Assembly (NCBI GenBank): GCA_000161775.1
Contig: GG704596.1
Span: forward strand, 2,561,017 to 2,625,016
DNA from: Ruegeria lacuscaerulensis ITI-1157
GTDB lineage: Bacteria > Pseudomonadota > Alphaproteobacteria > Rhodobacterales > Rhodobacteraceae
Length of the DNA stretch: 64,000 bases
Direction of reading: 5' to 3'
Positions within the stretch are counted from its first letter, which is position 1, and the number at the start of each line of letters is the position of its first letter. The translations under genes were made by a program, and so were the position numbers. The notes under the pieces are model-generated. The model did no database searches. It saw only the letters and a list, made by a program, of their open reading frames with translations, and had not been told where the DNA came from. This document shows positions 1-64,000 of the stretch, one piece after another.

Positions 1-445
1 GCAGGTCGCGCATGGCGGCAAGGTCGGTCAGGCCGATCTGGTTGGGATGCGCGGCACAGGCTACGGACGGATCGCGCAGAATGGCGGCTGGGGACAGGTC
101 CCGGATCATCCGTTCCGTTTCCGGCTCGGTCAGTTGCGAAGATGTCGGCACCGGGATCAGCCCGACCGCAATTGCCCCCAGATAGACGATGGGAAAATCG
201 ACCGTATTGCCCAGGCGCATCAGCACGATGTCTCCGGGCACGAGGCCCGCGCGCAGCAGCCCGGTTCCGGTGCCCAGAACTGCGGATTTCAGCTGCGCAT
301 AGGACCAATCGTCCGAACTGTCGGCGCGCAGCACGGACAAAGCCACCTTGTCGGCCATGGCATCGGCACGGCGCAGCACATGGGCGGCCAGGTTGAACGG
401 CGTAGGGCAGGGCGGCGGCGGCCCCTGATCGAAGATCGACAACAT
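1..445 (-). CDS. Acyl-CoA synthetase (AMP-binding family), N-terminal part, runs off the left end
   Basis: The minus strand reads from an ATG at 445 with no stop to the window edge (148 codons). The protein starts MLSIFDQGPPPPCPTPFNLA and continues with the N-terminal pattern of adenylate-forming ligases: a segment equivalent to 'W-S-Y-A-Q-L' near residue 47, then 'GLVPGDIVLMRLGNTVDFPIVY' around residues 67-88 and 'LGAIAVGLIPVPTSSQLT'. This part of the family binds the acyl substrate; the P-loop-like TSGTTG motif and the C-terminal domain lie outside the window. It activates a carboxylate with ATP and CoA, substrate unknown. It is divergent from the cupin-type regulator at 511, 65 bp away, which makes that regulator a plausible local controller. 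Family membership is quite sure; substrate is not. Confidence 0.75.
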   Translation of the reverse strand, partial: MLSIFDQGPPPPCPTPFNLAAHVLRRADAMADKVALSVLRADSSDDWSYAQLKSAVLGTGTGLLRAGLVPGDIVLMRLGNTVDFPIVYLGAIAVGLIPVPTSSQLTEPETERMIRDLSPAAILRDPSVACAAHPNQIGLTDLAAMRDL

Positions 446-474
446 GCGCCTTGGCTATTGCCCTTCGTCACGCG

Positions 475-503
475 TTGCAAGCGCGCGGCGCTGGCCCTAT
501 AGA
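475..503 (+). promoter_or_regulatory. Promoter of the XRE-cupin regulator; predicts a leaderless mRNA
   Basis: TTGCAA (475-480), a 17-bp spacer and TATAGA (498-503) form a good sigma70-type promoter. The expected transcription start, about 7 nt past the -10, falls on or next to the ATG at 511. No Shine-Dalgarno sequence precedes that ATG, so the transcript is probably leaderless. The call is from pattern only. Confidence 0.5.
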
Positions 504-510
504 ATGACGC

Positions 511-1134
511 ATGACGAGCAAAGACCACAAATCCATCGTACGCATCGCCCGCGACAACGGAACCCGCACCGAACCCGAGCCGGTCGATCTGGGCGCGCGG
601 GTGCGCGAGTTGCGCAAGGCGCGCAACTGGACGCTGGAACAGGCGGCCAATCAGGCCGGGCTGGCGCGCTCGACCCTGTCAAAGATCGAGAACGGCCAGA
701 TGTCGCCGACCTATGACGCGCTGAAAAAGCTGGCCACGGGGCTTGAGATTTCGGTGCCTCAGTTGTTTACCCCGCCCGAACGGGACCAGGTGATCGGTCG
801 CATGGCGGTGACCAAGATGGGGGAAGGCGCAGCGCACGCCACCACGACCTATGAGCACGAGCTGCTGGCCGAGACTCTGACCAAGAAGCAGATGCTGCCT
901 TACCGCGCCCGCGTGCGGGCGCGGTCGATGGACGAGTTCGATGGCTGGGTGCGTCACGACGGCGAAGAGTTTCTGTATGTGCTCACCGGCGTAATCCGCC
1001 TGTATACCGAGTTCTACGAACCCGTCGAAATGCGCCGTGGCGACAGCGCCTACTACGACGGCAGCATGGGGCACAACGTGATCTCGGTCAGCGAGGAAGA
1101 CGCGACAATCCTGTGGGTGACGTCGCTGGCCTAG
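511..1134 (+). CDS. XRE-family transcriptional regulator with C-terminal cupin domain
   Basis: 207 aa. Residues about 28-83 are an XRE helix-turn-helix (VRELRKARNWTLEQAANQAG, then LARSTLSKIENGQMSPTYDAL). Residues about 115-205 are a cupin-2 fold with 'H-D-G-E-E-F-L-Y-V-L-T-G' and 'G-D-S-A-Y-Y-D'. This architecture is typical of one-component regulators whose cupin senses a small ligand. The gene is divergent from an acyl-CoA synthetase (start 445), suggesting local control of acid or CoA-ester metabolism; this is inferred from position only. The start at 511 is supported by a promoter whose transcription start would coincide with the ATG. Its TAG stop shares the palindrome CTAG with the stop of the convergent gene ending at 1131. 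Confidence 0.85.
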   Translation: MTSKDHKSIVRIARDNGTRTEPEPVDLGARVRELRKARNWTLEQAANQAGLARSTLSKIENGQMSPTYDALKKLATGLEISVPQLFTPPERDQVIGRMAVTKMGEGAAHATTTYEHELLAETLTKKQMLPYRARVRARSMDEFDGWVRHDGEEFLYVLTGVIRLYTEFYEPVEMRRGDSAYYDGSMGHNVISVSEEDATILWVTSLA

Positions 1135-1358
1135 CGGTGCGCCAGTTCGCGGTTCAGTCCTTCGGTGAACAGGAAGTCCTCGACCTCTTCATGGGCCTCG
1201 GTCATCGTCAGGTGATGGCGTTCGGCCAGATACGCCTCGAACCGTTTTCGGTCGGCTCTGACGCGCGCCATGTCCTGGTCACGCAGGTTCGGAAAACGGC
1301 GCTTGGCGCGGGCATAGGCCGCGCTCCAGTCTTGTGTCAAATCAGTCCAGTTCAACAT
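1131..1358 (-). CDS. CsbD-like small protein
   Basis: 75 aa starting MLNWTDLTQDWSAAYARAKR. The spacing of N-W-x-x-L-x-x-x-W, then A-K-x-x-F-P-x-L-x-D-x-D and the C-terminal L-T-x-x-E-A-x-E-E-V-E-D-F resembles CsbD-type stress proteins (short, charged, helical, usually 60-70 aa; function unknown). I chose the start at 1358 over an upstream in-frame ATG at 1439 because the upstream part (MPARILPASYAGVG...) does not fit the family. The gene is convergent with the regulator ending at 1134 and overlaps it by 4 bp at a shared CTAG. The family assignment is by resemblance and is moderately sure. Confidence 0.6.
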   Translation of the reverse strand: MLNWTDLTQDWSAAYARAKRRFPNLRDQDMARVRADRKRFEAYLAERHHLTMTEAHEEVEDFLFTEGLNRELAHR

Positions 1359-1416
1359 CTGCGAGTCTCCCGCGTTTCGGGTTTCAGGACTGCTCTTCCC
1401 CACACCAGCGTAAGAA

Positions 1417-1626
1417 GCAGGTAAGATTCGGGCGGGCATGACAAATTGTCGCAGGTAAGTCGCTGAGAGCGATGCTTCAGTTTCGAAGGGCCAGTGAGCT
1501 GCGGATGCGGCCCTGAACCGACCTCAGGAAAACTGATGCTGCAATGGTTCTGTCTGGCGGCGCGTTTTGCCAAGCCCTTCGGCTTGCGGCGTATTTTGGG
1601 GCGCCGGCCCGTCGGAGGCAGGTAAG
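1417..1626. repeat. Three copies of GCAGGTAAG in the 1.4-1.8 kb intergenic gap
   Basis: The 9-mer GCAGGTAAG occurs at 1417-1425, 1451-1459 and 1618-1626, always in the same orientation. The interval 1359-1841 has no convincing gene: the short open frames there have no family-like composition or ribosome site. It contains this repeat and the hairpin at 1811-1834. The repeat may be a regulatory element of the CsbD-like gene (reads CTTACCTGC on its strand) or chance. Confidence 0.35.
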
Positions 1627-1810
1627 TTCCGCAGTAGGCGGGTCCACGATCTTTCGTTGGGTCATGTTGATTCCGCAAAATCTGCGCGCTTGCTCAGAAT
1701 GTGGCGGGTGGCGCACCCAGTGGACCCTTATCTTGTGGTTGGCGGATGTGCCGATTCTTGCCGATCATCGGCCTCAATCCGCCTTGCCGGGACTGCAGTG
1801 CCGGAACAGG

Positions 1811-1834
1811 CCGCAGGGGCAGCTACCCCTGCGG
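1811..1834 (-). terminator. Hairpin downstream of the solute-binding protein gene
   Basis: CCGCAGGGG (1811-1819), a 6-nt loop and CCCCTGCGG (1826-1834) form a perfect 9-bp stem 8 bp after the stop of the minus-strand gene. There is no T tract, so it may be a processing or Rho-assisted end rather than a classical intrinsic terminator. Confidence 0.5.
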
Positions 1835-1841
1835 GCCGGGG

Positions 1842-3666
1842 TCAGTCTTCGTACCACCAGACGTCGGGCATGAATTGCGGCCCGTCGCCGTAGATCGGCA
1901 GGATTTCGGGATGCTTCATCTGTTTGACATGGGCGATGCGGCCGACGTCGAAACTCCAGATCGGAATGACGTATCGGCCCGCCGTCAGAACCCGGTCCAG
2001 GGCGCGGGTGGCGGCCACGAAATCCTCGCGGCTCTCAGAGGCCAGCATCGCGTCGATCAGCCCGTCGACGGCGGGCGAGGTCACGCCCATCAGATTGCGC
2101 GTGCCCGGCGCGTCGGCGCCTTCGCTGCCCCAGTACAGGCGCTGTTCGTTGCCCGGCGACAGCGACAACGCACGGCGGAACGGGGTCATGTCGAAGTCCA
2201 ACTCGGAGATTCGTTGGGTGTATTGGGCGTCATCCACCTTGTCGACGGTCAGCTCGATCCCCAGCCGTTCCAGCGCGCGGGCATAGATCTCGGCGATGGC
2301 GTCGACGTTCTGCACCACGTTCAGGCCGCCCTGGCTGATGACGAGGTTCACCTTGAACGGATGGCCTTGGGCGTTGCGGAGCACCCCGTTCTGGATGGTC
2401 CAGCCGGCCTGTTCCAGCAGGTCGGCCGCCTTGCGGATGTCCTTGCGGTTGCGGACCGAGGCGTCGCCTTCGGGCAGGTTATACCCTTCCAGCGCTCCGG
2501 GGGGCAGGTCATCGGCATAGGGCTGCAGCAACTCGGCCACGCGCCCTGTGGCCGGCCCGGGCTGCATGGCCAGATCGGACCCCGAGAAATACGAGGTGAT
2601 CCGCGGTTGTGCCCCGCCGGTGAAGGTGCCGTTGATGTATTCGAAGTTGAAGGCGAGGATCAGGGCCTCGCGCACGCGCCAGTCGCCGAACGGCGCGCGT
2701 CGGGTGTTCATGACCAGCCCGGTCATCCCCGACGGTTTCTTGTGCGGGATCTCGGTTTTGACGATGTCGCCCCGCTGGACGGCGGGGAAATCGTACTGCG
2801 TTTCCCATTTGTCGGCGTTGAATTCGCGGATGGCCGACAACTTGCCGGCCTTGAAGGCCTCGAACAGGACGGTCTGATCGCCGTAGAATTCGATCCGCAT
2901 TTCGTCGAAATTCATCGTGCCACGCCGGAAAGGGACATCATTTCCCCAATAGTCGGGGTTGCGCTTGAAGTTCACGAAACGCCCGGCTTCGTATTCGTCG
3001 ATCACGTAAGGGCCGGTGCCGATGGGAATGTCCTGCAGGGGCGCCTCGGCGAAATCCTTGCCCTCCCACTGGGCCTTTTTCAGGATCGGACGCAGGCCCG
3101 CGATCAGGACCAGTTCGCGGTCGGGCTCGTTGAAGGTGATCCGGACCGAGCGCGGCCCGGTCTGCTGAATGCTGTCGATCTTGGACCACAGACCGCGATA
3201 GCGCAGATGCCCCTGCGTTCCGAGGGTTTCGTAGGACCAGATCACGTCCTCGACCGTGACAGGGGATCCGTCCGAGAATCGGGCATTCTCGCGCAGGGTG
3301 AATTCCACCCAGGATCGGTCTGGCGCGGTGTCCATTGATTCCGCCAAAAGGCCGTAAAGCGTGAAAGGTTCGTCCCAGGACCGGCCCATCGCCCCTCGTG
3401 CGTCCAGAACCTCTCTGCCAGGGGGCGGTGCCTTTTTGCACGAACGGGTTCAAACTGTTAAAGCCACCGGTGTTGCCGAACACGACCTTGCCGCCTTTGG
3501 GCGCATCCGGGTTGGCATAGGGCAGAGACACAAAATCCGGTGGTAGAGCAGGGTCGCCATACATAGCTATGCCATGGGCCGAATCTGCGAGCGCTGACGT
3601 TACGGAGAGCGCGACGGTGATTCCCGCGATCACGGGGCGAAGCGGGCGAAGAAAATCGGGACTCAT
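1842..3666 (-). pseudogene. Frameshifted extracellular solute-binding protein, family 5 (YejA-like)
   Basis: The N-terminal part reads from ATG 3666: a signal peptide (MSPDFLRPLRPVIAG..., ending SALA) followed by HGIAMYGDPALPPDFVSLPY and NPDAPKGG, the hallmark of YejA-like peptide/microcin C-type binding proteins. It runs in frame to about 3415 (NPFVQKGTAPW). The rest (GRSWDEPFTLYGLLAES... to the C terminus WWYED, stop at 1842) is in another frame, entered near 3389-3415. The shift is net +1 or -2, and the ten or so residues around the join do not look like the family. Together the parts give about 608 aa, the normal length for YejA homologues. No permease or ATPase genes of the transporter are adjacent. 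It may be a real null allele or a sequencing error; the rest of the protein shows no decay. Confidence 0.75.
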
Positions 3667-3745
3667 TTTGGAAACAATCCTGCTCTGGCCTTATTTTGTT
3701 GGGATTCACCGTACCGATGATTTTTCTTATTTTCAAACTTTTAGC

Positions 3746-3774
3746 TTGGATGAAGGCGCGGAATTGCTTATAAA
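3746..3774 (+). promoter_or_regulatory. Promoter of the candidate sRNA
   Basis: TTGGAT (3746-3751), exactly 17 bp, then TATAAA (3769-3774). The predicted start is about 3781, just before two hairpins and a strong terminator. No gene on this strand lies between this promoter and the terminator. Confidence 0.45.
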
Positions 3775-3780
3775 GAATGC

Positions 3781-3856
3781 ACTGCTCGATAGGTTTCTTG
3801 CCTGTATGAAACCTGCCTCAATAACTTAACGCCCGCTTCGTGCGGGCGTTTTTTTT
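3781..3856 (+). ncRNA. Candidate small RNA, about 75 nt
   Basis: The span begins at the start predicted from the TTGGAT-N17-TATAAA promoter and ends in an intrinsic terminator. It can fold into a 5' hairpin with perfect 7-bp arms AGGTTTC (3791-3797) and GAAACCT (3808-3814) around a 10-nt loop (TTGCCTGTAT), a single-stranded stretch 3815-3827, and the terminator hairpin. The terminator points away from the minus-strand solute-binding gene (start 3666), and no plus-strand protein gene precedes it, so it needs an explanation other than mRNA termination. I do not recognise the family. No transcript evidence is available here. Confidence 0.45.
3828..3856 (+). terminator. Strong intrinsic terminator
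   Basis: AACGCCCGC (3828-3836), 5-nt loop TTCGT, GCGGGCGTT (3842-3850), then an unbroken run of T to 3856. It is active on the plus strand only; the complementary side has no T tract. It closes the candidate sRNA and also insulates bdhA (start 3980) from upstream transcription. The remaining 3857-3979 holds the bdhA leader, with GGAG just upstream of the ATG. Confidence 0.85.
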
Positions 3857-3979
3857 GCCTCGAGCCCCGAATTTCCCGCCCCGAAATCGCCGGTGTCCGA
3901 CCCCGGGTCATTCCCCGTTTATTTTGCAGGTGCAGCATGGCACTGTGTCGGCAAATCATGAGTCTGTGGGAGACCTCAA

Positions 3980-4753
3980 ATGAACCTGTCGGGAAAAACA
4001 GCAATCATCACCGGATCGAATTCGGGCATCGGGTTGGGCATCGCGCGCGAATTGGCCAAGGCGGGGGCCGATGTGGTTCTGAACTCGTTCACCGACCGCG
4101 ATGAAGATCATGCGCTGGCGGCCGAGATCGGCAAGGAAACCGGAACCAACGCGCGCTACATCAAGGCCGACATGTCCAAGGGCGACGAATGCCGCGCGCT
4201 GATCGAACAGGCCGGAGCCTGCGATATCCTGGTCAACAACGCAGGCATTCAGCACGTCGCGCCGATCGACCAGTTCCCGGTCGAGAAATGGGACGCCATC
4301 ATCGCCATCAACATGAACTCGGCTTTTCACACGATGGCGGCGGCGCTTCCGATGATGCGCAAGGCCGGGTGGGGGCGGATCGTCAACATCGCCTCGGCGC
4401 ATGGGCTGACAGCATCGCCCTACAAGGCGGCCTATGTGGCGGCCAAGCACGGGGTCGTCGGCATGACCAAGACCGTTGCGCTGGAAACCGCGCAGGAGCC
4501 GATCACCTGCAACGCCATATGTCCGGGCTATGTGCTGACGCCGCTGGTCGAGGCGCAGATCCCCGACACGATGAAAGAATACAACATGAGCCGCGAGGAC
4601 GTGATAAAGAACGTCATGCTCGAACGGCAGCCCTCGAAACAGTTCGCCACGGTCGAGCAATTGGGCGGTACCACCGTGTTCCTGTGCTCGGACGCGGCCG
4701 AGCAGATCACCGGCACCACGATCTCGGTCGACGGCGGATGGACCGCCTTGTGA
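3980..4753 (+). CDS. bdhA: 3-hydroxybutyrate dehydrogenase (SDR family)
   Basis: 257 aa. It oxidises D-3-hydroxybutyrate to acetoacetate with NAD+, a step of polyhydroxybutyrate turnover, in the cytoplasm. Visible SDR features: the nucleotide-binding TGSNSGIG at residues 11-18, NNAG at 86-89, catalytic S139, Y152 and K156 (SPYKAAYVAAK), and CPGYVLTPLVE typical of this enzyme subgroup. The C terminus ITGTTISVDGGWTAL is standard. Length matches the family. GGAG lies about 8 nt upstream of ATG 3980. It is followed after 28 bp by a patatin-like hydrolase in the same direction, a pairing often seen with PHB metabolism in alphaproteobacteria; a joint role is inferred. Confidence 0.88.
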   Translation: MNLSGKTAIITGSNSGIGLGIARELAKAGADVVLNSFTDRDEDHALAAEIGKETGTNARYIKADMSKGDECRALIEQAGACDILVNNAGIQHVAPIDQFPVEKWDAIIAINMNSAFHTMAAALPMMRKAGWGRIVNIASAHGLTASPYKAAYVAAKHGVVGMTKTVALETAQEPITCNAICPGYVLTPLVEAQIPDTMKEYNMSREDVIKNVMLERQPSKQFATVEQLGGTTVFLCSDAAEQITGTTISVDGGWTAL

Positions 4754-4781
4754 TCCGCGGCGCGCGCCGGGGCTGGCCGAT

Positions 4782-5810
4782 ATGGTAAAGCGTATCAATC
4801 TTGCCCTGCAGGGCGGCGGCGCGCATGGCGCCTTCACCTGGGGTGTGCTGGACCGCCTGCTGGACGACGAAGACATCGAGGTCGCAGCGATCACCGGAAC
4901 CTCGGCCGGGGCGCTGAACGGGGCCGCGTTCAAGGCCGGGATGGTCCATGCCGGTCGCGATGGCGCGCGTGAAACCCTGAACGCCCTGTGGGAGAGGATG
5001 GGCGCGGTGGGCGACATGCGCATCGCCAACTGGCTGGCCGGGATGGAGCCCGCCCAGATCGCGCAGGCGATGGAGTATTCCCTGCCGTTCTCGGTGGCCG
5101 ATACCTGGTCGCGGATGGTGTCGCCCTATGCCTACGGGCCGTTCTACCGCAATCCGCTGGCCCCGGTGGTCGAGGCTTTTGACTTTGGCGAGGTCTGCGC
5201 CGATCAGGGGCCGCGCCTGTTCGTCTGCGCCACCTGCGTGCGCAGTGGCAAGATCCGGGTGTTCACGGGCGATGAGGTGACGACCGACGCGATCCTCGCC
5301 TCGGCCTGCCTGCCGAACCTGTTCCAGGCGGTTGAAATCCACGACCCCGAAACCGGCCGGACCGAAGCCTATTGGGATGGCGGCTATACCGGCAACCCGG
5401 CGCTGTTTCCGCTGTTCAACGCGGGCCTGCCCGAGGATGTGGTGATCGTGAACATCAACCCGCTGGAGCGCGACGAGGTTCCCAAGACCCCGCAGCAGAT
5501 TCAGAACCGGATCAACGAGATCAGCTTCAATTCGTCCCTTCTGCGCGAGCTTCGGGCGATCAACTTCGTGCAGCGCATGCTGGCCGAGGGCAAATTGACG
5601 GCGGGCGAAATGAGCCGGGTCTTCGTGCACATGATTGCCGATGATGCCTTGATGAACAGCCTGTCGGTGGCGACCAAGACGGTGCCCAACCCGGTGGTTC
5701 TGCACAGTCTGAAACAGGCCGGACGGGCCGCGGCCGACCGGTTTCTGGCCGATCACAAACCCGATCTGGGTGCACGCAGCACGGTCGACCTGCCCGAGAT
5801 GTTCGGCTGA
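4782..5810 (+). CDS. Patatin-like phospholipase / lipid hydrolase
   Basis: 342 aa. The patatin fold is marked by the oxyanion-hole glycine loop GGGAHG (residues 11-16), the nucleophile elbow GTSAG with S41, and the catalytic aspartate D199 in DGG. These define a Ser-Asp dyad acyl hydrolase acting on lipids or related esters. There is no signal peptide, so it is probably cytoplasmic. It lies 28 bp downstream of bdhA and probably shares its transcript; a role in storage-granule or membrane lipid turnover is inferred from this context. Its TGA stop (5808-5810) abuts the stop of the convergent DUF502 gene at 5811 with no gap. Confidence 0.82.
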   Translation: MVKRINLALQGGGAHGAFTWGVLDRLLDDEDIEVAAITGTSAGALNGAAFKAGMVHAGRDGARETLNALWERMGAVGDMRIANWLAGMEPAQIAQAMEYSLPFSVADTWSRMVSPYAYGPFYRNPLAPVVEAFDFGEVCADQGPRLFVCATCVRSGKIRVFTGDEVTTDAILASACLPNLFQAVEIHDPETGRTEAYWDGGYTGNPALFPLFNAGLPEDVVIVNINPLERDEVPKTPQQIQNRINEISFNSSLLRELRAINFVQRMLAEGKLTAGEMSRVFVHMIADDALMNSLSVATKTVPNPVVLHSLKQAGRAAADRFLADHKPDLGARSTVDLPEMFG

Positions 5811-6488
5811 TCACTCGGGCGGCTGGGTTGGGTCTTTCTGGTTCGGATAGACCAGCCCGGCCGAGATCACCAGCTTGGCGGCATCTTCGATCGTCATGTC
5901 CAGCAGGATCACGTCTTCCTCGGGGAAGAACAGCAGAAAGCCCGAAGTCGGGTTCGGCGTGGTCGGGATGAACACGCTCAGCAGGCCGCCGCCGGTTTCG
6001 GCGCGTTTGTTGATCTCGCCCTTGGCCTCGGTCGAGACGAAGCCGATGGCCCAGATGCCGCGGCGAGGATACTGGACAAGGCAGGCTTTCTCGAACGACC
6101 GCTCGGTCTGGGCAAAAACGGTTTCCGAGATCTGCTTGATCCCGGAATAGATCGACCTGACGACGGGCATCCGGTTGACCAGACCTTCGGCGAAGTGGAT
6201 CAGCGAACGGCCAAGGATGCCCTTGGCGATCCAGCCGACCAGGATCGTGAAGATCAGGAAGAACACCACACCCACGCCGCGCAGGTTGATGCCCACATAT
6301 TGCTCGGGCCGGAACTGGTGCGGGATCAGGGGCAGAACCGCGCTGTCGATCCAGCCGACCACCGACAGGATCAGCCACAGCGTCAGCCAGACCGGTGCGA
6401 TGACGACGATACCCGTCAGAAACGACGCGCGTAGCCGCGACAGCAGGCCGGGGCGACGGTGGGGTTCTTCATCAAACGGTGTGTTCAT
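5811..6488 (-). CDS. DUF502 family membrane protein
   Basis: 225 aa. Two strong transmembrane segments: about residues 24-46 (FLTGIVVIAPVWLTLWLILSV) and 69-91 (RGVGVVFFLIFTILVGWIAKG). These are followed by the family's conserved soluble part: G-R-S-L-I-H-F-A-E-G-L-V-N-R-M-P-V-V-R-S-I-Y, then PTTPNPTSG and E-E-D-V-I-L-L-D-M-T. This is the standard DUF502 layout; the biochemical function is unknown. It is convergent and directly adjacent to the patatin gene. A second start inside is unlikely because the N-terminal charged stretch is normal for the family. Confidence 0.85.
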   Translation of the reverse strand: MNTPFDEEPHRRPGLLSRLRASFLTGIVVIAPVWLTLWLILSVVGWIDSAVLPLIPHQFRPEQYVGINLRGVGVVFFLIFTILVGWIAKGILGRSLIHFAEGLVNRMPVVRSIYSGIKQISETVFAQTERSFEKACLVQYPRRGIWAIGFVSTEAKGEINKRAETGGGLLSVFIPTTPNPTSGFLLFFPEEDVILLDMTIEDAAKLVISAGLVYPNQKDPTQPPE

Positions 6489-6558
6489 CGCGGTTCCGAG
6501 CGGTTTGCGGATTCAGTTAATCAGTCCGGCGCCTTGGTACAATAGGTCCGTTTGACGT

Positions 6559-7467
6559 TCAGTCAGCCTGTTCCTTCAACGCCTTGGCGATACCAGCCGC
6601 AAGGCGGGCATTGTTGCGCACCAGGGCGATGTTGGCGGTCAGGGATCGGCCCTCGGTCCGCTCGTAGATGCGCTGCAGAAGATAGGGCGTGACGGCCTTG
6701 CCGGTGATGCGATGCGCTTCGGCGTCCTGCTGGGCCGAGGCGATGATCGGGTCCAGTTCCTCGGACGGGATCTGATCGGCCAGCGGGATCGGGTTGGCCA
6801 CCAGTTGCCCGCCGGGCAGACCCAGCGCGCGGCGCGTCGCATGGGCCTTGGCGATCTGCTCGGCCGTGTCCATCCGCAGGGGCGCGGCAAAGGGCGACTT
6901 GGCTGACCAGAAGGCCGGGAATTCATCCTGCCCATGGGCGATGACCGGCACGCCCAGCGTCTCCAGCACTTCGAGCGTTTTGGCCAGATCGAGGATGGCC
7001 TTGGCCCCGGCAGCCACGACGGTGACTGGGGTCTGCGCCAGTTCGTGCAGGTCGGCCGAGATGTCAAAGCTGGTTTCCGCACCGCGATGCACCCCGCCGA
7101 TTCCGCCGGTGGCAAAGACCTCGATCCCTGCGAAATGGGCGGCGATCATCGTGGCGGCAACGGTCGTGGCCCGGTCCCGCCCGAAGCGATACAGGCGGCC
7201 ATGTCCGCGCGCGAGATCTGGCCACGCCTGCGCTGTCCCAGATCTTCAGCTGATCGGGTTCCAGCCCCACATGCAACCGACTTCGATCACCGCGATGGTG
7301 GCGGAAACCGCGCCCGCGTCGCGGATGTCGTGCTCAACCTGGGCCGCCACCTCGATGTTCTGCGGGTAGGGCATGCCGTGGGTGATGATGGTGCTTTCCA
7401 GGGCAACGATGGGGGTTCCGTCGTCCTTGGCCGCGCGCACTTCGGCGGAATACTGGATGTCGATCAC
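6559..7467 (-). pseudogene. psuG: Pseudouridine-5'-phosphate glycosidase, interrupted
   Basis: The enzyme reversibly cleaves pseudouridine 5'-phosphate to uracil and ribose 5-phosphate. The reading starts at GTG 7467 (overlapping the upstream kinase stop as GTGA) with VALESTIITHGMPYPQN, the PsuG N-terminal signature, and resumes with AATMIAAHFAGIEVFATGGIGGVHRGAETSFDIS through to the end at 6559. Between about 7280 and 7176 the frame is lost and a TGA is met. Restoring one base near 7279, one near 7217 and one near 7180 recovers EGRLHVGLEPDQLKI, VAKISRADMAACIASG and RDRATTVAATM. Because three single-base losses add up to one codon, the frame before and after is the same. As written, no full enzyme is made. 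Clustered sequencing errors are as likely as true decay. Confidence 0.8.
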
Positions 7468-8357
7468 AGGGGGGTCTCTCCGGATACATAGGTTGCGGCG
7501 GCATGCAGGGCGCGGGTCAGCGCCTCGTCGATGCTGGCGCCATTGGCTTCGGCGGCGATATGGGCCGCCATGAACGTGTCGCCCGCCCCGGTCACGCGCG
7601 TGACCAGAACCGACGGGGGTTTCTGGGTGATCACCGCCTGGGCACTGGCCACGGTGGCCGAGTTGCCCCCGTCGGTAACAAGCGCACGCAGCGCGCCCCG
7701 GTCCAGCAGCGCGCGGGCAGCGGTTTCGGAATCGGAGAACTCGCGCTGGCACAGCAGCCCGGCTTCCTCGAGGTTCACATACAGCGTGGCCCGGCCGTGC
7801 TTGAGGAAGGGCGACAGCCGTTCGGCCTTGCCGGGCGAGGCCGGGGCCACGCGCAGGTCGGCGCGGGCGAAGGCCGGGCTGACGGCGATTTCTTCCAGAA
7901 GGTCCAGCGTCAGGTTGCCGTCCAGCGCGATCTGCCCTTCGAACGGGGTGTTTTCATAGCCCAGCGGGCCATGGATCAGCGGGCGCAGGATCTTGGCACC
8001 GGCGGCCTCGAGCGAATGGGCGTCGGCGATGGCGGCGATCAGGCCGTTTGCGCCTTCGACCGCCATGTAACGGTCGGTGGGCAGGTCCTGCGAGCGGTAG
8101 ACATGGGTCGTGTCCATGCCCAGCCGCTTGCAGGCATGGACCAGCTCGTCGCCTTCGGGGTCGCTGCCGATGGCGGTCAGCAGGGTCGGGGTCATGCCAA
8201 AGCGCACAAGCGTCATGGCGATGTTCATCGCCACGCCACCAGGCAGGCGCGTGATGCGGCCGGGTACGTCCGAACCTTGCCGCATGTGGCTGGCGGCTCG
8301 TCCGATCACGTCCCACAGGACGGACCCGATGCACAGGATGTCAGAATTCCGAGTCAT
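7464..8357 (-). CDS. psuK: PfkB-family carbohydrate kinase, probable pseudouridine kinase
   Basis: 297 aa. PfkB/ribokinase fold: N-terminal ILCIGSVLWDVIGR, the substrate-side GG motif in LPGGVAMNIAMTLVRFG (about residues 40-56), and the C-terminal ATP/anion-hole motif VTRVTGAGDTFMAAH with the catalytic aspartate of GAGD. The stop overlaps the psuG start (GTGA at 7464-7467), so the two are translationally coupled. That coupling is the reason for calling the substrate pseudouridine, which is phosphorylated at the 5' position before glycosidase action. Start chosen at 8357 (MTRNSDILC); an ATG at 8368 is out of frame. The pair would feed uracil and ribose 5-phosphate into salvage. Confidence 0.8.
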   Translation of the reverse strand: MTRNSDILCIGSVLWDVIGRAASHMRQGSDVPGRITRLPGGVAMNIAMTLVRFGMTPTLLTAIGSDPEGDELVHACKRLGMDTTHVYRSQDLPTDRYMAVEGANGLIAAIADAHSLEAAGAKILRPLIHGPLGYENTPFEGQIALDGNLTLDLLEEIAVSPAFARADLRVAPASPGKAERLSPFLKHGRATLYVNLEEAGLLCQREFSDSETAARALLDRGALRALVTDGGNSATVASAQAVITQKPPSVLVTRVTGAGDTFMAAHIAAEANGASIDEALTRALHAAATYVSGETPL

Positions 8358-8471
8358 GTCCTCGTCATGCCGTAGGGTCGCCGTAGGCGCAAGCCAGAAG
8401 GTACCGGAAACGCATGCCCGGTGCCGCAGGTGTCCGAATGAGCTTGTCAAAGGGCCATAACCCGGAAACAC

Positions 8472-9659
8472 TTGGCGACAGTGTTTTATCGTATTTCTGG
8501 ATCCTTTGGGTTGGCTTTTGTCTTCGGTTTTCTGGCGCTTGTCGTGCGATCCGTGCGTCCGATCCGCTTTTTCAGCGCATTCGTATTTTTGGCGGGATCG
8601 GCCGTGGCGCAAGGCGCGGGGCGGACTGTCGTCGACTTTCAGGTCGAGAACGATCAGGTGCTGCTCGAGATCACTCTGAATGCCGAGGCATTTTTGACCG
8701 GGCTCGACCCGCAGGTCGTGGCGCAGGGGGGCGAAAGTGTCAGCGCGGATTATGCCCGTTTGCGCCGACTGCCTTCGTCGGAATTGGAGCCGCTGCTGCA
8801 TGAGCGCGTAAAAGCGTGGAAACAGGAACTGGCCATCGATGCAAACGGTTCGGTTGCACTGTCCTACGAGGGCGCGCGGATTCCCGTGGTGGGCGACCCC
8901 GATCAGCCGAGGCTGTCCCGGATATTGCTGGCGGGTCCGTTGCCGCCTGAAGCCAGCGAGTTGCGTCTGACCTGGCCTGTTGGATTCGGTCCGGTCGTTC
9001 TTCGACAAAAGGGAGTCGACGCGCCCTATACCGGTCTTCTGGAGGGTGGTGAGACAAGTCCCCGAATCTCTTTGCGCGGAGGCGCGGGGATGGGGCCGCA
9101 GCAGGCCGCCAAGGCCTATTTCAAACAAGGTGTGGCAAGGGTCGTGCAGGGCCAAATGCTGCTGTCAGCGTTGGCTTTGGTGTTGGTTTTCCTTGCGCCG
9201 GGAGTGCGGCCCGTTCTGGCCCAGTTCGCCGCGTTGACACTGGGTGTTCTGGCGGCGCTGCCGCTGGGTGTCTCCCGTGTGGTTCCGTCAGGGGAAGTCG
9301 GGCATTGGTCTGCCGTTGCAGGTACCGTTGCAGTACTGGCTTTGTGGAACCTGATCGGCTCGCGGGTCCGGGCGGGGCGGCTGGGGGCCGTTTTCCTGGC
9401 CGGGTCATTCCTGGGGCTGAGCCTGTCGAGCGCGCTGGCACAGACGGGGATGCCGTCGTTGCATGTCGTGCCGGCCCTGCTGGCCTATTCGGGCGGGGTC
9501 TTGCTGGCGATGGCGAGTGTCGCCGGTCTGGCACTTGCCATAATGACCGTGCTGCTGCCCGATGCGGCCCGGCTGCGGGGGCGCATTTCTACCGTCGCAT
9601 CGCTGATGCTGGCGGGTCTGGGGCTCTACTGGGTCGCGCTGCCGGTCCTGCCGCTCTAG
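8472..9659 (+). CDS. Membrane protein, degenerate HupE/UreJ_2-like
   Basis: 395 aa from a TTG at 8472 (GTG 8481 is an alternative start). Layout: an N-terminal hydrophobic segment or signal (about residues 12-45), an extracytoplasmic domain of about 170 residues, then six or so transmembrane segments from residue 220 to the C terminus. The domain order matches HupE/UreJ_2 proteins, and A-Y-F-K-Q-G-V-A-R-V-V-Q-G aligns with their usual Y-F-x-x-G-x-x-H-I-x-x-G-x-D-H entry. However, the His and Asp-His normally found there are replaced (A-R and Q-M). If the homology is right, the metal-binding residues are lost. I would not assign nickel transport. The stop shares CTAG with the convergent thiE-like gene. 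Confidence 0.6.
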   Translation: MATVFYRISGSFGLAFVFGFLALVVRSVRPIRFFSAFVFLAGSAVAQGAGRTVVDFQVENDQVLLEITLNAEAFLTGLDPQVVAQGGESVSADYARLRRLPSSELEPLLHERVKAWKQELAIDANGSVALSYEGARIPVVGDPDQPRLSRILLAGPLPPEASELRLTWPVGFGPVVLRQKGVDAPYTGLLEGGETSPRISLRGGAGMGPQQAAKAYFKQGVARVVQGQMLLSALALVLVFLAPGVRPVLAQFAALTLGVLAALPLGVSRVVPSGEVGHWSAVAGTVAVLALWNLIGSRVRAGRLGAVFLAGSFLGLSLSSALAQTGMPSLHVVPALLAYSGGVLLAMASVAGLALAIMTVLLPDAARLRGRISTVASLMLAGLGLYWVALPVLPL

Positions 9660-10276
9660 CGCATCGGCGCCAGCAGGGTGTCGAGCGCGCGCAGCGGGTC
9701 GTCGTCGCCCCAGATCTCGTCACCGACGCCAAAGAAATCGGTGCAGGGGGCGAGGTCGGCCACCAGTTCGGGGGTCAGGCCGCCTTCGGCGACAACCGGA
9801 ACCTCGATCATCTCGGACCACCATTGGAACAGATCACGCTCGGCACGGGTCCCTTTGCCGAGGGACAGATCGCCCACGGGTCCGAAGGCCACATAATCGG
9901 CCCCGGCTTCGCCCGCGGTCATCCCGTCATGACGCGAGGTTCCGCAGAAACTGCCCACGATGGCATCCGCCCCCAGCTCTTTGCGCGCGGCCCGGACCGA
10001 GCGGGCCGCATCGTCCAGATGCACACCGTCCAGCCCCAGCCGTTGCGCCAGCAGGACATGGTTCGAGATCACCAGCGCCACGTCGCGCGCATGGGCCACC
10101 TCGCGGCAGGCGTCGGCCGCGCGGGCGATGGCGTCCTCGTCGCTGCCGGCCAGCGCCAGCCGGATGCAGGCGATCTCGGTCCCGTCCAGAACGCGGGCCA
10201 GCCGGTCGGGAAAGGTGGCCGGGTCGATGGTCGGCGGGGTGATCAGATAGATCTGAGGCTGCTCGGGGGTGTCCAT
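9656..10276 (-). CDS. Thiamine phosphate synthase family protein (ThiE/TenI-like)
   Basis: 206 aa, TIM-barrel family. Recognisable parts: IYLITPPTIDP at the start, VALVISNHVLLAQRLGLDGVHL in the middle (family D-G-V-H-L), G-T-S-R-H-D and GADYVAFGPV, and VVAEGGLTPELV near the end. ThiE joins HMP-PP and thiazole phosphate to give thiamine phosphate. Two canonical features are altered: the H-L-G-Q-x-D segment reads HLDDAA, and the T-x-T-K phosphate loop after FGPV reads GDLSLGKG. A divergent thiamine phosphate synthase is the best call, but a TenI-like relative is possible. It starts at 10276 (MDTPEQPQIYL) and overlaps the convergent membrane-protein gene by 4 bp at CTAG. Confidence 0.7.
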   Translation of the reverse strand: MDTPEQPQIYLITPPTIDPATFPDRLARVLDGTEIACIRLALAGSDEDAIARAADACREVAHARDVALVISNHVLLAQRLGLDGVHLDDAARSVRAARKELGADAIVGSFCGTSRHDGMTAGEAGADYVAFGPVGDLSLGKGTRAERDLFQWWSEMIEVPVVAEGGLTPELVADLAPCTDFFGVGDEIWGDDDPLRALDTLLAPMR

Positions 10277-10438
10277 TGGCGGATCCTTCGCGGTTGGTCT
10301 TTGGCGCGGTTTAGCCGATTGCGGCGGGGAAGCAAACTTTATTGCCCGCAGACCGCGTGATTTGCAATCGGGCAGGGCGGCCGGGCTTGCCCTGTGCCAG
10401 CGGCGGCAGTATGGCAGGCGCAACTTTCGGAGATCAGG

Positions 10439-11182
10439 ATGCCCAGCGACAGACCCCAGCCCTCATTCGTGCTTGTGCGCCCGCAGATGGGCGAAAACAT
10501 CGGTGCCGCCGCCCGGGCGATGTGGAATTTCGGTCTGGACCGGATGCGCATCGTCGCCCCGCGCGACGGCTGGCCCAACCCCAAGGCCGTGGCCATGTCG
10601 AGCGGTGCCGGGCGGCTGCTGGACGAGGCGCAGCTGTTCGACGATCTGGCCGGCGCGTTGGGCGACCGCACATATGTGTTCGCCACCACCGCCCGTCAGC
10701 GCGGACTGACCAAACCCGTCTACAGCCCCGAGCGCGCCATGCAGATTGCGGCCCAGAAGGTGGCGGCGGGCGAAAAGGTGGCCGTGCTGTTCGGGCCTGA
10801 GCGGGCCGGTTTGGAGAATGAAGACATCGCCAAGGCCAATGCGATCATCTCGGTGCCGGTGAACCCCGAATATGCCTCGCTGAACCTGGGGCAGTGCGTG
10901 TTGCTGACCGCCTATGAGTGGATGCGCCAGACCGGCGACGTGGTGCACGAGGCCACCGATCTGGGCAAAGGCGACTGGGCCACGGGCATCGAGGTCGAGA
11001 AACTGGTCGAACACTACGAACAGCGGCTTGAGGAGGCCGGGTTCTTCTACCCGCCGGAAAAGGCCGAAGGGATGAAGGTGAACCTGCGCAACCTGTGGTC
11101 GCGCATGCGGATGACGCGGGCCGATGTGCAGATGCTGCACGGGATCATGCGTCAGATGGTCCGCTGGAAGGACAAGGGCTGA
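10439..11182 (+). CDS. trmJ: tRNA (cytidine/uridine-2'-O)-methyltransferase TrmJ
   Basis: 247 aa. SPOUT-class RNA methyltransferase: N-terminal FVLVRPQMGENIGAAARAM (residues about 10-28, the family's V-x-P-x-x-x-x-N-x-G-A-x-A-R-x-M), VLFGPERAGLENEDI (about 118-132) and ISVPVNPEYASLNLGQCVLL (about 139-158), which together form the SAM-binding knot. The C-terminal about 80 residues match the TrmJ-specific extension. It methylates the 2'-OH of position 32 in certain tRNAs in the family's known members. Start ATG 10439 has GGAG 7 nt upstream. It is followed 60 bp later by ctaA on the same strand. Confidence 0.85.
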   Translation: MPSDRPQPSFVLVRPQMGENIGAAARAMWNFGLDRMRIVAPRDGWPNPKAVAMSSGAGRLLDEAQLFDDLAGALGDRTYVFATTARQRGLTKPVYSPERAMQIAAQKVAAGEKVAVLFGPERAGLENEDIAKANAIISVPVNPEYASLNLGQCVLLTAYEWMRQTGDVVHEATDLGKGDWATGIEVEKLVEHYEQRLEEAGFFYPPEKAEGMKVNLRNLWSRMRMTRADVQMLHGIMRQMVRWKDKG

Positions 11183-11242
11183 GGCTGGACCTTCCCGGGC
11201 ACTGGCCCTAGCTTGCGGGAAAATCAAGGACATGAGGACGGC

Positions 11243-12388
11243 ATGAGCGGCAAGCGCAGCATCTTCGAAGAAGTCTCGGGTGAACAAAAGCAGGAAACGG
11301 TCCAGCCCGGCATGATCGACCGCGGCCGGGGTGGGGCACGCAAGGCCATCCGTATCTGGCTGATGATCCTGTTCGCGCTTGTCGTCATGATGATCGCGGT
11401 GGGCGGGTTGACGCGTCTGACCGACAGCGGCCTGTCGATCACCGAATGGCGACCGGTCACCGGGGCGATCCCGCCGATGTCCGAGGCCGACTGGCAGTCC
11501 GAGTTCGACAAGTACAAACAGATCGACCAGTGGCGCATCATGAACCAGTGGATGGAGCTGGAGGACTTCAAGACCATCTACTGGTGGGAATGGGGTCACC
11601 GGCAGCTGGGCCGTGTGATCGGTCTTGTCTGGGCGCTTGGGTTCTTTGGCTTTCTGGTGCTGCGCAAGATCCCCGCAGGTTGGACCGGGCGCCTTTTGAT
11701 CCCAGGACTGCTGGGCGGCGTTCAGGGCGCCGTCGGTTGGTGGATGGTGGCCTCGGGCGTGACGCAGGGCGAGGGGATGACCGCCGTTGCCAGCTATCGC
11801 CTGGCCACCCATCTTGGCCTTGCGTTCGTGATCCTGGGCTTTCTGGCCTGGTACATCTTCATGCTGGGGCGCGAGGAACGCGACCTGATGCAGGCCCGTC
11901 GCGCGAAAGAGGCGCGGCTGTTCTCGCTTTCCACTGGGCTGCTGCACTTTGCCTTTCTGCAGATCCTGATCGGCGCATTGGTGGCGGGCATCGACGCGGG
12001 CCGCTCCTTTACCGACTGGCCGCTGATCGGCGGGCAGGTGCTGCCGCCGGACGCCACCGCGCTTGACCCGATGTGGCGCAACTTCTTCGAAAGCCCGGGG
12101 CTGGTGCAGTTCATCCACCGCTGCGTGGGCTATGTACTGTTCGCCTTCGGCATCTTCGTCTGGCGGCGCGGCAGCAGCAGCGCCCACCCGCAGACCCGGT
12201 TCGCCTTCAACGCCATGTTCGCGGCGCTGTCGCTGCAGGTGGTCGTGGGCATCCTCACGGTGGTCTACGGCGCGCCCTGGCAGATCGCCATCTTCCACCA
12301 GTTCACGGCCGTGGTCGTCTGGACCCTGATCCTGCGCGCCCGGTTCCTGACCGCCTATCCCATCGCAACCTCGCTGCGCGGAGCTTGA
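11243..12388 (+). CDS. ctaA: Heme A synthase, CtaA type 2
   Basis: 381 aa. It converts heme O to heme A for aa3-type cytochrome oxidase in the inner membrane. About eight transmembrane helices are visible, beginning RKAIRIWLMILFALVVMMIAVGGLTRLTDSGLSITEW (residues 34-70). The strings GLTRLTDSGLSI, IYWWEWGHRQLGR, HLGLAFVI and FIHRCVGYVLF carry the conserved heme-ligand histidines. Length fits the alphaproteobacterial type, which lacks the cysteine pair of Bacillus CtaA. I chose ATG 11243 (MSGKRSIFEEV) over an upstream TTG at 11213 because GAGG lies 5 nt before it. A short 4-bp gap separates it from the carboxypeptidase gene, suggesting one transcript. Confidence 0.9.
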   Translation: MSGKRSIFEEVSGEQKQETVQPGMIDRGRGGARKAIRIWLMILFALVVMMIAVGGLTRLTDSGLSITEWRPVTGAIPPMSEADWQSEFDKYKQIDQWRIMNQWMELEDFKTIYWWEWGHRQLGRVIGLVWALGFFGFLVLRKIPAGWTGRLLIPGLLGGVQGAVGWWMVASGVTQGEGMTAVASYRLATHLGLAFVILGFLAWYIFMLGREERDLMQARRAKEARLFSLSTGLLHFAFLQILIGALVAGIDAGRSFTDWPLIGGQVLPPDATALDPMWRNFFESPGLVQFIHRCVGYVLFAFGIFVWRRGSSSAHPQTRFAFNAMFAALSLQVVVGILTVVYGAPWQIAIFHQFTAVVVWTLILRARFLTAYPIATSLRGA

Positions 12389-12392
12389 CCCA

Positions 12393-13862
12393 ATGACTGC
12401 ATTCAATGACCTGATGGCCTTTCAGCGCGAAACCTCGGCGCTGGCGCAGATCGCCGGGCGCCTGGGCTGGGATCAGGAGACTGTCATGCCGCGCGGGGCC
12501 GCCAATCAGCGCGCCGAGGAGATGGCCGCAATCGAAGCCGTGTTGCATGCGCGCCGGTCCGATCCGCGCGTGGCCGAGTGGCTGGAAAACGCCCATGCCG
12601 ACACCGAGGTCGGTCAGGCGCAGTTGCGCGAAATTCGTCGCACATACGAGCGCACGGTCAAGGTGCCCGCCGATCTGGCCACTGCCATCGCCCGCGTGAC
12701 CTCGGCCGCGCAGGGCAAATGGGCACAGGCCCGCGCCGACGAGGATGTTGCCGCGTTTCTTCCGGTTCTGGAGGAAGTCGTGGCTCTGCGGCGCGAGGAA
12801 GGGGCGGCTCTGGCGCAAGGCGGCGATGTCTATGACGCGCTGGTCGAGGATTACGAGCCCTACACAACCGCCGCCCAGATCGGTGCGATCTTCGACGCCA
12901 TGCGCCCACGCCTGGTTGCGCTGCGCGCGGCTGTGCTGGACCGGCCGTCCCCGGCGGGGGTGACCGGCACCTTCGACGAAGCGGCGCAGATGAAGCTGAC
13001 GCAAAAGCTGGCCGTGACTTTCGGGTACGACTTGAACCGGGGGCGAGTGGACAAGGCCGTTCACCCGTTCAGTTCGGGCAGCGGTGATGACGTGCGGATC
13101 ACCACCCGCACCAGCGAGACCGACCCGTTCAACTGTTTCTACTCGACTATCCACGAGGTCGGGCACGCCTGCTATGAGCAGGGTATTGATCCGGCCTATG
13201 CCCTGACGCCGTTGGGCCGGGGCGTTTCGATGGGCGTCCATGAAAGTCAGAGCCGCATCTATGAAAATCAGCTGGGCCGCTCGCGCGCCTTTACAGGCTG
13301 GTTGTTTCGGCAGATGACGGACACTTTCGGTGATTTCGGCATCGCGGATGAAGATGCCTTCTATGCCGCCGTCAACCGGGTGCACAACGGATATATCCGC
13401 ACCGAGGCGGACGAAGTTCAGTACAATCTGCACGTCATGCTGCGGTTCGATCTGGAACGCGCATTGATGTCGGGCGATCTGCAGGTGCGGGACCTCGAGG
13501 CCGCGTGGAACGACCGTTTCCATGCCGATTTCGGCTATGCGGTCGACAAGCCGTCGAACGGGTGTCTGCAGGACGTGCACTGGTCGGTCGGTCTGTTTGG
13601 CTATTTCCCGACCTATTCGCTGGGCAATGTGTACGCGGGTTGCCTGTACCAGGCCCTGCGGGCGGCAGTTCCAAGTCTGGACGACCAATTGGCGCAGGGC
13701 GATACCACTGCTGCAACCGGATGGCTGCGCGAACATGTTCAGCAGCATGGCGGTCTGTATGCACCCCGCGAGGTGATCCGGCGGGCCAGCGGCATGGAGC
13801 CCGGACCCGAGCCGTTGTTGGCCTATCTCGAAGACAAATTTGGTGCGCTCTACGACTTGTAA
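12393..13862 (+). CDS. M32-family metallocarboxypeptidase (Taq carboxypeptidase type)
   Basis: 489 aa. The zinc site is explicit: HEVGH (HExxH) near residue 252 in FYSTIHEVGHACYEQG, followed by GVHESQSRIYENQLGRS, where the HES-Q-S-R motif is diagnostic of M32. DVRITTR, the family's substrate-side signature, is just upstream, and RTEADEVQYNLHVMLRFDLE and DVHWSVGLFGYFPTYSLGN are typical of the C-terminal half. It removes C-terminal residues from peptides, probably in the cytoplasm (no signal peptide). The normal family length is about 490-510. It starts 4 bp after the ctaA stop. Confidence 0.9.
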   Translation: MTAFNDLMAFQRETSALAQIAGRLGWDQETVMPRGAANQRAEEMAAIEAVLHARRSDPRVAEWLENAHADTEVGQAQLREIRRTYERTVKVPADLATAIARVTSAAQGKWAQARADEDVAAFLPVLEEVVALRREEGAALAQGGDVYDALVEDYEPYTTAAQIGAIFDAMRPRLVALRAAVLDRPSPAGVTGTFDEAAQMKLTQKLAVTFGYDLNRGRVDKAVHPFSSGSGDDVRITTRTSETDPFNCFYSTIHEVGHACYEQGIDPAYALTPLGRGVSMGVHESQSRIYENQLGRSRAFTGWLFRQMTDTFGDFGIADEDAFYAAVNRVHNGYIRTEADEVQYNLHVMLRFDLERALMSGDLQVRDLEAAWNDRFHADFGYAVDKPSNGCLQDVHWSVGLFGYFPTYSLGNVYAGCLYQALRAAVPSLDDQLAQGDTTAATGWLREHVQQHGGLYAPREVIRRASGMEPGPEPLLAYLEDKFGALYDL

Positions 13863-13925
13863 GTTTCCTGATCCGGGGTGAACGGTTAAGCTGGTCTTGG
13901 CGTTGCCAACGCGGAGGACCAGCCA

Positions 13926-14822
13926 ATGACCGGAACTGCCCGCAAGAAAGCCAGTGATTTTGACCCTCGAATCCTCGAGATTTTTGATGGTTATGTTCAC
14001 GGCAAGATGACAAAACGGGAATTCATCGCCAAAGCCGGGCGGTACACGGCCGCCGGGGTCACCGGAGCGATGATCTTGGAACAGTTGCAGCCCAACTATG
14101 CCTGGGCGCAGCAGGTTGCGCCGGACGATCCCGATATCGAAAACGCAATCGTCGAATTCGACAGCCCTGACGGACATGAGGGAACAGGCGGGCTCATGGT
14201 GCGCCCCTCCGCCGCGGAAGGTCCATTGCCAGCGGTGCTGGTCGTGCATGAAAACCGCGGGCTCAATCCCTATATTGAAGATGTCGCACGCCGCCTTGGG
14301 AAATCCGGGTTCCTGGCCTTCGCGCCCGACGGGCTGAGGCCTTTGGGCGGTTATCCCGGTACGGACGAACAAGGGCGGGAGATGCAGAAGTCGATGGATG
14401 CCGGAAAGCTGATGTCAGATTTTTTTGCGGCGTTCGAATTTTTGCGGGATCACGCGGGATCAACCGGAAAGGTCGGCGCGGTTGGGTTCTGTTATGGCGG
14501 GGGCGTGTGCAACGCCCTGGCTGTTGCGTATTCCGATTTGGCGGCGTCGGTTCCCTTCTATGGTCGCCAACCACCCGCCGAGGATGTTCCGGCAATTCAA
14601 GCACCGCTGATGATCCACTACGCCGGTTTGGATGACAGGATCAACGCAGGCTGGCCCGCCTATTCCGAGGCCCTGAAAGCCAACCAGAAAAAGTTCAGCG
14701 TCCATTTCTATCCGAACGTGAACCACGGCTTCCATAACGACACGACGCCGCGCTACGACGAAGCGGCTGCAACCCTCGCCTGGAAGCGGACGCTGGTGTT
14801 TTTTGAGAACTACCTTGGGTAA
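13926..14822 (+). CDS. Dienelactone hydrolase family protein (YghX-like)
   Basis: 298 aa. Alpha/beta hydrolase of the dienelactone type: nucleophile motif GFCYGGG with a cysteine (about residues 188-194), L-D-D-R-I-N carrying the acid, and HGFHND carrying the histidine (about residue 265). Residues 1-60 contain a helical pre-domain ('DPRILEIFDGYVHGKMTKREFI') and a hydrophobic AGRYTAAGVTGAMIL stretch. This N-terminal layout is shared with YghX-type proteins and may be a membrane-targeting or export element without a canonical twin-arginine. The substrate is unknown. It is followed by a bidirectional terminator separating it from gyrA. Confidence 0.8.
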   Translation: MTGTARKKASDFDPRILEIFDGYVHGKMTKREFIAKAGRYTAAGVTGAMILEQLQPNYAWAQQVAPDDPDIENAIVEFDSPDGHEGTGGLMVRPSAAEGPLPAVLVVHENRGLNPYIEDVARRLGKSGFLAFAPDGLRPLGGYPGTDEQGREMQKSMDAGKLMSDFFAAFEFLRDHAGSTGKVGAVGFCYGGGVCNALAVAYSDLAASVPFYGRQPPAEDVPAIQAPLMIHYAGLDDRINAGWPAYSEALKANQKKFSVHFYPNVNHGFHNDTTPRYDEAAATLAWKRTLVFFENYLG

Positions 14823-14823
14823 C

Positions 14824-14857
14824 AAAAAACCCGGCTCGGATTGGAGCCGGGTTTTTT
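14824..14857. terminator. Bidirectional intrinsic terminator between the dienelactone hydrolase gene and gyrA
   Basis: A perfect 14-bp stem: A6 + CCCGGCTC (14824-14837), a 6-nt loop, then GAGCCGGG + T6 (14844-14857). A-rich and T-rich ends on either side make it work for both convergent genes (stops at 14822 and 14861). Confidence 0.9.
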
Positions 14858-14860
14858 TGC

Positions 14861-17590
<2,730 letters not shown>

Positions 17591-17607
17591 GTAAACTGCC
17601 CGTTTTT

Positions 17608-17664
17608 TGTGCTGGGTCTATATCTTGTGGATGCATCTTATCAGACCCGGCACATAAGGTGCAA
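17608..17664 (-). promoter_or_regulatory. gyrA promoter with an overlapping inverted repeat
   Basis: On the minus strand TTGCAC (17664-17659), 18 bp, then TAAGAT (17640-17635). A 12-bp inverted repeat, TGTGCTGGGTCT (17608-17619) and AGACCCGGCACA (17643-17654), has one T-G mismatch. It places one arm in the promoter spacer and the other just past the predicted start, centres 35 bp apart. It could be an operator or a 5'-UTR hairpin. Confidence 0.45.
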
Positions 17665-17783
17665 GCAAGCAGCGCAGATGACGGACAAATCTCGGGTACG
17701 GATCTCTTAACATGTTGTTTTAATGAAATTTGAATGAGAATCATGCTAGGCTGAAGAGACCTTTTGAGAAATTGGAGGTCTGA

Positions 17784-18053
17784 ATGAAGGAAAACGAAAC
17801 CGAACTGATGCTGAAAGGGTACGGGCTGACGACGGCGGAGTTCTTTTACCGCATGCCTGACTACATCCACGTCCTGAACACCTTCATCTGGCAGGACTAC
17901 GATCTGGCGCCGGATCATCCCAAGCTGTTCAAGTTCATCGAATTCTGGCAGCGCGAGATCGAGGGGCCGCTGCATTCGGTCCGTTTCACCCACCGCAAGA
18001 TGATCGCCCCCGGCGAGTGGCAGAATGTCGTGGGTGAATACCGGCTGAACTAG
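17784..18053 (+). CDS. usg: Usg family protein
   Basis: 89 aa: MKENETELMLKGYGLTTAEF followed by FYRMPDYIHVLNTFIWQDYDLAPDHPKL, WQREIEGPLHSVRFTHRKMI and APGEWQNVVGEYRLN. This is the conserved alphaproteobacterial Usg protein, first noted upstream of trpF in Caulobacter; its function is unknown. It is acidic/aromatic and soluble, of standard length. A GGAG-like site lies before ATG 17784. It is divergent from gyrA (start 17590), and 193 bp of promoter sequence for both lie between. It is not next to trp genes here. Confidence 0.85.
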   Translation: MKENETELMLKGYGLTTAEFFYRMPDYIHVLNTFIWQDYDLAPDHPKLFKFIEFWQREIEGPLHSVRFTHRKMIAPGEWQNVVGEYRLN

Positions 18054-18310
18054 GCGCGGACCTCACCAGATCCTTTGCCTTGACGCTCTTGGGGCTTGGC
18101 CCTCGTCCCAACGGGGCCGAGCCGGACTTGCCTGAGGTTTCGACGGCGCGTCTCGGCACTGATTGTTTTTCTTGGTTTGATCCGTCAGGGAGATTTCAGG
18201 TCCGGCCGAACCCGCCATCTCTGCATTTTATACTTCCCCCGCATCTGCAATAGTGTGATTTCGACAGAAGCCTGTTTGAATACGGATTTTCATGGGAACG
18301 GTCGAGAAAA

Positions 18311-18324
18311 TGATTGCGCTAACA
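18311..18324 (+). promoter_or_regulatory. LacI-type operator-like dyad upstream of zwf
   Basis: TGATTGCGCTAACA matches the palindrome TGTTAGCGCTAACA at 12 of 14 positions, with 5 of 7 self-complementary pairs and the CG centre typical of LacI-family operators. It lies 37 bp before the zwf start codon. No LacI-type gene is in the window. The intergenic interval 18054-18360 holds no other feature that I can support. Confidence 0.35.
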
Positions 18325-18360
18325 TTGGACATGTGCGAGCGGGCGGGTTAAGGACGCTTC

Positions 18361-19815
18361 ATGGTTTCACGCGTCATACCTGTCGATCCGTTCGATCTGG
18401 TCATTTTCGGCGGCACCGGCGACCTTGCGCAGCGCAAGATTCTGCCGGCCTTGTTCCGTCGCTACTGTGCCGGGCAATGGCATGATGGTGTCCGCATCAT
18501 CGCTGCCGCGCGATCGGAGCATGATCCCGACGCCTTTCGTGCGATCGTTGCGCAGTCGCTGGCCGAATTCGCGCCGGAACATGCCGGGCAGGACGACCTG
18601 CGCAGCGGGTTCCTGCAAAGCCTGGATTATGTGCAACTGGACGCCGGGGCCGATTCCGGCTGGGACGTTCTGGCACGCAAGCTGACCGACGATCGGATCC
18701 GGGCCTTTTATTTCTCGGTCGGGCCAAGCCTGTTCGGGCCGCTGGCCGAGCGGATCCGGCAGCATGGGCTGGCCACCCCGCAGACGCGCATCGTTGTGGA
18801 AAAGCCATTCGGTCACGACCTGAAAAGCGCGCGCGCTCTGAACGCGACGCTGGCGGCCTATTTCGATGAAAGTCAAATCTACCGCATCGACCATTACTTG
18901 GGCAAGGAGACGGTCCAGAATCTGATGGCCGTCCGGTTCGGCAACATGCTGTTCGAGCCGCTGTGGAACAGCCAGTATGTCGACCACATCCAGATCACCG
19001 TCGCAGAAACCGTCGGCGTGGATGGCCGCGAGGAGTATTACGAGCGCGCCGGCGCCATGCGCGACATGGTGCAGAACCACCTGATGCAGCTGTTGTGCCT
19101 GATCGCGATGGAGCCGCCCGCCAAGTTCGATTCGGACGCGGTGCGGGACGAAAAGCTCAAGGTGATCCGCGCTCTGGACCCGGTGCAGCCGCATCACATC
19201 GTGCGTGGTCAGTATACCGGTGGCCCCGACGGGCCGGGTTATCGCGAGGCGGTGGGCAATCCGCGCTCGACCACCGAAAGCTATGTTGCGCTGCGGGCGC
19301 ATGTCAGCAACTGGCGGTGGGCGGGAACTCCGTTCTATCTGCGCACCGGCAAGCGGCTGGTGGCAAGGTCCTCGGTCATCAACGTGATCTTCAAGGACGC
19401 CCCGCACTCGATCTTCGGGGCCGAGGCCGGGCGGCATGCCAACACGCTGTCGATTCGACTGCAACCGAACGAAGGCATCACGCTGAAGGTCACGATCAAA
19501 GAGCCGGGGCAGGGCGGCATGCGCCTGATCGACGTGCCGCTCGACATGAGCTTTGCCGAGGCACTGGGCCCCGAGAATCTGGACGCGCCCGATGCCTATG
19601 AACGCCTGGTCATGGATGTGATCCGGGGCAACCAGACCCTGTTCATGCGCGGAGACGAGGTCGAGGCCGCCTGGGCCTGGACCGACCCGATCATCGCCGG
19701 ATGGCAGGCGCGCGGCGACGTGCCCAAACCTTATGACAGCGGCAGCACCGGTCCCGGCGACGCCGAGCTGCTGATGAAACGCGACGGTCGCCAATGGCAG
19801 GGGATCAAGCCATGA
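18361..19815 (+). CDS. zwf: Glucose-6-phosphate 1-dehydrogenase
   Basis: 484 aa. It oxidises glucose 6-phosphate to 6-phosphogluconolactone with NAD(P)+. It shows the dinucleotide loop FGGTGDLAQRKILPALF (residues 15-31), the active-site RIDHYLGKE (about 175-183) with its catalytic His/Lys environment, and VVEKPFGHD. Length is standard. It is the first gene of a tight zwf-pgl-pgi operon: its TGA overlaps the pgl ATG (ATGA at 19812-19815). In this bacterial group the pathway feeds the Entner-Doudoroff route, since phosphofructokinase is usually lacking. A LacI-like dyad lies 37 bp upstream. Confidence 0.96.
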   Translation: MVSRVIPVDPFDLVIFGGTGDLAQRKILPALFRRYCAGQWHDGVRIIAAARSEHDPDAFRAIVAQSLAEFAPEHAGQDDLRSGFLQSLDYVQLDAGADSGWDVLARKLTDDRIRAFYFSVGPSLFGPLAERIRQHGLATPQTRIVVEKPFGHDLKSARALNATLAAYFDESQIYRIDHYLGKETVQNLMAVRFGNMLFEPLWNSQYVDHIQITVAETVGVDGREEYYERAGAMRDMVQNHLMQLLCLIAMEPPAKFDSDAVRDEKLKVIRALDPVQPHHIVRGQYTGGPDGPGYREAVGNPRSTTESYVALRAHVSNWRWAGTPFYLRTGKRLVARSSVINVIFKDAPHSIFGAEAGRHANTLSIRLQPNEGITLKVTIKEPGQGGMRLIDVPLDMSFAEALGPENLDAPDAYERLVMDVIRGNQTLFMRGDEVEAAWAWTDPIIAGWQARGDVPKPYDSGSTGPGDAELLMKRDGRQWQGIKP

Positions 19816-20483
19816 ATATTCAAGAATACGCTGACCGTGACATGCTGGCCATCGACGTGGCCAATGCGTTGGCCGGAGAGCTGGAGGCCGCGCTGTTGCA
19901 CAATGACATCGTGGCCTTTGCCGTGCCCGGCGGCACAACACCCGGCCCGATCTTCGACAACCTGTGCGCGGCCGACCTGGCCTGGGACCGCGTGCGCGTG
20001 CTGCCCACTGACGAACGCTGCGTTCCGGCCGACAGCGACCGGTCGAACGAACGGCTGATCCGCGAGCGTCTGCTGACCAACCGCGCCGCCGCGGCCGAGT
20101 TCGTGCCGCTGTTCATTCCCGGCAAGTCGCCCGAGGACATCCTGCCCGAGATCGAGGCGCTGATCGCTCCGGTCCTGCCGCTGTCGGTTCTGGTGCTGGG
20201 CATGGGCGACGACATGCACACGGCCTCTCTGTTTCCGGGAATGGCCGGGCTGGACGCGGCCCTGGACGGGGATGCGCCCCCGCTGGCGGTTGCCCGGCCG
20301 CAGTCGCAGCCCGAGCCGCGCATCACGCTGACCGCGCCGGTGCTGAACGGGGCGTTGTCCAAGCATCTTGTGATTTTCGGCCCGAAAAAGCGCGACGCGT
20401 TGGAGCGGGCCATGTCCCTGCCGCCCGAAGAGGCTCCGATCGCGGCGGTGCTGGACGGCATAACGGTACATTGGGCGGAGTAG
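19812..20483 (+). CDS. pgl: 6-phosphogluconolactonase
   Basis: 223 aa. It hydrolyses 6-phosphogluconolactone to 6-phosphogluconate, the second step after Zwf. The NagB/Pgl fold is recognised by VAFAVPGGTTPGPIFDNL (about residues 37-54), VRVLPTDERCVPADSDRSNERLIRERLL (about 64-91) and L-G-M-G-D-D-M-H-T-A-S-L-F-P (about 134-147, family L-G-x-G-x-D-G-H-x-A-S-L-F-P with G replaced by M). The start is fixed at 19812 by the ATGA overlap with zwf. pgi begins 3 bp after its stop. Confidence 0.92.
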   Translation: MNIQEYADRDMLAIDVANALAGELEAALLHNDIVAFAVPGGTTPGPIFDNLCAADLAWDRVRVLPTDERCVPADSDRSNERLIRERLLTNRAAAAEFVPLFIPGKSPEDILPEIEALIAPVLPLSVLVLGMGDDMHTASLFPGMAGLDAALDGDAPPLAVARPQSQPEPRITLTAPVLNGALSKHLVIFGPKKRDALERAMSLPPEEAPIAAVLDGITVHWAE

Positions 20484-20486
20484 GAC

Positions 20487-22097
20487 ATGCAGCTCGACAA
20501 ACTCAGAACCCTGGCCGCGCAGGCGGCAGACACCCGTATCCTCGACCTGTTCGCGCAGGATCCCGACCGGGCGCAGGCCTTCTCGGCCTCGACCGGCGAC
20601 TTGCTGTTCGACTATTCGAAAACCCTGATCGACGCGGATATTCGCGCGGCGCTGATCGACCTGTGCGATCAGGCCGGTCTGGCCGAGCGGCGCGACGCGA
20701 TGTTCAGGGGCGACAAGATCAACGAGACCGAGGGCCGCGCGGTGCTGCATACGGCGCTGCGCAATCTGGACGGCGGCCCGGTCGAGGTTGATGGCCAGGA
20801 CGTGATGCCCGAGGTTCTGGATACCCTGCAGCGCATGCGCGTGTTCGCCGAAGAGGTCCGGGGCGGAACGGCCCAGGGGGCAGGGGGCAGCTTTACCGAC
20901 GTGGTGAATATCGGCATCGGCGGTTCGGACCTTGGGCCGGTGATGGCGACGCTGGCGCTGGCGCCCTATCACGACGGGCCGCGCCTGCACTATGTCTCGA
21001 ACGTGGATGGCGCGCATATCGCCGACACGCTGCGCGAACTGGACCCGACGCGGACGCTGATTATCGTGGCGTCCAAGACCTTTACCACCATCGAAACCAT
21101 GACCAACGCGCGGACCGCGCGGGCCTGGATGCTGGACGGCGGCGGCGACCCGGGGCGGCAGTTCGCGGCCGTGTCCAGCGCCGTGGATAAGACGGCAGAC
21201 TTCGGCATCCCGTCGGACCGCGTGTTCGGCTTTGCCGATTGGGTCGGCGGGCGCTACTCGGTCTGGGGTCCGGTCGGGCTGCCGGTGATGATCGCGGTGG
21301 GCTCGAACGCGTTTGACGCGTTCCTGCGCGGCGGGCAGGCGATGGACGTGCATTTCCGCGCCGCGGACTGGGCCGAGAACATGCCGGTGATGCTGGCGCT
21401 GGTGGGCATCTGGCACCGTCAGGTGCTGGGCTATGCCAGCCGCGCGGTGCTGCCCTATGATCAGAGGCTGCTGCGGCTGCCGGCCTATTTCCAGCAGCTC
21501 GAGATGGAATCGAACGGCAAATCGGTGGCCATGGACGGCTCGGCGCTGAGCGTGCCCTCGGGGCCGGTGGTCTGGGGCGAGCCCGGCACCAACGGGCAGC
21601 ACGCGTTCTACCAACTGATCCACCAGGGCACCGACGTGATCCCTTGCGAATTCATGGTGGCCGCCGAAGGCCACGAGCCCGAGCTGGCCCATCATCACCG
21701 TCTGCTGCTGGCCAACTGCCTGGCCCAGTCCGAGGCGTTGATGCGCGGCCGGTCGCTTGAGGAAGCGCGGGCGCGTATGGCCGAGAAGGGCCTGCAGGGC
21801 GACGAGTTGGAGCGTCAGGCCCGGCATCGCGTGTTCCCGGGCAACCGGCCCTCGACCACGCTGATCTATCCACGGCTGACGCCCTTCGTTCTGGGTCAGA
21901 TCATCGCGCTCTATGAGCACCGGGTGTTCGTTGAAGGCGTGCTGCTGGGCATCAACTCGTTCGACCAGTGGGGCGTGGAACTGGGCAAGGAGCTGGCCAC
22001 CTCGCTGGGGCCGATCGTCGATGGCGACGCAGGCACCGAGGGCAAGGACGGCTCGACCGCCGCACTTGTGGCCTATGCGCTGCGGTGCCGGGGCTGA
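20487..22097 (+). CDS. pgi: Glucose-6-phosphate isomerase
   Basis: 536 aa. It interconverts glucose 6-phosphate and fructose 6-phosphate. Signatures: [15 protein letters not shown] (about residues 137-151), the SIS segment [13 protein letters not shown], the PGI signature region [43 protein letters not shown] with catalytic Glu/His, and [12 protein letters not shown] near the C terminus with the catalytic lysine. It is the third gene of the zwf-pgl-pgi operon. With Zwf and Pgl it lets fructose 6-phosphate be cycled back into the oxidative branch. A hairpin follows at 22114. Confidence 0.96.
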
Positions 22098-22113
22098 AGC
22101 CCTGAAAATCTGA

Positions 22114-22140
22114 CGACCTGCCGCAGCGGCAGGTCGCATT
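22114..22140 (+). terminator. Hairpin terminator after pgi
   Basis: CGACCTGCCG (22114-22123), loop CAG, CGGCAGGTCG (22127-22136), followed by CATTTCCTT. The 10-bp stem is perfect; the T tract is weak. Confidence 0.65.
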
Positions 22141-22145
22141 TCCTT

Positions 22146-22158
22146 ATTGTCAGACAAT
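22146..22158 (+). promoter_or_regulatory. GntR/FCD-type operator-like palindrome upstream of dmdB
   Basis: ATTGTC-A-GACAAT is a perfect 6+1+6 palindrome. Its core TTGTCAGACAA fits TnGTnnnACnA, the operator pattern known for FadR-like GntR regulators of the FCD subfamily. It lies 114 bp before the dmdB start and just after the pgi hairpin. No GntR gene is in the window. Confidence 0.4.
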
Positions 22159-22272
22159 TGATTGATTGGCAGGATCGGCCCCGAGGAGAAGCCCCGGGGC
22201 CGGCCACGCCGCCGTGCCGCCGGGCCGCAACAGACGCCGCATCAAGCCGGCGCGACAAATGGGAGGATGTCC

Positions 22273-23892
22273 ATGCTGGGACAGATGATGACGCAGCCGT
22301 TGTTGATTTCGTCACTGATTGATCATGCTGCGCGCTATCATGGTCAGACCGAGATCGTTTCGGTCGAAACCGACGGAACCGTCACTCGGACGAACTGGGG
22401 CGAGATCGCCGCCAATGCACGGCGCATGGGGTCGGCGCTGACCAAGCTGGGCCTGCAGCCGCAGGACCGGATCGGCACCCTGGCCTGGAACAACCGCCGG
22501 CATCTTGAGATCTACTATGCGGCCTCGGGCGCAGGATTCGTCTGCCACACGATCAACCCGCGCCTGTTTCCCGAACAGCTGGTGTACATCATCAACCACG
22601 CGCAGGACCGGGTGCTGTTCTTCGACGCCACCTTCCTCCCGCTGGTTGCTGCGATCCGCGATCAACTGACCGAGGTGAAGCATTTCGTCCTGATGGGACC
22701 GCGCAACGAGGACGCTCTGCAGCAGATCCCGGGCCTGGAATTCTATGACGAGTTGATCGAGACCGGCGACACCGATTTCGAATGGCCGGTCTTCGATGAA
22801 AACACCGCCTCCAGCCTGTGCTACACCTCGGGCACGACCGGCCACCCCAAGGGGGTTCTGTATTCGCATCGCTCGACCGTTCTGCACAGCTTTGCCTCGA
22901 ACACCCGCGACGTGATCGGGTATTCAGCGATGGATGTGGTGATGCCGGTGGTGCCGATGTTCCATGTCAACGCTTGGGGGTCGCCCTATGGCTGTGCGAT
23001 GTCCGGTGCGCAGATGGTGCTGCCAGGGCCCGACCTGCATGGCGAGGCGCTGGTGAACCTGATCGACACCTATGGCGTGACGCTGGCGATGGGGGTTCCC
23101 ACGATCTGGCAGGGCCTGCTGGCCCATGCCGCCAAATGCGGCACCAAGCTGGAAAGCCTCGAACGTACGGTGATCGGAGGCGCGGCGTGCCCGCCCTCGA
23201 TGATCGCGACCTTCCGGGAAAAATACGGCGTGGATACCGTGCATGCCTGGGGGATGAGCGAGATGAGCCCGCTGGGCACCGCCAACATCCCGCTGGCCAA
23301 ACATCGCAAGCTGCCGATCGAGGAACAGCACAAACTGCGCGAGAATCAGGGCCGTCCGCCCTTTGGGGTCGAGCTGAAGATCGTCGATGACGATGGCAAC
23401 GACCTGCCGCATGACGGGGTCACGCAGGGCGACCTGATGGTGCGCGGACACTGGGTGCTGGACAGCTATTTCCAGCTGAAGGATCAAGAGCTTCTGCAGG
23501 ATGGCTGGTTCGCCACCGGCGACGTGGCCACGCTGGACCCGGATGGCTATATGACCATCCGCGACCGTTCCAAGGACATCATCAAATCGGGCGGTGAATG
23601 GATCAGCTCGGTCGAGCTGGAAAACATCGCGGTGGCGCACCCGAAACTGGCCACCGCGGCGGTGATCGGCGTACCGCATCCCAAATGGGACGAACGTCCG
23701 CTGCTGGTGGCCGTCAAGGCCGAGGGCGAGGACCCGTCCGAGGCCGAGCTGCTGGAGTTTTTCGACGGCAAGATCGCTAAGTGGCAGGTGCCGGATAAAG
23801 TGGTCTTTGTCGACGCGCTGCCATTGAACGCAACGGGCAAGGTGCTGAAACGCAAGCTGCGGGATGAGTTCAAGGACGCCCTGACGGGGTGA
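22273..23892 (+). CDS. dmdB: 3-methylmercaptopropionate-CoA ligase (DmdB-type acyl-CoA ligase)
   Basis: 539 aa from ATG 22273 (MLGQMMTQPLL). It activates 3-methylmercaptopropionate (MMPA), the product of DMSP demethylation, to MMPA-CoA with ATP and CoA; such ligases also use other short and medium acids. ANL-superfamily motifs: YTSGTTGHPKG (184-194), VPMFHVNAWG (H231, W235), IGGAACPPSM (G302), GWFATGDVA, DRSKDIIKSGGEWIS hinge region and NATGKVLKRK with catalytic K523. H231, W235, G302 and K523 are the positions I recall from the Ruegeria lacuscaerulensis DmdB structural study, at the same numbering. No dmdA, dmdC or dmdD is adjacent. The general fatty-acyl ligase label would be the safe alternative. 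Confidence 0.82.
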   Translation: MLGQMMTQPLLISSLIDHAARYHGQTEIVSVETDGTVTRTNWGEIAANARRMGSALTKLGLQPQDRIGTLAWNNRRHLEIYYAASGAGFVCHTINPRLFPEQLVYIINHAQDRVLFFDATFLPLVAAIRDQLTEVKHFVLMGPRNEDALQQIPGLEFYDELIETGDTDFEWPVFDENTASSLCYTSGTTGHPKGVLYSHRSTVLHSFASNTRDVIGYSAMDVVMPVVPMFHVNAWGSPYGCAMSGAQMVLPGPDLHGEALVNLIDTYGVTLAMGVPTIWQGLLAHAAKCGTKLESLERTVIGGAACPPSMIATFREKYGVDTVHAWGMSEMSPLGTANIPLAKHRKLPIEEQHKLRENQGRPPFGVELKIVDDDGNDLPHDGVTQGDLMVRGHWVLDSYFQLKDQELLQDGWFATGDVATLDPDGYMTIRDRSKDIIKSGGEWISSVELENIAVAHPKLATAAVIGVPHPKWDERPLLVAVKAEGEDPSEAELLEFFDGKIAKWQVPDKVVFVDALPLNATGKVLKRKLRDEFKDALTG

Positions 23893-23913
23893 CTTGTGCG
23901 GGTCTTTGAGAAA

Positions 23914-23988
23914 TGGCTCCGGCGGTAGGGATCGAACCTACGACCAATTGATTAACAGTCAACTGCTCTACCGCTGAGCTACGCCGGA
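23914..23988 (-). tRNA. tRNA-Asn (GTT), first copy
   Basis: Minus-strand cloverleaf of 75 nt with encoded CCA: acceptor TCCGGCG/CGCCGGA, discriminator G, anticodon loop CTGTTAA giving GTT. T arm GTAGGTTCGATCCCTAC is regular. It is identical in sequence to the copy at 24131-24205. Confidence 0.95.
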
Positions 23989-23999
23989 ACGGTGCGCGC

Positions 24000-24029
24000 C
24001 GTATAGCAACCCGGTCCGGCGGCGTCCAG
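24000..24029 (-). promoter_or_regulatory. Promoter of the first tRNA-Asn copy
   Basis: On the minus strand CTGGAC (24029-24024), 18 bp, TATACG (24005-24000), 11 bp before the tRNA 5' end. The same arrangement precedes the second copy, which supports both. Confidence 0.55.
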
Positions 24030-24130
24030 AGGGCGACGCAAGATTTTTTCGATCGATTTTCTGGTCGCGCGAAAGCCGGGAAATGCGCGTCACGACGCAG
24101 ATTTCAGAACCGTCTTCGGGGGAGAGATTT

Positions 24131-24205
24131 TGGCTCCGGCGGTAGGGATCGAACCTACGACCAATTGATTAACAGTCAACTGCTCTACCGCTGAGCTACG
24201 CCGGA
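24131..24205 (-). tRNA. tRNA-Asn (GTT), second copy
   Basis: Same 75-nt sequence as 23914-23988, including CCA. The two genes are 142 bp apart in direct orientation, and both have their own promoter, so this is a tandem duplication that included the upstream region. Confidence 0.95.
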
Positions 24206-24214
24206 ACTGAGGCG

Positions 24215-24244
24215 GGTATAACAATCCGGTTTTTTGAGGTCCAG
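24215..24244 (-). promoter_or_regulatory. Promoter of the second tRNA-Asn copy
   Basis: On the minus strand CTGGAC (24244-24239), 18 bp, TATACC (24220-24215). The layout and the flanking CCCTCTGGAC are shared with the first copy, while the spacer has diverged. Confidence 0.55.
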
Positions 24245-24278
24245 AGGGGAAAAGCCGTGGAAGCAGATTTTTTTGACG

Positions 24279-25193
24279 TCAGTCGATCCGCCTGAATTCA
24301 GCTTGGATGCCAAGGGTGTCCTTGGGGGCAACAAGCCGTTTTCCGGTTAGATCGACCAGATGGGCAAAGACGTTGCGCTCGGCCGCGGGCAGCAGGGCAG
24401 GAGGTGTGTCGGAATAGATTCTGTGGGCCAGATCACGCGCGGTTCCAGCCGCCTGCGACAGAGCCTCGAGTATCTGCGCCTCGCGCGATTCGCGATGACT
24501 GATCAGCCAGTTGAGCCGGGCCGTGGGATCGGCGATCGGGGCACCGTGACCGGCGTGGAACACCGACCAGTTCCGGGCCCGCAATTTGTGGCACGACGCC
24601 ATGAAATCGGTCAGGTCTCCGTCGGGAGGGGAGACAAGGGAACTGGCCCAGCCCATCACATGATCGGCGGTGAAACAGACATCACCCCAGCCCAGCGCAA
24701 GATGATTGCCCAGATGTCCCGGCGTGTGAATCACGTCCAGCGACCAGTCCTCGCCTTCGATCCGGTCTCCGTCCGCCAGCTCGATATCCGGGCGAAAGTC
24801 CTTGTCGATACCCTCGCCGCCGCCGACAAGTCCCTGTGCGGCCAACCTGGTCATGACCGCGCTCCGTCCAGCCTGCGGTCCGCCAAAGGCCAGAATCGGC
24901 GCGCCAGTTCTGGCAGCCAGGGGGCGGGCCAGTGGGGAATGGTCAAGATGACTGTGCGATACGATGATATGGCTGATGCGTTGATCGGGGGCGAGTGCGT
25001 CAATGATCGCGTCCAGATGCGAAGTGCTGAGAGGGCCTGGGTCTATGACCGCCACCCCGCGATTCCCCAAAAGGTAGGTGTTGGTCCCGCGATAGGTCAT
25101 TGGCGATGGATTCGGCGCGACGATGCGACGAAGCCCCGGCTGCAGGTCCACGGGAATACCCGTCCGAGGGTTGAAATCGTCGGGTGGCAGCAT
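24279..25193 (-). CDS. MBL-fold metallo-hydrolase (LACTB2-like)
   Basis: 304 aa. Metallo-beta-lactamase fold: YRGTNTYLLGNRGVAVIDPGP (about residues 32-52), the dinuclear metal motif SHSHLDHSPLA (HxHxDH, about 78-88), IHTPGHLGNHLAL with the third histidine (about 155-167), FTADHVMGW with the bridging aspartate, and a C-terminal winged-helix-like region beginning HRESREAQIL, characteristic of LACTB2-type hydrolases. The substrate is unknown; relatives act on RNA or thioesters. I chose M at 25193 (MLPPDDFNP) over the ORF start at 25247, because the longer form would overlap the divergent histidine kinase start (25238). Confidence 0.85.
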   Translation of the reverse strand: MLPPDDFNPRTGIPVDLQPGLRRIVAPNPSPMTYRGTNTYLLGNRGVAVIDPGPLSTSHLDAIIDALAPDQRISHIIVSHSHLDHSPLARPLAARTGAPILAFGGPQAGRSAVMTRLAAQGLVGGGEGIDKDFRPDIELADGDRIEGEDWSLDVIHTPGHLGNHLALGWGDVCFTADHVMGWASSLVSPPDGDLTDFMASCHKLRARNWSVFHAGHGAPIADPTARLNWLISHRESREAQILEALSQAAGTARDLAHRIYSDTPPALLPAAERNVFAHLVDLTGKRLVAPKDTLGIQAEFRRID

Positions 25194-25237
25194 CCGGGCC
25201 TCTTTCTCTTGTCGGGTCGGCCCGCTAGGTTTAGCGC

Positions 25238-26557
25238 ATGATTGCACGCTGGCTCAAACGTTATATGCCGAACAGCCTTTACGCGCGCGCGGCGCTGATT
25301 CTGGTGCTGCCGGTGGTTGTCGTCCTGCTGGTGGTGTCGGTTGCCTTCGTGCGTGAGCATCTTGAAGACGTGACGGGGCAAATGACCCGAGCCGCATCGC
25401 GCGAGATCCAGCTGGTCCTCGACGAGATGGTGGGCGCAGAAACCCAGAATGAAGGTCTGGCGGAGGTGCGGCCGATCCTTTCGGGTCTGGATATGCGGGC
25501 GCGTTTCCTTGGACCCAATGAACTCCCGCGGCGAAAGGCACGGCGGTGGTACGATTTCATCGCGCCACAGATCGAGGAAGACCTGCAGGATTTGCTGCCC
25601 GATCTTGTTGCCGTGTCCCTGCCCAACAGCCAGTCCGCGACCCTGTACCTGCGGACGCATCTCGGCGTGCTTGAACTTGAATTCGATCGGCGGCGCCTGT
25701 CCATCGTTGCCCCGCATCAGCTGATCGTTACGATGATTTTCTTTGCCGTCGTGATGACGACGATATCGTTTATGTACATGCGCAATCAGCTGCGGCCGAT
25801 CACGCGCCTGGCCGCGGCTGCGCAGGCATTCGGCCGCGGCCGTGTGGTCCCTTTTTCGCCGGGTGGAGCGGTCGAGGTTCGGGCGGCCGGCAATGCCTTT
25901 TTGGACATGCGGGCGCGGATCGAACGACAGATCGAACAAAGAACCTTGATGCTCTCAGGGGTCAGTCACGACCTGCGCACACCCTTGACCCGCCTCAAGC
26001 TGGGCTTGTCGATGCTGCCCGAGGAGGACGCTGCACCGCTTCTGCAGGATGTCAATGAAATGCAGTCTCTGCTGGATGCGTTCTTGGATTTTTCGCGCGG
26101 CGCAGCCGAAGGCGAACCTGTCGAGGTGGACCCTGCGGATCTGTTGCGTCAGATCATCGAGGATGCCCGGCGGTCCGGGCACGCGGTCGAACTTGTCTCG
26201 GTCGAAGGCGAAGGAACGGCCATGCTGCGCCCCACTGCCATCCGGCGCGCGGTCGAGAACCTGATCGGCAACGCAGTCCGCTATGGGACGCGGGCCGTGG
26301 TCAGCGTCACACTGACCGGCAAGTCGCTGCGTATCCGGGTCGAAGATGATGGGCCGGGCATTCCGCCGGACCAGCGCACCGAGGCGATAAAGCCCTTCAG
26401 CCGCCTCGACCCCGCGCGCAACCAGAATCGGGGCAGCGGCGTCGGGCTCGGGCTGGCGATCGTGGCCGATGTGGCCCGTGCCCATGGCGGCGTGTTGCGC
26501 CTGAGCAAAAGCGAAAGCCTAGGCGGATTGTGTGCCGATATCATCATCGGGCGATGA
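25238..26557 (+). CDS. EnvZ-like sensor histidine kinase
   Basis: 439 aa. Layout: transmembrane 1 (about residues 17-38), a periplasmic domain (39-160), transmembrane 2 (about 163-181), HAMP (182-235), HisKA with phospho-acceptor H244 in SGVSHDLRTPLTRLK, and HATPase_c with N-box NLIGNAVRYG, D-D-G-P-G-I-P and GSGVGLGLAIVADVARAHGG. The EnvZ type is indicated by the short periplasmic domain and H-D-L-R-T-P. No response regulator gene is adjacent: upstream is a divergent hydrolase, and downstream the integrated element begins 10 bp past the stop. The partner may therefore lie elsewhere or have been separated by the insertion. Confidence 0.88.
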   Translation: MIARWLKRYMPNSLYARAALILVLPVVVVLLVVSVAFVREHLEDVTGQMTRAASREIQLVLDEMVGAETQNEGLAEVRPILSGLDMRARFLGPNELPRRKARRWYDFIAPQIEEDLQDLLPDLVAVSLPNSQSATLYLRTHLGVLELEFDRRRLSIVAPHQLIVTMIFFAVVMTTISFMYMRNQLRPITRLAAAAQAFGRGRVVPFSPGGAVEVRAAGNAFLDMRARIERQIEQRTLMLSGVSHDLRTPLTRLKLGLSMLPEEDAAPLLQDVNEMQSLLDAFLDFSRGAAEGEPVEVDPADLLRQIIEDARRSGHAVELVSVEGEGTAMLRPTAIRRAVENLIGNAVRYGTRAVVSVTLTGKSLRIRVEDDGPGIPPDQRTEAIKPFSRLDPARNQNRGSGVGLGLAIVADVARAHGGVLRLSKSESLGGLCADIIIGR

Positions 26558-26566
26558 ACGGGAAAA

Positions 26567-26582
26567 TGGTAGGCCCGGAGGG
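26567..26582 (+). repeat. attL: 16-bp direct repeat of the tRNA(CAT) 3' end
   Basis: TGGTAGGCCCGGAGGG, identical to 36902-36917, where it forms the last 16 nt (with CCA) of the tRNA gene. It marks the left junction of the integrated element, 9 bp after the histidine kinase stop. Confidence 0.9.
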
Positions 26583-26615
26583 CAACAGGACATTGCAAGA
26601 TATCAAGGGGATGGG

Positions 26616-27002
26616 GTGGCGAACCCCGCGAAAATCCCCGTTGATACTCAAGAAAAAAACAAAAGCCTGACGAACCGTTCGGTAAAAGAAAGCGCCGGTG
26701 CAGCTGCAACTGCGACCGACGCACATTCTTCCAAAAACGGCTCCTACCGTGCAGCAAATAATACCCCAAAGTGGGGAGAGAATTCAACCCATAATCGCGC
26801 CGGGCGCATGGTTGAATATGCCCTTACATTGGGCACCGCGGATGCTTGGCACGGTGCGGCTTACGTCTTTGCAGCGCGACTGACGGAACAGGAAAGGGCA
26901 GCGTTGGCATATGCCGCGCTCAAGAGCCTGGACCAAGACAACGCTTACATGGTGGCCAGCGCTACCCTCTTTGGCGTCCTGGGCGGGGAGGTGGTGCAAT
27001 GA
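26616..27002 (+). CDS. Hypothetical protein, first gene of the element
   Basis: 128 aa from GTG 26616, preceded by AAGGGG; an in-frame ATG at 26532 lies inside the histidine kinase gene and left of attL, so it cannot belong to the original element. The first 55 residues are polar and low-complexity (many N, S, T, A). The second half, MVEYALTLGTADAWHGAAYVFAARLTEQERAALAYAALKSLDQ, looks helical and ordered. I do not recognise a family. Its stop overlaps the next ATG (ATGA at 26999-27002), so the two small genes are coupled. Confidence 0.6.
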   Translation: MANPAKIPVDTQEKNKSLTNRSVKESAGAAATATDAHSSKNGSYRAANNTPKWGENSTHNRAGRMVEYALTLGTADAWHGAAYVFAARLTEQERAALAYAALKSLDQDNAYMVASATLFGVLGGEVVQ

Positions 27003-27244
27003 GACGCGCCATGATGACGCTCAGGGACCACGAGGAAATCGACCGTCTGGTGTACCACATGCCGACGGTTGCGACCCATGCAACGAACAACTGGGCTGTG
27101 GGCTTTGCTCGGTCGATCCAGCGCCAGGCGCAGCGGCGCAATTGGACCCCTTCACAGAAACAACTGAACCTCATGCGTTCGCTGGTCTCTGACCTGTTCG
27201 CCCATGAAGGCAACGAGGGGGGCGACTTCGACGTGGTGGAATAA
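26999..27244 (+). CDS. Hypothetical small protein of the element
   Basis: 81 aa: MRRAMMTLRDHEEIDRLVYH, then 'MPTVATHATNNWAVGFARSIQRQ' and a tail ending GNEGGDFDVVE. It is basic in the middle and acidic at the end, and predicted helical. No family recognised. It is coupled to the preceding gene by ATGA. The position, the second gene in from attL and upstream of the packaging genes, suggests an early or accessory phage-type function; this is not supported by any motif. Confidence 0.55.
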   Translation: MRRAMMTLRDHEEIDRLVYHMPTVATHATNNWAVGFARSIQRQAQRRNWTPSQKQLNLMRSLVSDLFAHEGNEGGDFDVVE

Positions 27245-27754
27245 CTGCGTGCATTGCTGGTGCGTCTGAAACGGGCGCACCATCCCACAGGGTTTATGCG
27301 CGTCTTTCCCCACCACATCGCCGATGACGATGACCAAAGAGACACGCCACGGTTTGCCGCCTTCCCGTGCCAAAGGCGGACATGACGTCCCGGGGATATC
27401 ACCCGGCCCGGTCGGGAACCGGCTCCTACTAGGCCCGACCAGATGCGCGACTACAAACCCACCGGCCATTGCGGACCGGGGACTGCCGAGAGGCAGGGCA
27501 GGTGAGAAGCCTGCGGGCAGGCGGTTGGCCACCGATATCAGGCATCGCGCGGATACGGGACGTGGAGGCGTAGGGCCTGCCTTAGCCATCCTTGTGATGG
27601 GGGCAGGAGCGGGTGGCGGTAGTGCGTCTAATCGAAAGGCAGGCAACGAATTGACGAGCAACGACAACATCAATCTGGTCCCAATGCCCCGGCTTTTGGG
27701 AGAGGGGAGGCTCGCGGAGCGGGGTGTTGTTTCTACACACACGGGGGGCGCGGC
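27245..27754 (+). other. Hairpin-rich, poorly coding stretch upstream of the terminase gene
   Basis: 510 bp without a convincing gene. Hairpins: GGTGCG/CGCACC (27259-27264 with 27276-27281), GGTCGGG/CCCGACC (27410-27416 with 27434-27440), CCGGCC/GGaCCGG (27462-27479), CTGCC-GAGA-GGCAG (27483-27496) and GCCTG-CGGG-CAGGC (27510-27523). One open frame spans 27324-27758 (144 aa, ends in ATGA overlap with terL), but it is rich in Gly/Arg/Pro with rare codons. It occupies the usual place of a small-terminase gene and of a cos or pac site. It could be packaging sequence, a structured RNA, or a degenerate terS. Confidence 0.45.
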
Positions 27755-29269
27755 ATGAAAACGTCCACCAAGGTCAAGCGATTTGCCAAATCACTGTCGG
27801 TTCCTACTGGACGCCTTGCGGGCGAACAGATCAAGTTGGCACCGTATCAGAACAAGTTCATTGATGGAGCCTACGGACCGGGCATCAATGTTGGTGTGCT
27901 GTCTGTAGGACGCGGCAACGGAAAATCCACACTGTCGGCCATCCTAGCGCTTGGCGAGTTGGTCGGGGCTTGGTCGGACGCAAAAGAGCGGGAAATCCTG
28001 ATTGCGGCCAAGACCCAGCAACAGGCGCAGATCTGTTGGCACTATGTGGTGTCGTTGTCCAAGACATTACCCGAGGATGTGCAGGCGGCTATCACTATCC
28101 GCCGCCAACCCCGGTTTGAAATCCAGTTTGATGACGAGAACGGCCCCCATATCCTGCGCGCTATCTCTGCGGATGGTAAATCGGCGCTAGGTACAAGCCC
28201 GACGCTGGCGATCCTGGACGAACGCGGGCATTGGCCCTTGGCGCAGGGCGATGAATTGGAAGCCGCCTTGCTCACTGGCCTTTCCAAGCGTGACGGCAAG
28301 GCTCTGATTATCTCCACCAGCGCAAGCAACGACATGCACCCGTTTAGCCTTTGGTTGGATCGGGAGGCCCCCGGTGTGTATCGGCAGGAACACCGACCCG
28401 AACCGGGCTTGCCTGCTGATGACGTGGCCAGCCTTATCATTGCCAATCCTGGCACCAAGTACGGGATCGGCCCTTCTCTGAAACGCCTCAAGGATGATGC
28501 AGCCTTGGCCATTGAGCGGGGTGGATCTGCCTTGTCGCGGTTCCGCCTTCTGTCCCGAAACGAGCGGGTGCAGGAAGATAACAGGGACATCCTAATTAGC
28601 CTGGACGATTGGCTGAAATGCGAAACAGACGCATTGCCGCCAAAGTCTGGTCCCTGTGTCATTGGTCTTGATTTGGGCGGATCGGCTTCAATGAGTGCTG
28701 CCGCCTATTACTGGCCTGAAACAGGGCGTCTGGAATGCTTCGGCACCTTCCCCAGTAAACCTGACTTGGATGCGCGCGGGCAATCCGATGCGGTTGGCGA
28801 TCTTTACTGCCAGATGCACCAGCGGCGGGAACTAACCGTGATGGGCGACCGCACAGTGCCAATTGTCGATTGGCTGGATTCGGTTTTGCAGCGGGCAGTT
28901 GCCGAGAACGTGGCCTGCATCGTAGCCGACCGCTTCAAACAGGCAGAGGTTGGCGAGGCCCTGGATAAGGCCGGGAACCGTGCGCCGGTGGTCTGGCGGG
29001 GCATGGGGTTCAAAGATGGTTCCGAAGATGTGGAACGCCTTCGACGGTACGTTTTCGACGGCAAGGTGAAGTCGGCTGAAAGCTATCTTTTGCGACACGC
29101 CTTTGCCGAAACAGTCGTGATGATCGACCCGGCGGGCAACGCAAAACCTGCCAAGGGCCGAAGCATGGGCAGAATTGATGCTGCCTGTGCGGCGATGCTG
29201 GCCGTTGCGCAAGGGGCAAGAATGATGAGCCGACCGGTGAAGCAAGGGAGGGCACCGGTATGGGTGTGA
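27755..29269 (+). CDS. terL: Phage terminase large subunit
   Basis: 504 aa. DNA-packaging motor and nuclease. Walker A-like GRGNGKST (residues 52-59), Walker B LAILDE (151-156), then a coupling-type segment KALIISTSAS (182-191). The nuclease domain starts with VIGLDLGGSASMSA (D306), and further acidic positions are in VADRF and R-I-D-A-A-C-A near the C terminus. This is the HK97-like terminase_1 layout of normal length. The gene begins with an ATGA overlap to the preceding frame and overlaps the HNH gene by 10 bp. Full length with no internal stop, so probably functional. Confidence 0.92.
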   Translation: MKTSTKVKRFAKSLSVPTGRLAGEQIKLAPYQNKFIDGAYGPGINVGVLSVGRGNGKSTLSAILALGELVGAWSDAKEREILIAAKTQQQAQICWHYVVSLSKTLPEDVQAAITIRRQPRFEIQFDDENGPHILRAISADGKSALGTSPTLAILDERGHWPLAQGDELEAALLTGLSKRDGKALIISTSASNDMHPFSLWLDREAPGVYRQEHRPEPGLPADDVASLIIANPGTKYGIGPSLKRLKDDAALAIERGGSALSRFRLLSRNERVQEDNRDILISLDDWLKCETDALPPKSGPCVIGLDLGGSASMSAAAYYWPETGRLECFGTFPSKPDLDARGQSDAVGDLYCQMHQRRELTVMGDRTVPIVDWLDSVLQRAVAENVACIVADRFKQAEVGEALDKAGNRAPVVWRGMGFKDGSEDVERLRRYVFDGKVKSAESYLLRHAFAETVVMIDPAGNAKPAKGRSMGRIDAACAAMLAVAQGARMMSRPVKQGRAPVWV

Positions 29270-29577
29270 AGCGCTACGGGACTTGGGTTTACCGTGATCG
29301 TCGCTGGCCCGCTCTGCGGACGCTGGCAAAGCGGCGTGACGGCTGGAAGTGCGTCAAGTGCGGGGCGCGATATCGGCTTGAGGTCGATCACGTCGAGCCG
29401 GTGCGCGATGCGCCCGAAAAGGCTTTTGAACTGGACAATCTACAGACGCTTTGTGGCCGGTGCCACGGGGCCAAAACACGGCTGGAAGCTGGGCACCCCG
29501 AGCTTTCCCCCGAACGCCAGAAATGGCGCGATTTGCTGCGGGAAATGCAGCGCAAACCTAACGAGCATGGAGAATAG
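29260..29577 (+). CDS. HNH endonuclease, packaging-associated
   Basis: 105 aa. Zinc-type HNH: C-V-K-C at about residues 35-38, L-E-V-D-H-V-E-P (about 44-51) with the catalytic DH, then LDNLQTLCGRCHGAKTRLEAG (about 62-82). Such small HNH proteins next to terL are required for cos cleavage by several HK97-like phages, working with the terminase. The gene overlaps terL by 10 bp and ends 2 bp before the capsid gene. The presence suggests cos-type packaging; this inference is from the family. Confidence 0.88.
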   Translation: MGVKRYGTWVYRDRRWPALRTLAKRRDGWKCVKCGARYRLEVDHVEPVRDAPEKAFELDNLQTLCGRCHGAKTRLEAGHPELSPERQKWRDLLREMQRKPNEHGE

Positions 29578-29579
29578 AA

Positions 29580-30842
29580 ATGCTTACTTCGAAGCGAATT
29601 GAACTGCGACGCAGTGAAATCCGGCAAGCGCTGGCCGAGTTGGCAGCGAATGACAATCCGAGCGAGGAAGAAACCCGCAAGATGGCGGAACTCGATACGG
29701 AATACCGCAATGCGGAAACCCGCTATCGGGCGGCTCTGATTGCCGAGGATGAGGAACGCCGCGAAGCCGGTGCCGATCTGGAAACCCGTTCTGACCGGGA
29801 ATGGTCGGATCTGGTGGACGGGTTCGAAGTCCGTCAGATTGCAATGGCCCTGGATCACGGGCATCAGATCGACGGGCGCACGGCTGAGGTTGTTTCGGAA
29901 CTGCGCAACAGCGGCGCATATCAGGGCCTGCCGGTTCCCTGGGAGGCGTTGGAAATGCGCGCGGGTGAAACCGTCTCGACCGGAACGCCGGATCCGATTC
30001 AGACCCGCCCAATCATCGACCGGCTGTTTCCGAACTCGGTTGCGTCCCAGATGGGCGCACAGATGATCTCCATCGACCACGGCGAAATCGAATGGCCGGT
30101 GGTCACTCAGGGCGCGTCCGTTGGCTGGCAAACCAGCGAAACCGGCAGCGTTGGTGCGGCACAGGCTTTCGATACGACCGACAAGGCGTTGGCACCGGAT
30201 CAAACGCTTGGGGTGCAAATGAAGATCACCCGCAAGACGCTCAAGCAATCCGGGGCGGCTCTGGAACAGGCAGTGCGCCGGGATATCAACAGCGCAATGG
30301 GCGTTGAAATGGACCGCGTGGTGTTCCTGGGTTCCGGTGCATCCGGTGAACCCCTGGGCGTTGTTGCCGGGGCTTCGACCTATGGCATCACCGAAACAGC
30401 CATCGGGGCATCGGCAGATTGGGCGGCATTCCGGGCAGCGGTAACGCGGTTCATCACCGCAAACGCCGCCAGTGGTCCTGCTGCAGTTCGCGGTCTAGTG
30501 CGGCCTGAACTGTGGGACTTCATGGACGGCGCAATCTGGGATGCTGGCAGCGGCATCACTGAATGGGACCGACTGGCGGCAAAGCTGGGAAGCCTGACCA
30601 TGAGCCATAACGCACTGGCGGCACCCAGCGGTTCACCATTGGCCTGTTCGGCCCTGCTGACTACCAGCGCAGGCGGCGTTGCCCCGATCTTCGTGGGCAA
30701 GTGGGGCGCGGTTGACATGATCCGCGATCCTTACACCGACGCTGCATCTGGTGGCTTGCGCCTGACGGCTCTGGCAACCCTGGACGTGACAGTGGCGCGG
30801 CCTGCGCAATTGGAAGTCCTGACCGGCTTGGAGTTGGCGTAA
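29580..30842 (+). CDS. HK97-family major capsid protein
   Basis: 420 aa. Residues 1-75 form a charged coiled-coil (KRIELRRSEIRQALAELAAN... RYRAALIAEDEERRE), the scaffolding delta domain removed by the prohead protease. The mature shell part shows the HK97 fold hallmarks: 'FPNSVASQMGAQMISIDHGEIEWPVVT', then 'TTDKALAPDQTLGVQMKITRKTLKQSG', 'RRDINSAMGVEMDRVVFLGSGASGEPLGV' and a C-terminal 'VGKWGAVDMIRDPYT ... LRLTALATLDVTVARP'. Its TAA overlaps the protease start (TAATG). In canonical HK97-like modules the capsid follows portal and protease; here it comes first. Confidence 0.92.
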   Translation: MLTSKRIELRRSEIRQALAELAANDNPSEEETRKMAELDTEYRNAETRYRAALIAEDEERREAGADLETRSDREWSDLVDGFEVRQIAMALDHGHQIDGRTAEVVSELRNSGAYQGLPVPWEALEMRAGETVSTGTPDPIQTRPIIDRLFPNSVASQMGAQMISIDHGEIEWPVVTQGASVGWQTSETGSVGAAQAFDTTDKALAPDQTLGVQMKITRKTLKQSGAALEQAVRRDINSAMGVEMDRVVFLGSGASGEPLGVVAGASTYGITETAIGASADWAAFRAAVTRFITANAASGPAAVRGLVRPELWDFMDGAIWDAGSGITEWDRLAAKLGSLTMSHNALAAPSGSPLACSALLTTSAGGVAPIFVGKWGAVDMIRDPYTDAASGGLRLTALATLDVTVARPAQLEVLTGLELA

Positions 30843-31459
30843 TGCTCTGGGGCGGTCACGGAGGCGGGCTGGAACTCCGCAAGCGGGCATCCGGTGCAAT
30901 GGCGCTGCGTGGCCGCTTCCCCTATGGCAAGGCTGCCGTCCTTTCGGACGGTGGCCGCACTGGTAGGCCCAAGAAAGAGGTAATTGCACCTCGGGCCTTT
31001 GCCTATCGGATAGACCGACCGGAGGAAGATATTCACTTCTTGGTTGGGCATTCATACGACCGGCCTTTGGCATCGCGCGGGGCAGGCACTCTGATCTTCA
31101 ACGATACGGACGAAGCCCTGCTCTTTGAGGCGATTATCACCGAAGAAATGCAGGAGGTAAGCTATGTGCGAGACTTCCTGTCGGGTTTCGCGGCGGGTTT
31201 GATTATGGGCCTTTCCCCAGGCTTTCGAATCCCGCCGAAACGGGCAGTCGAGGAAGCCGAAACCATAGAGGATGAAGGATACGACCCCGAGAACGGTGCG
31301 CACAACGCCATCATCCGAACCGTTCATCACGCGCTGCTTTACGAAGTCTCCGCAGTCACACGACCTGCCTATGACGACGCGCAGATTGAAGAACGCAACT
31401 GGACCCCGCAACAGGTTTGGCCGGTGACGCCCAAACCGCAAATGCGTTGGAGGGCATAA
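30842..31459 (+). CDS. HK97-family prohead protease
   Basis: 205 aa. Serine protease that processes the capsid delta domain. Visible: LRGRFPYGKAAV at the start, E-V-I-A-P-R-A-F, LVGHSYDRPLAS with H70, GLSPGFRIP, and LLYEVSAVTRPAYDDA with S170. These form the His/Ser part of the herpesvirus-like triad. The length is usual. ATG 30842 overlaps the capsid stop. The C-terminal about 25 residues (ERNWTPQQVWPVTPKPQMRWRA) are Pro/Trp-rich and outside the conserved core. Confidence 0.88.
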   Translation: MLWGGHGGGLELRKRASGAMALRGRFPYGKAAVLSDGGRTGRPKKEVIAPRAFAYRIDRPEEDIHFLVGHSYDRPLASRGAGTLIFNDTDEALLFEAIITEEMQEVSYVRDFLSGFAAGLIMGLSPGFRIPPKRAVEEAETIEDEGYDPENGAHNAIIRTVHHALLYEVSAVTRPAYDDAQIEERNWTPQQVWPVTPKPQMRWRA

Positions 31460-31462
31460 CAA

Positions 31463-31990
31463 ATGGCAGAAATATTGAGGCAGATGGAAGATGTGCCGGG
31501 GATCTATCCCCCGCCACCAACAGGCGCAACTATCCCGCCGCACCCTGACGTGGTGTGGTCGCGGATCGAGAACTACATCGCGTATCGGTGGACGACCCGG
31601 CAAGTCAAATGGATCGTAGAAGGTCCGGGTGAGTGGGTGCCGCCGCTGTCACCCATCGACTTGGTGGTTTCCATTGACATTTGGAACGGCAGCAGTTGGC
31701 AGTCTACGACGCCGGATAGCGGATACTTGGGCGGCTATTGCCTGAATGAAGGCAAGTATCGCTTCGTCATGGACATCGGGAACGGCTCACCACCGGGGGC
31801 CGTGAACGAGGCTTATCTACGCTTGGCCAAATATATGGCCGAAACTGACAAGAAAGCCGGTGCGTCCAGCTACTCAGCCGAACTCGACATTCTCAAAGAA
31901 GCCTACACGCGGTCGCCAAGTTGGATGGCGAAAGCAATGCAAAACAGCGGTGCAGCAGACCTTCTGCGCCCATACCGGAGGGTCAGCTGA
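31463..31990 (+). CDS. Phage protein, candidate head-tail connector
   Basis: 175 aa. I recognise a pattern seen in GTA/phage neck genes rather than a named family: ENYIAYRWTTRQVKWIVEG (about 32-50), GEWVPPLSPI (53-62) and DIWNGSSWQS, then a helical C-terminal third 'AYLRLAKYMAETDKKAGASSYSAELDILKEAYTRSPSWMAKAMQNSG', resembling gp6-like connector helices. It lies between protease and portal and its TGA overlaps the portal ATG (TGATG at 31988-31992). The function as a head-completion or connector protein is inferred from place and pattern. Confidence 0.55.
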   Translation: MAEILRQMEDVPGIYPPPPTGATIPPHPDVVWSRIENYIAYRWTTRQVKWIVEGPGEWVPPLSPIDLVVSIDIWNGSSWQSTTPDSGYLGGYCLNEGKYRFVMDIGNGSPPGAVNEAYLRLAKYMAETDKKAGASSYSAELDILKEAYTRSPSWMAKAMQNSGAADLLRPYRRVS

Positions 31991-33051
31991 TGTTTGGTTG
32001 GTTCAAGCGACAAGATAAGGAAGAAACCCGGTCGGCAATGTCCGGCTTCACTGCGGAACTGATGGCGGCGCGCGAGTCCTATATCTCGGGCCGTCGAGGC
32101 ATAGCCGAATTGACTGGCACTGTTCAAAGCTGTGTATCGCTCTGGGAAAACGGTCTAAGGCTTGCGGATGTATCAGGCACCGATCTGCTGACCCGGCATT
32201 GCCTGGGGATGGTTGGGCGGTCACTGGCGCTGCGTGGGGAGGCGGTATTTCTGATCCGCGAAGAAGGGCTTGTTCCTTGCTCTGATTGGGATCTGAGAAC
32301 CGTTGACGGGGTGCCGCGCGCCTACCGGGTGTCGGTATCCGAGGCGGGCGGGGGCAAGACGCAGACGGCCTTGGCTGGCGAGGTTCTGCATTTTCGTATT
32401 GGTGTTGACCCGGTGACGCCCTGGGCAGGGTCAGCGCCGTTGAAGCGGGCGCAACTGACGGCAGGGGCGTTGCAGGCCATCGAAACGGCCTTGAGCGAGG
32501 TTTACGAGAATGCCCCGCTGGGTAGTCAGATAGTGCCTTTCCCTGAAACGCCGGACGTGGACATGAACGCGATTGGACGCGAGTTCAAGGGCGCGCGCGG
32601 CAAGCTGCTGCTTAGAGAATCCACCACGGTTACGGCAGCGGGCGGGCCAGCACCGCAAACCGACTGGAAGCCGCAGGACGTGACGCCTGACTTGTCCCGA
32701 GCGATGACGCGGGAAAGCCTGGACGCCATGCGTGGTAGCATCCTGATGGTCTTTGGCGTCCTTCCAGCAATGCTGGAGAAGGCGACGACCGGGCCGCTTG
32801 TCCGAGAGGGGCAAAGGCACCTGGCGCAATGGATGCTGCAACCCATCGTGGAAACGATGGCAGAGGAATTGACCGATAAACTGGGATCCGAAGTCACGCT
32901 CGATGTGATGCGGCCTCTGCAAGCCTTCGATGCAGGAGGGCGGGCGCGCGCCGCCGCAGGGGTAATTCAGGCACTGGCGATGGCCAAAGAGGCCGGTGTC
33001 GACCCGGCAACAGCAATGAAACTCGTTGATTGGGAGGCTGCAAATGGTTGA
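31990..33051 (+). CDS. Phage portal protein, HK97 type
   Basis: 353 aa from ATG 31990 (MFGWFKRQDKEETR). Portal ring subunit through which DNA is packaged. Family features: an N-terminal short acidic/basic arm, VQSCVSLWENGLRLADV, SLALRGEAVFLIREEG, AYRVSVSEAGGGK, GEVLHFRIGVDPVTPWAGSAPLKRAQ (core about 130-155) and a C-terminal wing and clip region VFGVLPAMLEKATTGPLVREGQRHLAQWMLQPIVE. Full length for a short-type portal. It overlaps the next ATG (33044) by 8 bp. That portal is followed directly by tape-measure remnants shows that the head-tail joining and tail genes are missing. Confidence 0.9.
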   Translation: MFGWFKRQDKEETRSAMSGFTAELMAARESYISGRRGIAELTGTVQSCVSLWENGLRLADVSGTDLLTRHCLGMVGRSLALRGEAVFLIREEGLVPCSDWDLRTVDGVPRAYRVSVSEAGGGKTQTALAGEVLHFRIGVDPVTPWAGSAPLKRAQLTAGALQAIETALSEVYENAPLGSQIVPFPETPDVDMNAIGREFKGARGKLLLRESTTVTAAGGPAPQTDWKPQDVTPDLSRAMTRESLDAMRGSILMVFGVLPAMLEKATTGPLVREGQRHLAQWMLQPIVETMAEELTDKLGSEVTLDVMRPLQAFDAGGRARAAAGVIQALAMAKEAGVDPATAMKLVDWEAANG

Positions 33052-33169
33052 TTTGGCAACACTGGCAATTCAGGTTGATACGACCGATCTGAAAGACGGG
33101 CAGGCCGACATGAAGGCGTTCGCATATGCGGACGCGGCTCCGTTGTCCCGAATGCAGCAGATATTCTGA
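33044..33169 (+). pseudogene. N-terminal stump of the tail tape-measure gene
   Basis: 41 codons: MVDLATLAIQVDTTDLKDGQ ADMKAFA, the usual opening of tape-measure proteins, then an unrelated tail (YADAAPLSRMQQIF) and a stop. The break in family similarity is near 33120. It and the next ORF are out of frame with each other and joined by TGATG at 33167-33171. It is the left edge of a large internal deletion. Confidence 0.6.
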
Positions 33170-33900
33170 TGATGGGCATGGGCGGGGAGGGTATTGTCTA
33201 CCCGACCAGAGGCGGCACAAGGTCTGGCGGCGGTGGCCGCACAGGTGTTCCAGATGGGCTGCGCGAGGCGCAGCGCCTATATAACAGCACTCGCACCGAG
33301 GCAGAGAAATACGCCGCAGAAGTCGAGCGCATCAACGAACTGCACCGCCTGTTCCCTGAGATCGTGACAGAGGAGGTCCGAGATCGGGCAATCGGGGCCA
33401 TAGCAGATGGGGTTAATTCGCTTTCCGGCGCAACAGACGCACTGAACCAGACATTTTCGGACCTGTTTCTGAGTATTGGCGAGGGATCGGAAGCCGCCCG
33501 GTGCGAACTCGCAGGATTACTGGATCAGATGGCACGACTGTTGCTGCAATCGGCTAATGCTGGCTTTGGTTCAGGCGGTTTCGCGGGCGCGTTGCTCGGC
33601 GGGCTGGGCATCCCTGAATTTGCCACCGGCACCAACTTCGCCCCCGGCGGGCCTGCTCTTGTCGGTGAGTGTGGACCGGAAATTGTGAATTTGTCACGCG
33701 GGTCTCAGGTCATCCCGAACCACAAGATCGGTCAGGGCGGCGCGGTTTCGCATGTATTGGTCGAGCTTAGCCCCGGTTTGGAGGCGCAGATTCTGCGAAA
33801 ATCAGCGGTCCAATCTGTTCAAATCACAAAGGCTGGCATGGCGCGGGTCGAGCAAAACACAGGTACGGCTTTGGACAATCACCTCGCTAGGAAAGGCTGA
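33169..33900 (+). pseudogene. C-terminal part of a tail tape-measure protein
   Basis: 243 aa from ATG 33169. GEGIVYPTRGGTRSGGGGRTG is a typical tape-measure linker; then a helical stretch with coiled-coil character (LREAQRLYNSTRTEAEKYAAEVERINELHRL) and the C-terminal signature ATGTNFAPGGPALVGECGPEIVNLSRGSQVIPNHKI. Normal tape-measure proteins of siphophages are several hundred to more than 1000 residues, so most of the gene is gone. In an intact phage this protein fixes tail length. The reading frame itself is open and could still be expressed through coupling with the stump; a new role cannot be excluded. Confidence 0.7.
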
Positions 33901-34056
33901 GCGTGTAAGGCAGGTTGCGCCAGGTTTGAGAGGGCCGAAGCAACCCCGTTAGTCGGTGAGTGGGTAAACCCCGACATTGCGCGGCCCCTGCTCGTATTCC
34001 TAGGGGCGCGGCGCAGATCCGTCACTTAGACGGAACCTCGGTGAAGGATCGAAAAA
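33901..34056. other. Intergenic region with several hairpins between convergent genes of the element
   Basis: Hairpins: GTCGG/CCGAC (33952-33956 with 33971-33975), GCCCCT/AGGGGC (33984-33989 with 34002-34007) and TCCGT/ACGGA (34018-34022 with 34030-34034). No open frame of note. It separates the structural module (plus strand) from the regulatory genes (minus strand) and could hold a terminator, but there is no T tract. Confidence 0.4.
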
Positions 34057-34335
34057 TTAAATGTCGCTCCAGGTTGTAACTTCGTATCCGTTTTCGATGT
34101 TGTTTGCCCATCCTTGAATTAAGTGCTCGGCGGTTTCAAGGTCATGCGCTGAGGTGTAGGAATTGGCGTACCAAAAGCCCGCAGCCCCATTTTCCTTAAA
34201 GGTGTGCGAGTACCGGATGTAGTGCCTGCCGTCTGGCGCTTCAAATACCACAGCTTGAAAATCTATAGTCGTTCCGCTTCGCTTGTTGGTGATGTCTGAT
34301 CGGTAGCGCGCGACTTCTTTGTACAACTCGGCCAT
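34057..34335 (-). CDS. Hypothetical protein in the regulatory part of the element
   Basis: 92 aa: MAELYKEVARYRSDITNKRS, then GTTIDFQAVVFEAPDGRHYI, 'HTFKENGAAGFWYANSYTSAHDLETAEHLIQGWANNIENGY'. It is a mixed alpha/beta small protein with many aromatics, with no recognised family. It lies 38 bp downstream of the XRE repressor and on the same strand, so it is likely co-transcribed under the same operator, where lysogenic accessory genes sit. GC is lower than in the structural genes. Confidence 0.55.
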   Translation of the reverse strand: MAELYKEVARYRSDITNKRSGTTIDFQAVVFEAPDGRHYIRYSHTFKENGAAGFWYANSYTSAHDLETAEHLIQGWANNIENGYEVTTWSDI

Positions 34336-34373
34336 TTATCTATCCTGTAAAAGATATTGATTCTATTTATATT

Positions 34374-34607
34374 CTAACCTTTCTTTAATCTAACTCCAGC
34401 ACCACCACCGTTCTCTGCAATGAATTCCACACCGGCGGCTTCCAAAGCCGCTTGGATGGCTTGAATAGCTTTATTTGCGGGATATGGGCTTCCAGAGCCT
34501 TCGGCCCGTTTTACGGTCATGCTGGACACACCCGCGGCGTCCGCAATTTGTGTCTGAGACAAGCCTAAGAGTGCCCGCGCTGCTCTGATCTGATCTGGTG
34601 TTACCAT
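34374..34607 (-). CDS. XRE-family repressor-like regulator of the element
   Basis: 77 aa from ATG 34607: MVTPDQIRAARALLGLSQTQIADAAGVSSMTVKRAE is a clear helix-turn-helix (scaffold and recognition helices at about residues 15-35), followed by a short helical tail AIQAIQAALEAAGVEFI and basic end RLKKG. Compact, with no LexA-like cleavage domain, so induction would not be by RecA-driven self-cleavage. The start is 11 bp from a divergent promoter built on two symmetrical operators (34618-34655). It is therefore likely the maintenance repressor or its Cro-like counterpart. Confidence 0.75.
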   Translation of the reverse strand: MVTPDQIRAARALLGLSQTQIADAAGVSSMTVKRAEGSGSPYPANKAIQAIQAALEAAGVEFIAENGGGAGVRLKKG

Positions 34608-34615
34608 TTTTACTC

Positions 34616-34657
34616 TTGTTCTAAAGAGAACATTCCGGTATGTTCTCTTTAGAACAA
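34616..34657. promoter_or_regulatory. Symmetrical double operator with two overlapping face-to-face promoters
   Basis: A perfect inverted repeat with 16-bp arms (34618-34633 and 34640-34655) and a 6-bp centre. Each arm contains its own dyad GTTCT-N4-AGAAC: 34618-34631 and 34642-34655, 24 bp apart. Promoter pattern TTGTTC-N17-TATGTT reads rightward (34616-34621, 34639-34644); TTGTTC-N17-AATGTT reads leftward (34657-34652, 34634-34629). Each -35 box abuts or overlaps one dyad, so occupation would decide between the XRE operon and the rightward operon. Confidence 0.75.
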
Positions 34658-34680
34658 TACCACAATGGGAGATCAAAGCA

Positions 34681-34926
34681 ATGACCAATGAACGCGCCTG
34701 CGCGAACAGCCACGAATTGTTCGAATACATCCAATGCTGCAAAGACATGGCCACAGATATTTCAAGCCTGATCGAGTCTGCGGCAATCCTGGACAATGTC
34801 GGAACGTATGAAGGCGGCGTTACTACGTTGCTAAAGGTGTCCGGTGAATTGGCGATGCGGTTGGAGGAGAAGCTGGACAGCGTGAACCTGCCGAAGATTT
34901 CAGGGCGTAAGACAGAAAGTTATTGA
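34681..34926 (+). CDS. Hypothetical protein at the Cro position
   Basis: 81 aa: MTNERACANSHELFEYIQCC, 'KDMATDISSLIESAAILDNVGTYEGG', 'VSGELAMRLEEKLDSVNLPK'. Mostly helical and acidic; no helix-turn-helix visible and no family recognised. It is the first gene of the rightward transcript from the double operator, with a predicted transcription start near 34651. In phages this spot usually holds cro or an early regulator; a role in the switch is only positional inference. Confidence 0.5.
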   Translation: MTNERACANSHELFEYIQCCKDMATDISSLIESAAILDNVGTYEGGVTTLLKVSGELAMRLEEKLDSVNLPKISGRKTESY

Positions 34927-34976
34927 CGCGGGATAAATGGACGGTATTCTGTGACTAATAATCACAGGATGGCCAA

Positions 34977-35615
34977 ATGACAATCGGACGCGGAGACATA
35001 GAAAAGTACGCAGGGATTAGCGCAAATGTAGCGACTACCTGGATCCGTGATGGCGTCTTGTTGCCTGTCCCGGGTCCGGGCCGAAACAAGAAGTTCGAAG
35101 ATTACGAAGCAATTGTCGCGCGCATTATCTCGGTTCCACATGCCCATCTTCGGCCGGCGAATTCTATTCTGGCTGGGATTGCTGGCTATGTCCGCGAACT
35201 CGTTAGTGTTGGCAACAAATTTGGATGCAAGAGCGCTTTAGCAGGTGAGCGCAAAGCTAAATTGGAGCGCGCAGCGATCATTAAGAATGGCAAGGACACA
35301 AAACTCCATGAAGTTGCCGACAAATGGGCGAATGAACTGGGAGTCTCAGATATTCCGAACCCAACTATGACAATGGACGAGGTGCGCGAACTTGAGAACT
35401 GGGTTGGCCTCCGCAAGTGCATTGAGGGCGGAAAACAAGGTTGGATGACAATCGCAGCAACCAACGACAAAGGTTGGTACGTCGGATTTACCACCAGAAA
35501 ACCGACGCAAGAAGATGACTTAAGCTTTATTACCGTCGTCAAACCATCCTATCCATCAACCGTTTTTTTAGTACTCGACCTGCTCGAGATTTTCTCGGAG
35601 GCAAGCGAGAATTGA
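34977..35615 (+). CDS. MerR-type helix-turn-helix protein of the element
   Basis: 212 aa. Residues 1-50 look like a MerR/AlpA-type winged helix: 'IGRGDIEKYAGISANVATTWIRDGVLLPVPGPGRNKKFEDYEAIVARI', with the 'I-x-x-Y-A-G-I-S-x-x-x-x-x-x-W' recognition part. Residues 50-212 form a second domain that I do not recognise, with LSFITVVKPSYPSTVFLVLDLLEIF at the end. AlpA-like proteins switch on excision in satellites and prophages, and this gene sits two genes upstream of integrase, so a directionality or activator role is plausible. The base composition is AT-rich relative to the chromosome. Its stop overlaps the next start (TTGA). Confidence 0.55.
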   Translation: MTIGRGDIEKYAGISANVATTWIRDGVLLPVPGPGRNKKFEDYEAIVARIISVPHAHLRPANSILAGIAGYVRELVSVGNKFGCKSALAGERKAKLERAAIIKNGKDTKLHEVADKWANELGVSDIPNPTMTMDEVRELENWVGLRKCIEGGKQGWMTIAATNDKGWYVGFTTRKPTQEDDLSFITVVKPSYPSTVFLVLDLLEIFSEASEN

Positions 35616-35773
35616 CCGCCCCAACCCCAATCAAACAAGCTGACCTGACCCGCTACGCCAAGGCCATGAAAAAGGCTGGGGTTGAGCAATGGCAAGTCAT
35701 TGTTGAGCCGGGGCGGCACAAGATCATCGTTGGCAAAACTGAGACTGACAACCCGGAGAGCGATTGGGATTGA
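35612..35773 (+). CDS. 53-aa small ORF preceding integrase
   Basis: From TTG 35612 to TGA 35773; protein LTAPTPIKQADLTRYAKAMK then KAGVEQWQVIVEPGRHKIIVG and NPESDWD. It overlaps the upstream stop (TTGA) and the integrase ATG (TGATG at 35771-35775), so translation is coupled on both sides. The fold would be one helix plus a beta hairpin. Small genes of this type commonly precede integrases in alphaproteobacterial elements; it might be an excisionase-like helper, which is inference. Confidence 0.6.
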   Translation: MTAPTPIKQADLTRYAKAMKKAGVEQWQVIVEPGRHKIIVGKTETDNPESDWD

Positions 35774-36894
35774 TGCGCAAACGCAGCGACAAATATCCGG
35801 GTGCAAAGCCCTACTTTGACCGTCACGGCAACCGCCGTTGGCGGTATCGCTGCAAGGGTTTCTCTGCCGAACTCGGCACCGACTACGGTTCCGACGAATT
35901 CGAGCGGCGCTATCAGGCCGCGCTGAATCACCAAAAGGAAAAGCAGGCCAATGGGGCAGGGCGTTCAGTGCCGGGCACCTTTGACGATCTGGTGGCGCGT
36001 TTCTACCAGTTGAAATTCCCTGAGTTGGAGGAAATCACCAAGCGGGATTACCGAGCGGTTATCGAACCTCTACGCCGTCAGCACGGCCACAAACGGGTTG
36101 CCGGTATGCGGCAGCGTCACGTCCTGGAAATCAAAGCGCAGCTGTCATCGACGCCTGCGCAGGCCAACAAGACGTTGAAACGCCTCAGCCAGTTGATGAA
36201 GCTGGCGGTGCAGTTGGAATGGCGTTCCGACAACCCTGTGTCCGGTGTCGAGTTCTACCAGACCGGCAGCAGCGGTTATCACACCTGGACCGAAGATGAG
36301 ATCGCCCGTTTCTATGCCAAGCATGAGCGTGGATCTTTGGCCTATCTGGCAATGACGTTGATGCTCTACACCGGAGCATCCCGAAAGGATGCGGTTGCTC
36401 TGGGTCGCGGCAATATCCGGGGCGGGCGGCTTATTTATCGCCGAAGCAAGACGCGAAAGAACCCCAATGGGATCGAGGTCAATATCCCGGTGCATCCCAC
36501 CTTGGCTGACGCGCTGGAAACCGTGCCAGAAGGTGCCTTCACCTTCCTTGAGACCAACCGCAAGCAAGCCCGTTCACCCAATGGATTGGGCAACGATATG
36601 CGTGAGTGGTGTGACAAAGCCGGGTTGCCGATGTGTTCATCGCATGGGTTGCGGAAAGCGATTTGCCGTAGAATTGCCGAAGCGGGTGGTACGCCATTCG
36701 AGATTATGTCTGTCAGCGGCCACATTACCTTGGCGATGGCGCAGCACTACTGCGAAGCGTTCGGGCGAAAAAATCTTGCAGATTCCGCCGTCCACCGTCT
36801 GCCTCATGGGCCGAACGGTGAACAAAAGTTGACGAACCTAGACGGCGGGTTCGTCAATCATAGCCGTAACCAACTGAAAGGAAACGGGAAATGA
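35773..36894 (+). CDS. int: Tyrosine-type site-specific integrase
   Basis: 373 aa from ATG 35773 (MRKRSDKYPGAKPYF). N-terminal arm-type part, then a SAM-like core-binding domain (residues about 65-160: 'FDDLVARFYQL...KRDYRAVIEPLRRQ'), then the catalytic domain with R204 (YTGASRKDAVALG), H291 and R294 (SSHGLRKA), H317 (SVSGHITLAM) and nucleophile Y326 (QHYCEAF). All five expected catalytic positions are present, so it should be active. It ends 7 bp before attR within the tRNA gene, the usual arrangement for integrases using tRNA 3' ends. It is the reason the repeats are called att sites. Confidence 0.93.
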   Translation: MRKRSDKYPGAKPYFDRHGNRRWRYRCKGFSAELGTDYGSDEFERRYQAALNHQKEKQANGAGRSVPGTFDDLVARFYQLKFPELEEITKRDYRAVIEPLRRQHGHKRVAGMRQRHVLEIKAQLSSTPAQANKTLKRLSQLMKLAVQLEWRSDNPVSGVEFYQTGSSGYHTWTEDEIARFYAKHERGSLAYLAMTLMLYTGASRKDAVALGRGNIRGGRLIYRRSKTRKNPNGIEVNIPVHPTLADALETVPEGAFTFLETNRKQARSPNGLGNDMREWCDKAGLPMCSSHGLRKAICRRIAEAGGTPFEIMSVSGHITLAMAQHYCEAFGRKNLADSAVHRLPHGPNGEQKLTNLDGGFVNHSRNQLKGNGK

Positions 36895-36901
36895 GTACCT
36901 T

Positions 36902-36917
36902 TGGTAGGCCCGGAGGG
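36902..36917 (+). repeat. attR: 16-bp repeat within the tRNA 3' end
   Basis: TGGTAGGCCCGGAGGG, identical to 26567-26582. On the tRNA strand it reads CCCTCCGGGCCTACCA, i.e. part of the T stem, the 3' acceptor strand, discriminator A and CCA. Confidence 0.9.
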
Positions 36918-36978
36918 ACTCGAACCCCCAACCAAAGCGTTATGAGCGCTCTGCTCTAACCAATTGAGCTACAGGCCC
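36902..36978 (-). tRNA. tRNA with CAT anticodon (Met or Ile2)
   Basis: 77-nt minus-strand cloverleaf including CCA: acceptor GGGCCTG/CGGGCCT, D arm GTAGCTCAATTGGTTAGAGC, anticodon stem AGCG-CTCATAA-CGCT giving CAT, T arm with GGTTCGAGTCC. It lacks the initiator features (three GC pairs in the anticodon stem), so it is elongator Met or the lysidine-modified Ile2; I cannot decide. Its 3' end serves as the attachment site and stays intact after integration. Confidence 0.93.
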
Positions 36979-37084
36979 GCCCAAGCGCTTGGGTATCATG
37001 CCGAGCGGCCGCGTCAAGCCTGACCGTTGCAACGCGGCGCACAATCGACTAACCCGCGCTGAAAGCATTCATGAGGGAACGGCC

Positions 37085-38131
37085 ATGACAGCGGGCAAGA
37101 ACGGCATCACCTATGCAGATGCGGGTGTGGATATTGATGCGGGCAACGCGCTGGTCGACCGGATCAAGCCTGCCGCCAAGCGGACGAACCGCCCCGGCGT
37201 CATGAGCGGCCTTGGCGGGTTCGGCGCCCTGTTCGACCTGAAGGGGGCAGGGTATTCCGACCCGATCCTGGTGGGGGCAACCGATGGCGTGGGCACCAAG
37301 CTGCGGATCGCGATCGACACGGGCGTGGTCGATGGCGTGGGCATCGACCTGGTGGCCATGTGCGTGAACGACCTGATCTGCCAGGGGGCCGAGCCGCTGT
37401 TCTTCCTGGATTACTTCGCCACGGGCAAGCTGGACACCGATACCGCCGCGCGGATCATCGAGGGTATCGCCGAGGGGTGCGTCCGCTCGGGCTGTGCGCT
37501 GATTGGTGGCGAAACCGCCGAAATGCCGGGCATGTACCCCGATGGCGATTTCGACCTGGCCGGGTTTGCCGTCGGCGCGATGGAGCGCGGCAGCGATCTG
37601 CCCGCCGGTGTGCAGGCCGGGGATGTTCTGCTGGGGCTGGCCTCGGACGGGGTGCATTCCAACGGCTATTCGCTGGTGCGCAAGCTGGTTGATATCTCGG
37701 GTCTGGGATGGGATGCGGATTCGCCGTTCTGCGATGGGCCTTTGGGAGAGGCGCTGCTGACGCCCACGCGGCTCTACGTCAAACCCGCCCTGGCCGCGAT
37801 CCGGGCCGGTGGCGTCCATGCGCTGGCGCATATCACCGGTGGCGGGCTGACCGAGAACCTGCCGCGCGTGCTGCCCGACGATCTGGGGGCGCAAATCGAC
37901 CTGAACGCCTGGGATCTGCCGCCGGTGTTCCGCTGGATGGCGGAAACCGGGGGCATTGCCGAGGCGGAAATGCTCAAGACCTTCAACTGCGGGATCGGCA
38001 TGATCGTCGTCTGTGCCGCCGACCGCGCCGATGATCTGACCGCCTTGCTGTCGGATGCCGGCGAGACCGTCGCGCGCATTGGTGCGGTCACCGAAGGCGC
38101 GGGCGTCAGTTACGCAGGCAAGCTGCTGTGA
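37085..38131 (+). CDS. purM: Phosphoribosylformylglycinamidine cyclo-ligase (AIR synthase)
   Basis: 348 aa. It closes the imidazole ring in purine synthesis (FGAM + ATP to AIR). Motifs: [23 protein letters not shown] at the N terminus, [24 protein letters not shown] (about 66-80), [30 protein letters not shown] (about 91-120), [17 protein letters not shown] and [11 protein letters not shown]. Start ATG 37085 has GAGG about 9 nt upstream. It overlaps purN by GTGA (38128-38131). Core gene immediately outside the integrated element. Confidence 0.96.
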
Positions 38132-38731
38132 GCCACAAGCGCGTCGCCATCCTGATTTCCGGGGGCGGGTCGAACATGGTGTCGCTGGTCGACAGCATGA
38201 CCGGCGACCACCCGGCGCGGCCTTGTCTGGTTTTGTCGAACAATGCAGATGCTGGCGGACTGGCCAAGGCTGCGGATCGCGGAATTGCCACCGCCGTGGT
38301 CGATCACCGGCCGTTCGGCAATGACCGCGCCGCGTTTGAGGCCGAGCTGTGCAAGCCGCTGCTCGAGGCCAAGCCCGACATCATCTGCCTGGCCGGGTTC
38401 ATGCGCGTGCTGACGGGCGATTTCGTGTCCCGCTTTCAGGGGCGGATGCTGAATATCCACCCCTCGCTGCTGCCCAAGTACAAGGGGTTGAACACCCACG
38501 CCCGGGCCATCGCTGCCGGAGACGCCGAGCACGGCTGCACCGTGCACGAGGTCACCGCCGCGCTGGATGACGGCCCGATCCTGGGTCAGGCCCGTGTCCG
38601 GATCGCGCCGGACGACACGCCCGAATCCCTGGCGCGGAAGGTTCTGGAGTGGGAACACAAACTGTACCCGGCGGTTCTGGAGCGGTTTGCGCGTGGCGAC
38701 AAGGCACCGGTCATATTGCCTTGATATCTCG
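38128..38731 (+). CDS. purN: Phosphoribosylglycinamide formyltransferase
   Basis: 198 aa, GTG start at 38128 overlapping the purM stop (GTGA); the coding region ends at 38724 with its TGA. It transfers a formyl group from 10-formyl-THF to GAR in purine synthesis. Motifs: [11 protein letters not shown] (residues 7-17), 'DHRPF', [37 protein letters not shown] (about 88-124) with the catalytic N-I-H-P, and E-H-G-C-T-V-H-E-V carrying the second catalytic histidine, then D-D-G-P-I-L-G-Q. Length is normal. The pair purM-purN is a common operon. Confidence 0.94.
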
Positions 38732-38837
38732 CCAGAGATTTACATGCGCCGACAAATCGGCCTATGGTCAGGCCCAGTGCTCGGGCGGGGACAGACCAAC
38801 GGGCCATGACCAACGCAAGAGCAAGAACAAGACGCGC

Positions 38838-39995
38838 ATGAAGACCCTGAAAACCACTCAAGAGCTGGCCGACTTCTGCAGGCTTGCCGCCAACTTTCCC
38901 TATGTCACCGTCGATACCGAGTTCCTCCGCGAACGCACCTACTATTCGAAACTGTGCCTGATACAGATGGCCGTCCCGTCCGAGGACGAAGACAGCGCGG
39001 TTCTGGTCGATCCTCTGGCCGATGGCCTCTCGCTTGATCCGCTGTACGAGCTGTTTCAGAACGAAGACGTCGTCAAGGTATTCCATGCCGCGCGGCAGGA
39101 TCTTGAGATCTTCTGGGTCGAGGCGGGTATTTTTCCCAAGCCGCTGTTCGACACCCAGGTCGCCGCCATGGTTTGCGGTTTTGGCGAGCAGGTGGGGTAC
39201 GAAACCCTTGTGAGAAAGATCTGTAAACAGGGTCTGGACAAGACCTCGCGGTTCACCGACTGGTCGCGCCGCCCGCTGAGCGATGCGCAAAAGACTTATG
39301 CGCTGGCCGACGTGACGCATCTGCGGCAGATCTACGAATATCTGGCGGCCGAGCTGGAAAAGACCGGCCGCAGCCGCTGGGTTGCTGAGGAACTGCGGGT
39401 TCTGACCAATCCCGAGACATATGACATCCGCCCCGAAGAGGCCTGGCGCCGGGTCAAGACCCGCACGAACTCGGGCAAGTTTCTGGCCGTGGTGCGCGAA
39501 CTGGCCAAATTTCGCGAAGGTTACGCACAGGAAAACAACATTCCTCGTAACCGGGTGTTCAAGGATGATGCGCTGATCGAGCTGGCCTCGACCAAGCCAC
39601 GCACCCATGCGGATCTGGGCGGGTCGCGTCTGTTGTTGCGAGAGGCTCGAAAAGGCCCGATTGCCGATGGCATCCTGGAAGCGGTCAAGAGGGGGGTCAA
39701 CTGCCCACCCGACGAGCTTCCGAAGGTTGACAACAGCCGCGACAAGCTGAAAGTCAATCCGGCTCTGGCGGACTTGCTGCGTGTGCTTCTTAAATCCAAG
39801 ACCGAAAGTGCCGGGGTTGCGGCCAAGTTGATTGCAAGCAGCGCCGAGCTGGACAGGATCGCCGCCGGAGAGCGGGACGTTCCGGCGATGTCCGGCTGGC
39901 GCTATGAGGTGTTTGGAGAAGATGCGCTCAAGCTGTGCGAGGGAAAGATCGCGCTGGCTGCCAAGGGCGACATGGTCAAGGTCGTATCGCTTTAG
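38838..39995 (+). CDS. rnd: Ribonuclease D
   Basis: 385 aa from ATG 38838 (MKTLKTTQELADF). 3'-5' exoribonuclease of tRNA and other stable-RNA maturation. DEDDy exonuclease motifs: VTVDTEFLRERTYYSKLCLIQ (Exo I, D and E), VFHAARQDLEIF (Exo II, D) and TYALADVTHLRQIYEYL (Exo III, D and Y). One or two HRDC domains follow (about residues 200-380: 'RTNSGKFLAVVRELAKFREGYAQENNIPRNRVFKDDALIELA'). The start is supported by family length; upstream in-frame codons lie in the purN tail region. Confidence 0.93.
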   Translation: MKTLKTTQELADFCRLAANFPYVTVDTEFLRERTYYSKLCLIQMAVPSEDEDSAVLVDPLADGLSLDPLYELFQNEDVVKVFHAARQDLEIFWVEAGIFPKPLFDTQVAAMVCGFGEQVGYETLVRKICKQGLDKTSRFTDWSRRPLSDAQKTYALADVTHLRQIYEYLAAELEKTGRSRWVAEELRVLTNPETYDIRPEEAWRRVKTRTNSGKFLAVVRELAKFREGYAQENNIPRNRVFKDDALIELASTKPRTHADLGGSRLLLREARKGPIADGILEAVKRGVNCPPDELPKVDNSRDKLKVNPALADLLRVLLKSKTESAGVAAKLIASSAELDRIAAGERDVPAMSGWRYEVFGEDALKLCEGKIALAAKGDMVKVVSL

Positions 39996-39998
39996 GCG

Positions 39999-40523
39999 TC
40001 AACGTCTGCGCGTTTCCAATGCGTTTTGCTGGCCTTTGACGCGGATCAACCGCACACCTTCCAGGTCTTGGCTGCTGACGTCGATGGCGTCGGTTACTTC
40101 TCGGGTCCGTTCGGGGCCTTGCGCCGTGGCATAGTCCGGATATTTCACGCGAAATTCAAATTCCAGAATACCGTTCTTTCGGTTCTCCTCGGACGAGACC
40201 GGGAGCAACTGCGCATCGTAAACGCCCTGCCGGAAACCCGTTCCAGTCGCCAGGACAATTGCGCCTGATGGCCTGGGATCGACCCGCAGGGCCGTGACCG
40301 TGGCGATTGGGACCGAGGTATCAACCTGTTCAGGGCGCGCGAGCAACCCGCGTCCCGAACCCTGGTCGGGAATCAATGCGTTGGCTTCATCCACGGGTTC
40401 CGCGACCGGTTCCGGAGCGCCGGGGCCAAACCAGTTCGACGGGTTGACCCGCGAGTCGCGCCAGCTGCTGCACCCCGAAAGGGTCAGAGTGGCAATCAGA
40501 AAAACAGACAGAGTTTTTTGCAT
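39999..40523 (-). CDS. Putative outer-membrane or periplasmic lipoprotein
   Basis: 174 aa from ATG 40523. Type II signal peptide: MQKTLSVFLIATLTLSGCSSW, with lipobox L-T-L-S-G-C and lipid-bearing Cys at residue 18. Then a proline-rich linker (PSNWFGPGAPEPVAEPVDE) and a small beta-rich domain with VDPRPSGAIVLATGTG, 'NGILEFEFRVKYPD' and 'AIDVSSQDLEGVRLIRVKG'. S-S-W after Cys argues against inner-membrane retention. I do not know the family; similar short lipoproteins are conserved in Roseobacters next to rnd. Convergent with rnd, 3 bp between the stops. Confidence 0.75.
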   Translation of the reverse strand: MQKTLSVFLIATLTLSGCSSWRDSRVNPSNWFGPGAPEPVAEPVDEANALIPDQGSGRGLLARPEQVDTSVPIATVTALRVDPRPSGAIVLATGTGFRQGVYDAQLLPVSSEENRKNGILEFEFRVKYPDYATAQGPERTREVTDAIDVSSQDLEGVRLIRVKGQQNALETRRR

Positions 40524-40661
40524 GGACCCAACGCTTTGCACAGTATTCCCTGCAAGGGGTTAGCCGAAATTCCGCCATTTGAAAAGGCATGCAAGGGGGT
40601 GGACAGAACCTGCTTGGCGACTTAGGTCAGCGGTGACACGGAAACCGAAGGATTTGCGCCC

Positions 40662-41072
40662 ATGGCAACCCCCGCGTTCGAGGACATCGTCGAGGATTTC
40701 GAATTCCTGGAGGATTGGGAAGACCGCTATCGCCATGTCATCGAATTGGGCAAGGCCATGCCTCCCTTGGATGATGCACTGAAGGTCCCGGCCACCAAGG
40801 TGGATGGCTGCGCCAGCCAGGTATGGCTGCATCCGATTGTCGAGAATGGGGTTTTCCGGTTCGACGGTGACAGCGACGCCTTGATCGTGCGTGGTCTGAT
40901 CTCGGTGCTGCGGGCTCTGTACAACGGGCTGCCGGTGTCCGAGGTGCCCAAGGTCGATGCAGGGGCCGAACTGGCGCGGCTGGGGTTGAACGAGCATCTG
41001 TCTTCGCAACGATCCAACGGCTTGCGTGCGATGGTTCAGCGGATCCGAGACGTGGCGCTTGAACACGCCTGA
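40662..41072 (+). CDS. sufE: SufE-family sulfur acceptor
   Basis: 136 aa. It accepts the persulfide sulfur from a SufS-type cysteine desulfurase and passes it to Fe-S cluster assembly. Signature: VEDFEFLEDWEDRYRHVIELGKAMPPL (residues 10-36), then K-V-D-G-C-A-S-Q-V-W-L with the active-site C50, and the C-terminal helices 'LGLNEHLSSQRSNGLRAMVQRI'. Full length. A stand-alone gene: no suf operon around it. It is divergent from the lipoprotein gene. Confidence 0.92.
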   Translation: MATPAFEDIVEDFEFLEDWEDRYRHVIELGKAMPPLDDALKVPATKVDGCASQVWLHPIVENGVFRFDGDSDALIVRGLISVLRALYNGLPVSEVPKVDAGAELARLGLNEHLSSQRSNGLRAMVQRIRDVALEHA

Positions 41073-41083
41073 CCGGGGTCGAG

Positions 41084-41752
41084 TCACGTGCCGGGCGCGC
41101 GGGACGCCCAATCCGAAAGGGTTGTTTCCAGGTCACCGTATCCGGTGAAACGGCGCTCGAACGTCAACCCCAGGCGTTCGGCGCATTCCTTGGCCTTGCG
41201 GGTCAGCGCCGGGTCATCCGTTTGGGCTTGGTAGACGAGCTTGGTGTAGTTGCCGAAGTACATGTCGCGCAACTGCGGGTGTCGATCCAGCCCCAAAGGC
41301 TTCCAAACGAAGGCATCGAACTGACGCACCAGAAAGTCAGTCAGATAGAATGCGGTCGTTTCCTCGTCATCGTGTCCGGCAAAGCGGTCGTTCCCTTCAA
41401 AAAATGAATAGCAATGCGGTCCGCGAACCATTTCGACGCCAAGCCGGTCACAGGCCTGTGCCAACCGGCCGCCCGTGCCACAATCGGCGTAAACCACGTA
41501 GATCTGCTCATAGTCTTTTTGGTGTTTTGCCACCGCGTATTCCACCGCCTCGGTGATGCGGTCGGGATGGACGTGCAGGATCGCAGGCAGGCAGGTCAAC
41601 GCGATGTGATCCCACTTGTTCCTCTCCTTGAGGTCGAGGATTTCTCGCGCCAGGGCCCCGCAGGCTATCAACAGAATACGCTGCCTTGCGTCCAGATCCT
41701 CGAACCCGCGTTCCGTCAGGCTGTCATCGTCTGGAATGCTGTCGCCGTGCAT
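41084..41752 (-). CDS. DUF1638 domain protein
   Basis: 222 aa. Typical DUF1638 strings: RILLIACGALAREILDL (about 24-40), LTCLPAILHVHPDRI (about 52-66), IYVVYADCGTGGRL, 'CYSFFEGNDRF', FYLTDFLVRQFDAFVWKPLGLDRHP and 'YFGNYTKLVYQAQTDDPAL'. The function is not established; the family co-occurs with corrinoid proteins and methyltransferases of methylated amine or betaine metabolism. Here a corrinoid protein lies 1.3 kb upstream on the same strand, with the Hint-domain gene between. Conserved Cys and His residues suggest a metal or cofactor role, which is inference. Confidence 0.8.
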   Translation of the reverse strand: MHGDSIPDDDSLTERGFEDLDARQRILLIACGALAREILDLKERNKWDHIALTCLPAILHVHPDRITEAVEYAVAKHQKDYEQIYVVYADCGTGGRLAQACDRLGVEMVRGPHCYSFFEGNDRFAGHDDEETTAFYLTDFLVRQFDAFVWKPLGLDRHPQLRDMYFGNYTKLVYQAQTDDPALTRKAKECAERLGLTFERRFTGYGDLETTLSDWASRAPGT

Positions 41753-41826
41753 CTGGATTCTCCTATTGCCTAGGCAACAAGAGCCTGATTGCTGGATCGA
41801 TTCAAGTGCAGTACCGACCGGTTCGC

Positions 41827-42861
41827 TCAGGCGACCGACGCCAGAACCTCGTGGGCGCGCAGGGATGGGCGCGCGGTCGGGCCATATGCTTCCAACCCGT
41901 TCCGGGCCAGTTCGGGGAACAGGCTCAGAACCTCATTCCTGACGGCCTGATCCAGACTGCTCCATCCCATGGCGCCTGGGTGAAAGCTTTCGCTGATGCA
42001 CCCCTCGGACCAGACAAGTTCGTGGCGGTCGAACAGCAAATGCAAATAGGTGACATGGCCGCCGGGGCGCAGCACGATCGAGTGGCCGTTTATCAGGTGT
42101 TTCGCCGGTGCCAGTGCTTCGGGGTGGCCGGTGTTCAGCTCCACTCGCCAGTCGCGCACTAACATGCGGTGCTGCTGCGAAACCAGAAGGTCACGGTCAT
42201 TGCCGATTGCCCCGCGCCGAAACAGGACCGGAGCGAAAGCGCCTTGCGCGCGTACCGTGCGACGCCCGATCCAGCGCAGCGGCTGCAAGCCGTGATCGAC
42301 CGTAGCCACCATGTCGCCGGGTTTCAGAGTTTCGACCAGGCGATCACCGCTTTCGGTACGGATTCGGGTGCCCTGCGTGAAACAGGTGACCAGATCCCAG
42401 GTTTGACGATCCGCGGTCAGGCCGAGATAGTCTCGCCCCGCCAGACTGTCCAGCCGGATGGACTGGATCGGCCCAGCCGACAGGGCCGTCTGATCGGGGT
42501 TTGGAGAGAACTCGGGCACAAGATAGGTGTTGCCGTTGATATCCTGTGCGACGACTGCGGTGATATTGGCCGTGGTCCCGTCGATATAAGTGATCGTCGC
42601 GTTGTAGATCGCGGTGCCATCGAAAGTCTGGGGCGGGCCGCCGTCGATCGAGAATTGATCGCCGTTGGCGTTGTTCATCTCGTACACCCGGCCGGGGTTG
42701 CCAACGGGGCTCCAGGTGACGGCGTTGTTGAGAAGGGCATTGCCCGGCCCGCCGAATTGAGACCCAACAAGCGCCTGAGCGTTTTCGGCGCGGTTGTTTC
42801 CTTCGAAGGTGTCGATGTCGGCAAGATTGCCGAGAAAGATGGCTGTGAACGTCGTTGGCAC
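41827..42861 (-). CDS. Hint-domain (Hint_2) protein
   Basis: 344 aa. The first about 150 residues are a secreted-type low-charge region rich in N, G and T ('FEGNNRAENAQALVGSQFGGPGNALLNN'). The Hint_2 domain follows from C160: CFTQGTRIRTESGDRLVETLKPGDMVATVDHGLQPLRWIGRR, then 'LLVSQQHRMLV'. Such domains are intein-like and common in Roseobacter exoproteins, where they may cleave or ligate the chain. No signal peptide, so export would be by type I secretion or the like. The gene splits the DUF1638/corrinoid pair. Confidence 0.82.
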   Translation of the reverse strand: MPTTFTAIFLGNLADIDTFEGNNRAENAQALVGSQFGGPGNALLNNAVTWSPVGNPGRVYEMNNANGDQFSIDGGPPQTFDGTAIYNATITYIDGTTANITAVVAQDINGNTYLVPEFSPNPDQTALSAGPIQSIRLDSLAGRDYLGLTADRQTWDLVTCFTQGTRIRTESGDRLVETLKPGDMVATVDHGLQPLRWIGRRTVRAQGAFAPVLFRRGAIGNDRDLLVSQQHRMLVRDWRVELNTGHPEALAPAKHLINGHSIVLRPGGHVTYLHLLFDRHELVWSEGCISESFHPGAMGWSSLDQAVRNEVLSLFPELARNGLEAYGPTARPSLRAHEVLASVA

Positions 42862-42954
42862 AGGAACCTCGTATGCTCGTCAACACAGCTCTACTAGCCA
42901 AAGATTTCCCGAGTGTTAAGTCGGAAAAAAACACTCAACCTGTGGCCAAAAAAG

Positions 42955-42986
42955 AAAAAAACCGCCCCCAGAGAGGCGGTTTTTTT
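42955..42986. terminator. Intrinsic terminator after the corrinoid protein gene
   Basis: A7-CCGCC (42955-42966), 8-nt loop CCCAGAGA, GGCGG-T7 (42975-42986): a perfect 12-bp stem with A and T tracts on both sides. It ends the minus-strand corrinoid gene (stop at 43006) and insulates the Hint gene. Confidence 0.88.
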
Positions 42987-43005
42987 AACGGGTCGGGCTT
43001 TGGAT

Positions 43006-43704
43006 TCAGCCAGCCAGCTGGTTGTGCTTGCGCGATACGAATTCCTTGGCCGTTTCCACCGCCACGGCGGCGTCGCGGCAATAGGCGTCGGCCCCGATGG
43101 CCTTGCCGAATTCTTCGTTCAGCGGGGCGCCGCCCACCAGAACGATATAGTCGTCGCGTTTGCCCTGTTCGACCAGCGTGTCGATCACGACCTTCATGTA
43201 GGGCATGGTCGTCGTCAGCAGGGCCGACATGCCCAGAATGTCGGGCTGTTCAGTCTCCAGTGCTTCGAGATAGTTTTCGACGGGGTTGTTGATGCCGATA
43301 TCCACCACCTCGAACCCGGCACCTTCCATCATCATGGACACCAGGTTCTTGCCGATGTCATGGATGTCTCCCTTCACGGTGCCGATCACCATCTTGCCCA
43401 CGCGCGGCGCGCCGGTTTCGGCCAATAGCGGCTTGAGGATCGCCATGCCACCCTTCATTGCGTTGGCCGCCAGCAGAACCTCGGGCACGAACAGGATGCC
43501 GTCGCGGAAGTCGTGCCCCACGATGGTCATGCCGCCGACCAGAGCCTTGGTCAGGATATCATATGGGGCCCAGCCGCGTTCCAGCAGGATGTTGACGGCT
43601 TCCTCGATCTCTTCTTTCAAACCGTCATACAGGTCATCAAACATCTGTTCGACGAGTTCGTCGTCATTCAGTTCCGACAGGACGATGTCTTCTTCATCGG
43701 ACAT
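43006..43704 (-). CDS. Methyltransferase corrinoid protein (MtbC/MttC-like)
   Basis: 232 aa from ATG 43704. It carries a methyl group on cobalamin between a substrate methyltransferase and a folate or CoM acceptor. An N-terminal helical cap domain (about residues 15-95: 'ELVEQMFDDLYDGLKEEIEEAVNILLERGWAPYDILTKALVGGMTIVG') precedes the B12-binding domain with GTVKGDIHDIGKN: D113-x-H115-x-x-G118, His115 being the lower axial ligand. Then ALLTTTMPYMKVVIDTL and VLVGGAPLNEEFGKAIGADAY. No methyltransferase is adjacent in the window, but a DUF1638 gene is near. The substrate (glycine betaine, trimethylamine or other) cannot be read here. Confidence 0.88.
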   Translation of the reverse strand: MSDEEDIVLSELNDDELVEQMFDDLYDGLKEEIEEAVNILLERGWAPYDILTKALVGGMTIVGHDFRDGILFVPEVLLAANAMKGGMAILKPLLAETGAPRVGKMVIGTVKGDIHDIGKNLVSMMMEGAGFEVVDIGINNPVENYLEALETEQPDILGMSALLTTTMPYMKVVIDTLVEQGKRDDYIVLVGGAPLNEEFGKAIGADAYCRDAAVAVETAKEFVSRKHNQLAG

Positions 43705-43991
43705 TGGGCAATTCCCTGAGCTGGTGGGCCCGCAGGCCCAGTGTGGCTGTTTTTTCCGTTTTGGCCAAAACGTCGCAGTTGCACTGTGACGATTGCGACC
43801 TCGGCGGTTCCGGGACCGACCTATAGGCGAAAATCTTCTGGTCAACGAACGAAAATTTCACATGATCATCCTGTGGAATTTTCACCAGGATTTCTTTTCG
43901 ACGTGTGACAGACATGCGCGCAGGCTCGGTTCGGCTTGCCCCAAGACAGTCACGACGTTACTACTTTGGGGGGAACAATAGGTGAACAAAT

Positions 43992-45062
43992 GTGCGTATT
44001 CAGCAAGCAAAACCCGCCCGAGGTGCCCGGTCCAATCGGGCCGGTCGGTACGAACGCTTTGCGAAAGATGATGTAGATGATGGCTGGGACATTCCCGAAC
44101 TGCTGCCGCCTTTGTGCACAGATGTCCGGGATGAAATCGCACGGTCCATGATCACCTTCAACAAGTCTCCGGATCTGCCATTCGACCGGTCGATCAACCC
44201 GTATCGGGGGTGCGAACATGGGTGCGTCTATTGTTTTGCCCGGCCGACCCACGCCTATCTGGGCCTGTCACCGGGGCTGGATTTTGAAACCCGCCTGATC
44301 GCCCGGCCGAACGCGCCCGACATCCTGCGGGCCGAGCTATCGGCGCGCCGCTACCGAGTGGCGCCAGTCGCGCTGGGAACCAACACCGATCCATATCAGC
44401 CGATCGAAAAATCACGCGAGATAACAAGGCGTTGTTTGTCGGTGTTGAGGGACTTCAACCACCCGGTAGCCATAGTGACCAAAGGAACGCTGGTCGAGCG
44501 GGACCTGGACATTCTTGCCCCGATGGCGGCCAGGGGGCTGGTGCGTGTCGGAATTTCTCTGACCACGCTGGATGGCAGCCTGTCGCGGAGGATGGAGCCG
44601 CGCGCGCCGTCGCCGCAACGGCGGTTGCAGACCATTCGGGCGCTGACCGGGGCCGGGGTCCCGGTCCGGGTGATGACGTCTCCGGTCATACCCGGCCTGA
44701 CCGACCACGAGCTTGAGGCGTTGCTGGAGGCGGGCAGGGATGCGGGGGCGGATGCGGCCAGCTGGATCATGCTGCGCCTGCCGCGCGAGGTCTCGGACCT
44801 ATGGCAGGAATGGCTGGCAGAACATGAACCGGGTCGCGCCGAAAAGGTGATGTCGCGACTGCGCGAGATGCATGGCGGCAAGGATTATGACCCGCGCTGG
44901 GGGCATCGGATGCGGGGCGAAGGGGTCTTTGCCGAGCTGATCGCCAAGCGGTTCAACGCAGCCGTGGCCCGGTTGGGTCTGGCGGTGCGAACGCCCGATC
45001 TGCGCTGCGACCTGTTCGCACGGCCGCCGCAGCCGGGTGACCAACTGCCTCTATTCCAATAA
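43992..45062 (+). CDS. PA0069-family radical SAM protein
   Basis: 356 aa from GTG 43992. Radical SAM cluster motif in INPYRGCEHGCVYCFARPTH: C-x3-C-x2-C (about residues 74-81). The surrounding sequence, 'ITFNKSPDLPFDRSINPYRGCEHG', ALGTNTDPYQPIEK, RRCLSVLRDFNHPVAIVTKG and 'MTSPVIPGLTDHELEALLEAGRDAGA', matches the PA0069/Rv2578c-like family. The substrate and product are unknown; structural relatives include DNA photoproduct lyases. Stand-alone gene, ending 35 bp from the gltA stop. The start is uncertain because of weak ribosome-site evidence. Confidence 0.85.
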   Translation: MRIQQAKPARGARSNRAGRYERFAKDDVDDGWDIPELLPPLCTDVRDEIARSMITFNKSPDLPFDRSINPYRGCEHGCVYCFARPTHAYLGLSPGLDFETRLIARPNAPDILRAELSARRYRVAPVALGTNTDPYQPIEKSREITRRCLSVLRDFNHPVAIVTKGTLVERDLDILAPMAARGLVRVGISLTTLDGSLSRRMEPRAPSPQRRLQTIRALTGAGVPVRVMTSPVIPGLTDHELEALLEAGRDAGADAASWIMLRLPREVSDLWQEWLAEHEPGRAEKVMSRLREMHGGKDYDPRWGHRMRGEGVFAELIAKRFNAAVARLGLAVRTPDLRCDLFARPPQPGDQLPLFQ

Positions 45063-45067
45063 GAAAA

Positions 45068-45089
45068 GACCCCGCTCGGTGGCGGGGTC
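45068..45089. terminator. Terminator between the radical SAM gene and gltA
   Basis: GACCCCGC (45068-45075), loop TCGGTG, GCGGGGTC (45082-45089). The AAAAG on the left gives a U tract for the minus-strand gltA transcript; the right side has only GTTT. Confidence 0.75.
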
Positions 45090-45096
45090 CGTTTAA

Positions 45097-46392
45097 TCAG
45101 CGGTTTTCGATGTCGACGTAGTCGCGCAGGGTTTCGCCCAGGTACAATTGGCGCGGACGGCCGATCTTGTTCTGAGGATCGGCGATCATTTCTTTCCACT
45201 GGCTGACCCAGCCGACGGTCCGCGACAGGGCAAAGATCGGGGTGAACATCGAGGTCGGGAAACCCATCGCCTCGAGGATGATGCCCGAGTAGAAATCGAC
45301 GTTCGGGAACAACTTCTTCTCAGCGAAATACGGATCTTCCAGCGCCTGTTTCTCAAGCGCCTTGGCAACCTGCAGTTTCGGGTTGTTCTCGATGCCCAGC
45401 AGGTCGAGTACTTCGTCGGCCGATTGCTTCATCACCTTGGCGCGCGGGTCGAAATTCTTGTACACGCGGTGGCCAAAGCCCATCAGGCGGAACGGGTCGT
45501 TCTTGTCCTTGGCGCGGGCGATGTATTCGGGGATACGGTCGACGCTGCCGATCTCTTCCAGCATCTCCAGGCAGGCCTGGTTGGCGCCGCCATGGGCCGG
45601 GCCCCACAGACAGGCGATACCGGCCGCGATGCAGGCGAACGGGTTCGCGCCCGAAGACGAGGCCAGACGCACGGTCGAGGTCGAGGCGTTCTGCTCGTGA
45701 TCGGCGTGCAGGGTAAAGATGCGGTCCATGGCGCGGCTGAGGATCGGGTTGACCTCGTAATCCTCGGCCGGAACGGCAAAACACATGCGCAGGAAGTTCG
45801 ACGCATAGTCCAGATCGTTGCGCGGATACACGAAGGGCTGGCCGATATGGTACTTGTAGGCCCAGGCCGCGATCGTTGGCATCTTGGCGATCAGGCGGTG
45901 CGACGCGATCTCGCGCTGGCGCGGATCCGAGATGTCGGTCGAGTCATGGTAGAAGGCCGACATCGCGCCCACGACACCCACCATGATCGCCATCGGGTGC
46001 GCGTCACGGCGGAACCCGCGATAGAAATACTGCATCTGTTCGTGCAGCATCGTGTGGTGGGTGATGGTGGATTCGAACTGTTCCAGCTCGTCGGCCTTGG
46101 GCAGATATCCATACAGCAGCAGGAAGCAGACTTCGAGGAAGTGCGATTTCTCGGCCAATTGGTCGATCGGATAGCCGCGGTGCAGCAGTTCACCCTTTTC
46201 ACCGTCGATATAGGTGATGGTGCTGTCGCAGCTGGCGGTTGAGGTAAAGCCGGGGTCATAGGTGAACACGCCGGCCTGGCTGTACAGCTTGCGAATGTCG
46301 ATGACATCGGGCCCGACGGTCGGCGAGAGCACAGGCAATTCGTAGGTGTCGCCGTGAACGGTCAGTGTGGCGGTTTTTTTGCTCTCGGTCAT
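45097..46392 (-). CDS. gltA: Citrate synthase
   Basis: 431 aa, type II (hexameric) citrate synthase: acetyl-CoA + oxaloacetate to citrate, the entry of the TCA cycle. Motifs: [29 protein letters not shown] (about 49-77), [12 protein letters not shown], '[48 protein letters not shown]' equivalent with His in LHADHEQN and GPAHGGAN, and [19 protein letters not shown] with the third active-site region. The ATG at 46392 is preceded by GGAAGGG. Monocistronic between the radical SAM gene and gltX. Confidence 0.96.
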
Positions 46393-46494
46393 GGTTTCCC
46401 TTCCTCAATCATCCGTGTGCCGGCGCCCGTGTGGGCCAAACCGGCAATCTTCGCGTCGTTGTTCCTAGCCGAGCAGCGTTACCTGAATGTGAAG

Positions 46495-47901
46495 TCAGGA
46501 TCCATGCGCTGCCTCGGATATCCGCGCCAGGGTCTCTTCCCGCCCCAGCACGAGCATCATGTCAAAAACCGAAGGAGTCACCGCCCGTCCTGCAAGGGCA
46601 GCCCGCAGCGGGCCGGCCAGCTTTCCGAACTTCAGCCCGTTCGCCTCGGCGAACGAATTGAGAACCTCCTCCAGCGCCTTTCGCGACCAGCTAGCATTTT
46701 GCAGATGCGGCGTCAATTGGCTCAGTATACCGTCGGATACAGAGGCAAGCGCCTTTTGCGCTTTCTCGTCCATGTCGATCGGGCGCGATGTTAGAACAAA
46801 TCTTGCTTTTTCAAGAAGTTCCGGGAACGTTCGCGCCCGGTCCTTGAGGCAAAACATCGCGCGCTCAAGGTCGGCCGCCTGTGCGTCCGTGAGTTGCGGC
46901 AAATTCGCAGCATCCAGGTAGGCCTGGATTTCTTGCCGCAACGCAGCGTCATCCGAAATCGCGATGTGCTGGCCGCACAGGTTTTCCAGCTTTTTCAGAT
47001 CAAAGCGTGCCGGGCTTTTTCCGATTCCATCCAGATCGAACCATTCCCGTGCCTGTTCGTCGGTGAAAAATTCATCGTCCCCGTGGCTCCAACCCAGCCG
47101 CGCCAGATAGTTGCGCATGCCAGCGGCGGGGTATCCCATCGCCTGATATTCCTGCGCCCCCAGGGCGCCGTGCCGCTTGCTGAGCTTCTTGCCGTCGGGG
47201 CCGTGAATCAGCGGGATATGGGCCCAGACAGGAACATCCCAGCCCATCGCCTGATAGATCATCATCTGACGCGCGGCGTTGTTCAGGTGGTCGTCGCCCC
47301 GGATCACATGGGTCACGCCCATGTCATGGTCATCGACCACCACCGCCAGCATGTAGACCGGCGTGCCGTCCGAGCGCAGCAGCACCATGTCGTCCAACTG
47401 GTCGTTGCGGATGGTCACATCGCCCTGCACCTTGTCGCGGATCACCGTCACGCCGTCTTGCGGCGCCTTGATGCGCACCACGAACGGGCGGTCGGGATGG
47501 GTGCTGGGATCGGCCTCGCGCCAGGGGCTGCGGAACAGGGTCGATTTCCCCTCGGCCCGGGCCTGTTCGCGGAAGGCCGCGATTTCTTCCTGGGTCGAGA
47601 AACACTTGTACGCCTTGCCCTCGGCCAGCAGCTGGTTGGCAACCTCGGCGTGACGGTCGGCGCGGGCGAACTGGCTGATGACATCGCCGTCATGGTCCAG
47701 CCCCAGCCATTCCATGCCCTTCAGAATGGCCTCGGTCGCCTCGGGGGTCGAGCGTTCACGGTCGGTGTCTTCGATCCGCAGCAGGAACTTGCCGCCGCGA
47801 CCGCGCGCATACAGCCAGTTGAACAGCGCGGTACGGGCGCCGCCGATATGCAGGAAACCTGTGGGCGAGGGGGCGAAACGTGTGACGACCTGTTCGGACA
47901 T
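46495..47901 (-). CDS. gltX: Glutamyl-tRNA synthetase
   Basis: 468 aa. It charges tRNA-Glu (and in this group tRNA-Gln as the first step of the transamidation route). Class I signatures: [27 protein letters not shown] (HIGH equivalent H-I-G-G) and [15 protein letters not shown] (KMSKS equivalent K-L-S-K-R). [21 protein letters not shown] and [20 protein letters not shown] are standard. Rhodobacteraceae often carry two gltX copies; only one is in this window. Divergent from comEC. Confidence 0.95.
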
Positions 47902-47909
47902 GGGCGTGA

Positions 47910-47924
47910 TTAACCTTTTGGTAA
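47910..47924 (+). promoter_or_regulatory. CtrA-like site upstream of comEC
   Basis: TTAA-CCTTTTG-GTAA matches the CtrA box TTAA-N7-TTAA with one mismatch and the favoured C after the second half site. It lies 56 bp before the comEC ATG and 9 bp before the divergent gltX start. Competence genes are known CtrA targets in Rhodobacterales; binding here is inferred. Confidence 0.4.
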
Positions 47925-47979
47925 CCGTGGTGGGCGTAGTCTGGCGCCTGTCTAACGAGCCTCAAGGACGGGGGCAACC

Positions 47980-50016
47980 ATGCGTGTTCTGGCACGGGTC
48001 GAAGACGCGCTGCTGAATCAGCGTGGGCATCTTTTTCCGTGGTCTCCGGTCTGTCTGGCAATCGGCATAGGCCTGTATTTCGGATTGAGGTTCGAACCGG
48101 ATATCAAGCTGTATGCGGGCCTGTCGTGTTTGGCCCTGCTCGCCTTATGGGTCGGTTGCCGCGTGCAGGATGCCTGGGTGCCGTTGGCTGTCGGAGGGGC
48201 GCTGGTTGCGGCCGGATTCGTTCTGGCCGGAGCACGTGCTCACCTGGTCGCAGAGCCGGTTCTGCAATGGCGCTACTATGGCCCGGTCGAGGGGCGGGTC
48301 GTGGCGCTGGACCGGTCTGCGTCGGATGCGCTGCGGGTCACGTTGGACCAGGTACGGATCGGGGACGTGCCGCCGGATCAGGTCCCGCAGCGCGTCCGGC
48401 TTTCTTTGCATGGAGAGGATACCACGCCCGAGCCTGGTCAGCGGATCATGACCACCGCGCATCTCTCGCCACCTCAGGGGCCGGTCGAGCCTGGCGGATT
48501 TGATTTCCGCCGCCACGCCTGGTTTCAACGCCTTGGAGCGGTCGGATATACGCGGGTTCCGGTTCTCATGGCCTCGCCGCCGTCCAACAGCGGGGTGCGA
48601 ATTGCCGCCCTGCGCATGGCTATATCTGATCGGGTGCGTGAGATCTTGCCGGGAGATGTCGGCGGTTTCGCAGCAGCCGTCACCACCGGGGATCGCAGCG
48701 GTATCGGTCGTGCGACGCTCGATAATCTCCGCGCCTCGAACCTTGCGCATCTATTGGCCATTTCCGGCCTGCACATGGGGTTGTTGGCTGGCTTCGTCTT
48801 TTTAGCGTTCCGAACTGGATTCGCTTTGGTGCCGGCGGTCGCATTGCGCTGGCCGACCCGCAAGATTGCCGCGGTTTGCGCATTGGTCGCAGCCGCGGCC
48901 TACCTGATGCTGTCCGGTGGGAACGTTGCGACGGAACGCGCGTTTGTCATGGTCAGCGTGATGTTGGGTGCCGTCTTGATCGACCGGAGGGCAATTTCGC
49001 TGCGCGCAGTCGCAGTCGCGGCTCTGATCGTTCTCTTGCTCAGGCCGGAATCAGTGTTGAGCCCCGGGTTTCAGATGTCGTTTGCGGCGACCACCGCACT
49101 GGTGGCCGTATTCGGCGCCTTGCGCGATATGCCCGCGTTTCCGGGGCCCAGATGGTTGCGCGCCTTCGGAGGTGTGCTGGCGTCCTCTGCAATTGCCGGA
49201 TTGGCGACGGCGCCGATCGGGGCCGCGCATTTCAATATGGTGTCGCACTACGGGCTTGTGGCGAACGTTTTGACGGTTCCCATAATGGGCATGCTGGTGG
49301 TGCCTGCCGCGGTTTTCGCAGCGCTTTTGGCGCCCATTGGATTGGAAGCACTGGCCATCCACGTCATGGGGTTCGGTCTGCGCTGGATTCTGTTCGTCTC
49401 GGATTGGGTGTCCGGATTGGATGGGGCGCGAGGTTTTGTTGCTGACCCGTCCGACTTTGTTCTTCCGACTTTTGCCCTGGGCGCGGTGTTTGCCGTGCTG
49501 TGGCAGGGGCGCATCCGATGGTTCGGCGCCGTGGTGGCGTTGGTCGCCTTGATTCTGTGGGGGCAGGGCGACCGGCCCGAAGTCTTGATCGCGGATACAG
49601 GCGCATTGGTTGGTGTAATGACCGAACACGGACGGGCGCTGAGCAAGAAAAAGGGCGCTGGCTTCATCGCTTCGGTCTGGTTGGAGAATGACGGGGACAG
49701 CGCCAGCCAAGAGCAGGCCGCATCGCGCTGGCCTGGCGCGACGGGCCTGGTTCGCGTCTTCCCAATGGACGGGTACGAAGTTGTTCACGTAACCGGAAAG
49801 CGCGCTGCCAAAACGGTCAAGGGGTGTTCCGCCAAGCAGATCGTAGCCTCTCCGGTACCTCTGAAACTGCACGGAGATTGCCTGGTCTTTGATCCCGACG
49901 ATCTGCCGCTGACCGGGAGCGTAGCACTGAGCGGTGGCAAGATCGTAAGCAGCAATGCGATTGGCGGCCAGCGGCTTTGGTCACCCGCCGAAGGAAATCG
50001 CCGCAAAATTCAATAA
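47980..50016 (+). CDS. comEC: ComEC/Rec2-family DNA uptake channel
   Basis: 678 aa polytopic membrane protein. N-terminal transmembrane helices and an OB-like DUF4131 region (about 30-190), then the Competence domain with [46 protein letters not shown] (about 249-277) and '[24 protein letters not shown]', '[17 protein letters not shown]'. The C-terminal about 180 residues hold a short soluble tail ([21 protein letters not shown]), a reduced remnant where longer ComEC proteins have a full metallo-beta-lactamase domain; no HxHxDH is present. Stop overlaps the lexA stop convergently by 7 bp. A CtrA-like site lies upstream. Confidence 0.9.
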
Positions 50017-50708
50017 GTGCGGATCAATCCGACGAGGCGGCCTTGAACCTTGACCTTGTCATTCGGCAACACCCGGGTTTCATAGGCAGGGTTTGCTGCT
50101 TCAAGAGCAATGGCATTGCCGCGGCGGAAAAACCGCTTCAGCGTCGCTTCTTGGTCTTCAACCAGCGCCACGACAATGTCTCCATTGTCAGCAGTTGCCG
50201 TCTCGCGGATCACGACGATATCGCCGTCGTTGATTCCGGCATCGATCATGGAATCGCCCCGCACTTCCAGAGCATAGTGATCGCCCTGGCCCGATACCAT
50301 GGTTCCGGGAACGGCAACGTGGTGCGACACATGGCTGATTGCCTCGATGGGCACGCCCGCGGCAATTCGGCCCATAACCGGCAATTCCAATGCGTCCACG
50401 GAAACCGATTCAAAATTCGCAGGCCGAGGCCCTTCGGGCTTGTCGCCTTCGATCACGCGAGGCTTGAACCCGACGGTGGGTTCTCCGCCCAGGCTTTCGG
50501 GCAGTTTGACGATCTCGATCGCGCGGGCACGGTGGGCAAGGCGACGGATGAAGCCGCGCTCCTCCAGCGCGGTGATCAGGCGGTGAATACCGGATTTCGA
50601 TCGCAGGTCCAGCGCGGTCTTCATTTCGTCGAAGCTGGGCGGAACACCATCCGCCTGCACCCGCTTGTGAATGAATTCCAGCAAATCCAATTGCTTCTTG
50701 GTCAGCAT
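50010..50708 (-). CDS. lexA: SOS repressor LexA
   Basis: 232 aa. N-terminal winged helix (residues 1-65, [20 protein letters not shown], then '[29 protein letters not shown]'). The cleavage bond is A117-G118 in [11 protein letters not shown], and the S24 dyad is S153 (GDSMIDAGI) with K191 ([10 protein letters not shown]). It is the alphaproteobacterial form, with a longer linker than E. coli. Its promoter carries a perfect GTTC-N7-GTTC SOS box over the -10 region, so it is autoregulated. It follows moeA in the minus-strand block. Convergent overlap with comEC. Confidence 0.96.
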
Positions 50709-50741
50709 CGCTCAAACCTCGCCGCTCATGCGTTTTCTTTT

Positions 50742-50770
50742 GTTCTACGCATGTTCACCTTTTGTGTCAA
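50742..50770 (-). promoter_or_regulatory. lexA promoter with SOS box
   Basis: On the minus strand TTGACA (50770-50765), 17 bp, TAGAAC (50747-50742). The plus strand reads GTTC-TACGCAT-GTTC at 50742-50756, the direct-repeat SOS box of alphaproteobacteria, covering the -10 box and part of the spacer. lexA starts at 50708, so this is textbook autorepression. It also gives lexA its own promoter inside the trp-moa block. Confidence 0.9.
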
Positions 50771-50788
50771 CGGTGACGGCGGTCGGGG

Positions 50789-51961
50789 TCAGATCGGCAG
50801 ATATTGCACGATCTCTCCGCTGGCGCGTTCAGGGTCATGAGGCGGGCGCACCAGCAGGGCATTGGATTGCGCCAGAACGCTGAGCAGAGAGCTGTCCTGA
50901 TCGTCGAACGCGCTCAGTCCCTCGTCGCTCAGCCAGGCACGCATGTAGTGCTCGCGCGGGCCATTGGCGGGCAGGGGCCTTGCCAGTCGGGCCTGTTTCA
51001 CCTCAGGCTCGGCCGGGGACAGGCCCAGCATCCGGCGCACCATCGGTATCAGGAAGACATAACCGCAGACCATGGCGCTGACCGGGTTTCCAGGCAGGCC
51101 CACCATCGCGGCATCGCCCAGCCGCCCGGCCATCAGCGGTTTCCCGGGCCGCATGCGGACCTTGTAGAACGATTGCCGCAGGCCCAATTTTTCCGAGGCT
51201 TCCGCGACCAGATCATAGTCGCCGACCGAGGCGCCGCCGATCGTCACGACGACGTCCGCGCCTTGCGCCAGATTCAGCGCGGTTTCGAGTGACTTGATCG
51301 TATCCCTCGCGATCGGCAGCATCCGCACATGCGCGCCCGCGTCTTCCAGCAATGCCTTGAGGCCGAAGGAGTTCGACGAGATGATCTGGTCCGGCCCCGG
51401 GGTTTCGCCGGGCATCACCAGTTCGTTCCCCGTGGCGATCAGCGCGATCTGCGGCTTGCGGGTCACCGGGACCGCAGGAACGTTCATCGCGGCCAGCAGA
51501 GCCAGATCCCCGGCGTTCAGCCTCCGGGGTGCACTGAGCGTGGACCCAACCCGGAAATCCACGCCCGCCGGGCGGATGTTGGTCTTGGGTCCCGGGTCAT
51601 TCGTGATTGTCAGAAGGTCGCCGCGTCGCTGGGTATCTTCCTGAATGACGATGAAATCGGCGCCATCCGGCACCGGGGCGCCGGTGAAGATCCGAACCGC
51701 CTGTCCGGGGCCGACGGTTCCGTCAAACCGCTGGCCTGCGGTCGCTTCGCCGATGACTTTGAACATCGCGTGCAGTTCGACCTCGGTCGCCTTGACCGCG
51801 TAGCCATCCATCGAAGACGCCGCAAAGGGCGGTTGGTCACGATTCGCAGAGACTTCGGCGGCCAGGACGCGCCCCGCCGCCTCGGCCAGCGGAACCTGTT
51901 CGGTCTCCATCTCCGGCGCCAGGTCCAGGACCAGAGCGCGCGCCTCGTCTACCGTGATCAT
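50789..51961 (-). CDS. moeA: Molybdopterin molybdenumtransferase
   Basis: 390 aa. It inserts molybdate into adenylylated molybdopterin to form Moco. Four-domain MoeA: '[17 protein letters not shown]' (about 45-61), '[21 protein letters not shown]' (about 90-110), the MoCF domain with [36 protein letters not shown] (about 176-211) and '[13 protein letters not shown]', and '[16 protein letters not shown]'. Its ATG (51961) overlaps the moaC stop (ATGA). Member of the trpGDC-moaC-moeA block. Confidence 0.95.
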
Positions 51962-52431
51962 GACGCTTCGTAACGTCCCGATTTTCCGCCATCTTTCAGA
52001 ATGACACGGATGCCGCCGATTTCCATCGCCTTGTCCACGGCCTTGGTCATGTCAAAAACGGTCAACGCCGCGGTCGAGACCGCGGTCAGCGCCTCCATCT
52101 CGACACCGGTCTGGCCGGTCGTCTTGACGGTGGCCTCGATCCGAACCCCGGGCAGGTCCGGGTCCAGCGTCAGATCTACGGAAACCTTGGTGATCGGCAG
52201 CGGATGGCACAACGGGATCAGGTCCGCGGTCTTCTTGGCCCCCATGATCCCGGCCAGCCGGGCCACCCCAAGCACATCGCCCTTTTGGGCCCGACCTTCC
52301 GAAATGATATCAAAGGTTTCGCGGGCCATCTTGACGTATCCGCCTGCCACCGCGATGCGATTGGTCACGCGCTTGTCCGAGACATCGACCATATGCGCCT
52401 GACCTTCGCTGTCGAAATGGGTCAGCGGCAT
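51958..52431 (-). CDS. moaC: Cyclic pyranopterin monophosphate synthase
   Basis: 157 aa from ATG 52431 ([18 protein letters not shown]). It converts the MoaA product to cPMP, the first stable Moco intermediate. Motifs: [31 protein letters not shown] (about 62-81), '[19 protein letters not shown]' and '[22 protein letters not shown]', all diagnostic. The start overlaps the trpC stop (TGATG) and the end overlaps moeA (ATGA), so the three are translationally coupled. Confidence 0.95.
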
Positions 52432-53243
52432 CACATCACCCCCGGAACCAGCGGGTTCGCCAACAGGTGACGGGTTGCAGCGGCCACGTCCTGCTGGCGC
52501 ATCAGGCTTTCGCCGATCAGGAAGCACCGCGCGCCATAGCGGGCGATGTCGGCCAGATCCTCGGGGGTGTTCAGACCGCTTTCGCACACGATCGTGCGAC
52601 CCGCCGGGACCAGCTTGGACAGCCGGCGCGTCGTATCAAGCGAGGTTTCGAAAGTCTTGAGATTGCGATTGTTTATGCCGATCAGCGGGCTTTTCAGCGC
52701 AGTCGCACGCTCTAGCTCGGCCTCGTCATGGACCTCGATCAAAACATCCATGCCCCAGTCAAAGGCCGTCTGTTCCAGTTCGGCCGCCTGCGCATCTTCG
52801 ACCGAGGCCATGATGATCAGGATGCAGTCCGCCCCCAATGCCCGGGCCTCGACCACCTGATAGGGGTCGTACATGAAATCCTTGCGCAGGGCCGGCAGAC
52901 TACACGCGGCGCGCGCAGCCGTCAGGTATTCCTTGGCGCCTTGGAAGCTGGGCGTGTCAGTCAGCACCGACAGGCAGGCCGCGCCGCCTTCTTCATAGGC
53001 TTGCGCCAATGCGGGCGGGTCGAAATCCGCGCGGATCAGACCCTTGGAGGGGCTTGCCTTCTTGATTTCCGCGATGAGCCCGTATCCTTGGCGGCTGGCC
53101 CGAAACAGCGCCTCGGCAAAACCGCGAATCTCGGGCGCTTCGCGGGCGTCCTGTTCGACAGCCTCCAGCGGCTTGCGCGCCTTGTCGGCGGCGATTTCCT
53201 CAAGCTTGTAGGCCTTGATCCTGTCGAGAACGGTTTCGGTCAT
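52431..53243 (-). CDS. trpC: Indole-3-glycerol phosphate synthase
   Basis: 270 aa. It closes the indole ring of tryptophan from CdRP. TIM-barrel motifs: [21 protein letters not shown] (about 56-76), the catalytic lysine region [28 protein letters not shown] (about 119-146), [29 protein letters not shown] and '[16 protein letters not shown]', then '[16 protein letters not shown]'. Monofunctional (no trpF fusion). The start overlaps the trpD stop by 4 bp. Confidence 0.95.
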
Positions 53244-54259
53244 GAAGCTTCCTGTGTCAGTTGCGCCAGCGCGGTGATTTTTTCCTTGGCCTTGCCGCTG
53301 TCGATGCTTTCCGCGGCCATGGCGACGCCTTCTCGCAGATTATCCGCGGAGTCCGCCACGACCAGCGCGGCGGCCGCGTTCAGCAGTACCGCGTCGCGAT
53401 AGGCCGACGGAGCGCCGTCGAGCAGGGTGCGGAAGGCAACGGCATTCTCTTCCGGCGTGCCGCCGATGATGTCTTCGAACGGATGCACGGGCAGGCCGGC
53501 ATCCTCGGGGTGCAGCTCGACCTCTTTGACGCGCCCGTCTTCCAGCGCCGCGACCCAGCTGATGCCGGTGATCGTCAGCTCGTCGGTGCCGTCCGAGCCA
53601 TGCACCAGCCAGGCGCGGTCCGACCCCAGCAGGCCCAGTGTTTCGGCCATCGGTCGGATCAGGTCGCGGCTGAAGGCGCCGGTCAGTTGGCGTTTCACCC
53701 CGGCCGGGTTGGTCAGCGGCCCGAGGATATTGAAAATGGTGCGTGTGCCCAGTTCCTGGCGGGTGGGCATGACATGGGCGATGGCCGGGTGATGCATGGG
53801 CGCCATCATGAAGCCGATGCCAACCTGTCGCAAAGCCTTTTCAACCACTTGCGGGCCAACCATCACGTTGATGCCCATTTGCCCCAGCGCATCCGCCGCA
53901 CCGGATTTCGAGCTGAGGTTGCGATTGCCGTGCTTGGCCACGGTCACGCCTGCGCCGGCCACGACAAAGGCCGTGGCGGTCGAGATGTTCAGCGTGCCCT
54001 TGCCGTCGCCGCCGGTGCCGACGATATCCATGGCGCCTTCCGGGGCTTTCACCGCGTTGCACTTGGCGCGCATCACCGCAGCTGCGGCTGCGAACTCCTC
54101 GACCGTTTCGCCGCGGGTGCGCATGGCCATCAACAAACCGCCGATCTGGCTGGGTGTCGCTTCGCCCTCGAACAGGATCTCAAAGGCCTGCTCGGCCTCG
54201 GCGCGGGTCAGGGCGCGATCGGCTGCGGCCCCGATCAGCGGTTTCAATGCGTCGCTCAT
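53240..54259 (-). CDS. trpD: Anthranilate phosphoribosyltransferase
   Basis: 339 aa. It transfers phosphoribosyl from PRPP to anthranilate. Motifs: [27 protein letters not shown] (about 78-104; GTGGD binds PRPP), [26 protein letters not shown] (about 105-130) and '[36 protein letters not shown]' (about 153-188). Length is standard. Overlaps trpG by ATGA (54256-54259) and trpC by 4 bp. Confidence 0.96.
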
Positions 54260-54837
54260 GCGGGGACTTTCATCTCGTTCAGGAAATTCTTGAGCAGGGC
54301 ATGTCCGTGCTCGGATGCGATCGATTCCGGGTGGAACTGAACCCCGTGAATGGGCAGCGTCCTGTGCTGCAGGCCCATGATCGTGCCATCTTCCAGCTCG
54401 GCCGTGATTTCAAGGCAGTCTGGCAGGCTGTCCCGGTCAACAACCAGCGAGTGATAGCGCGTGGCCTGGAAAGGCGAGGGCAGGCCCGCGAACACCCCTT
54501 TGCCGGTGTGGTGCATCGTGCCCATCTTTCCGTGCACGATCTCGTGGCAGCGCACGACCTTGCCGCCAAAGGCCTGCCCGATGGTCTGGTGGCCCAGGCA
54601 TACGCCCATCAGAGGCGTTCCGGTCTCGGCCGCGGCCTGGGTCAGCGCCAGGCAGATGCCGGCCTGGTCCGGGTCGCAGGGGCCGGGGCTGAGCAGGATG
54701 CCGGCGGGGTTCATCGCCATGGCCTCCTGCACGTTCAGCGTGTCGTTGCGGCGCACCACCATTTCGGCGCCAAGCTCGCCCAGATAGTGGACGAGGTTGT
54801 AGGTAAAAGAGTCGTAGTTGTCGATCAGCAGCAGCAT
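54256..54837 (-). CDS. trpG: Anthranilate synthase, glutamine amidotransferase subunit
   Basis: 193 aa from ATG 54837 ([20 protein letters not shown]). It supplies ammonia from glutamine to TrpE. Class I amidotransferase triad: [10 protein letters not shown] with the nucleophile Cys (about residue 83), and G-V-Q-F-H-P-E-S-I with His and Glu near residue 172. [11 protein letters not shown] is conserved. I preferred ATG 54837 to an upstream in-frame ATG at 54915, since [11 protein letters not shown] is the canonical N terminus. trpE lies 1.7 kb away behind a divergent deacetylase gene. Confidence 0.95.
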
Positions 54838-55031
54838 TTGGACACTTGTCTTGGTCTTGGGCAATTCGGGCTGGCGATACAGCCCCGCGCCACGGTATAG
54901 TGTTGGCACATACATGCTCAGGCTTGTGCGGCAGCGTCAAGGGACAACCCGATATGTCCGCGCACAGGCAAGCGTTGCACGAGATGGCGCAAGGGCAGCC
55001 GAGGCAGGATGAAAGGCGAGAGGCATTTCTG

Positions 55032-56486
55032 ATGGGCGGATTTTTCGGTGGAATGATCACCGGCTTGGTCGTTGTCATGGTGTTGGGCGTGATATTGTCG
55101 CTGAACACCCCGCTGAGCAGCAAACCTGACCTGCAAACCGATGCTCCCCTGGCGTCCGAGGTCCAGCCTCCGGCTGCGGACTCGGAAGTGGCAGACGCGG
55201 GTCCGGACTCCGATCTGGTCGAGCTTGCGCCCCGTGCGCTGAATGCCCCGGATGATGTCGCAGACGCAACCGATGCACTGGCCGAGATTCAGGCCGAACC
55301 CGATGGGCGCCCGCAAGTCGGCCAGGGTGTCGCCGCGATTGAGAGACCGGGTATTGACGAAAACGGGACGGCGGTCGTTTCTACGGATGCCCCCGTGGCA
55401 CCGCAGGCACCGGCCCCGGTTCCTGCCAGCCCGGACGAAGCCGTGCATCCGGTCGATGTAGATCCCGTTCCTCCGACTGCTCCGGAGCCGCAGGATCAGG
55501 ATACGATCGAGGCTTCCGGACCCAGCCCGGATCAGGGTTCACAACCGGATGCAGATTCCGCAGAAATCGCGGCACTCCCCCAAGAGCCCGAGGCCAACGT
55601 GCCCTCCGTCACGTCTCAGAGCCCGATTGCCGTCGAAGGGGATGAGGATACCGCACCACGCAAGCGCGCCCGGATAGCGGCACTGCCACAGATCGGAGCC
55701 GAACCGACAGCGCCTTCGACGTCGGGTGTCGGCAAGCGTGTGGTCCCTCTGACAGAGCGGGATGATCCGCCGGCCGATCAGACCGAAATCACCCAGCCCG
55801 AAGCGCCGCCCGGCGATCCGATCGACGCCTATGCCGCGCCGTTCGAAAACCCGGAAGGCAAACCGTTGATGTCGATCGTTCTGATCGATGACGAAGGTGC
55901 ATTCGGGGCCGAGGCTTTGAAGGATTTCCCCTATCCGCTGAGTTTCGCGATCGATCCGTCGGACCCGCAGGCGGCCGAAAAGGTGAAGCGCTACCGCGAG
56001 GCCGGGTTTGAAGTTCTGATCCTGACCGATCTTCCCCGATCCTTCAGTGCACAGGATGCCGAGGTTTCGCTGTCCGTCTGGCTTGAAGCACTGCCGGAAA
56101 CTGTTGGGCTTCTTGAAGGAGTCGAAACTGGTATCCAGGGGAACCGTCGGTTGGCGGATCAGGTGGCGGCGATTGCCGGAGCCACCGGGCGGGGATTGGT
56201 CGTGCAGGACAAGGGGTTGAACACGGTTCAGAAACTGGCGGCGCGCAACGGCATACCATCAAGCATCGTATTTCGGGATATTGACCGGGCAGGGCAAGAA
56301 GCCGATGTCATGCGACGGTTCCTGGATCAGGCCGCGTTCCGCGCCAGTCAGGAAGGGGCCGTGGTGATGTTGGGGCGTCTTCGGCCCGAGACGATCTCGG
56401 CTCTGTTGCTGTGGGGGCTTGAGGATCGCAGCAGCAGGGTCGCGCTGGCGCCGATCTCGGCGGTCATGAAAAGCCAGATCCAGTAA
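55032..56486 (+). CDS. Divergent polysaccharide deacetylase family protein
   Basis: 484 aa from ATG 55032 (MGGFFGGMITGLVVVMVLGV); upstream in-frame ATGs at 54954 and 54846 exist, but this start begins at the membrane anchor. Residues 5-27 are a transmembrane or signal-anchor; residues 35-285 are an acidic Pro/Ala-rich linker; the C-terminal domain (about 295-484) shows MSIVLIDDEGAFGAEAL, YPLSFAIDP, REAGFEVLILTDLP, VGLLEGVETGIQGNRR and 'GRLRPETISALLLWGLED', the pattern of divergent polysaccharide deacetylases (YibQ-like). It probably acts in the periplasm on glycan; the substrate is unknown. Divergent from trpG; it separates trpG from trpE. Confidence 0.8.
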   Translation: MGGFFGGMITGLVVVMVLGVILSLNTPLSSKPDLQTDAPLASEVQPPAADSEVADAGPDSDLVELAPRALNAPDDVADATDALAEIQAEPDGRPQVGQGVAAIERPGIDENGTAVVSTDAPVAPQAPAPVPASPDEAVHPVDVDPVPPTAPEPQDQDTIEASGPSPDQGSQPDADSAEIAALPQEPEANVPSVTSQSPIAVEGDEDTAPRKRARIAALPQIGAEPTAPSTSGVGKRVVPLTERDDPPADQTEITQPEAPPGDPIDAYAAPFENPEGKPLMSIVLIDDEGAFGAEALKDFPYPLSFAIDPSDPQAAEKVKRYREAGFEVLILTDLPRSFSAQDAEVSLSVWLEALPETVGLLEGVETGIQGNRRLADQVAAIAGATGRGLVVQDKGLNTVQKLAARNGIPSSIVFRDIDRAGQEADVMRRFLDQAAFRASQEGAVVMLGRLRPETISALLLWGLEDRSSRVALAPISAVMKSQIQ

Positions 56487-56506
56487 GCTGGTAGTGTCGG
56501 ACTGAA

Positions 56507-56532
56507 AAAAGGTGGCCACGGGGCCACCTTTT
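56507..56532. terminator. Bidirectional terminator between the deacetylase gene and trpE
   Basis: AAAAGGTGGCC (56507-56517), 4-nt loop, GGCCACCTTTT (56522-56532), with a run of A before and T after. It serves both convergent genes (stops at 56486 and 56538). Confidence 0.88.
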
Positions 56533-56537
56533 ACCGT

Positions 56538-58049
56538 TCAGCTGTTGCCCGAGCCGGTGAACCGGGCCGCATCCGCCGCAGCCCTCCGGATCGCATTGGA
56601 TTTGTGAACCGTCTCCATGTACTCGGCCTCGGGGTCGCTGTCATAGACGACACCGCCGCCAGCCTGGATGTACAGTTTCTTGTCCTTCACGATGGCCGTG
56701 CGCAGGGCGATGCACATGTCCATGTCGCCTCCGGCGCTGAAATAGCCGACCCCGCCGCCATAGATGCCGCGCTTTTCGGGCTCCAACTCGTCGATGATCT
56801 GCATCGCGCGTACCTTGGGTGCACCCGACACCGTGCCCGCCGGCATTCCAGCAAAGAACGCATCCAGCGCGTCCTTGTCCTCGGCCAGTTCACCGACCAC
56901 GTTCGACACTATGTGCATCACGTGGCTGTAGCGCTCGATGATGAATTCCTCGGTCGGGCGCACGGTTCCGATCTTGGACACCCGCCCCGCATCGTTGCGG
57001 CCCAGATCAAGCAGCATCAGATGCTCGGCCAGTTCCTTCGGATCGGCCAGCAGCTCGGCCTCGTTGGCCTTGTCCTCCTCGGGGGTGGCGCCGCGTGGCC
57101 GGGTGCCGGCGATCGGGCGGATCGTCACCTGGTTGCCGAAGACCCGCACCAGAATTTCCGGGCTGGCGCCCACCACCTGGAACCCGCCGAAATTGAAATA
57201 GAACATGAACGGCGACGGGTTCGTGCGTCGCAGCGACCGGTACAGCGCAAAAGGCGGCAGCGGGAAATCCTGCGTCCAGCGCTGAGCGGGCACCACCTGA
57301 AAGATGTCGCCGGCACGGATGTATTCCTTGGCCTTTTCGACCGCCTCCATATAGCCCGATTTGGTGAAATTCGACACCGGCGGCGCGACCTCGTGCGCTT
57401 CGCCCAGGTCGCGGGTCTCGGCGGGCATGGCGCGTTCCAGATCGCGCACAGCGTCCATCACGCGCTCGGCCGCCTGCGCATAGGCCGCCTTGGCCGATTG
57501 CCCCCCGGTCACCCAGGCGGGAGAGACGATGGTGACCTCGCCCTTGACGCCGTCGAGAACCGCCACGACCGAGGGCCGCAGCAGAATGGCGTCAGGCAGG
57601 CCCAGCGGGTCGGGGTTGACGTCGGGCAGGTATTCCACCAGCCGCACCATGTCATAACCCAGATAGCCGAACAGCCCCGCCGCCGCCTGCGGTAGGTCGT
57701 CGGGCAGCGCGATGCGGCTTTCGGCCAGCAGCGCGCGCAGATTGTCCATCGGGTTGCCGTCCTGAGCGGCAAAATCATCCTCGTCGAACCGGGCCGAACG
57801 GTTCAGTTCGGATGTCTCGCCCCGGCAGCGCCAGATCAGGTCGGGCTTCATGCCGATGATCGAATACCGTCCGCGCACCTCGCCACCGGTCACCGATTCC
57901 AGCATGAATGCGTTTTTCTGCGCGCCCGTCAGCTTGAGCATCAGCGACACCGGAGTGTCCAAATCTGCGGCCAGCCGGGTATAGACCACTTGGTTTTCAC
58001 CCGCGTCATAGGCGCGGGCGAAGCTGTCGAAATCGGGGGTCAGAGCCAT
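56538..58049 (-). CDS. trpE: Anthranilate synthase component I
   Basis: 503 aa. It makes anthranilate from chorismate and ammonia with TrpG. N-terminal regulatory part includes L-M-L-K-L-T-G-A-Q-K-N-A-F-M-L-E-S-V-T-G (feedback region, usual L-E-S typed), and the chorismate-binding core has YIRAGDIFQVVPAQRW (about 242-257), 'NPSPFMFYFNFGGFQVVGASPEILVRV', IAGTRPRGATPEEDKANEAELLADPKELAEHLMLLDLGRNDAGRVS (about 317-362) and 'GAPKVRAMQIIDELEPEKRG'. It is 12 bp downstream of the ppiD-like gene and probably co-transcribed. Not fused to trpG. Confidence 0.96.
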   Translation of the reverse strand: MALTPDFDSFARAYDAGENQVVYTRLAADLDTPVSLMLKLTGAQKNAFMLESVTGGEVRGRYSIIGMKPDLIWRCRGETSELNRSARFDEDDFAAQDGNPMDNLRALLAESRIALPDDLPQAAAGLFGYLGYDMVRLVEYLPDVNPDPLGLPDAILLRPSVVAVLDGVKGEVTIVSPAWVTGGQSAKAAYAQAAERVMDAVRDLERAMPAETRDLGEAHEVAPPVSNFTKSGYMEAVEKAKEYIRAGDIFQVVPAQRWTQDFPLPPFALYRSLRRTNPSPFMFYFNFGGFQVVGASPEILVRVFGNQVTIRPIAGTRPRGATPEEDKANEAELLADPKELAEHLMLLDLGRNDAGRVSKIGTVRPTEEFIIERYSHVMHIVSNVVGELAEDKDALDAFFAGMPAGTVSGAPKVRAMQIIDELEPEKRGIYGGGVGYFSAGGDMDMCIALRTAIVKDKKLYIQAGGGVVYDSDPEAEYMETVHKSNAIRRAAADAARFTGSGNS

Positions 58050-58061
58050 TTGTCGATCCGG

Positions 58062-59903
58062 TCAGAAATTGGCCTGAACGGCGTTCAGCGCGCGTTGGTC
58101 CAGCGTGGGCCGGGCGCGGGTCTGCGCGTCGCGGACATAGGCGTCAAAGATGTTCTGCGCCAGCGCCTGGTTCAGCTGCGCCGCGACCGCGTCTTTCATC
58201 TGGCGCTGCTCGTCGGTTTCCGCCGGGGGCAGCACCTCGTCCAGACGGACGATGAACGCCGCACCCTGACCGGGAATGACACGCAATTCACCCGGCTCCA
58301 TCTCGAACACCTGGGTCATGAAATCGCCGGGCACGTCATCCAGGAACGCCGTACGGGTCAGCGCGTTTTCCACCCGGAACGGCAGCCCGGTCGCGGCGAA
58401 GTCTCCTTCAACGGCCAAGCTGGTCACGACCGTATTGGCCTTTTCCAGCAAAGCCTTGCCGATTTCTTCCTGCTTCCATGCCTCGATCACGCGGTCGCGC
58501 GCGCTCTCCAGAGGTTCGGGGCGCGGCGGCAGTTCTTCGTCCAGGCGCAGGGCAAAGACCGAGCCGTCCTCGAGAAAGCCGATCTCGGGGAAGTCGCCCT
58601 CGCCGACGGCCTGGGCCGCGCTGCGGAAGGCGTCATAGGCAGCAATGTCCTCGTCGGTCTGGGCTGTCCAGTCGATCTGACCCAGTTCCATCTCGGTCTC
58701 GGCGGCCAGTTCTTCCAGCGTCGCGCCTCCGGCCAGCATGTCGTTGTATTCTTCGGCCTGCGACTCGATCACGCGGCGGGCGCGTTCGGCGGCCAGTTCC
58801 TCGCGCAGCTCGGGTTCGGCCTCGTCAAAGGTGACATTGTGCTCGGCCAGCGTGCCGTTCACGCGGAACAGGGCCGGGCCGAAGGCCGACGGCAGCGGGC
58901 CGACCACATCGCCGACCTCGGCGGCAAAGACGGCATCTGCCGCTTCGCCCAGATCGTCACGGGTCACATCACCCAGATCGACATCGCTGAGCTCCAGCTC
59001 GCGCGCGCGCACCAGCTGTTCGAAATCGACGCCGCCAACTTCAAGCTGCGCCTTGGCTTCGGTCGCCTCGGCCTCGGACGGGTAGACCAGCCGTTCCACC
59101 AGGCGCCGCTCGGGCTGCTGGTATTGCTCCTTGCGCTGATCATAGAGGCGGCGCAGGGCGTCCTCGTCCACCTCGACCGTGTCCTGCAGCATCGCGGGCG
59201 ACAGAACGGCATAGGTGATCTTTTTCGTGCGGGGCAGGGTAAAGCGGTCGGTGTTGGCCTCATAGAAGGCCTGGATGTCCGCGTCGGTCGGCTCGGGCAC
59301 CGGTGCGTCCAGCGCGTCCGCCGACAGGGTGGCCACGGTAAAGCTGCGGCGGGCCTGCACATAATCGGCCAGCGTGTCGGTCAGAACCGCGGGCATTTCG
59401 ATGCCGTTCATGATGGCGCCCTGCACGATGGTGCGGGCGGTTTCCTTGCGCAGGTCTTCCTCGAACTCGGCTTCGGTCATGCCGATCTGTTCCAACTGGA
59501 ACCGATAGGCCTCGCGGTCGAACGATCCGTCTGCGCCCTGGAAGGCCTGAATGCGCAGGATCTCCTTTTGCAGGTTTTCGTCGCCGACCGAGATGCCCAG
59601 CTGCGCGACCTCGTTGTCCAGCGCGGCCAGCGCGACCAGCCGCGACAGGGCGCGCTGATCCAGTCCCAGGTCGCGGGCCTGAGACATCTGCAGCGGCTGT
59701 CCCGTCTGCGCCTCGACCGCGCGGATTTCGCGCTGAAGCTCGCGGGCATAGGCATCGACGGTGATGACCTCGTCCCCGACCTGCGCGACCGTGCGCACGG
59801 TGCCGCTGAGGTTGACGGCGCCGAACCCGGCAAGCCCCAACATCAGCAGGCCCATCAGGACCCAAACAAAGGTTTTGGAAAGGTTCTTCATGCCTGCGGC
59901 CAT
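58062..59903 (-). CDS. ppiD: SurA/PpiD-type peptidyl-prolyl isomerase, membrane-anchored
   Basis: 613 aa. A single N-terminal transmembrane anchor (about residues 12-32, FVWVLMGLLMLGLAGFGAVNL), then a SurA_N-like helical chaperone domain (about 45-180, 'AQVGDEVITVDAYARELQREIRAVEAQTGQ', 'LARLVALAALDNEVAQLGISVGDENLQKEI' region) and a degenerate parvulin domain in the middle ('ERLVYPSEAEATEAKAQLEVGGVDFEQLVRARELELSDVDLGDVTRDDL'). The C-terminal part is again chaperone-like. It would help fold outer-membrane or secreted proteins in the periplasm. ATG 59903 is used; an internal Met at residue 5 (MKNLSKTF) is equally possible. It precedes trpE. Confidence 0.85.
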   Translation of the reverse strand: MAAGMKNLSKTFVWVLMGLLMLGLAGFGAVNLSGTVRTVAQVGDEVITVDAYARELQREIRAVEAQTGQPLQMSQARDLGLDQRALSRLVALAALDNEVAQLGISVGDENLQKEILRIQAFQGADGSFDREAYRFQLEQIGMTEAEFEEDLRKETARTIVQGAIMNGIEMPAVLTDTLADYVQARRSFTVATLSADALDAPVPEPTDADIQAFYEANTDRFTLPRTKKITYAVLSPAMLQDTVEVDEDALRRLYDQRKEQYQQPERRLVERLVYPSEAEATEAKAQLEVGGVDFEQLVRARELELSDVDLGDVTRDDLGEAADAVFAAEVGDVVGPLPSAFGPALFRVNGTLAEHNVTFDEAEPELREELAAERARRVIESQAEEYNDMLAGGATLEELAAETEMELGQIDWTAQTDEDIAAYDAFRSAAQAVGEGDFPEIGFLEDGSVFALRLDEELPPRPEPLESARDRVIEAWKQEEIGKALLEKANTVVTSLAVEGDFAATGLPFRVENALTRTAFLDDVPGDFMTQVFEMEPGELRVIPGQGAAFIVRLDEVLPPAETDEQRQMKDAVAAQLNQALAQNIFDAYVRDAQTRARPTLDQRALNAVQANF

Positions 59904-59984
59904 AGTGCCCTCTTGGATCTTGCGGCAGGGGTCTGCCGTCTGTGTTGCGGCCCTGAATACGATGCGGGATGCCGGGGGGCAAGC

Positions 59985-61160
59985 TTAGAAGGACAGGGCC
60001 TGCAGCCGGTCGAACAATTGCCCGATTCCGGCACGGTCCAGATTGGCAAAAGCAATGCGCACCTGACGTCTCCCGGCGGGGTCGTGATCGGGCATGAACA
60101 TCGTGCCCGGCAGCAGCAGAATACTCGCCTCGGCGACCAGTCTGCGCGCCAGAATATCCGACGGCATGTCGAACGGGTGTTCGAGATAGGCGAAATAGGC
60201 CCCCAGACCCAGCAGCCGCCAGCCCTTGTCGGTCAGGCGGGGCATGTTCTCGGTGATTGCGGCGCGGCGATCCAGGATCTCGGCGCGTTCGCCCCCCAGC
60301 CATTGTGACAGGTTCTGCATCCCCCACAGCGCCGCGAACTGGCCCATTTGCCCGGGGCAGATGGCGACGGTGTCGAGGAATTTCTCGACCTCGGCCAGAA
60401 GCGGCGCACCGGTGGCGATCGCGCCCACCCGGTGGCCGGTCAGGCGGTAGGCCTTCGAGAAGGAATAGAGATGCACCAGCGTCCGGTCCCAGTCGGGCTG
60501 CTGGAACAGCGCGTGCGGCGGGCCGCTGCGGCTGTCGAAATCACGATAGGTTTCGTCGACCAGCAGGCGCAGGCCATGCTGTTGCGCCAAGTCATAGAAG
60601 GCACGGACCAGATCCGCCGGGTATTCGACCCCACCCGGATTGTTGGGCGTGACCAGCGCGATCGCGCGCGTGCGCTCGGTGATCAGCGCGCGCGCCCGTT
60701 CGGGATCGGGCAGCAGGTCCGACCCGGTCGGCAGATCAACCGCCCGCACACCGGCCATGTCCAGCCACATTTTGTGATTGAAATACCAAGGTGTTGGCAG
60801 GATGACCTCATCCCCTTGATCGGTGATCGCCGAGATGACCGAGGCAAAGGCCTGATTGCAGCCTGAGGTGATCGCTGTCTGCTCCGGCCGAACCTCGGCA
60901 GCGTAGTGATCGCTGATCTCACGCGCGAGCTCCGCGCGCAGATCGGGGTTGCCCAGTACCGGGCCGTAGAGATGTGCGGCGTCCTGATTGATCGCAAAAT
61001 CGGCCATCGCCTGCCGCAGCGCCAGCGGCGGCGGATCAACTGGCGCCGCCTGGCTGACATTGATCAGCGGGCGGTCTTCCGAGAACGTGACCCCCTCGAG
61101 CCAACGCCGCGCCTCCATCACCGGAGGGGCGAAGGTGGCGGCGGTGCGGGTCAATGTCAT
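59985..61160 (-). CDS. PLP-dependent aminotransferase, class I/II
   Basis: 391 aa from ATG 61160 (MTLTRTAATFAPPVMEARRW). Fold type I: INVSQAAPVDPPPLALRQAM, GPVLGNPDLRAELAREI, ITSGCNQAFASVISAITDQGDEVILPTPWYFNHKMWLDMAGV, IALVTPNNPGGVEYP with the substrate-binding Asn, VDETYRDF with the PLP Asp, and LYSFSKAYRLTGHRVGAI with the Schiff-base lysine. Substrates are not readable; relatives are called aspartate/tyrosine/aromatic aminotransferases. It sits between ppiD and gpt. Confidence 0.85.
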   Translation of the reverse strand: MTLTRTAATFAPPVMEARRWLEGVTFSEDRPLINVSQAAPVDPPPLALRQAMADFAINQDAAHLYGPVLGNPDLRAELAREISDHYAAEVRPEQTAITSGCNQAFASVISAITDQGDEVILPTPWYFNHKMWLDMAGVRAVDLPTGSDLLPDPERARALITERTRAIALVTPNNPGGVEYPADLVRAFYDLAQQHGLRLLVDETYRDFDSRSGPPHALFQQPDWDRTLVHLYSFSKAYRLTGHRVGAIATGAPLLAEVEKFLDTVAICPGQMGQFAALWGMQNLSQWLGGERAEILDRRAAITENMPRLTDKGWRLLGLGAYFAYLEHPFDMPSDILARRLVAEASILLLPGTMFMPDHDPAGRRQVRIAFANLDRAGIGQLFDRLQALSF

Positions 61161-61200
61161 CGGGTGTCCGGTCTTGCTGATTTGTGGTGGAAAAGTGGGA

Positions 61201-61710
61201 TCAGTCGGTGCCGCGATAGGGCTCAACGTATTGCAGGGCCATATCCCAAGGGAAGAAGATCCAGGTGTCCTGGCTGACCTCAGTGATATAGGTGTCAACC
61301 ATCGGGCGGCCCTTGGGCTTTGCATAGACCGTGGCGAAATGGGCCTTGGGGTACATCTTGCGCACCAGTTCCAGCGTCTTGCCGCTGTCGACCAGATCAT
61401 CGATGATCAGCACGCCCTCACCATTCCCCATCAGATCGGCATCCGGGGCCTTGAGCACCTCGGCCTCGCCACGTTCCTGATGGTGATAGGATTTGACGCT
61501 GATCGTATCGACGGTGCGGATGTCCAACTCGCGGCTGACGATCATCGCAGGGGCCATGCCGCCGCGCGTGATCGCGACCACGGCGCGCCAGGCTCCCTCA
61601 TCCGGTCCCTGACCATCCAAACGCCAGGCCAACGCGCGCGAGTCGCGGTGGATCTGGTCCCAGCTGATGTGAAAGCCTTTTTCGTGGGGCAGGCGGTCCT
61701 TCGCGCTCAT
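61201..61710 (-). CDS. gpt: Xanthine-guanine phosphoribosyltransferase
   Basis: 169 aa from ATG 61710 ([20 protein letters not shown]). Purine salvage: guanine, xanthine or hypoxanthine + PRPP to nucleotide. Motifs: [36 protein letters not shown] (about 48-83) and the PRPP motif [38 protein letters not shown] (about 101-138). [12 protein letters not shown] matches E. coli Gpt PQDTWIEQPWDM. I prefer M at 61710 to an upstream ATG at 61740, which would overlap the fabI end. Confidence 0.93.
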
Positions 61711-61714
61711 TGTC

Positions 61715-62521
61715 TTATCCCTTTTCCACATCCGGCGCATCGACGGCTTTCATGCCGACGATGTGATAGCCCGAATCCACATGCAGGTTCTCGCCGGTCA
61801 CGCCGCTGCTGAGATCCGAAAGCAGATACAGCGCCGATTTGCCAACGTCGTCGATGGTCACGTTCCGACGCAGGGGCGAGTTGTACTCGTTCCACTTCAT
61901 GATGTAGCGGAAATCGCCGATGCCGCTGGCGGCCAGGGTCTTGATCGGCCCGGCCGAGATCGCGTTGATGCGGATGTTGTCCTTGCCCAGGTCCTCGGCC
62001 AGGTATTTCACCGACGCTTCGAGCGCGGCCTTGGCCACACCCATGACATTGTAATGTGGCATGACCTGCTCGGCGCCGTAATAGGTCAGGGTAATGGCGC
62101 TGCCGCCATCGGTCATAAGTTTCTCGGCGCGCTGCATGACGGCCGTGAAGGAATAGACCGAGATGTCCATCGTCAGCTTGAAATTGGCACGCGACGTGTC
62201 GACATAGCGGCCGCGCAGCTCGTTCTTGTCGGAGAAACCAATGGCATGGACGACGAAATCCAGCTTGCCCCATTTTTCCTTCAGGGCAGCGAACAGGGCG
62301 TCGATCGAGTCTTCGTCGCTGACGTCGCAGGGCAGAACGATCTCGCTGCCCAGTTGCGCGGCCAACGGGTCGACCCGTTTCTTCAGCGCCTCGCCCTGGT
62401 AGGAAAAGGCCAGCTCGGCCCCGGCGTCCGACAAGGCGCGGGCGATTCCCCATGCGATTGATTTGTCATTGGCCAGTCCCATGATGAGGCCGCGCTTGCC
62501 GGCCATCAACTGATTTGACAT
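61715..62521 (-). CDS. fabI: Enoyl-[acyl-carrier-protein] reductase (NADH)
   Basis: 268 aa from ATG 62521 ([21 protein letters not shown]). It performs the last reduction of the fatty-acid elongation cycle. FabI hallmarks: [16 protein letters not shown] (about 15-30), [29 protein letters not shown] (about 90-106), the Y-x6-K pair in [30 protein letters not shown], and '[20 protein letters not shown]'. The Y-V-M-P-type substitutions that confer triclosan resistance are not obvious. Divergent from pdxH; gpt starts 4 bp after its stop. Confidence 0.95.
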
Positions 62522-62656
62522 GTTCGGTTCTCCGCCTGTCGTCGCGTTGCGTTGCGTTGGTTTATGCCATTGATTGCGCTGCATCAAGGTCATGCGGGCT
62601 TGCCGGGGGCATGTTCTCGCCTTAGTGTCCTTAACAATTCGTTCCAGGGGATGGAT

Positions 62657-63262
62657 ATGAATGAACGAAGTGGAATCTTCGCTGGCGACGACCCGTTTGA
62701 TATAGCACGGCGTTGGTTGGCTGAGGCCGAAAAGACGGAGCCAAACGATCCGAACGCGATAGCTTTGGCGACCGTGGACCCGGAAGGCATGCCGAATGTT
62801 CGGATGGTGCTGCTGAAAGAGATCGAAGCGGACGCTTTCGTTTTCTATACCAACTATCACAGTGCAAAGGCGCGCGAGCTCGAGGCCTCGGGCAAGGCTG
62901 CATTTGTCATGCATTGGAAATCTTTGCGGCGTCAGATCCGAGTTCGTGGTACAATCGTCCGGGAAGAGGGTCCGAAAGCCGATGCCTATTTTGCCTCGCG
63001 GTCCCTCAAAAGCAGGTTGGGAGCATGGGCTTCGCGACAGTCCGAGCCTCTGAGCAGCCGCGCCGCATTGATGGCGGACGTTGCAAAACTGACGGCAAGG
63101 CTTGGGCCGAACCCACCGCGCCCCGATTTCTGGGGAGGATATCGGGTGTTGCCGGTTGAAATCGAATTTTGGGCGGATGGCGCGTTTCGACTGCATGACC
63201 GGTTTCAGTGGCTGCGCGAAAAAGACGGTCAAGAGTGGAAAGTACAGAGGTTGAATCCGTGA
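62657..63262 (+). CDS. pdxH: Pyridoxamine 5'-phosphate oxidase
   Basis: 201 aa. FMN enzyme producing pyridoxal 5'-phosphate. Motifs: [45 protein letters not shown] (residues 11-55), [38 protein letters not shown] (about 62-99) and '[20 protein letters not shown]', with the C-terminal [17 protein letters not shown] and WKVQRLNP. Two in-frame ATGs are present, 62651 and 62657; the AGGGG at 62646-62650 leaves 6 nt to the second, so I use 62657. Confidence 0.94.
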
Positions 63263-63383
63263 TGTTCGCGTATCGTGAAATGCAACATGCAGAAAATAAA
63301 GAAGTTTTTCGCCTTGAATTTGCGCTGCAATTCCATACACATCAAGCCCTTAACGACTTGCTAACATTCGTGATGGGAACACC

Positions 63384-63911
63384 GTGCCAGAAGACCTAAA
63401 CAGCATGTACCGCGTCCGAGGACACGTGAAATGGTTCGATCCCTCAAAGGGGTACGGCTTTGTCGTGTCTGATGAGGGCGGCCCGGATATCCTGTTGCAT
63501 GTCAATGTTCTGCGGAATTTCGGCCAAAGCTCGGTGGCCGACGGCGCGGGCATCGAGATCATGACACACCGAACCGACCGCGGTGTGCAGGCGGTCGAAG
63601 TGATTAGTATTGATCCGCCGGAACGGGCCGACTCGGTGATGCTGGCGGACTTCGCGGAAATGGATCCGGCTGTAATTGCCGAGGCGCCTTTGGTGGCCGC
63701 GCGGGTCAAATGGTTCGACAAGGCCAAGGGATTTGGCTTTGCCAACGTCTTCGGTCGCTCGGAAGACGTGTTCTTGCACATCGAGGTTCTGCGTCGTTCG
63801 GGTCTGGCCGATCTGCAACCGGGCGAGGCGCTGGCGATGCGGGTCATCGACGGAAAGCGGGGCAGGATGGCGGCTCAGGTTCTTGCCTGGGAAGCGGCGC
63901 TGAACGACTGA
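63384..63911 (+). CDS. Protein with two cold-shock domains
   Basis: 175 aa from GTG 63384 (ATG 63405 at residue 8, MYRVRGHVKWF, is an alternative start). First cold-shock domain at residues about 10-75: GHVKWFDPSKGYGFVVSDEG with RNP1 K-G-Y-G-F-V and RNP2 D-I-L-L-H-V. Second at about 102-170: ARVKWFDKAKGFGFANVFG and D-V-F-L-H-I. Two linked domains of this type are common in alphaproteobacteria; they bind single-stranded nucleic acids. A CtrA-like sequence (TTAA-N7-CTAAC, 63350-63365) lies in the leader. A DUF192 gene follows 4 bp after the stop, the usual neighbour in Roseobacters. Confidence 0.9.
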   Translation: MPEDLNSMYRVRGHVKWFDPSKGYGFVVSDEGGPDILLHVNVLRNFGQSSVADGAGIEIMTHRTDRGVQAVEVISIDPPERADSVMLADFAEMDPAVIAEAPLVAARVKWFDKAKGFGFANVFGRSEDVFLHIEVLRRSGLADLQPGEALAMRVIDGKRGRMAAQVLAWEAALND

Positions 63912-63915
63912 CGCG

Positions 63916-64000
63916 ATGTTTCGGATCTGGGCCCTGTCCATTCTTGCGATTTTCTGGTCCCAGATCGCCTTTGCCAATTGTGCACCCGACCGTGTGGAGC
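63916..64000 (+). CDS. DUF192 family protein, N-terminal part, runs off the right end
   Basis: 28 codons visible: MFRIWALSILAIFWSQIAFA followed by NCAPDRVE. The hydrophobic start with A-F-A cut site is a Sec signal peptide; C-x-x-D-R-V-E directly after is the usual opening of DUF192 proteins in this group. Exported small protein, function unknown. The assignment rests partly on its place behind the cold-shock gene. Confidence 0.55.
   Translation, partial: MFRIWALSILAIFWSQIAFANCAPDRVE

Follow-up and report, generated by a model that had tools for sequence, protein, structure and literature searches.

The 64,000-nucleotide stretch of contig GG704596.1 from Ruegeria lacuscaerulensis ITI-1157 that was analysed here (the window) carries an integrated, att-bounded element of 10,335 bp in tRNA-Met-CAT, with the genes for a phage head and its packaging. 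Is this element the remnant of a tailed prophage, or a satellite that builds its own capsid and borrows the tail of a helper phage? The features that bear on this question are listed in Table 1. The att repeats pointed out in an earlier, sequence-only reading were confirmed as a 16-bp core, TGGTAGGCCCGGAGGG, common to both ends. At the corresponding locus of a congener (L427), one copy of this core joins the kinase flank to the tRNA-Met/purM flank, i.e. the site is empty, and tRNA-Met/purM is present without the integrase side in all 10 other genomes of the genus searched. We checked whether relatives carry full-length prophages at the same site: the congeners are empty at tRNA-Met and hold no prophage. 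Integrase, att sites and site-specific chromosomal insertion are all expected of a capsid-forming phage-inducible chromosomal island (cf-PICI).

Table 1. Features of the element and of its insertion site, numbered from the first nucleotide of the window.
Feature	Position	Strand	Remarks
attL core TGGTAGGCCCGGAGGG	26567-26582	.	repeated directly at attR; congener L427 has one copy at its empty site
Small conserved gene, o156 cluster (C-terminal part)	26808-27002	+	cluster common to 23/58 att-bounded elements
Small conserved gene, o76 cluster	27011-27244	+	cluster common to 19/58 elements
Conserved DNA motif TGGTCCCAATGCCCC	27676-27690	+	upstream of terL; candidate cos (packaging) site
Terminase large subunit (TerL), 504 aa	27755-29269	+	PF03354, PF20441, phrog_9
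HNH endonuclease, 105 aa	29260-29577	+	PF01844
HK97-type major capsid protein, 420 aa	29580-30842	+	PF05065, phrog_617
Prohead protease (S78), 205 aa	30842-31459	+	PF04586
Head-tail connector (neck adaptor), 175 aa	31463-31990	+	AlphaFold model matches GTA and phage neck adaptors
Portal protein, 353 aa	31990-33051	+	PF04860; start codon overlaps connector stop codon
Tape-measure N-terminal fragment, 41 aa	33044-33169	+	acquired insert; called N-terminal only by resemblance
Tape-measure C-terminal fragment, 243 aa	33169-33900	+	acquired insert; phrog_8892, E 8e-14
Structured RNA with pseudoknot	33905-34038	+	covariation; covariance-model score 109.4 bits (window itself in training set)
Accessory ORF, 92 aa	34057-34335	-	codon-model ORF; weak PHROG matches only
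XRE-family repressor	34374-34607	-	PF01381 at its cut-off
Operator-like 42-bp palindrome	34616-34657	.	between divergent genes; near-perfect, arms 95% complementary
Accessory ORF (orf81), 81 aa	34681-34926	+	diverges from XRE gene; cluster also in two other elements
212-aa protein	34977-35615	+	MerR/AlpA-like N-terminus by eye; occupies position of relatives' r206 genes
Small conserved gene, o60 cluster	35612-35773	+	upstream of int; cluster common to 12 elements
Tyrosine integrase, 373 aa	35773-36894	+	PF00589, E 3.7e-10
attR core	36902-36917	.	direct repeat; inside 3' end of tRNA-Met
tRNA-Met(CAT)	36902-36978	-

The head and packaging genes follow each other in the order terL-HNH-capsid-protease-adaptor-portal and are all intact. 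TerL, HNH, capsid, protease and portal, together with the integrase, match their Pfam families above the cut-offs, as the sequence-only reading had proposed. Its claim of start-stop coupling also holds, with overlapping start and stop codons in terL/HNH, capsid/protease and connector/portal. The gene that it had named a connector candidate is upheld by structure prediction: the AlphaFold model (pLDDT 88.7) has a predicted fold resembling neck adaptors, with the neck of a gene transfer agent (GTA) as top structural match (Z 9.9, 141 residues, 3.4 A). A sequence search of solved structures with the connector and the portal gave nothing useful. The element thus has its own capsid, prohead protease and portal, a head-tail connector, and TerL with an HNH nuclease, all of which belong to the head and packaging content of cf-PICIs. 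No second connector (closure protein) was found in this copy; clusters clo10, clo13 and clo22 exist in relatives.

TerS is a fast-diverging protein, and among the ORFs scanned no match to a TerS family was found except for the HNH protein, which matches phrog_4581, a family of HNH-bearing TerS, with an E-value of 5e-13, weaker than its matches to HNH families. As a candidate TerS gene, orf144 (27324-27758) was rejected: it has no family match and was not picked by the codon model, and positions 27245-27754 were therefore treated as mainly non-coding. The RNA fold of the region before terL is not unusual (z -1.08). The DNA motif TGGTCCCAATGCCCC has an invariant core and variable flanks and occurs once in the host genome; in 148 relative loci its core 11-mer precedes terL, in most cases at a distance of 77-131 nt from the terL match. 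We propose this invariant motif as a candidate cos site, with a putative role in packaging.

Apart from tape-measure pieces, the scanned ORFs of the element gave no match to any tail, lysis or replication family, in line with what had been noted before. The element is satellite-sized and without a tail module, as are cf-PICIs. The absence of these genes and the tape-measure fragments after the portal could also be understood if a tailed prophage had decayed here and lost its whole tail module by chance, and a tape-measure stump had indeed been taken earlier as an argument for tailed-prophage descent. This argument does not survive comparison with other loci. The tape-measure material consists of two pieces that are mutually out of frame. 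It is present in one of 235 loci, this element only, and separates the portal from a conserved RNA, which in other loci is directly 3' of the portal. Judged by this distribution and position, the pieces are a rare acquired insert and not an ancestral stump, and the main argument for decay fails with them. They would be dispensable to the element. The same genome contains a second, different satellite, which carries a tape-measure gene; the C-terminal fragment is 58% identical to this gene.

The search of relatives that had been suggested as a check was run, and many alphaproteobacterial genomes turned out to carry the same head block without a tail, 57 of the relatives from other Alphaproteobacteria being att-bounded. 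Among att-bounded loci the median length is 10,337 bp, with a 5-95% range of 9.65-11.2 kb (n=70, some elements fetched twice), and this uniformity suggests a capsid-size limit. The relatives are inserted in eleven tRNA species (Cys, Asn, Glu, Phe, Arg, Ser, Lys, Thr, Leu, Gln and Ala). Median dN/dS values in their head genes lie within 0.05-0.17 (terL 0.055, capsid 0.166, protease 0.078, portal 0.087). Internal stops are few in these genes, and the capsid has none in 225 of 225 near-full-length relatives. The known genes leave a median of only about 3.7 kb per element, so that there is no room for a tail module; tail absence in relatives is judged here by size and ORF content, the family-library scans having covered the window ORFs and a few relatives. 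Among the matches listed, the relatives in IMG/VR are contigs of 4-17 kb, with one exception of 23.7 kb. From these sequences, the family is widespread in Alphaproteobacteria, with head genes under purifying selection and no tail module seen.

Phages do not provide close relatives either. This portal is encoded in none of 50,697 phage records, the best phage matches to capsid and terminase have 28% identity or less, and in the capsid tree a supported branch sets the phage capsids apart on one side. One sequence in this tree, T2_G070, was misframed, and its placement carries no information. Full-length tailed prophages were not found as close relatives, which are instead tail-less elements of about 10 kb. 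Decay of one prophage cannot explain a tail-less block that recurs at nearly equal length in eleven tRNA species, with low dN/dS and no phage portal. In view also of the empty congener sites and of where the tape-measure insert lies, we reject decay of a single prophage, which we consider very unlikely. The element is, with high probability on this comparative evidence, a capsid-forming phage satellite, as the sequence-only reading had suggested. The near-copies of the same size and layout in so many relatives probably represent a parasite with a self-made shell and a tail taken from another virus, and not the ruin of a dead virus.

A version of this explanation is that the family consists of satellites but this particular copy is dead. 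It may be inactive because of the tape-measure insert, a unique one with a broken frame between portal and RNA, and because it has no replication gene, an AAA ATPase being present in 19 of 58 elements. However, many other members also lack the ATPase, the core genes are all open and close in sequence to those of relatives, and overall the element remains as long as the family median. In addition, this copy shares 98% capsid identity with the relative L041 (dN 0.008, dS 0.080). We therefore regard a dead copy as rather unlikely, though to be reckoned with. The other head genes share only 43-72% identity with L041, which indicates that modules have been exchanged recently.

As previously claimed, the minus-strand XRE gene and the plus-strand orf81 diverge around the palindrome. 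A regulatory-replication module with AlpA and/or Rep is typical of cf-PICIs. In this copy neither AlpA nor Rep gave a Pfam match, and the 212-aa protein has no Pfam match at all; in the wider family an AlpA-like gene is found in 14 of 58 elements. Infection or induction by a helper phage would lift repression, and the integrase would then excise the element. TerL and HNH would cut near the conserved motif before terL, the unit of about 10.3 kb would be packed into a capsid of the element's own making, and the neck adaptor would join this small head to helper-made tails. Replication would probably be supplied by the host or the helper, since the RepA-like ATPase (AAA) is missing from this copy and many relatives, while present in other members.

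Could the tails come from a host GTA instead of a phage? The top structural match of the adaptor is a GTA neck, GTAs are common in the alphaproteobacterial orders of the hosts, and the host genome has a GTA-like portal, the only second HK97-type portal found in it. The adaptor similarity may nevertheless reflect a shared fold only, and no match to the GTA portal was found in the Mesorhizobium, Citromicrobium and Ponticaulis hosts, with a very weak one in Altererythrobacter (two of these four are incomplete MAGs). With several element hosts lacking a match, GTA-tail dependence was rejected as a general rule, and we consider it highly improbable. Even less credible is domestication of the element as a GTA-like function of the host. 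The selective maintenance of capsid genes without a tail might be read in this way, but a GTA is a fixed host cluster with head and tail and without integrase or att. The present element brings its own integrase, its family uses att sites in a variety of tRNAs, congeners have empty sites, and the distribution is patchy: in an even sample, about 30 of 296 Rhodobacteraceae genomes (about one in ten) are positive. All this indicates a mobile element that is not fixed. The Rhodobacter gene transfer agent (RcGTA) shares with the element the neck adaptor fold and an overlapping range of host orders, and differs in being a host cluster with its own tail.

Among known systems, the capsid-forming satellite proposed here most resembles the cf-PICIs, which bring their own capsid, protease, portal, connectors, terminase and HNH and need only helper tails (PMC10690885). 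Like EcCIEDL933, for example, it is integrated, tail-less and encodes these head and packaging proteins, and some of its relatives have an AlpA-like gene. It differs in its size of about 10.3 kb versus an average of 14 kb (PMC10803314), in its gene order, in the lack of a recognised TerS and in the conserved RNA after the portal. Moreover, capsid-forming satellites are known mainly from Enterobacteriaceae and Firmicutes (PMC10803314), and Alphaproteobacteria are not among the main cf-PICI hosts listed there. By gene content, the element appears to work like a cf-PICI that is smaller, has no recognisable TerS and follows another gene order. The Streptomyces satellites MulchRoom and MiniFlayer, compared by description only, also bring genes for capsid and packaging, need a helper and, like this copy, have no obvious replicase; unlike it, they are satellites of virulent actinophages with terminal repeats (PMC10690885). 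PICMI and classical PICIs are likewise small satellites at specific chromosomal sites, but PICMI has no identifiable packaging or capsid genes (PMC10803314) and classical PICIs take helper capsids (PMC10690885). Roseophage-type siphophages (RcCronus, CRP-811; PDB 8gta) show a distant HK97-type capsid similarity. They are tailed, about 30-36 kb long, at most 27% identical and without a close terminase or portal match. A literature search, with subscription papers mostly outside it, found nothing on satellites in Rhodobacteraceae.

The RNA after the head operon is, by covariation in its alignment, a pseudoknotted RNA that is absent from Rfam: a search of that database gave no family at the gathering cut-off and E-value matches at chance level only. 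We give about even chances to a broader proposal: that these elements form a class of capsid-forming satellites that evolved separately in Alphaproteobacteria and whose size is tightly fixed at about 10.3 kb, that this undescribed RNA and the invariant motif before terL work in packaging or late-gene control, and that the RNA is common to a second satellite class bringing only its own capsid and small terminase.

If the satellite reading is true, about one in ten Rhodobacteraceae genomes, as well as hosts in Hyphomicrobiales, Sphingomonadales and Hyphomonadaceae, carry a compact capsid-forming satellite. Such satellites would now be listed as short 'viral' contigs in public viral catalogues, the reading of marine and soil prophage counts would change, and tail-borrowing gene transfer would be placed in a globally important clade. 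Members are also present in Rhodobacter capsulatus DSM 1710 (locus L163) and in a Ruegeria pomeroyi strain, which makes this reading testable.

The window's element encodes TerL, an HNH protein, a capsid, a protease, a portal and an integrase in open frames, each scoring above the curated Pfam cut-off, as expected from the sequence-only reading, which had considered them intact. Family scans of its ORFs for tail, lysis and replication functions matched tape-measure pieces only, in line with the absence of such genes noted earlier. The connector candidate (31463-31990) has no family match. However, its AlphaFold model (pLDDT 88.7, built on a 22-row alignment) resembles neck adaptors, the best being the neck of a gene transfer agent (GTA; Z 9.9 over 141 residues), which supports the predicted connector role. 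The proposed regulatory switch was also recovered: an XRE repressor gene and the divergent orf81 lie on either side of a 42-bp palindrome that is likely an operator.

At a congener locus (L427), a kinase gene and tRNA-Met/purM meet over one copy of the att core. Because L427 joins both flanks over this single core, the element ends can be placed exactly and the insert measures 10,335 bp. In the other ten searched genomes of the genus, tRNA-Met/purM was matched and the integrase side was not. Full-length prophages at this site, which would have pointed to decay of a prophage, were not seen in these congeners.

Features of the element and of a second element in the host genome (window positions unless a locus is named)
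Feature	Position	Remark
attL core TGGTAGGCCCGGAGGG	26567-26582	direct repeat with attR
attR core TGGTAGGCCCGGAGGG	36902-36917	inside 3' end of tRNA-Met(CAT)
Motif before terL	27676-27690	invariant 11 bases; many relatives
Pseudoknotted RNA	33905-34038	strong covariation; also in many relatives
Palindrome	34616-34657	near-perfect, 42 bp; between divergent XRE repressor gene and orf81
Second att-bounded element	L288:834-10165 (G000:C1, about 2025834-2035165)	9,281 bp; 51-bp att in tRNA-Thr

Repeats of the att type were located in 70 loci, some of which are one element fetched twice, at eleven kinds of tRNA, with a median length of 10,337 bp (5-95% range 9.65-11.2 kb). The longest locus (12.1 kb) contains a long ORF that by eye resembles an IS66-type transposase. 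Among 58 distinct att-bounded elements, the window's included, genes called with our own codon-based script instead of a standard gene finder comprised TerL and capsid in every element, with the portal in 57, the integrase in 55 and the protease in 54. The order is terL, capsid, protease, (adaptor), portal. There are two alternating types of adaptor and several of head closure, the integrase sits at one end or the other, and some elements carry AlpA-like and RepA-like genes. As a median of 3.7 kb per element remains beyond these genes, there is no space for a tail module. The head genes are under purifying selection, with median dN/dS in close pairs of 0.055 (terL), 0.166 (capsid), 0.078 (protease) and 0.087 (portal), and frames are intact in 197/200, 225/225, 212/215 and 197/207 cases, respectively. 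The tail-less head block recurs in 57 att-bounded relatives, and dN/dS of the head genes is low, as proposed for a satellite. Capsid identity reaches 98% between the window's element and a metagenome element (L041:6746-8005; dN 0.008, dS 0.080), whereas the other head genes of this pair share 43-72% identity, a sign of recent recombination among elements of this kind.

When 296 genomes from the same family, nearly every one from a separate genus, were searched with the capsid, about 30 had matches at 55-80% identity. Since a class-wide sample added only one close match outside the family (64%), these elements are concentrated in Rhodobacteraceae. A genome scan confirmed 224 relatives, the best 80 of which have among their hosts Ruegeria pomeroyi, Rhodobacter capsulatus, Phaeobacter, Roseovarius, Mesorhizobium, Chelativorans, Sphingobium, Citromicrobium, Altererythrobacter and Ponticaulis. 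Two members reside in species that serve as laboratory models (L163, R. capsulatus DSM 1710; L121, R. pomeroyi SZCCDBG043). Another (L112) is on a contig labelled as an Oceanospirillaceae MAG, a group outside Alphaproteobacteria; a binning error is the probable cause. At a capsid identity of only about 30%, two distant loci (L107, L108) are likewise att-bounded, with lengths of 10.4 kb. At least 507 relatives were confirmed in IMG/VR; contigs among the matches listed are 4-17 kb, with one exception of 23.7 kb, in which this block has an integrase to its left. The portal had no match at E 0.001 among 50,697 phage records, and the best phage matches were about 27% for the capsid and 28% for TerL. 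In the capsid tree, a supported branch (99/91) has the phages on one side, and long branches make finer placement unsafe. The closest solved capsid structure is 8gta.

The tape-measure stump had been taken as a sign of descent from a tailed prophage. In 235 loci, such pieces occur elsewhere only in L031, an IMG/VR record of the window's own element. Other elements have a conserved stretch about 30-90 nt 3' of the portal stop; here it follows the tape-measure pieces. Being restricted to this element and wedged between portal and conserved stretch, the pieces are an acquired insert, and the argument for prophage descent falls away. A likely source type is a second satellite class (type 2), represented in the host genome by the L288 element. 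This one encodes an integrase, a replication initiator, a capsid and a small terminase, plus a complete tape-measure protein of 612 aa. The end of that tape-measure matches the window fragment at 58% identity, and its gene adjoins an XRE gene related to the window's; terL, portal and protease were not found in the L288 element.

The element is most likely a capsid-forming satellite. Its anatomy and site-specific insertion are established from sequence, as are its conservation and the action of purifying selection. We further infer induction, packaging and a helper: the element would be excised from the chromosome, its DNA packaged from a cos-like site into its own small head, and the small heads joined to helper tails. 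No resident helper was identified, since the host genome has no further HK97-type portal, except a GTA-like one, and no PF10145 tape-measure. General dependence on GTA tails was rejected, three searched hosts having no GTA portal match. Capsid-forming phage-inducible chromosomal islands (cf-PICIs) have their own capsid, protease, portal, connectors, TerL, TerS and HNH, and borrow tails alone (PMC10690885). The element shares capsid, protease, portal, connector, TerL and HNH with them (PMC10690885), but no TerS was recognised in it, and it differs in size, gene order, hosts and RNA (PMC10803314). From these open PMC descriptions, it would work like a cf-PICI, with no claim of descent from known ones.

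About half of the satellites have the RNA immediately behind the portal. In 53 aligned sequences it forms three main stems and a two-pair pseudoknot, in which 93.1% of cells are paired and double-sided changes number 131, versus at most 26 with slid partners. Its covariance model matched the window, itself in the training set, at 109.4 bits, and, with many matches from that set, 34 of the att-type loci searched (window counted) and 39/68 IMG/VR relatives. One type-2 satellite (L325) also matched; other prophage-like regions used as controls did not, and Rfam gave no match at the gathering cut-off. It may act in late-gene control, at mRNA ends or in packaging.

Upstream of terL, 148 loci contain the motif TGGTCCCAATG. 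It lies about 80 nt ahead of the terL start after correction for the protein-match start, and most adjacent positions are just 40-60% conserved. The 13-mer TGGTCCCAATGCC is single-copy in the host genome. As TerL and an HNH gene lie next to it, the simplest reading is a candidate cos site. A coding role is less probable, although frame 0 is frequently open on either side of the motif.

Three relatives of the L288 type (L323, L324 and L325) have their own capsid and a small terminase-like gene; terL and portal were not found in them. L325 is 8,959 bp long and bounded by 57-bp att repeats in tRNA-Thr, with an integrase, an AlpA-like gene and replication genes. L323 and L324 lie beside tRNA-Asn, where the adjoining metallo-hydrolase and kinase genes are those that also border the window's element. 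The window's tRNA-Asn site, occupied by satellites in other genomes, has two identical tRNA-Asn genes (23914-23988 and 24131-24205) 217 bp apart, possibly the trace of an earlier insertion.
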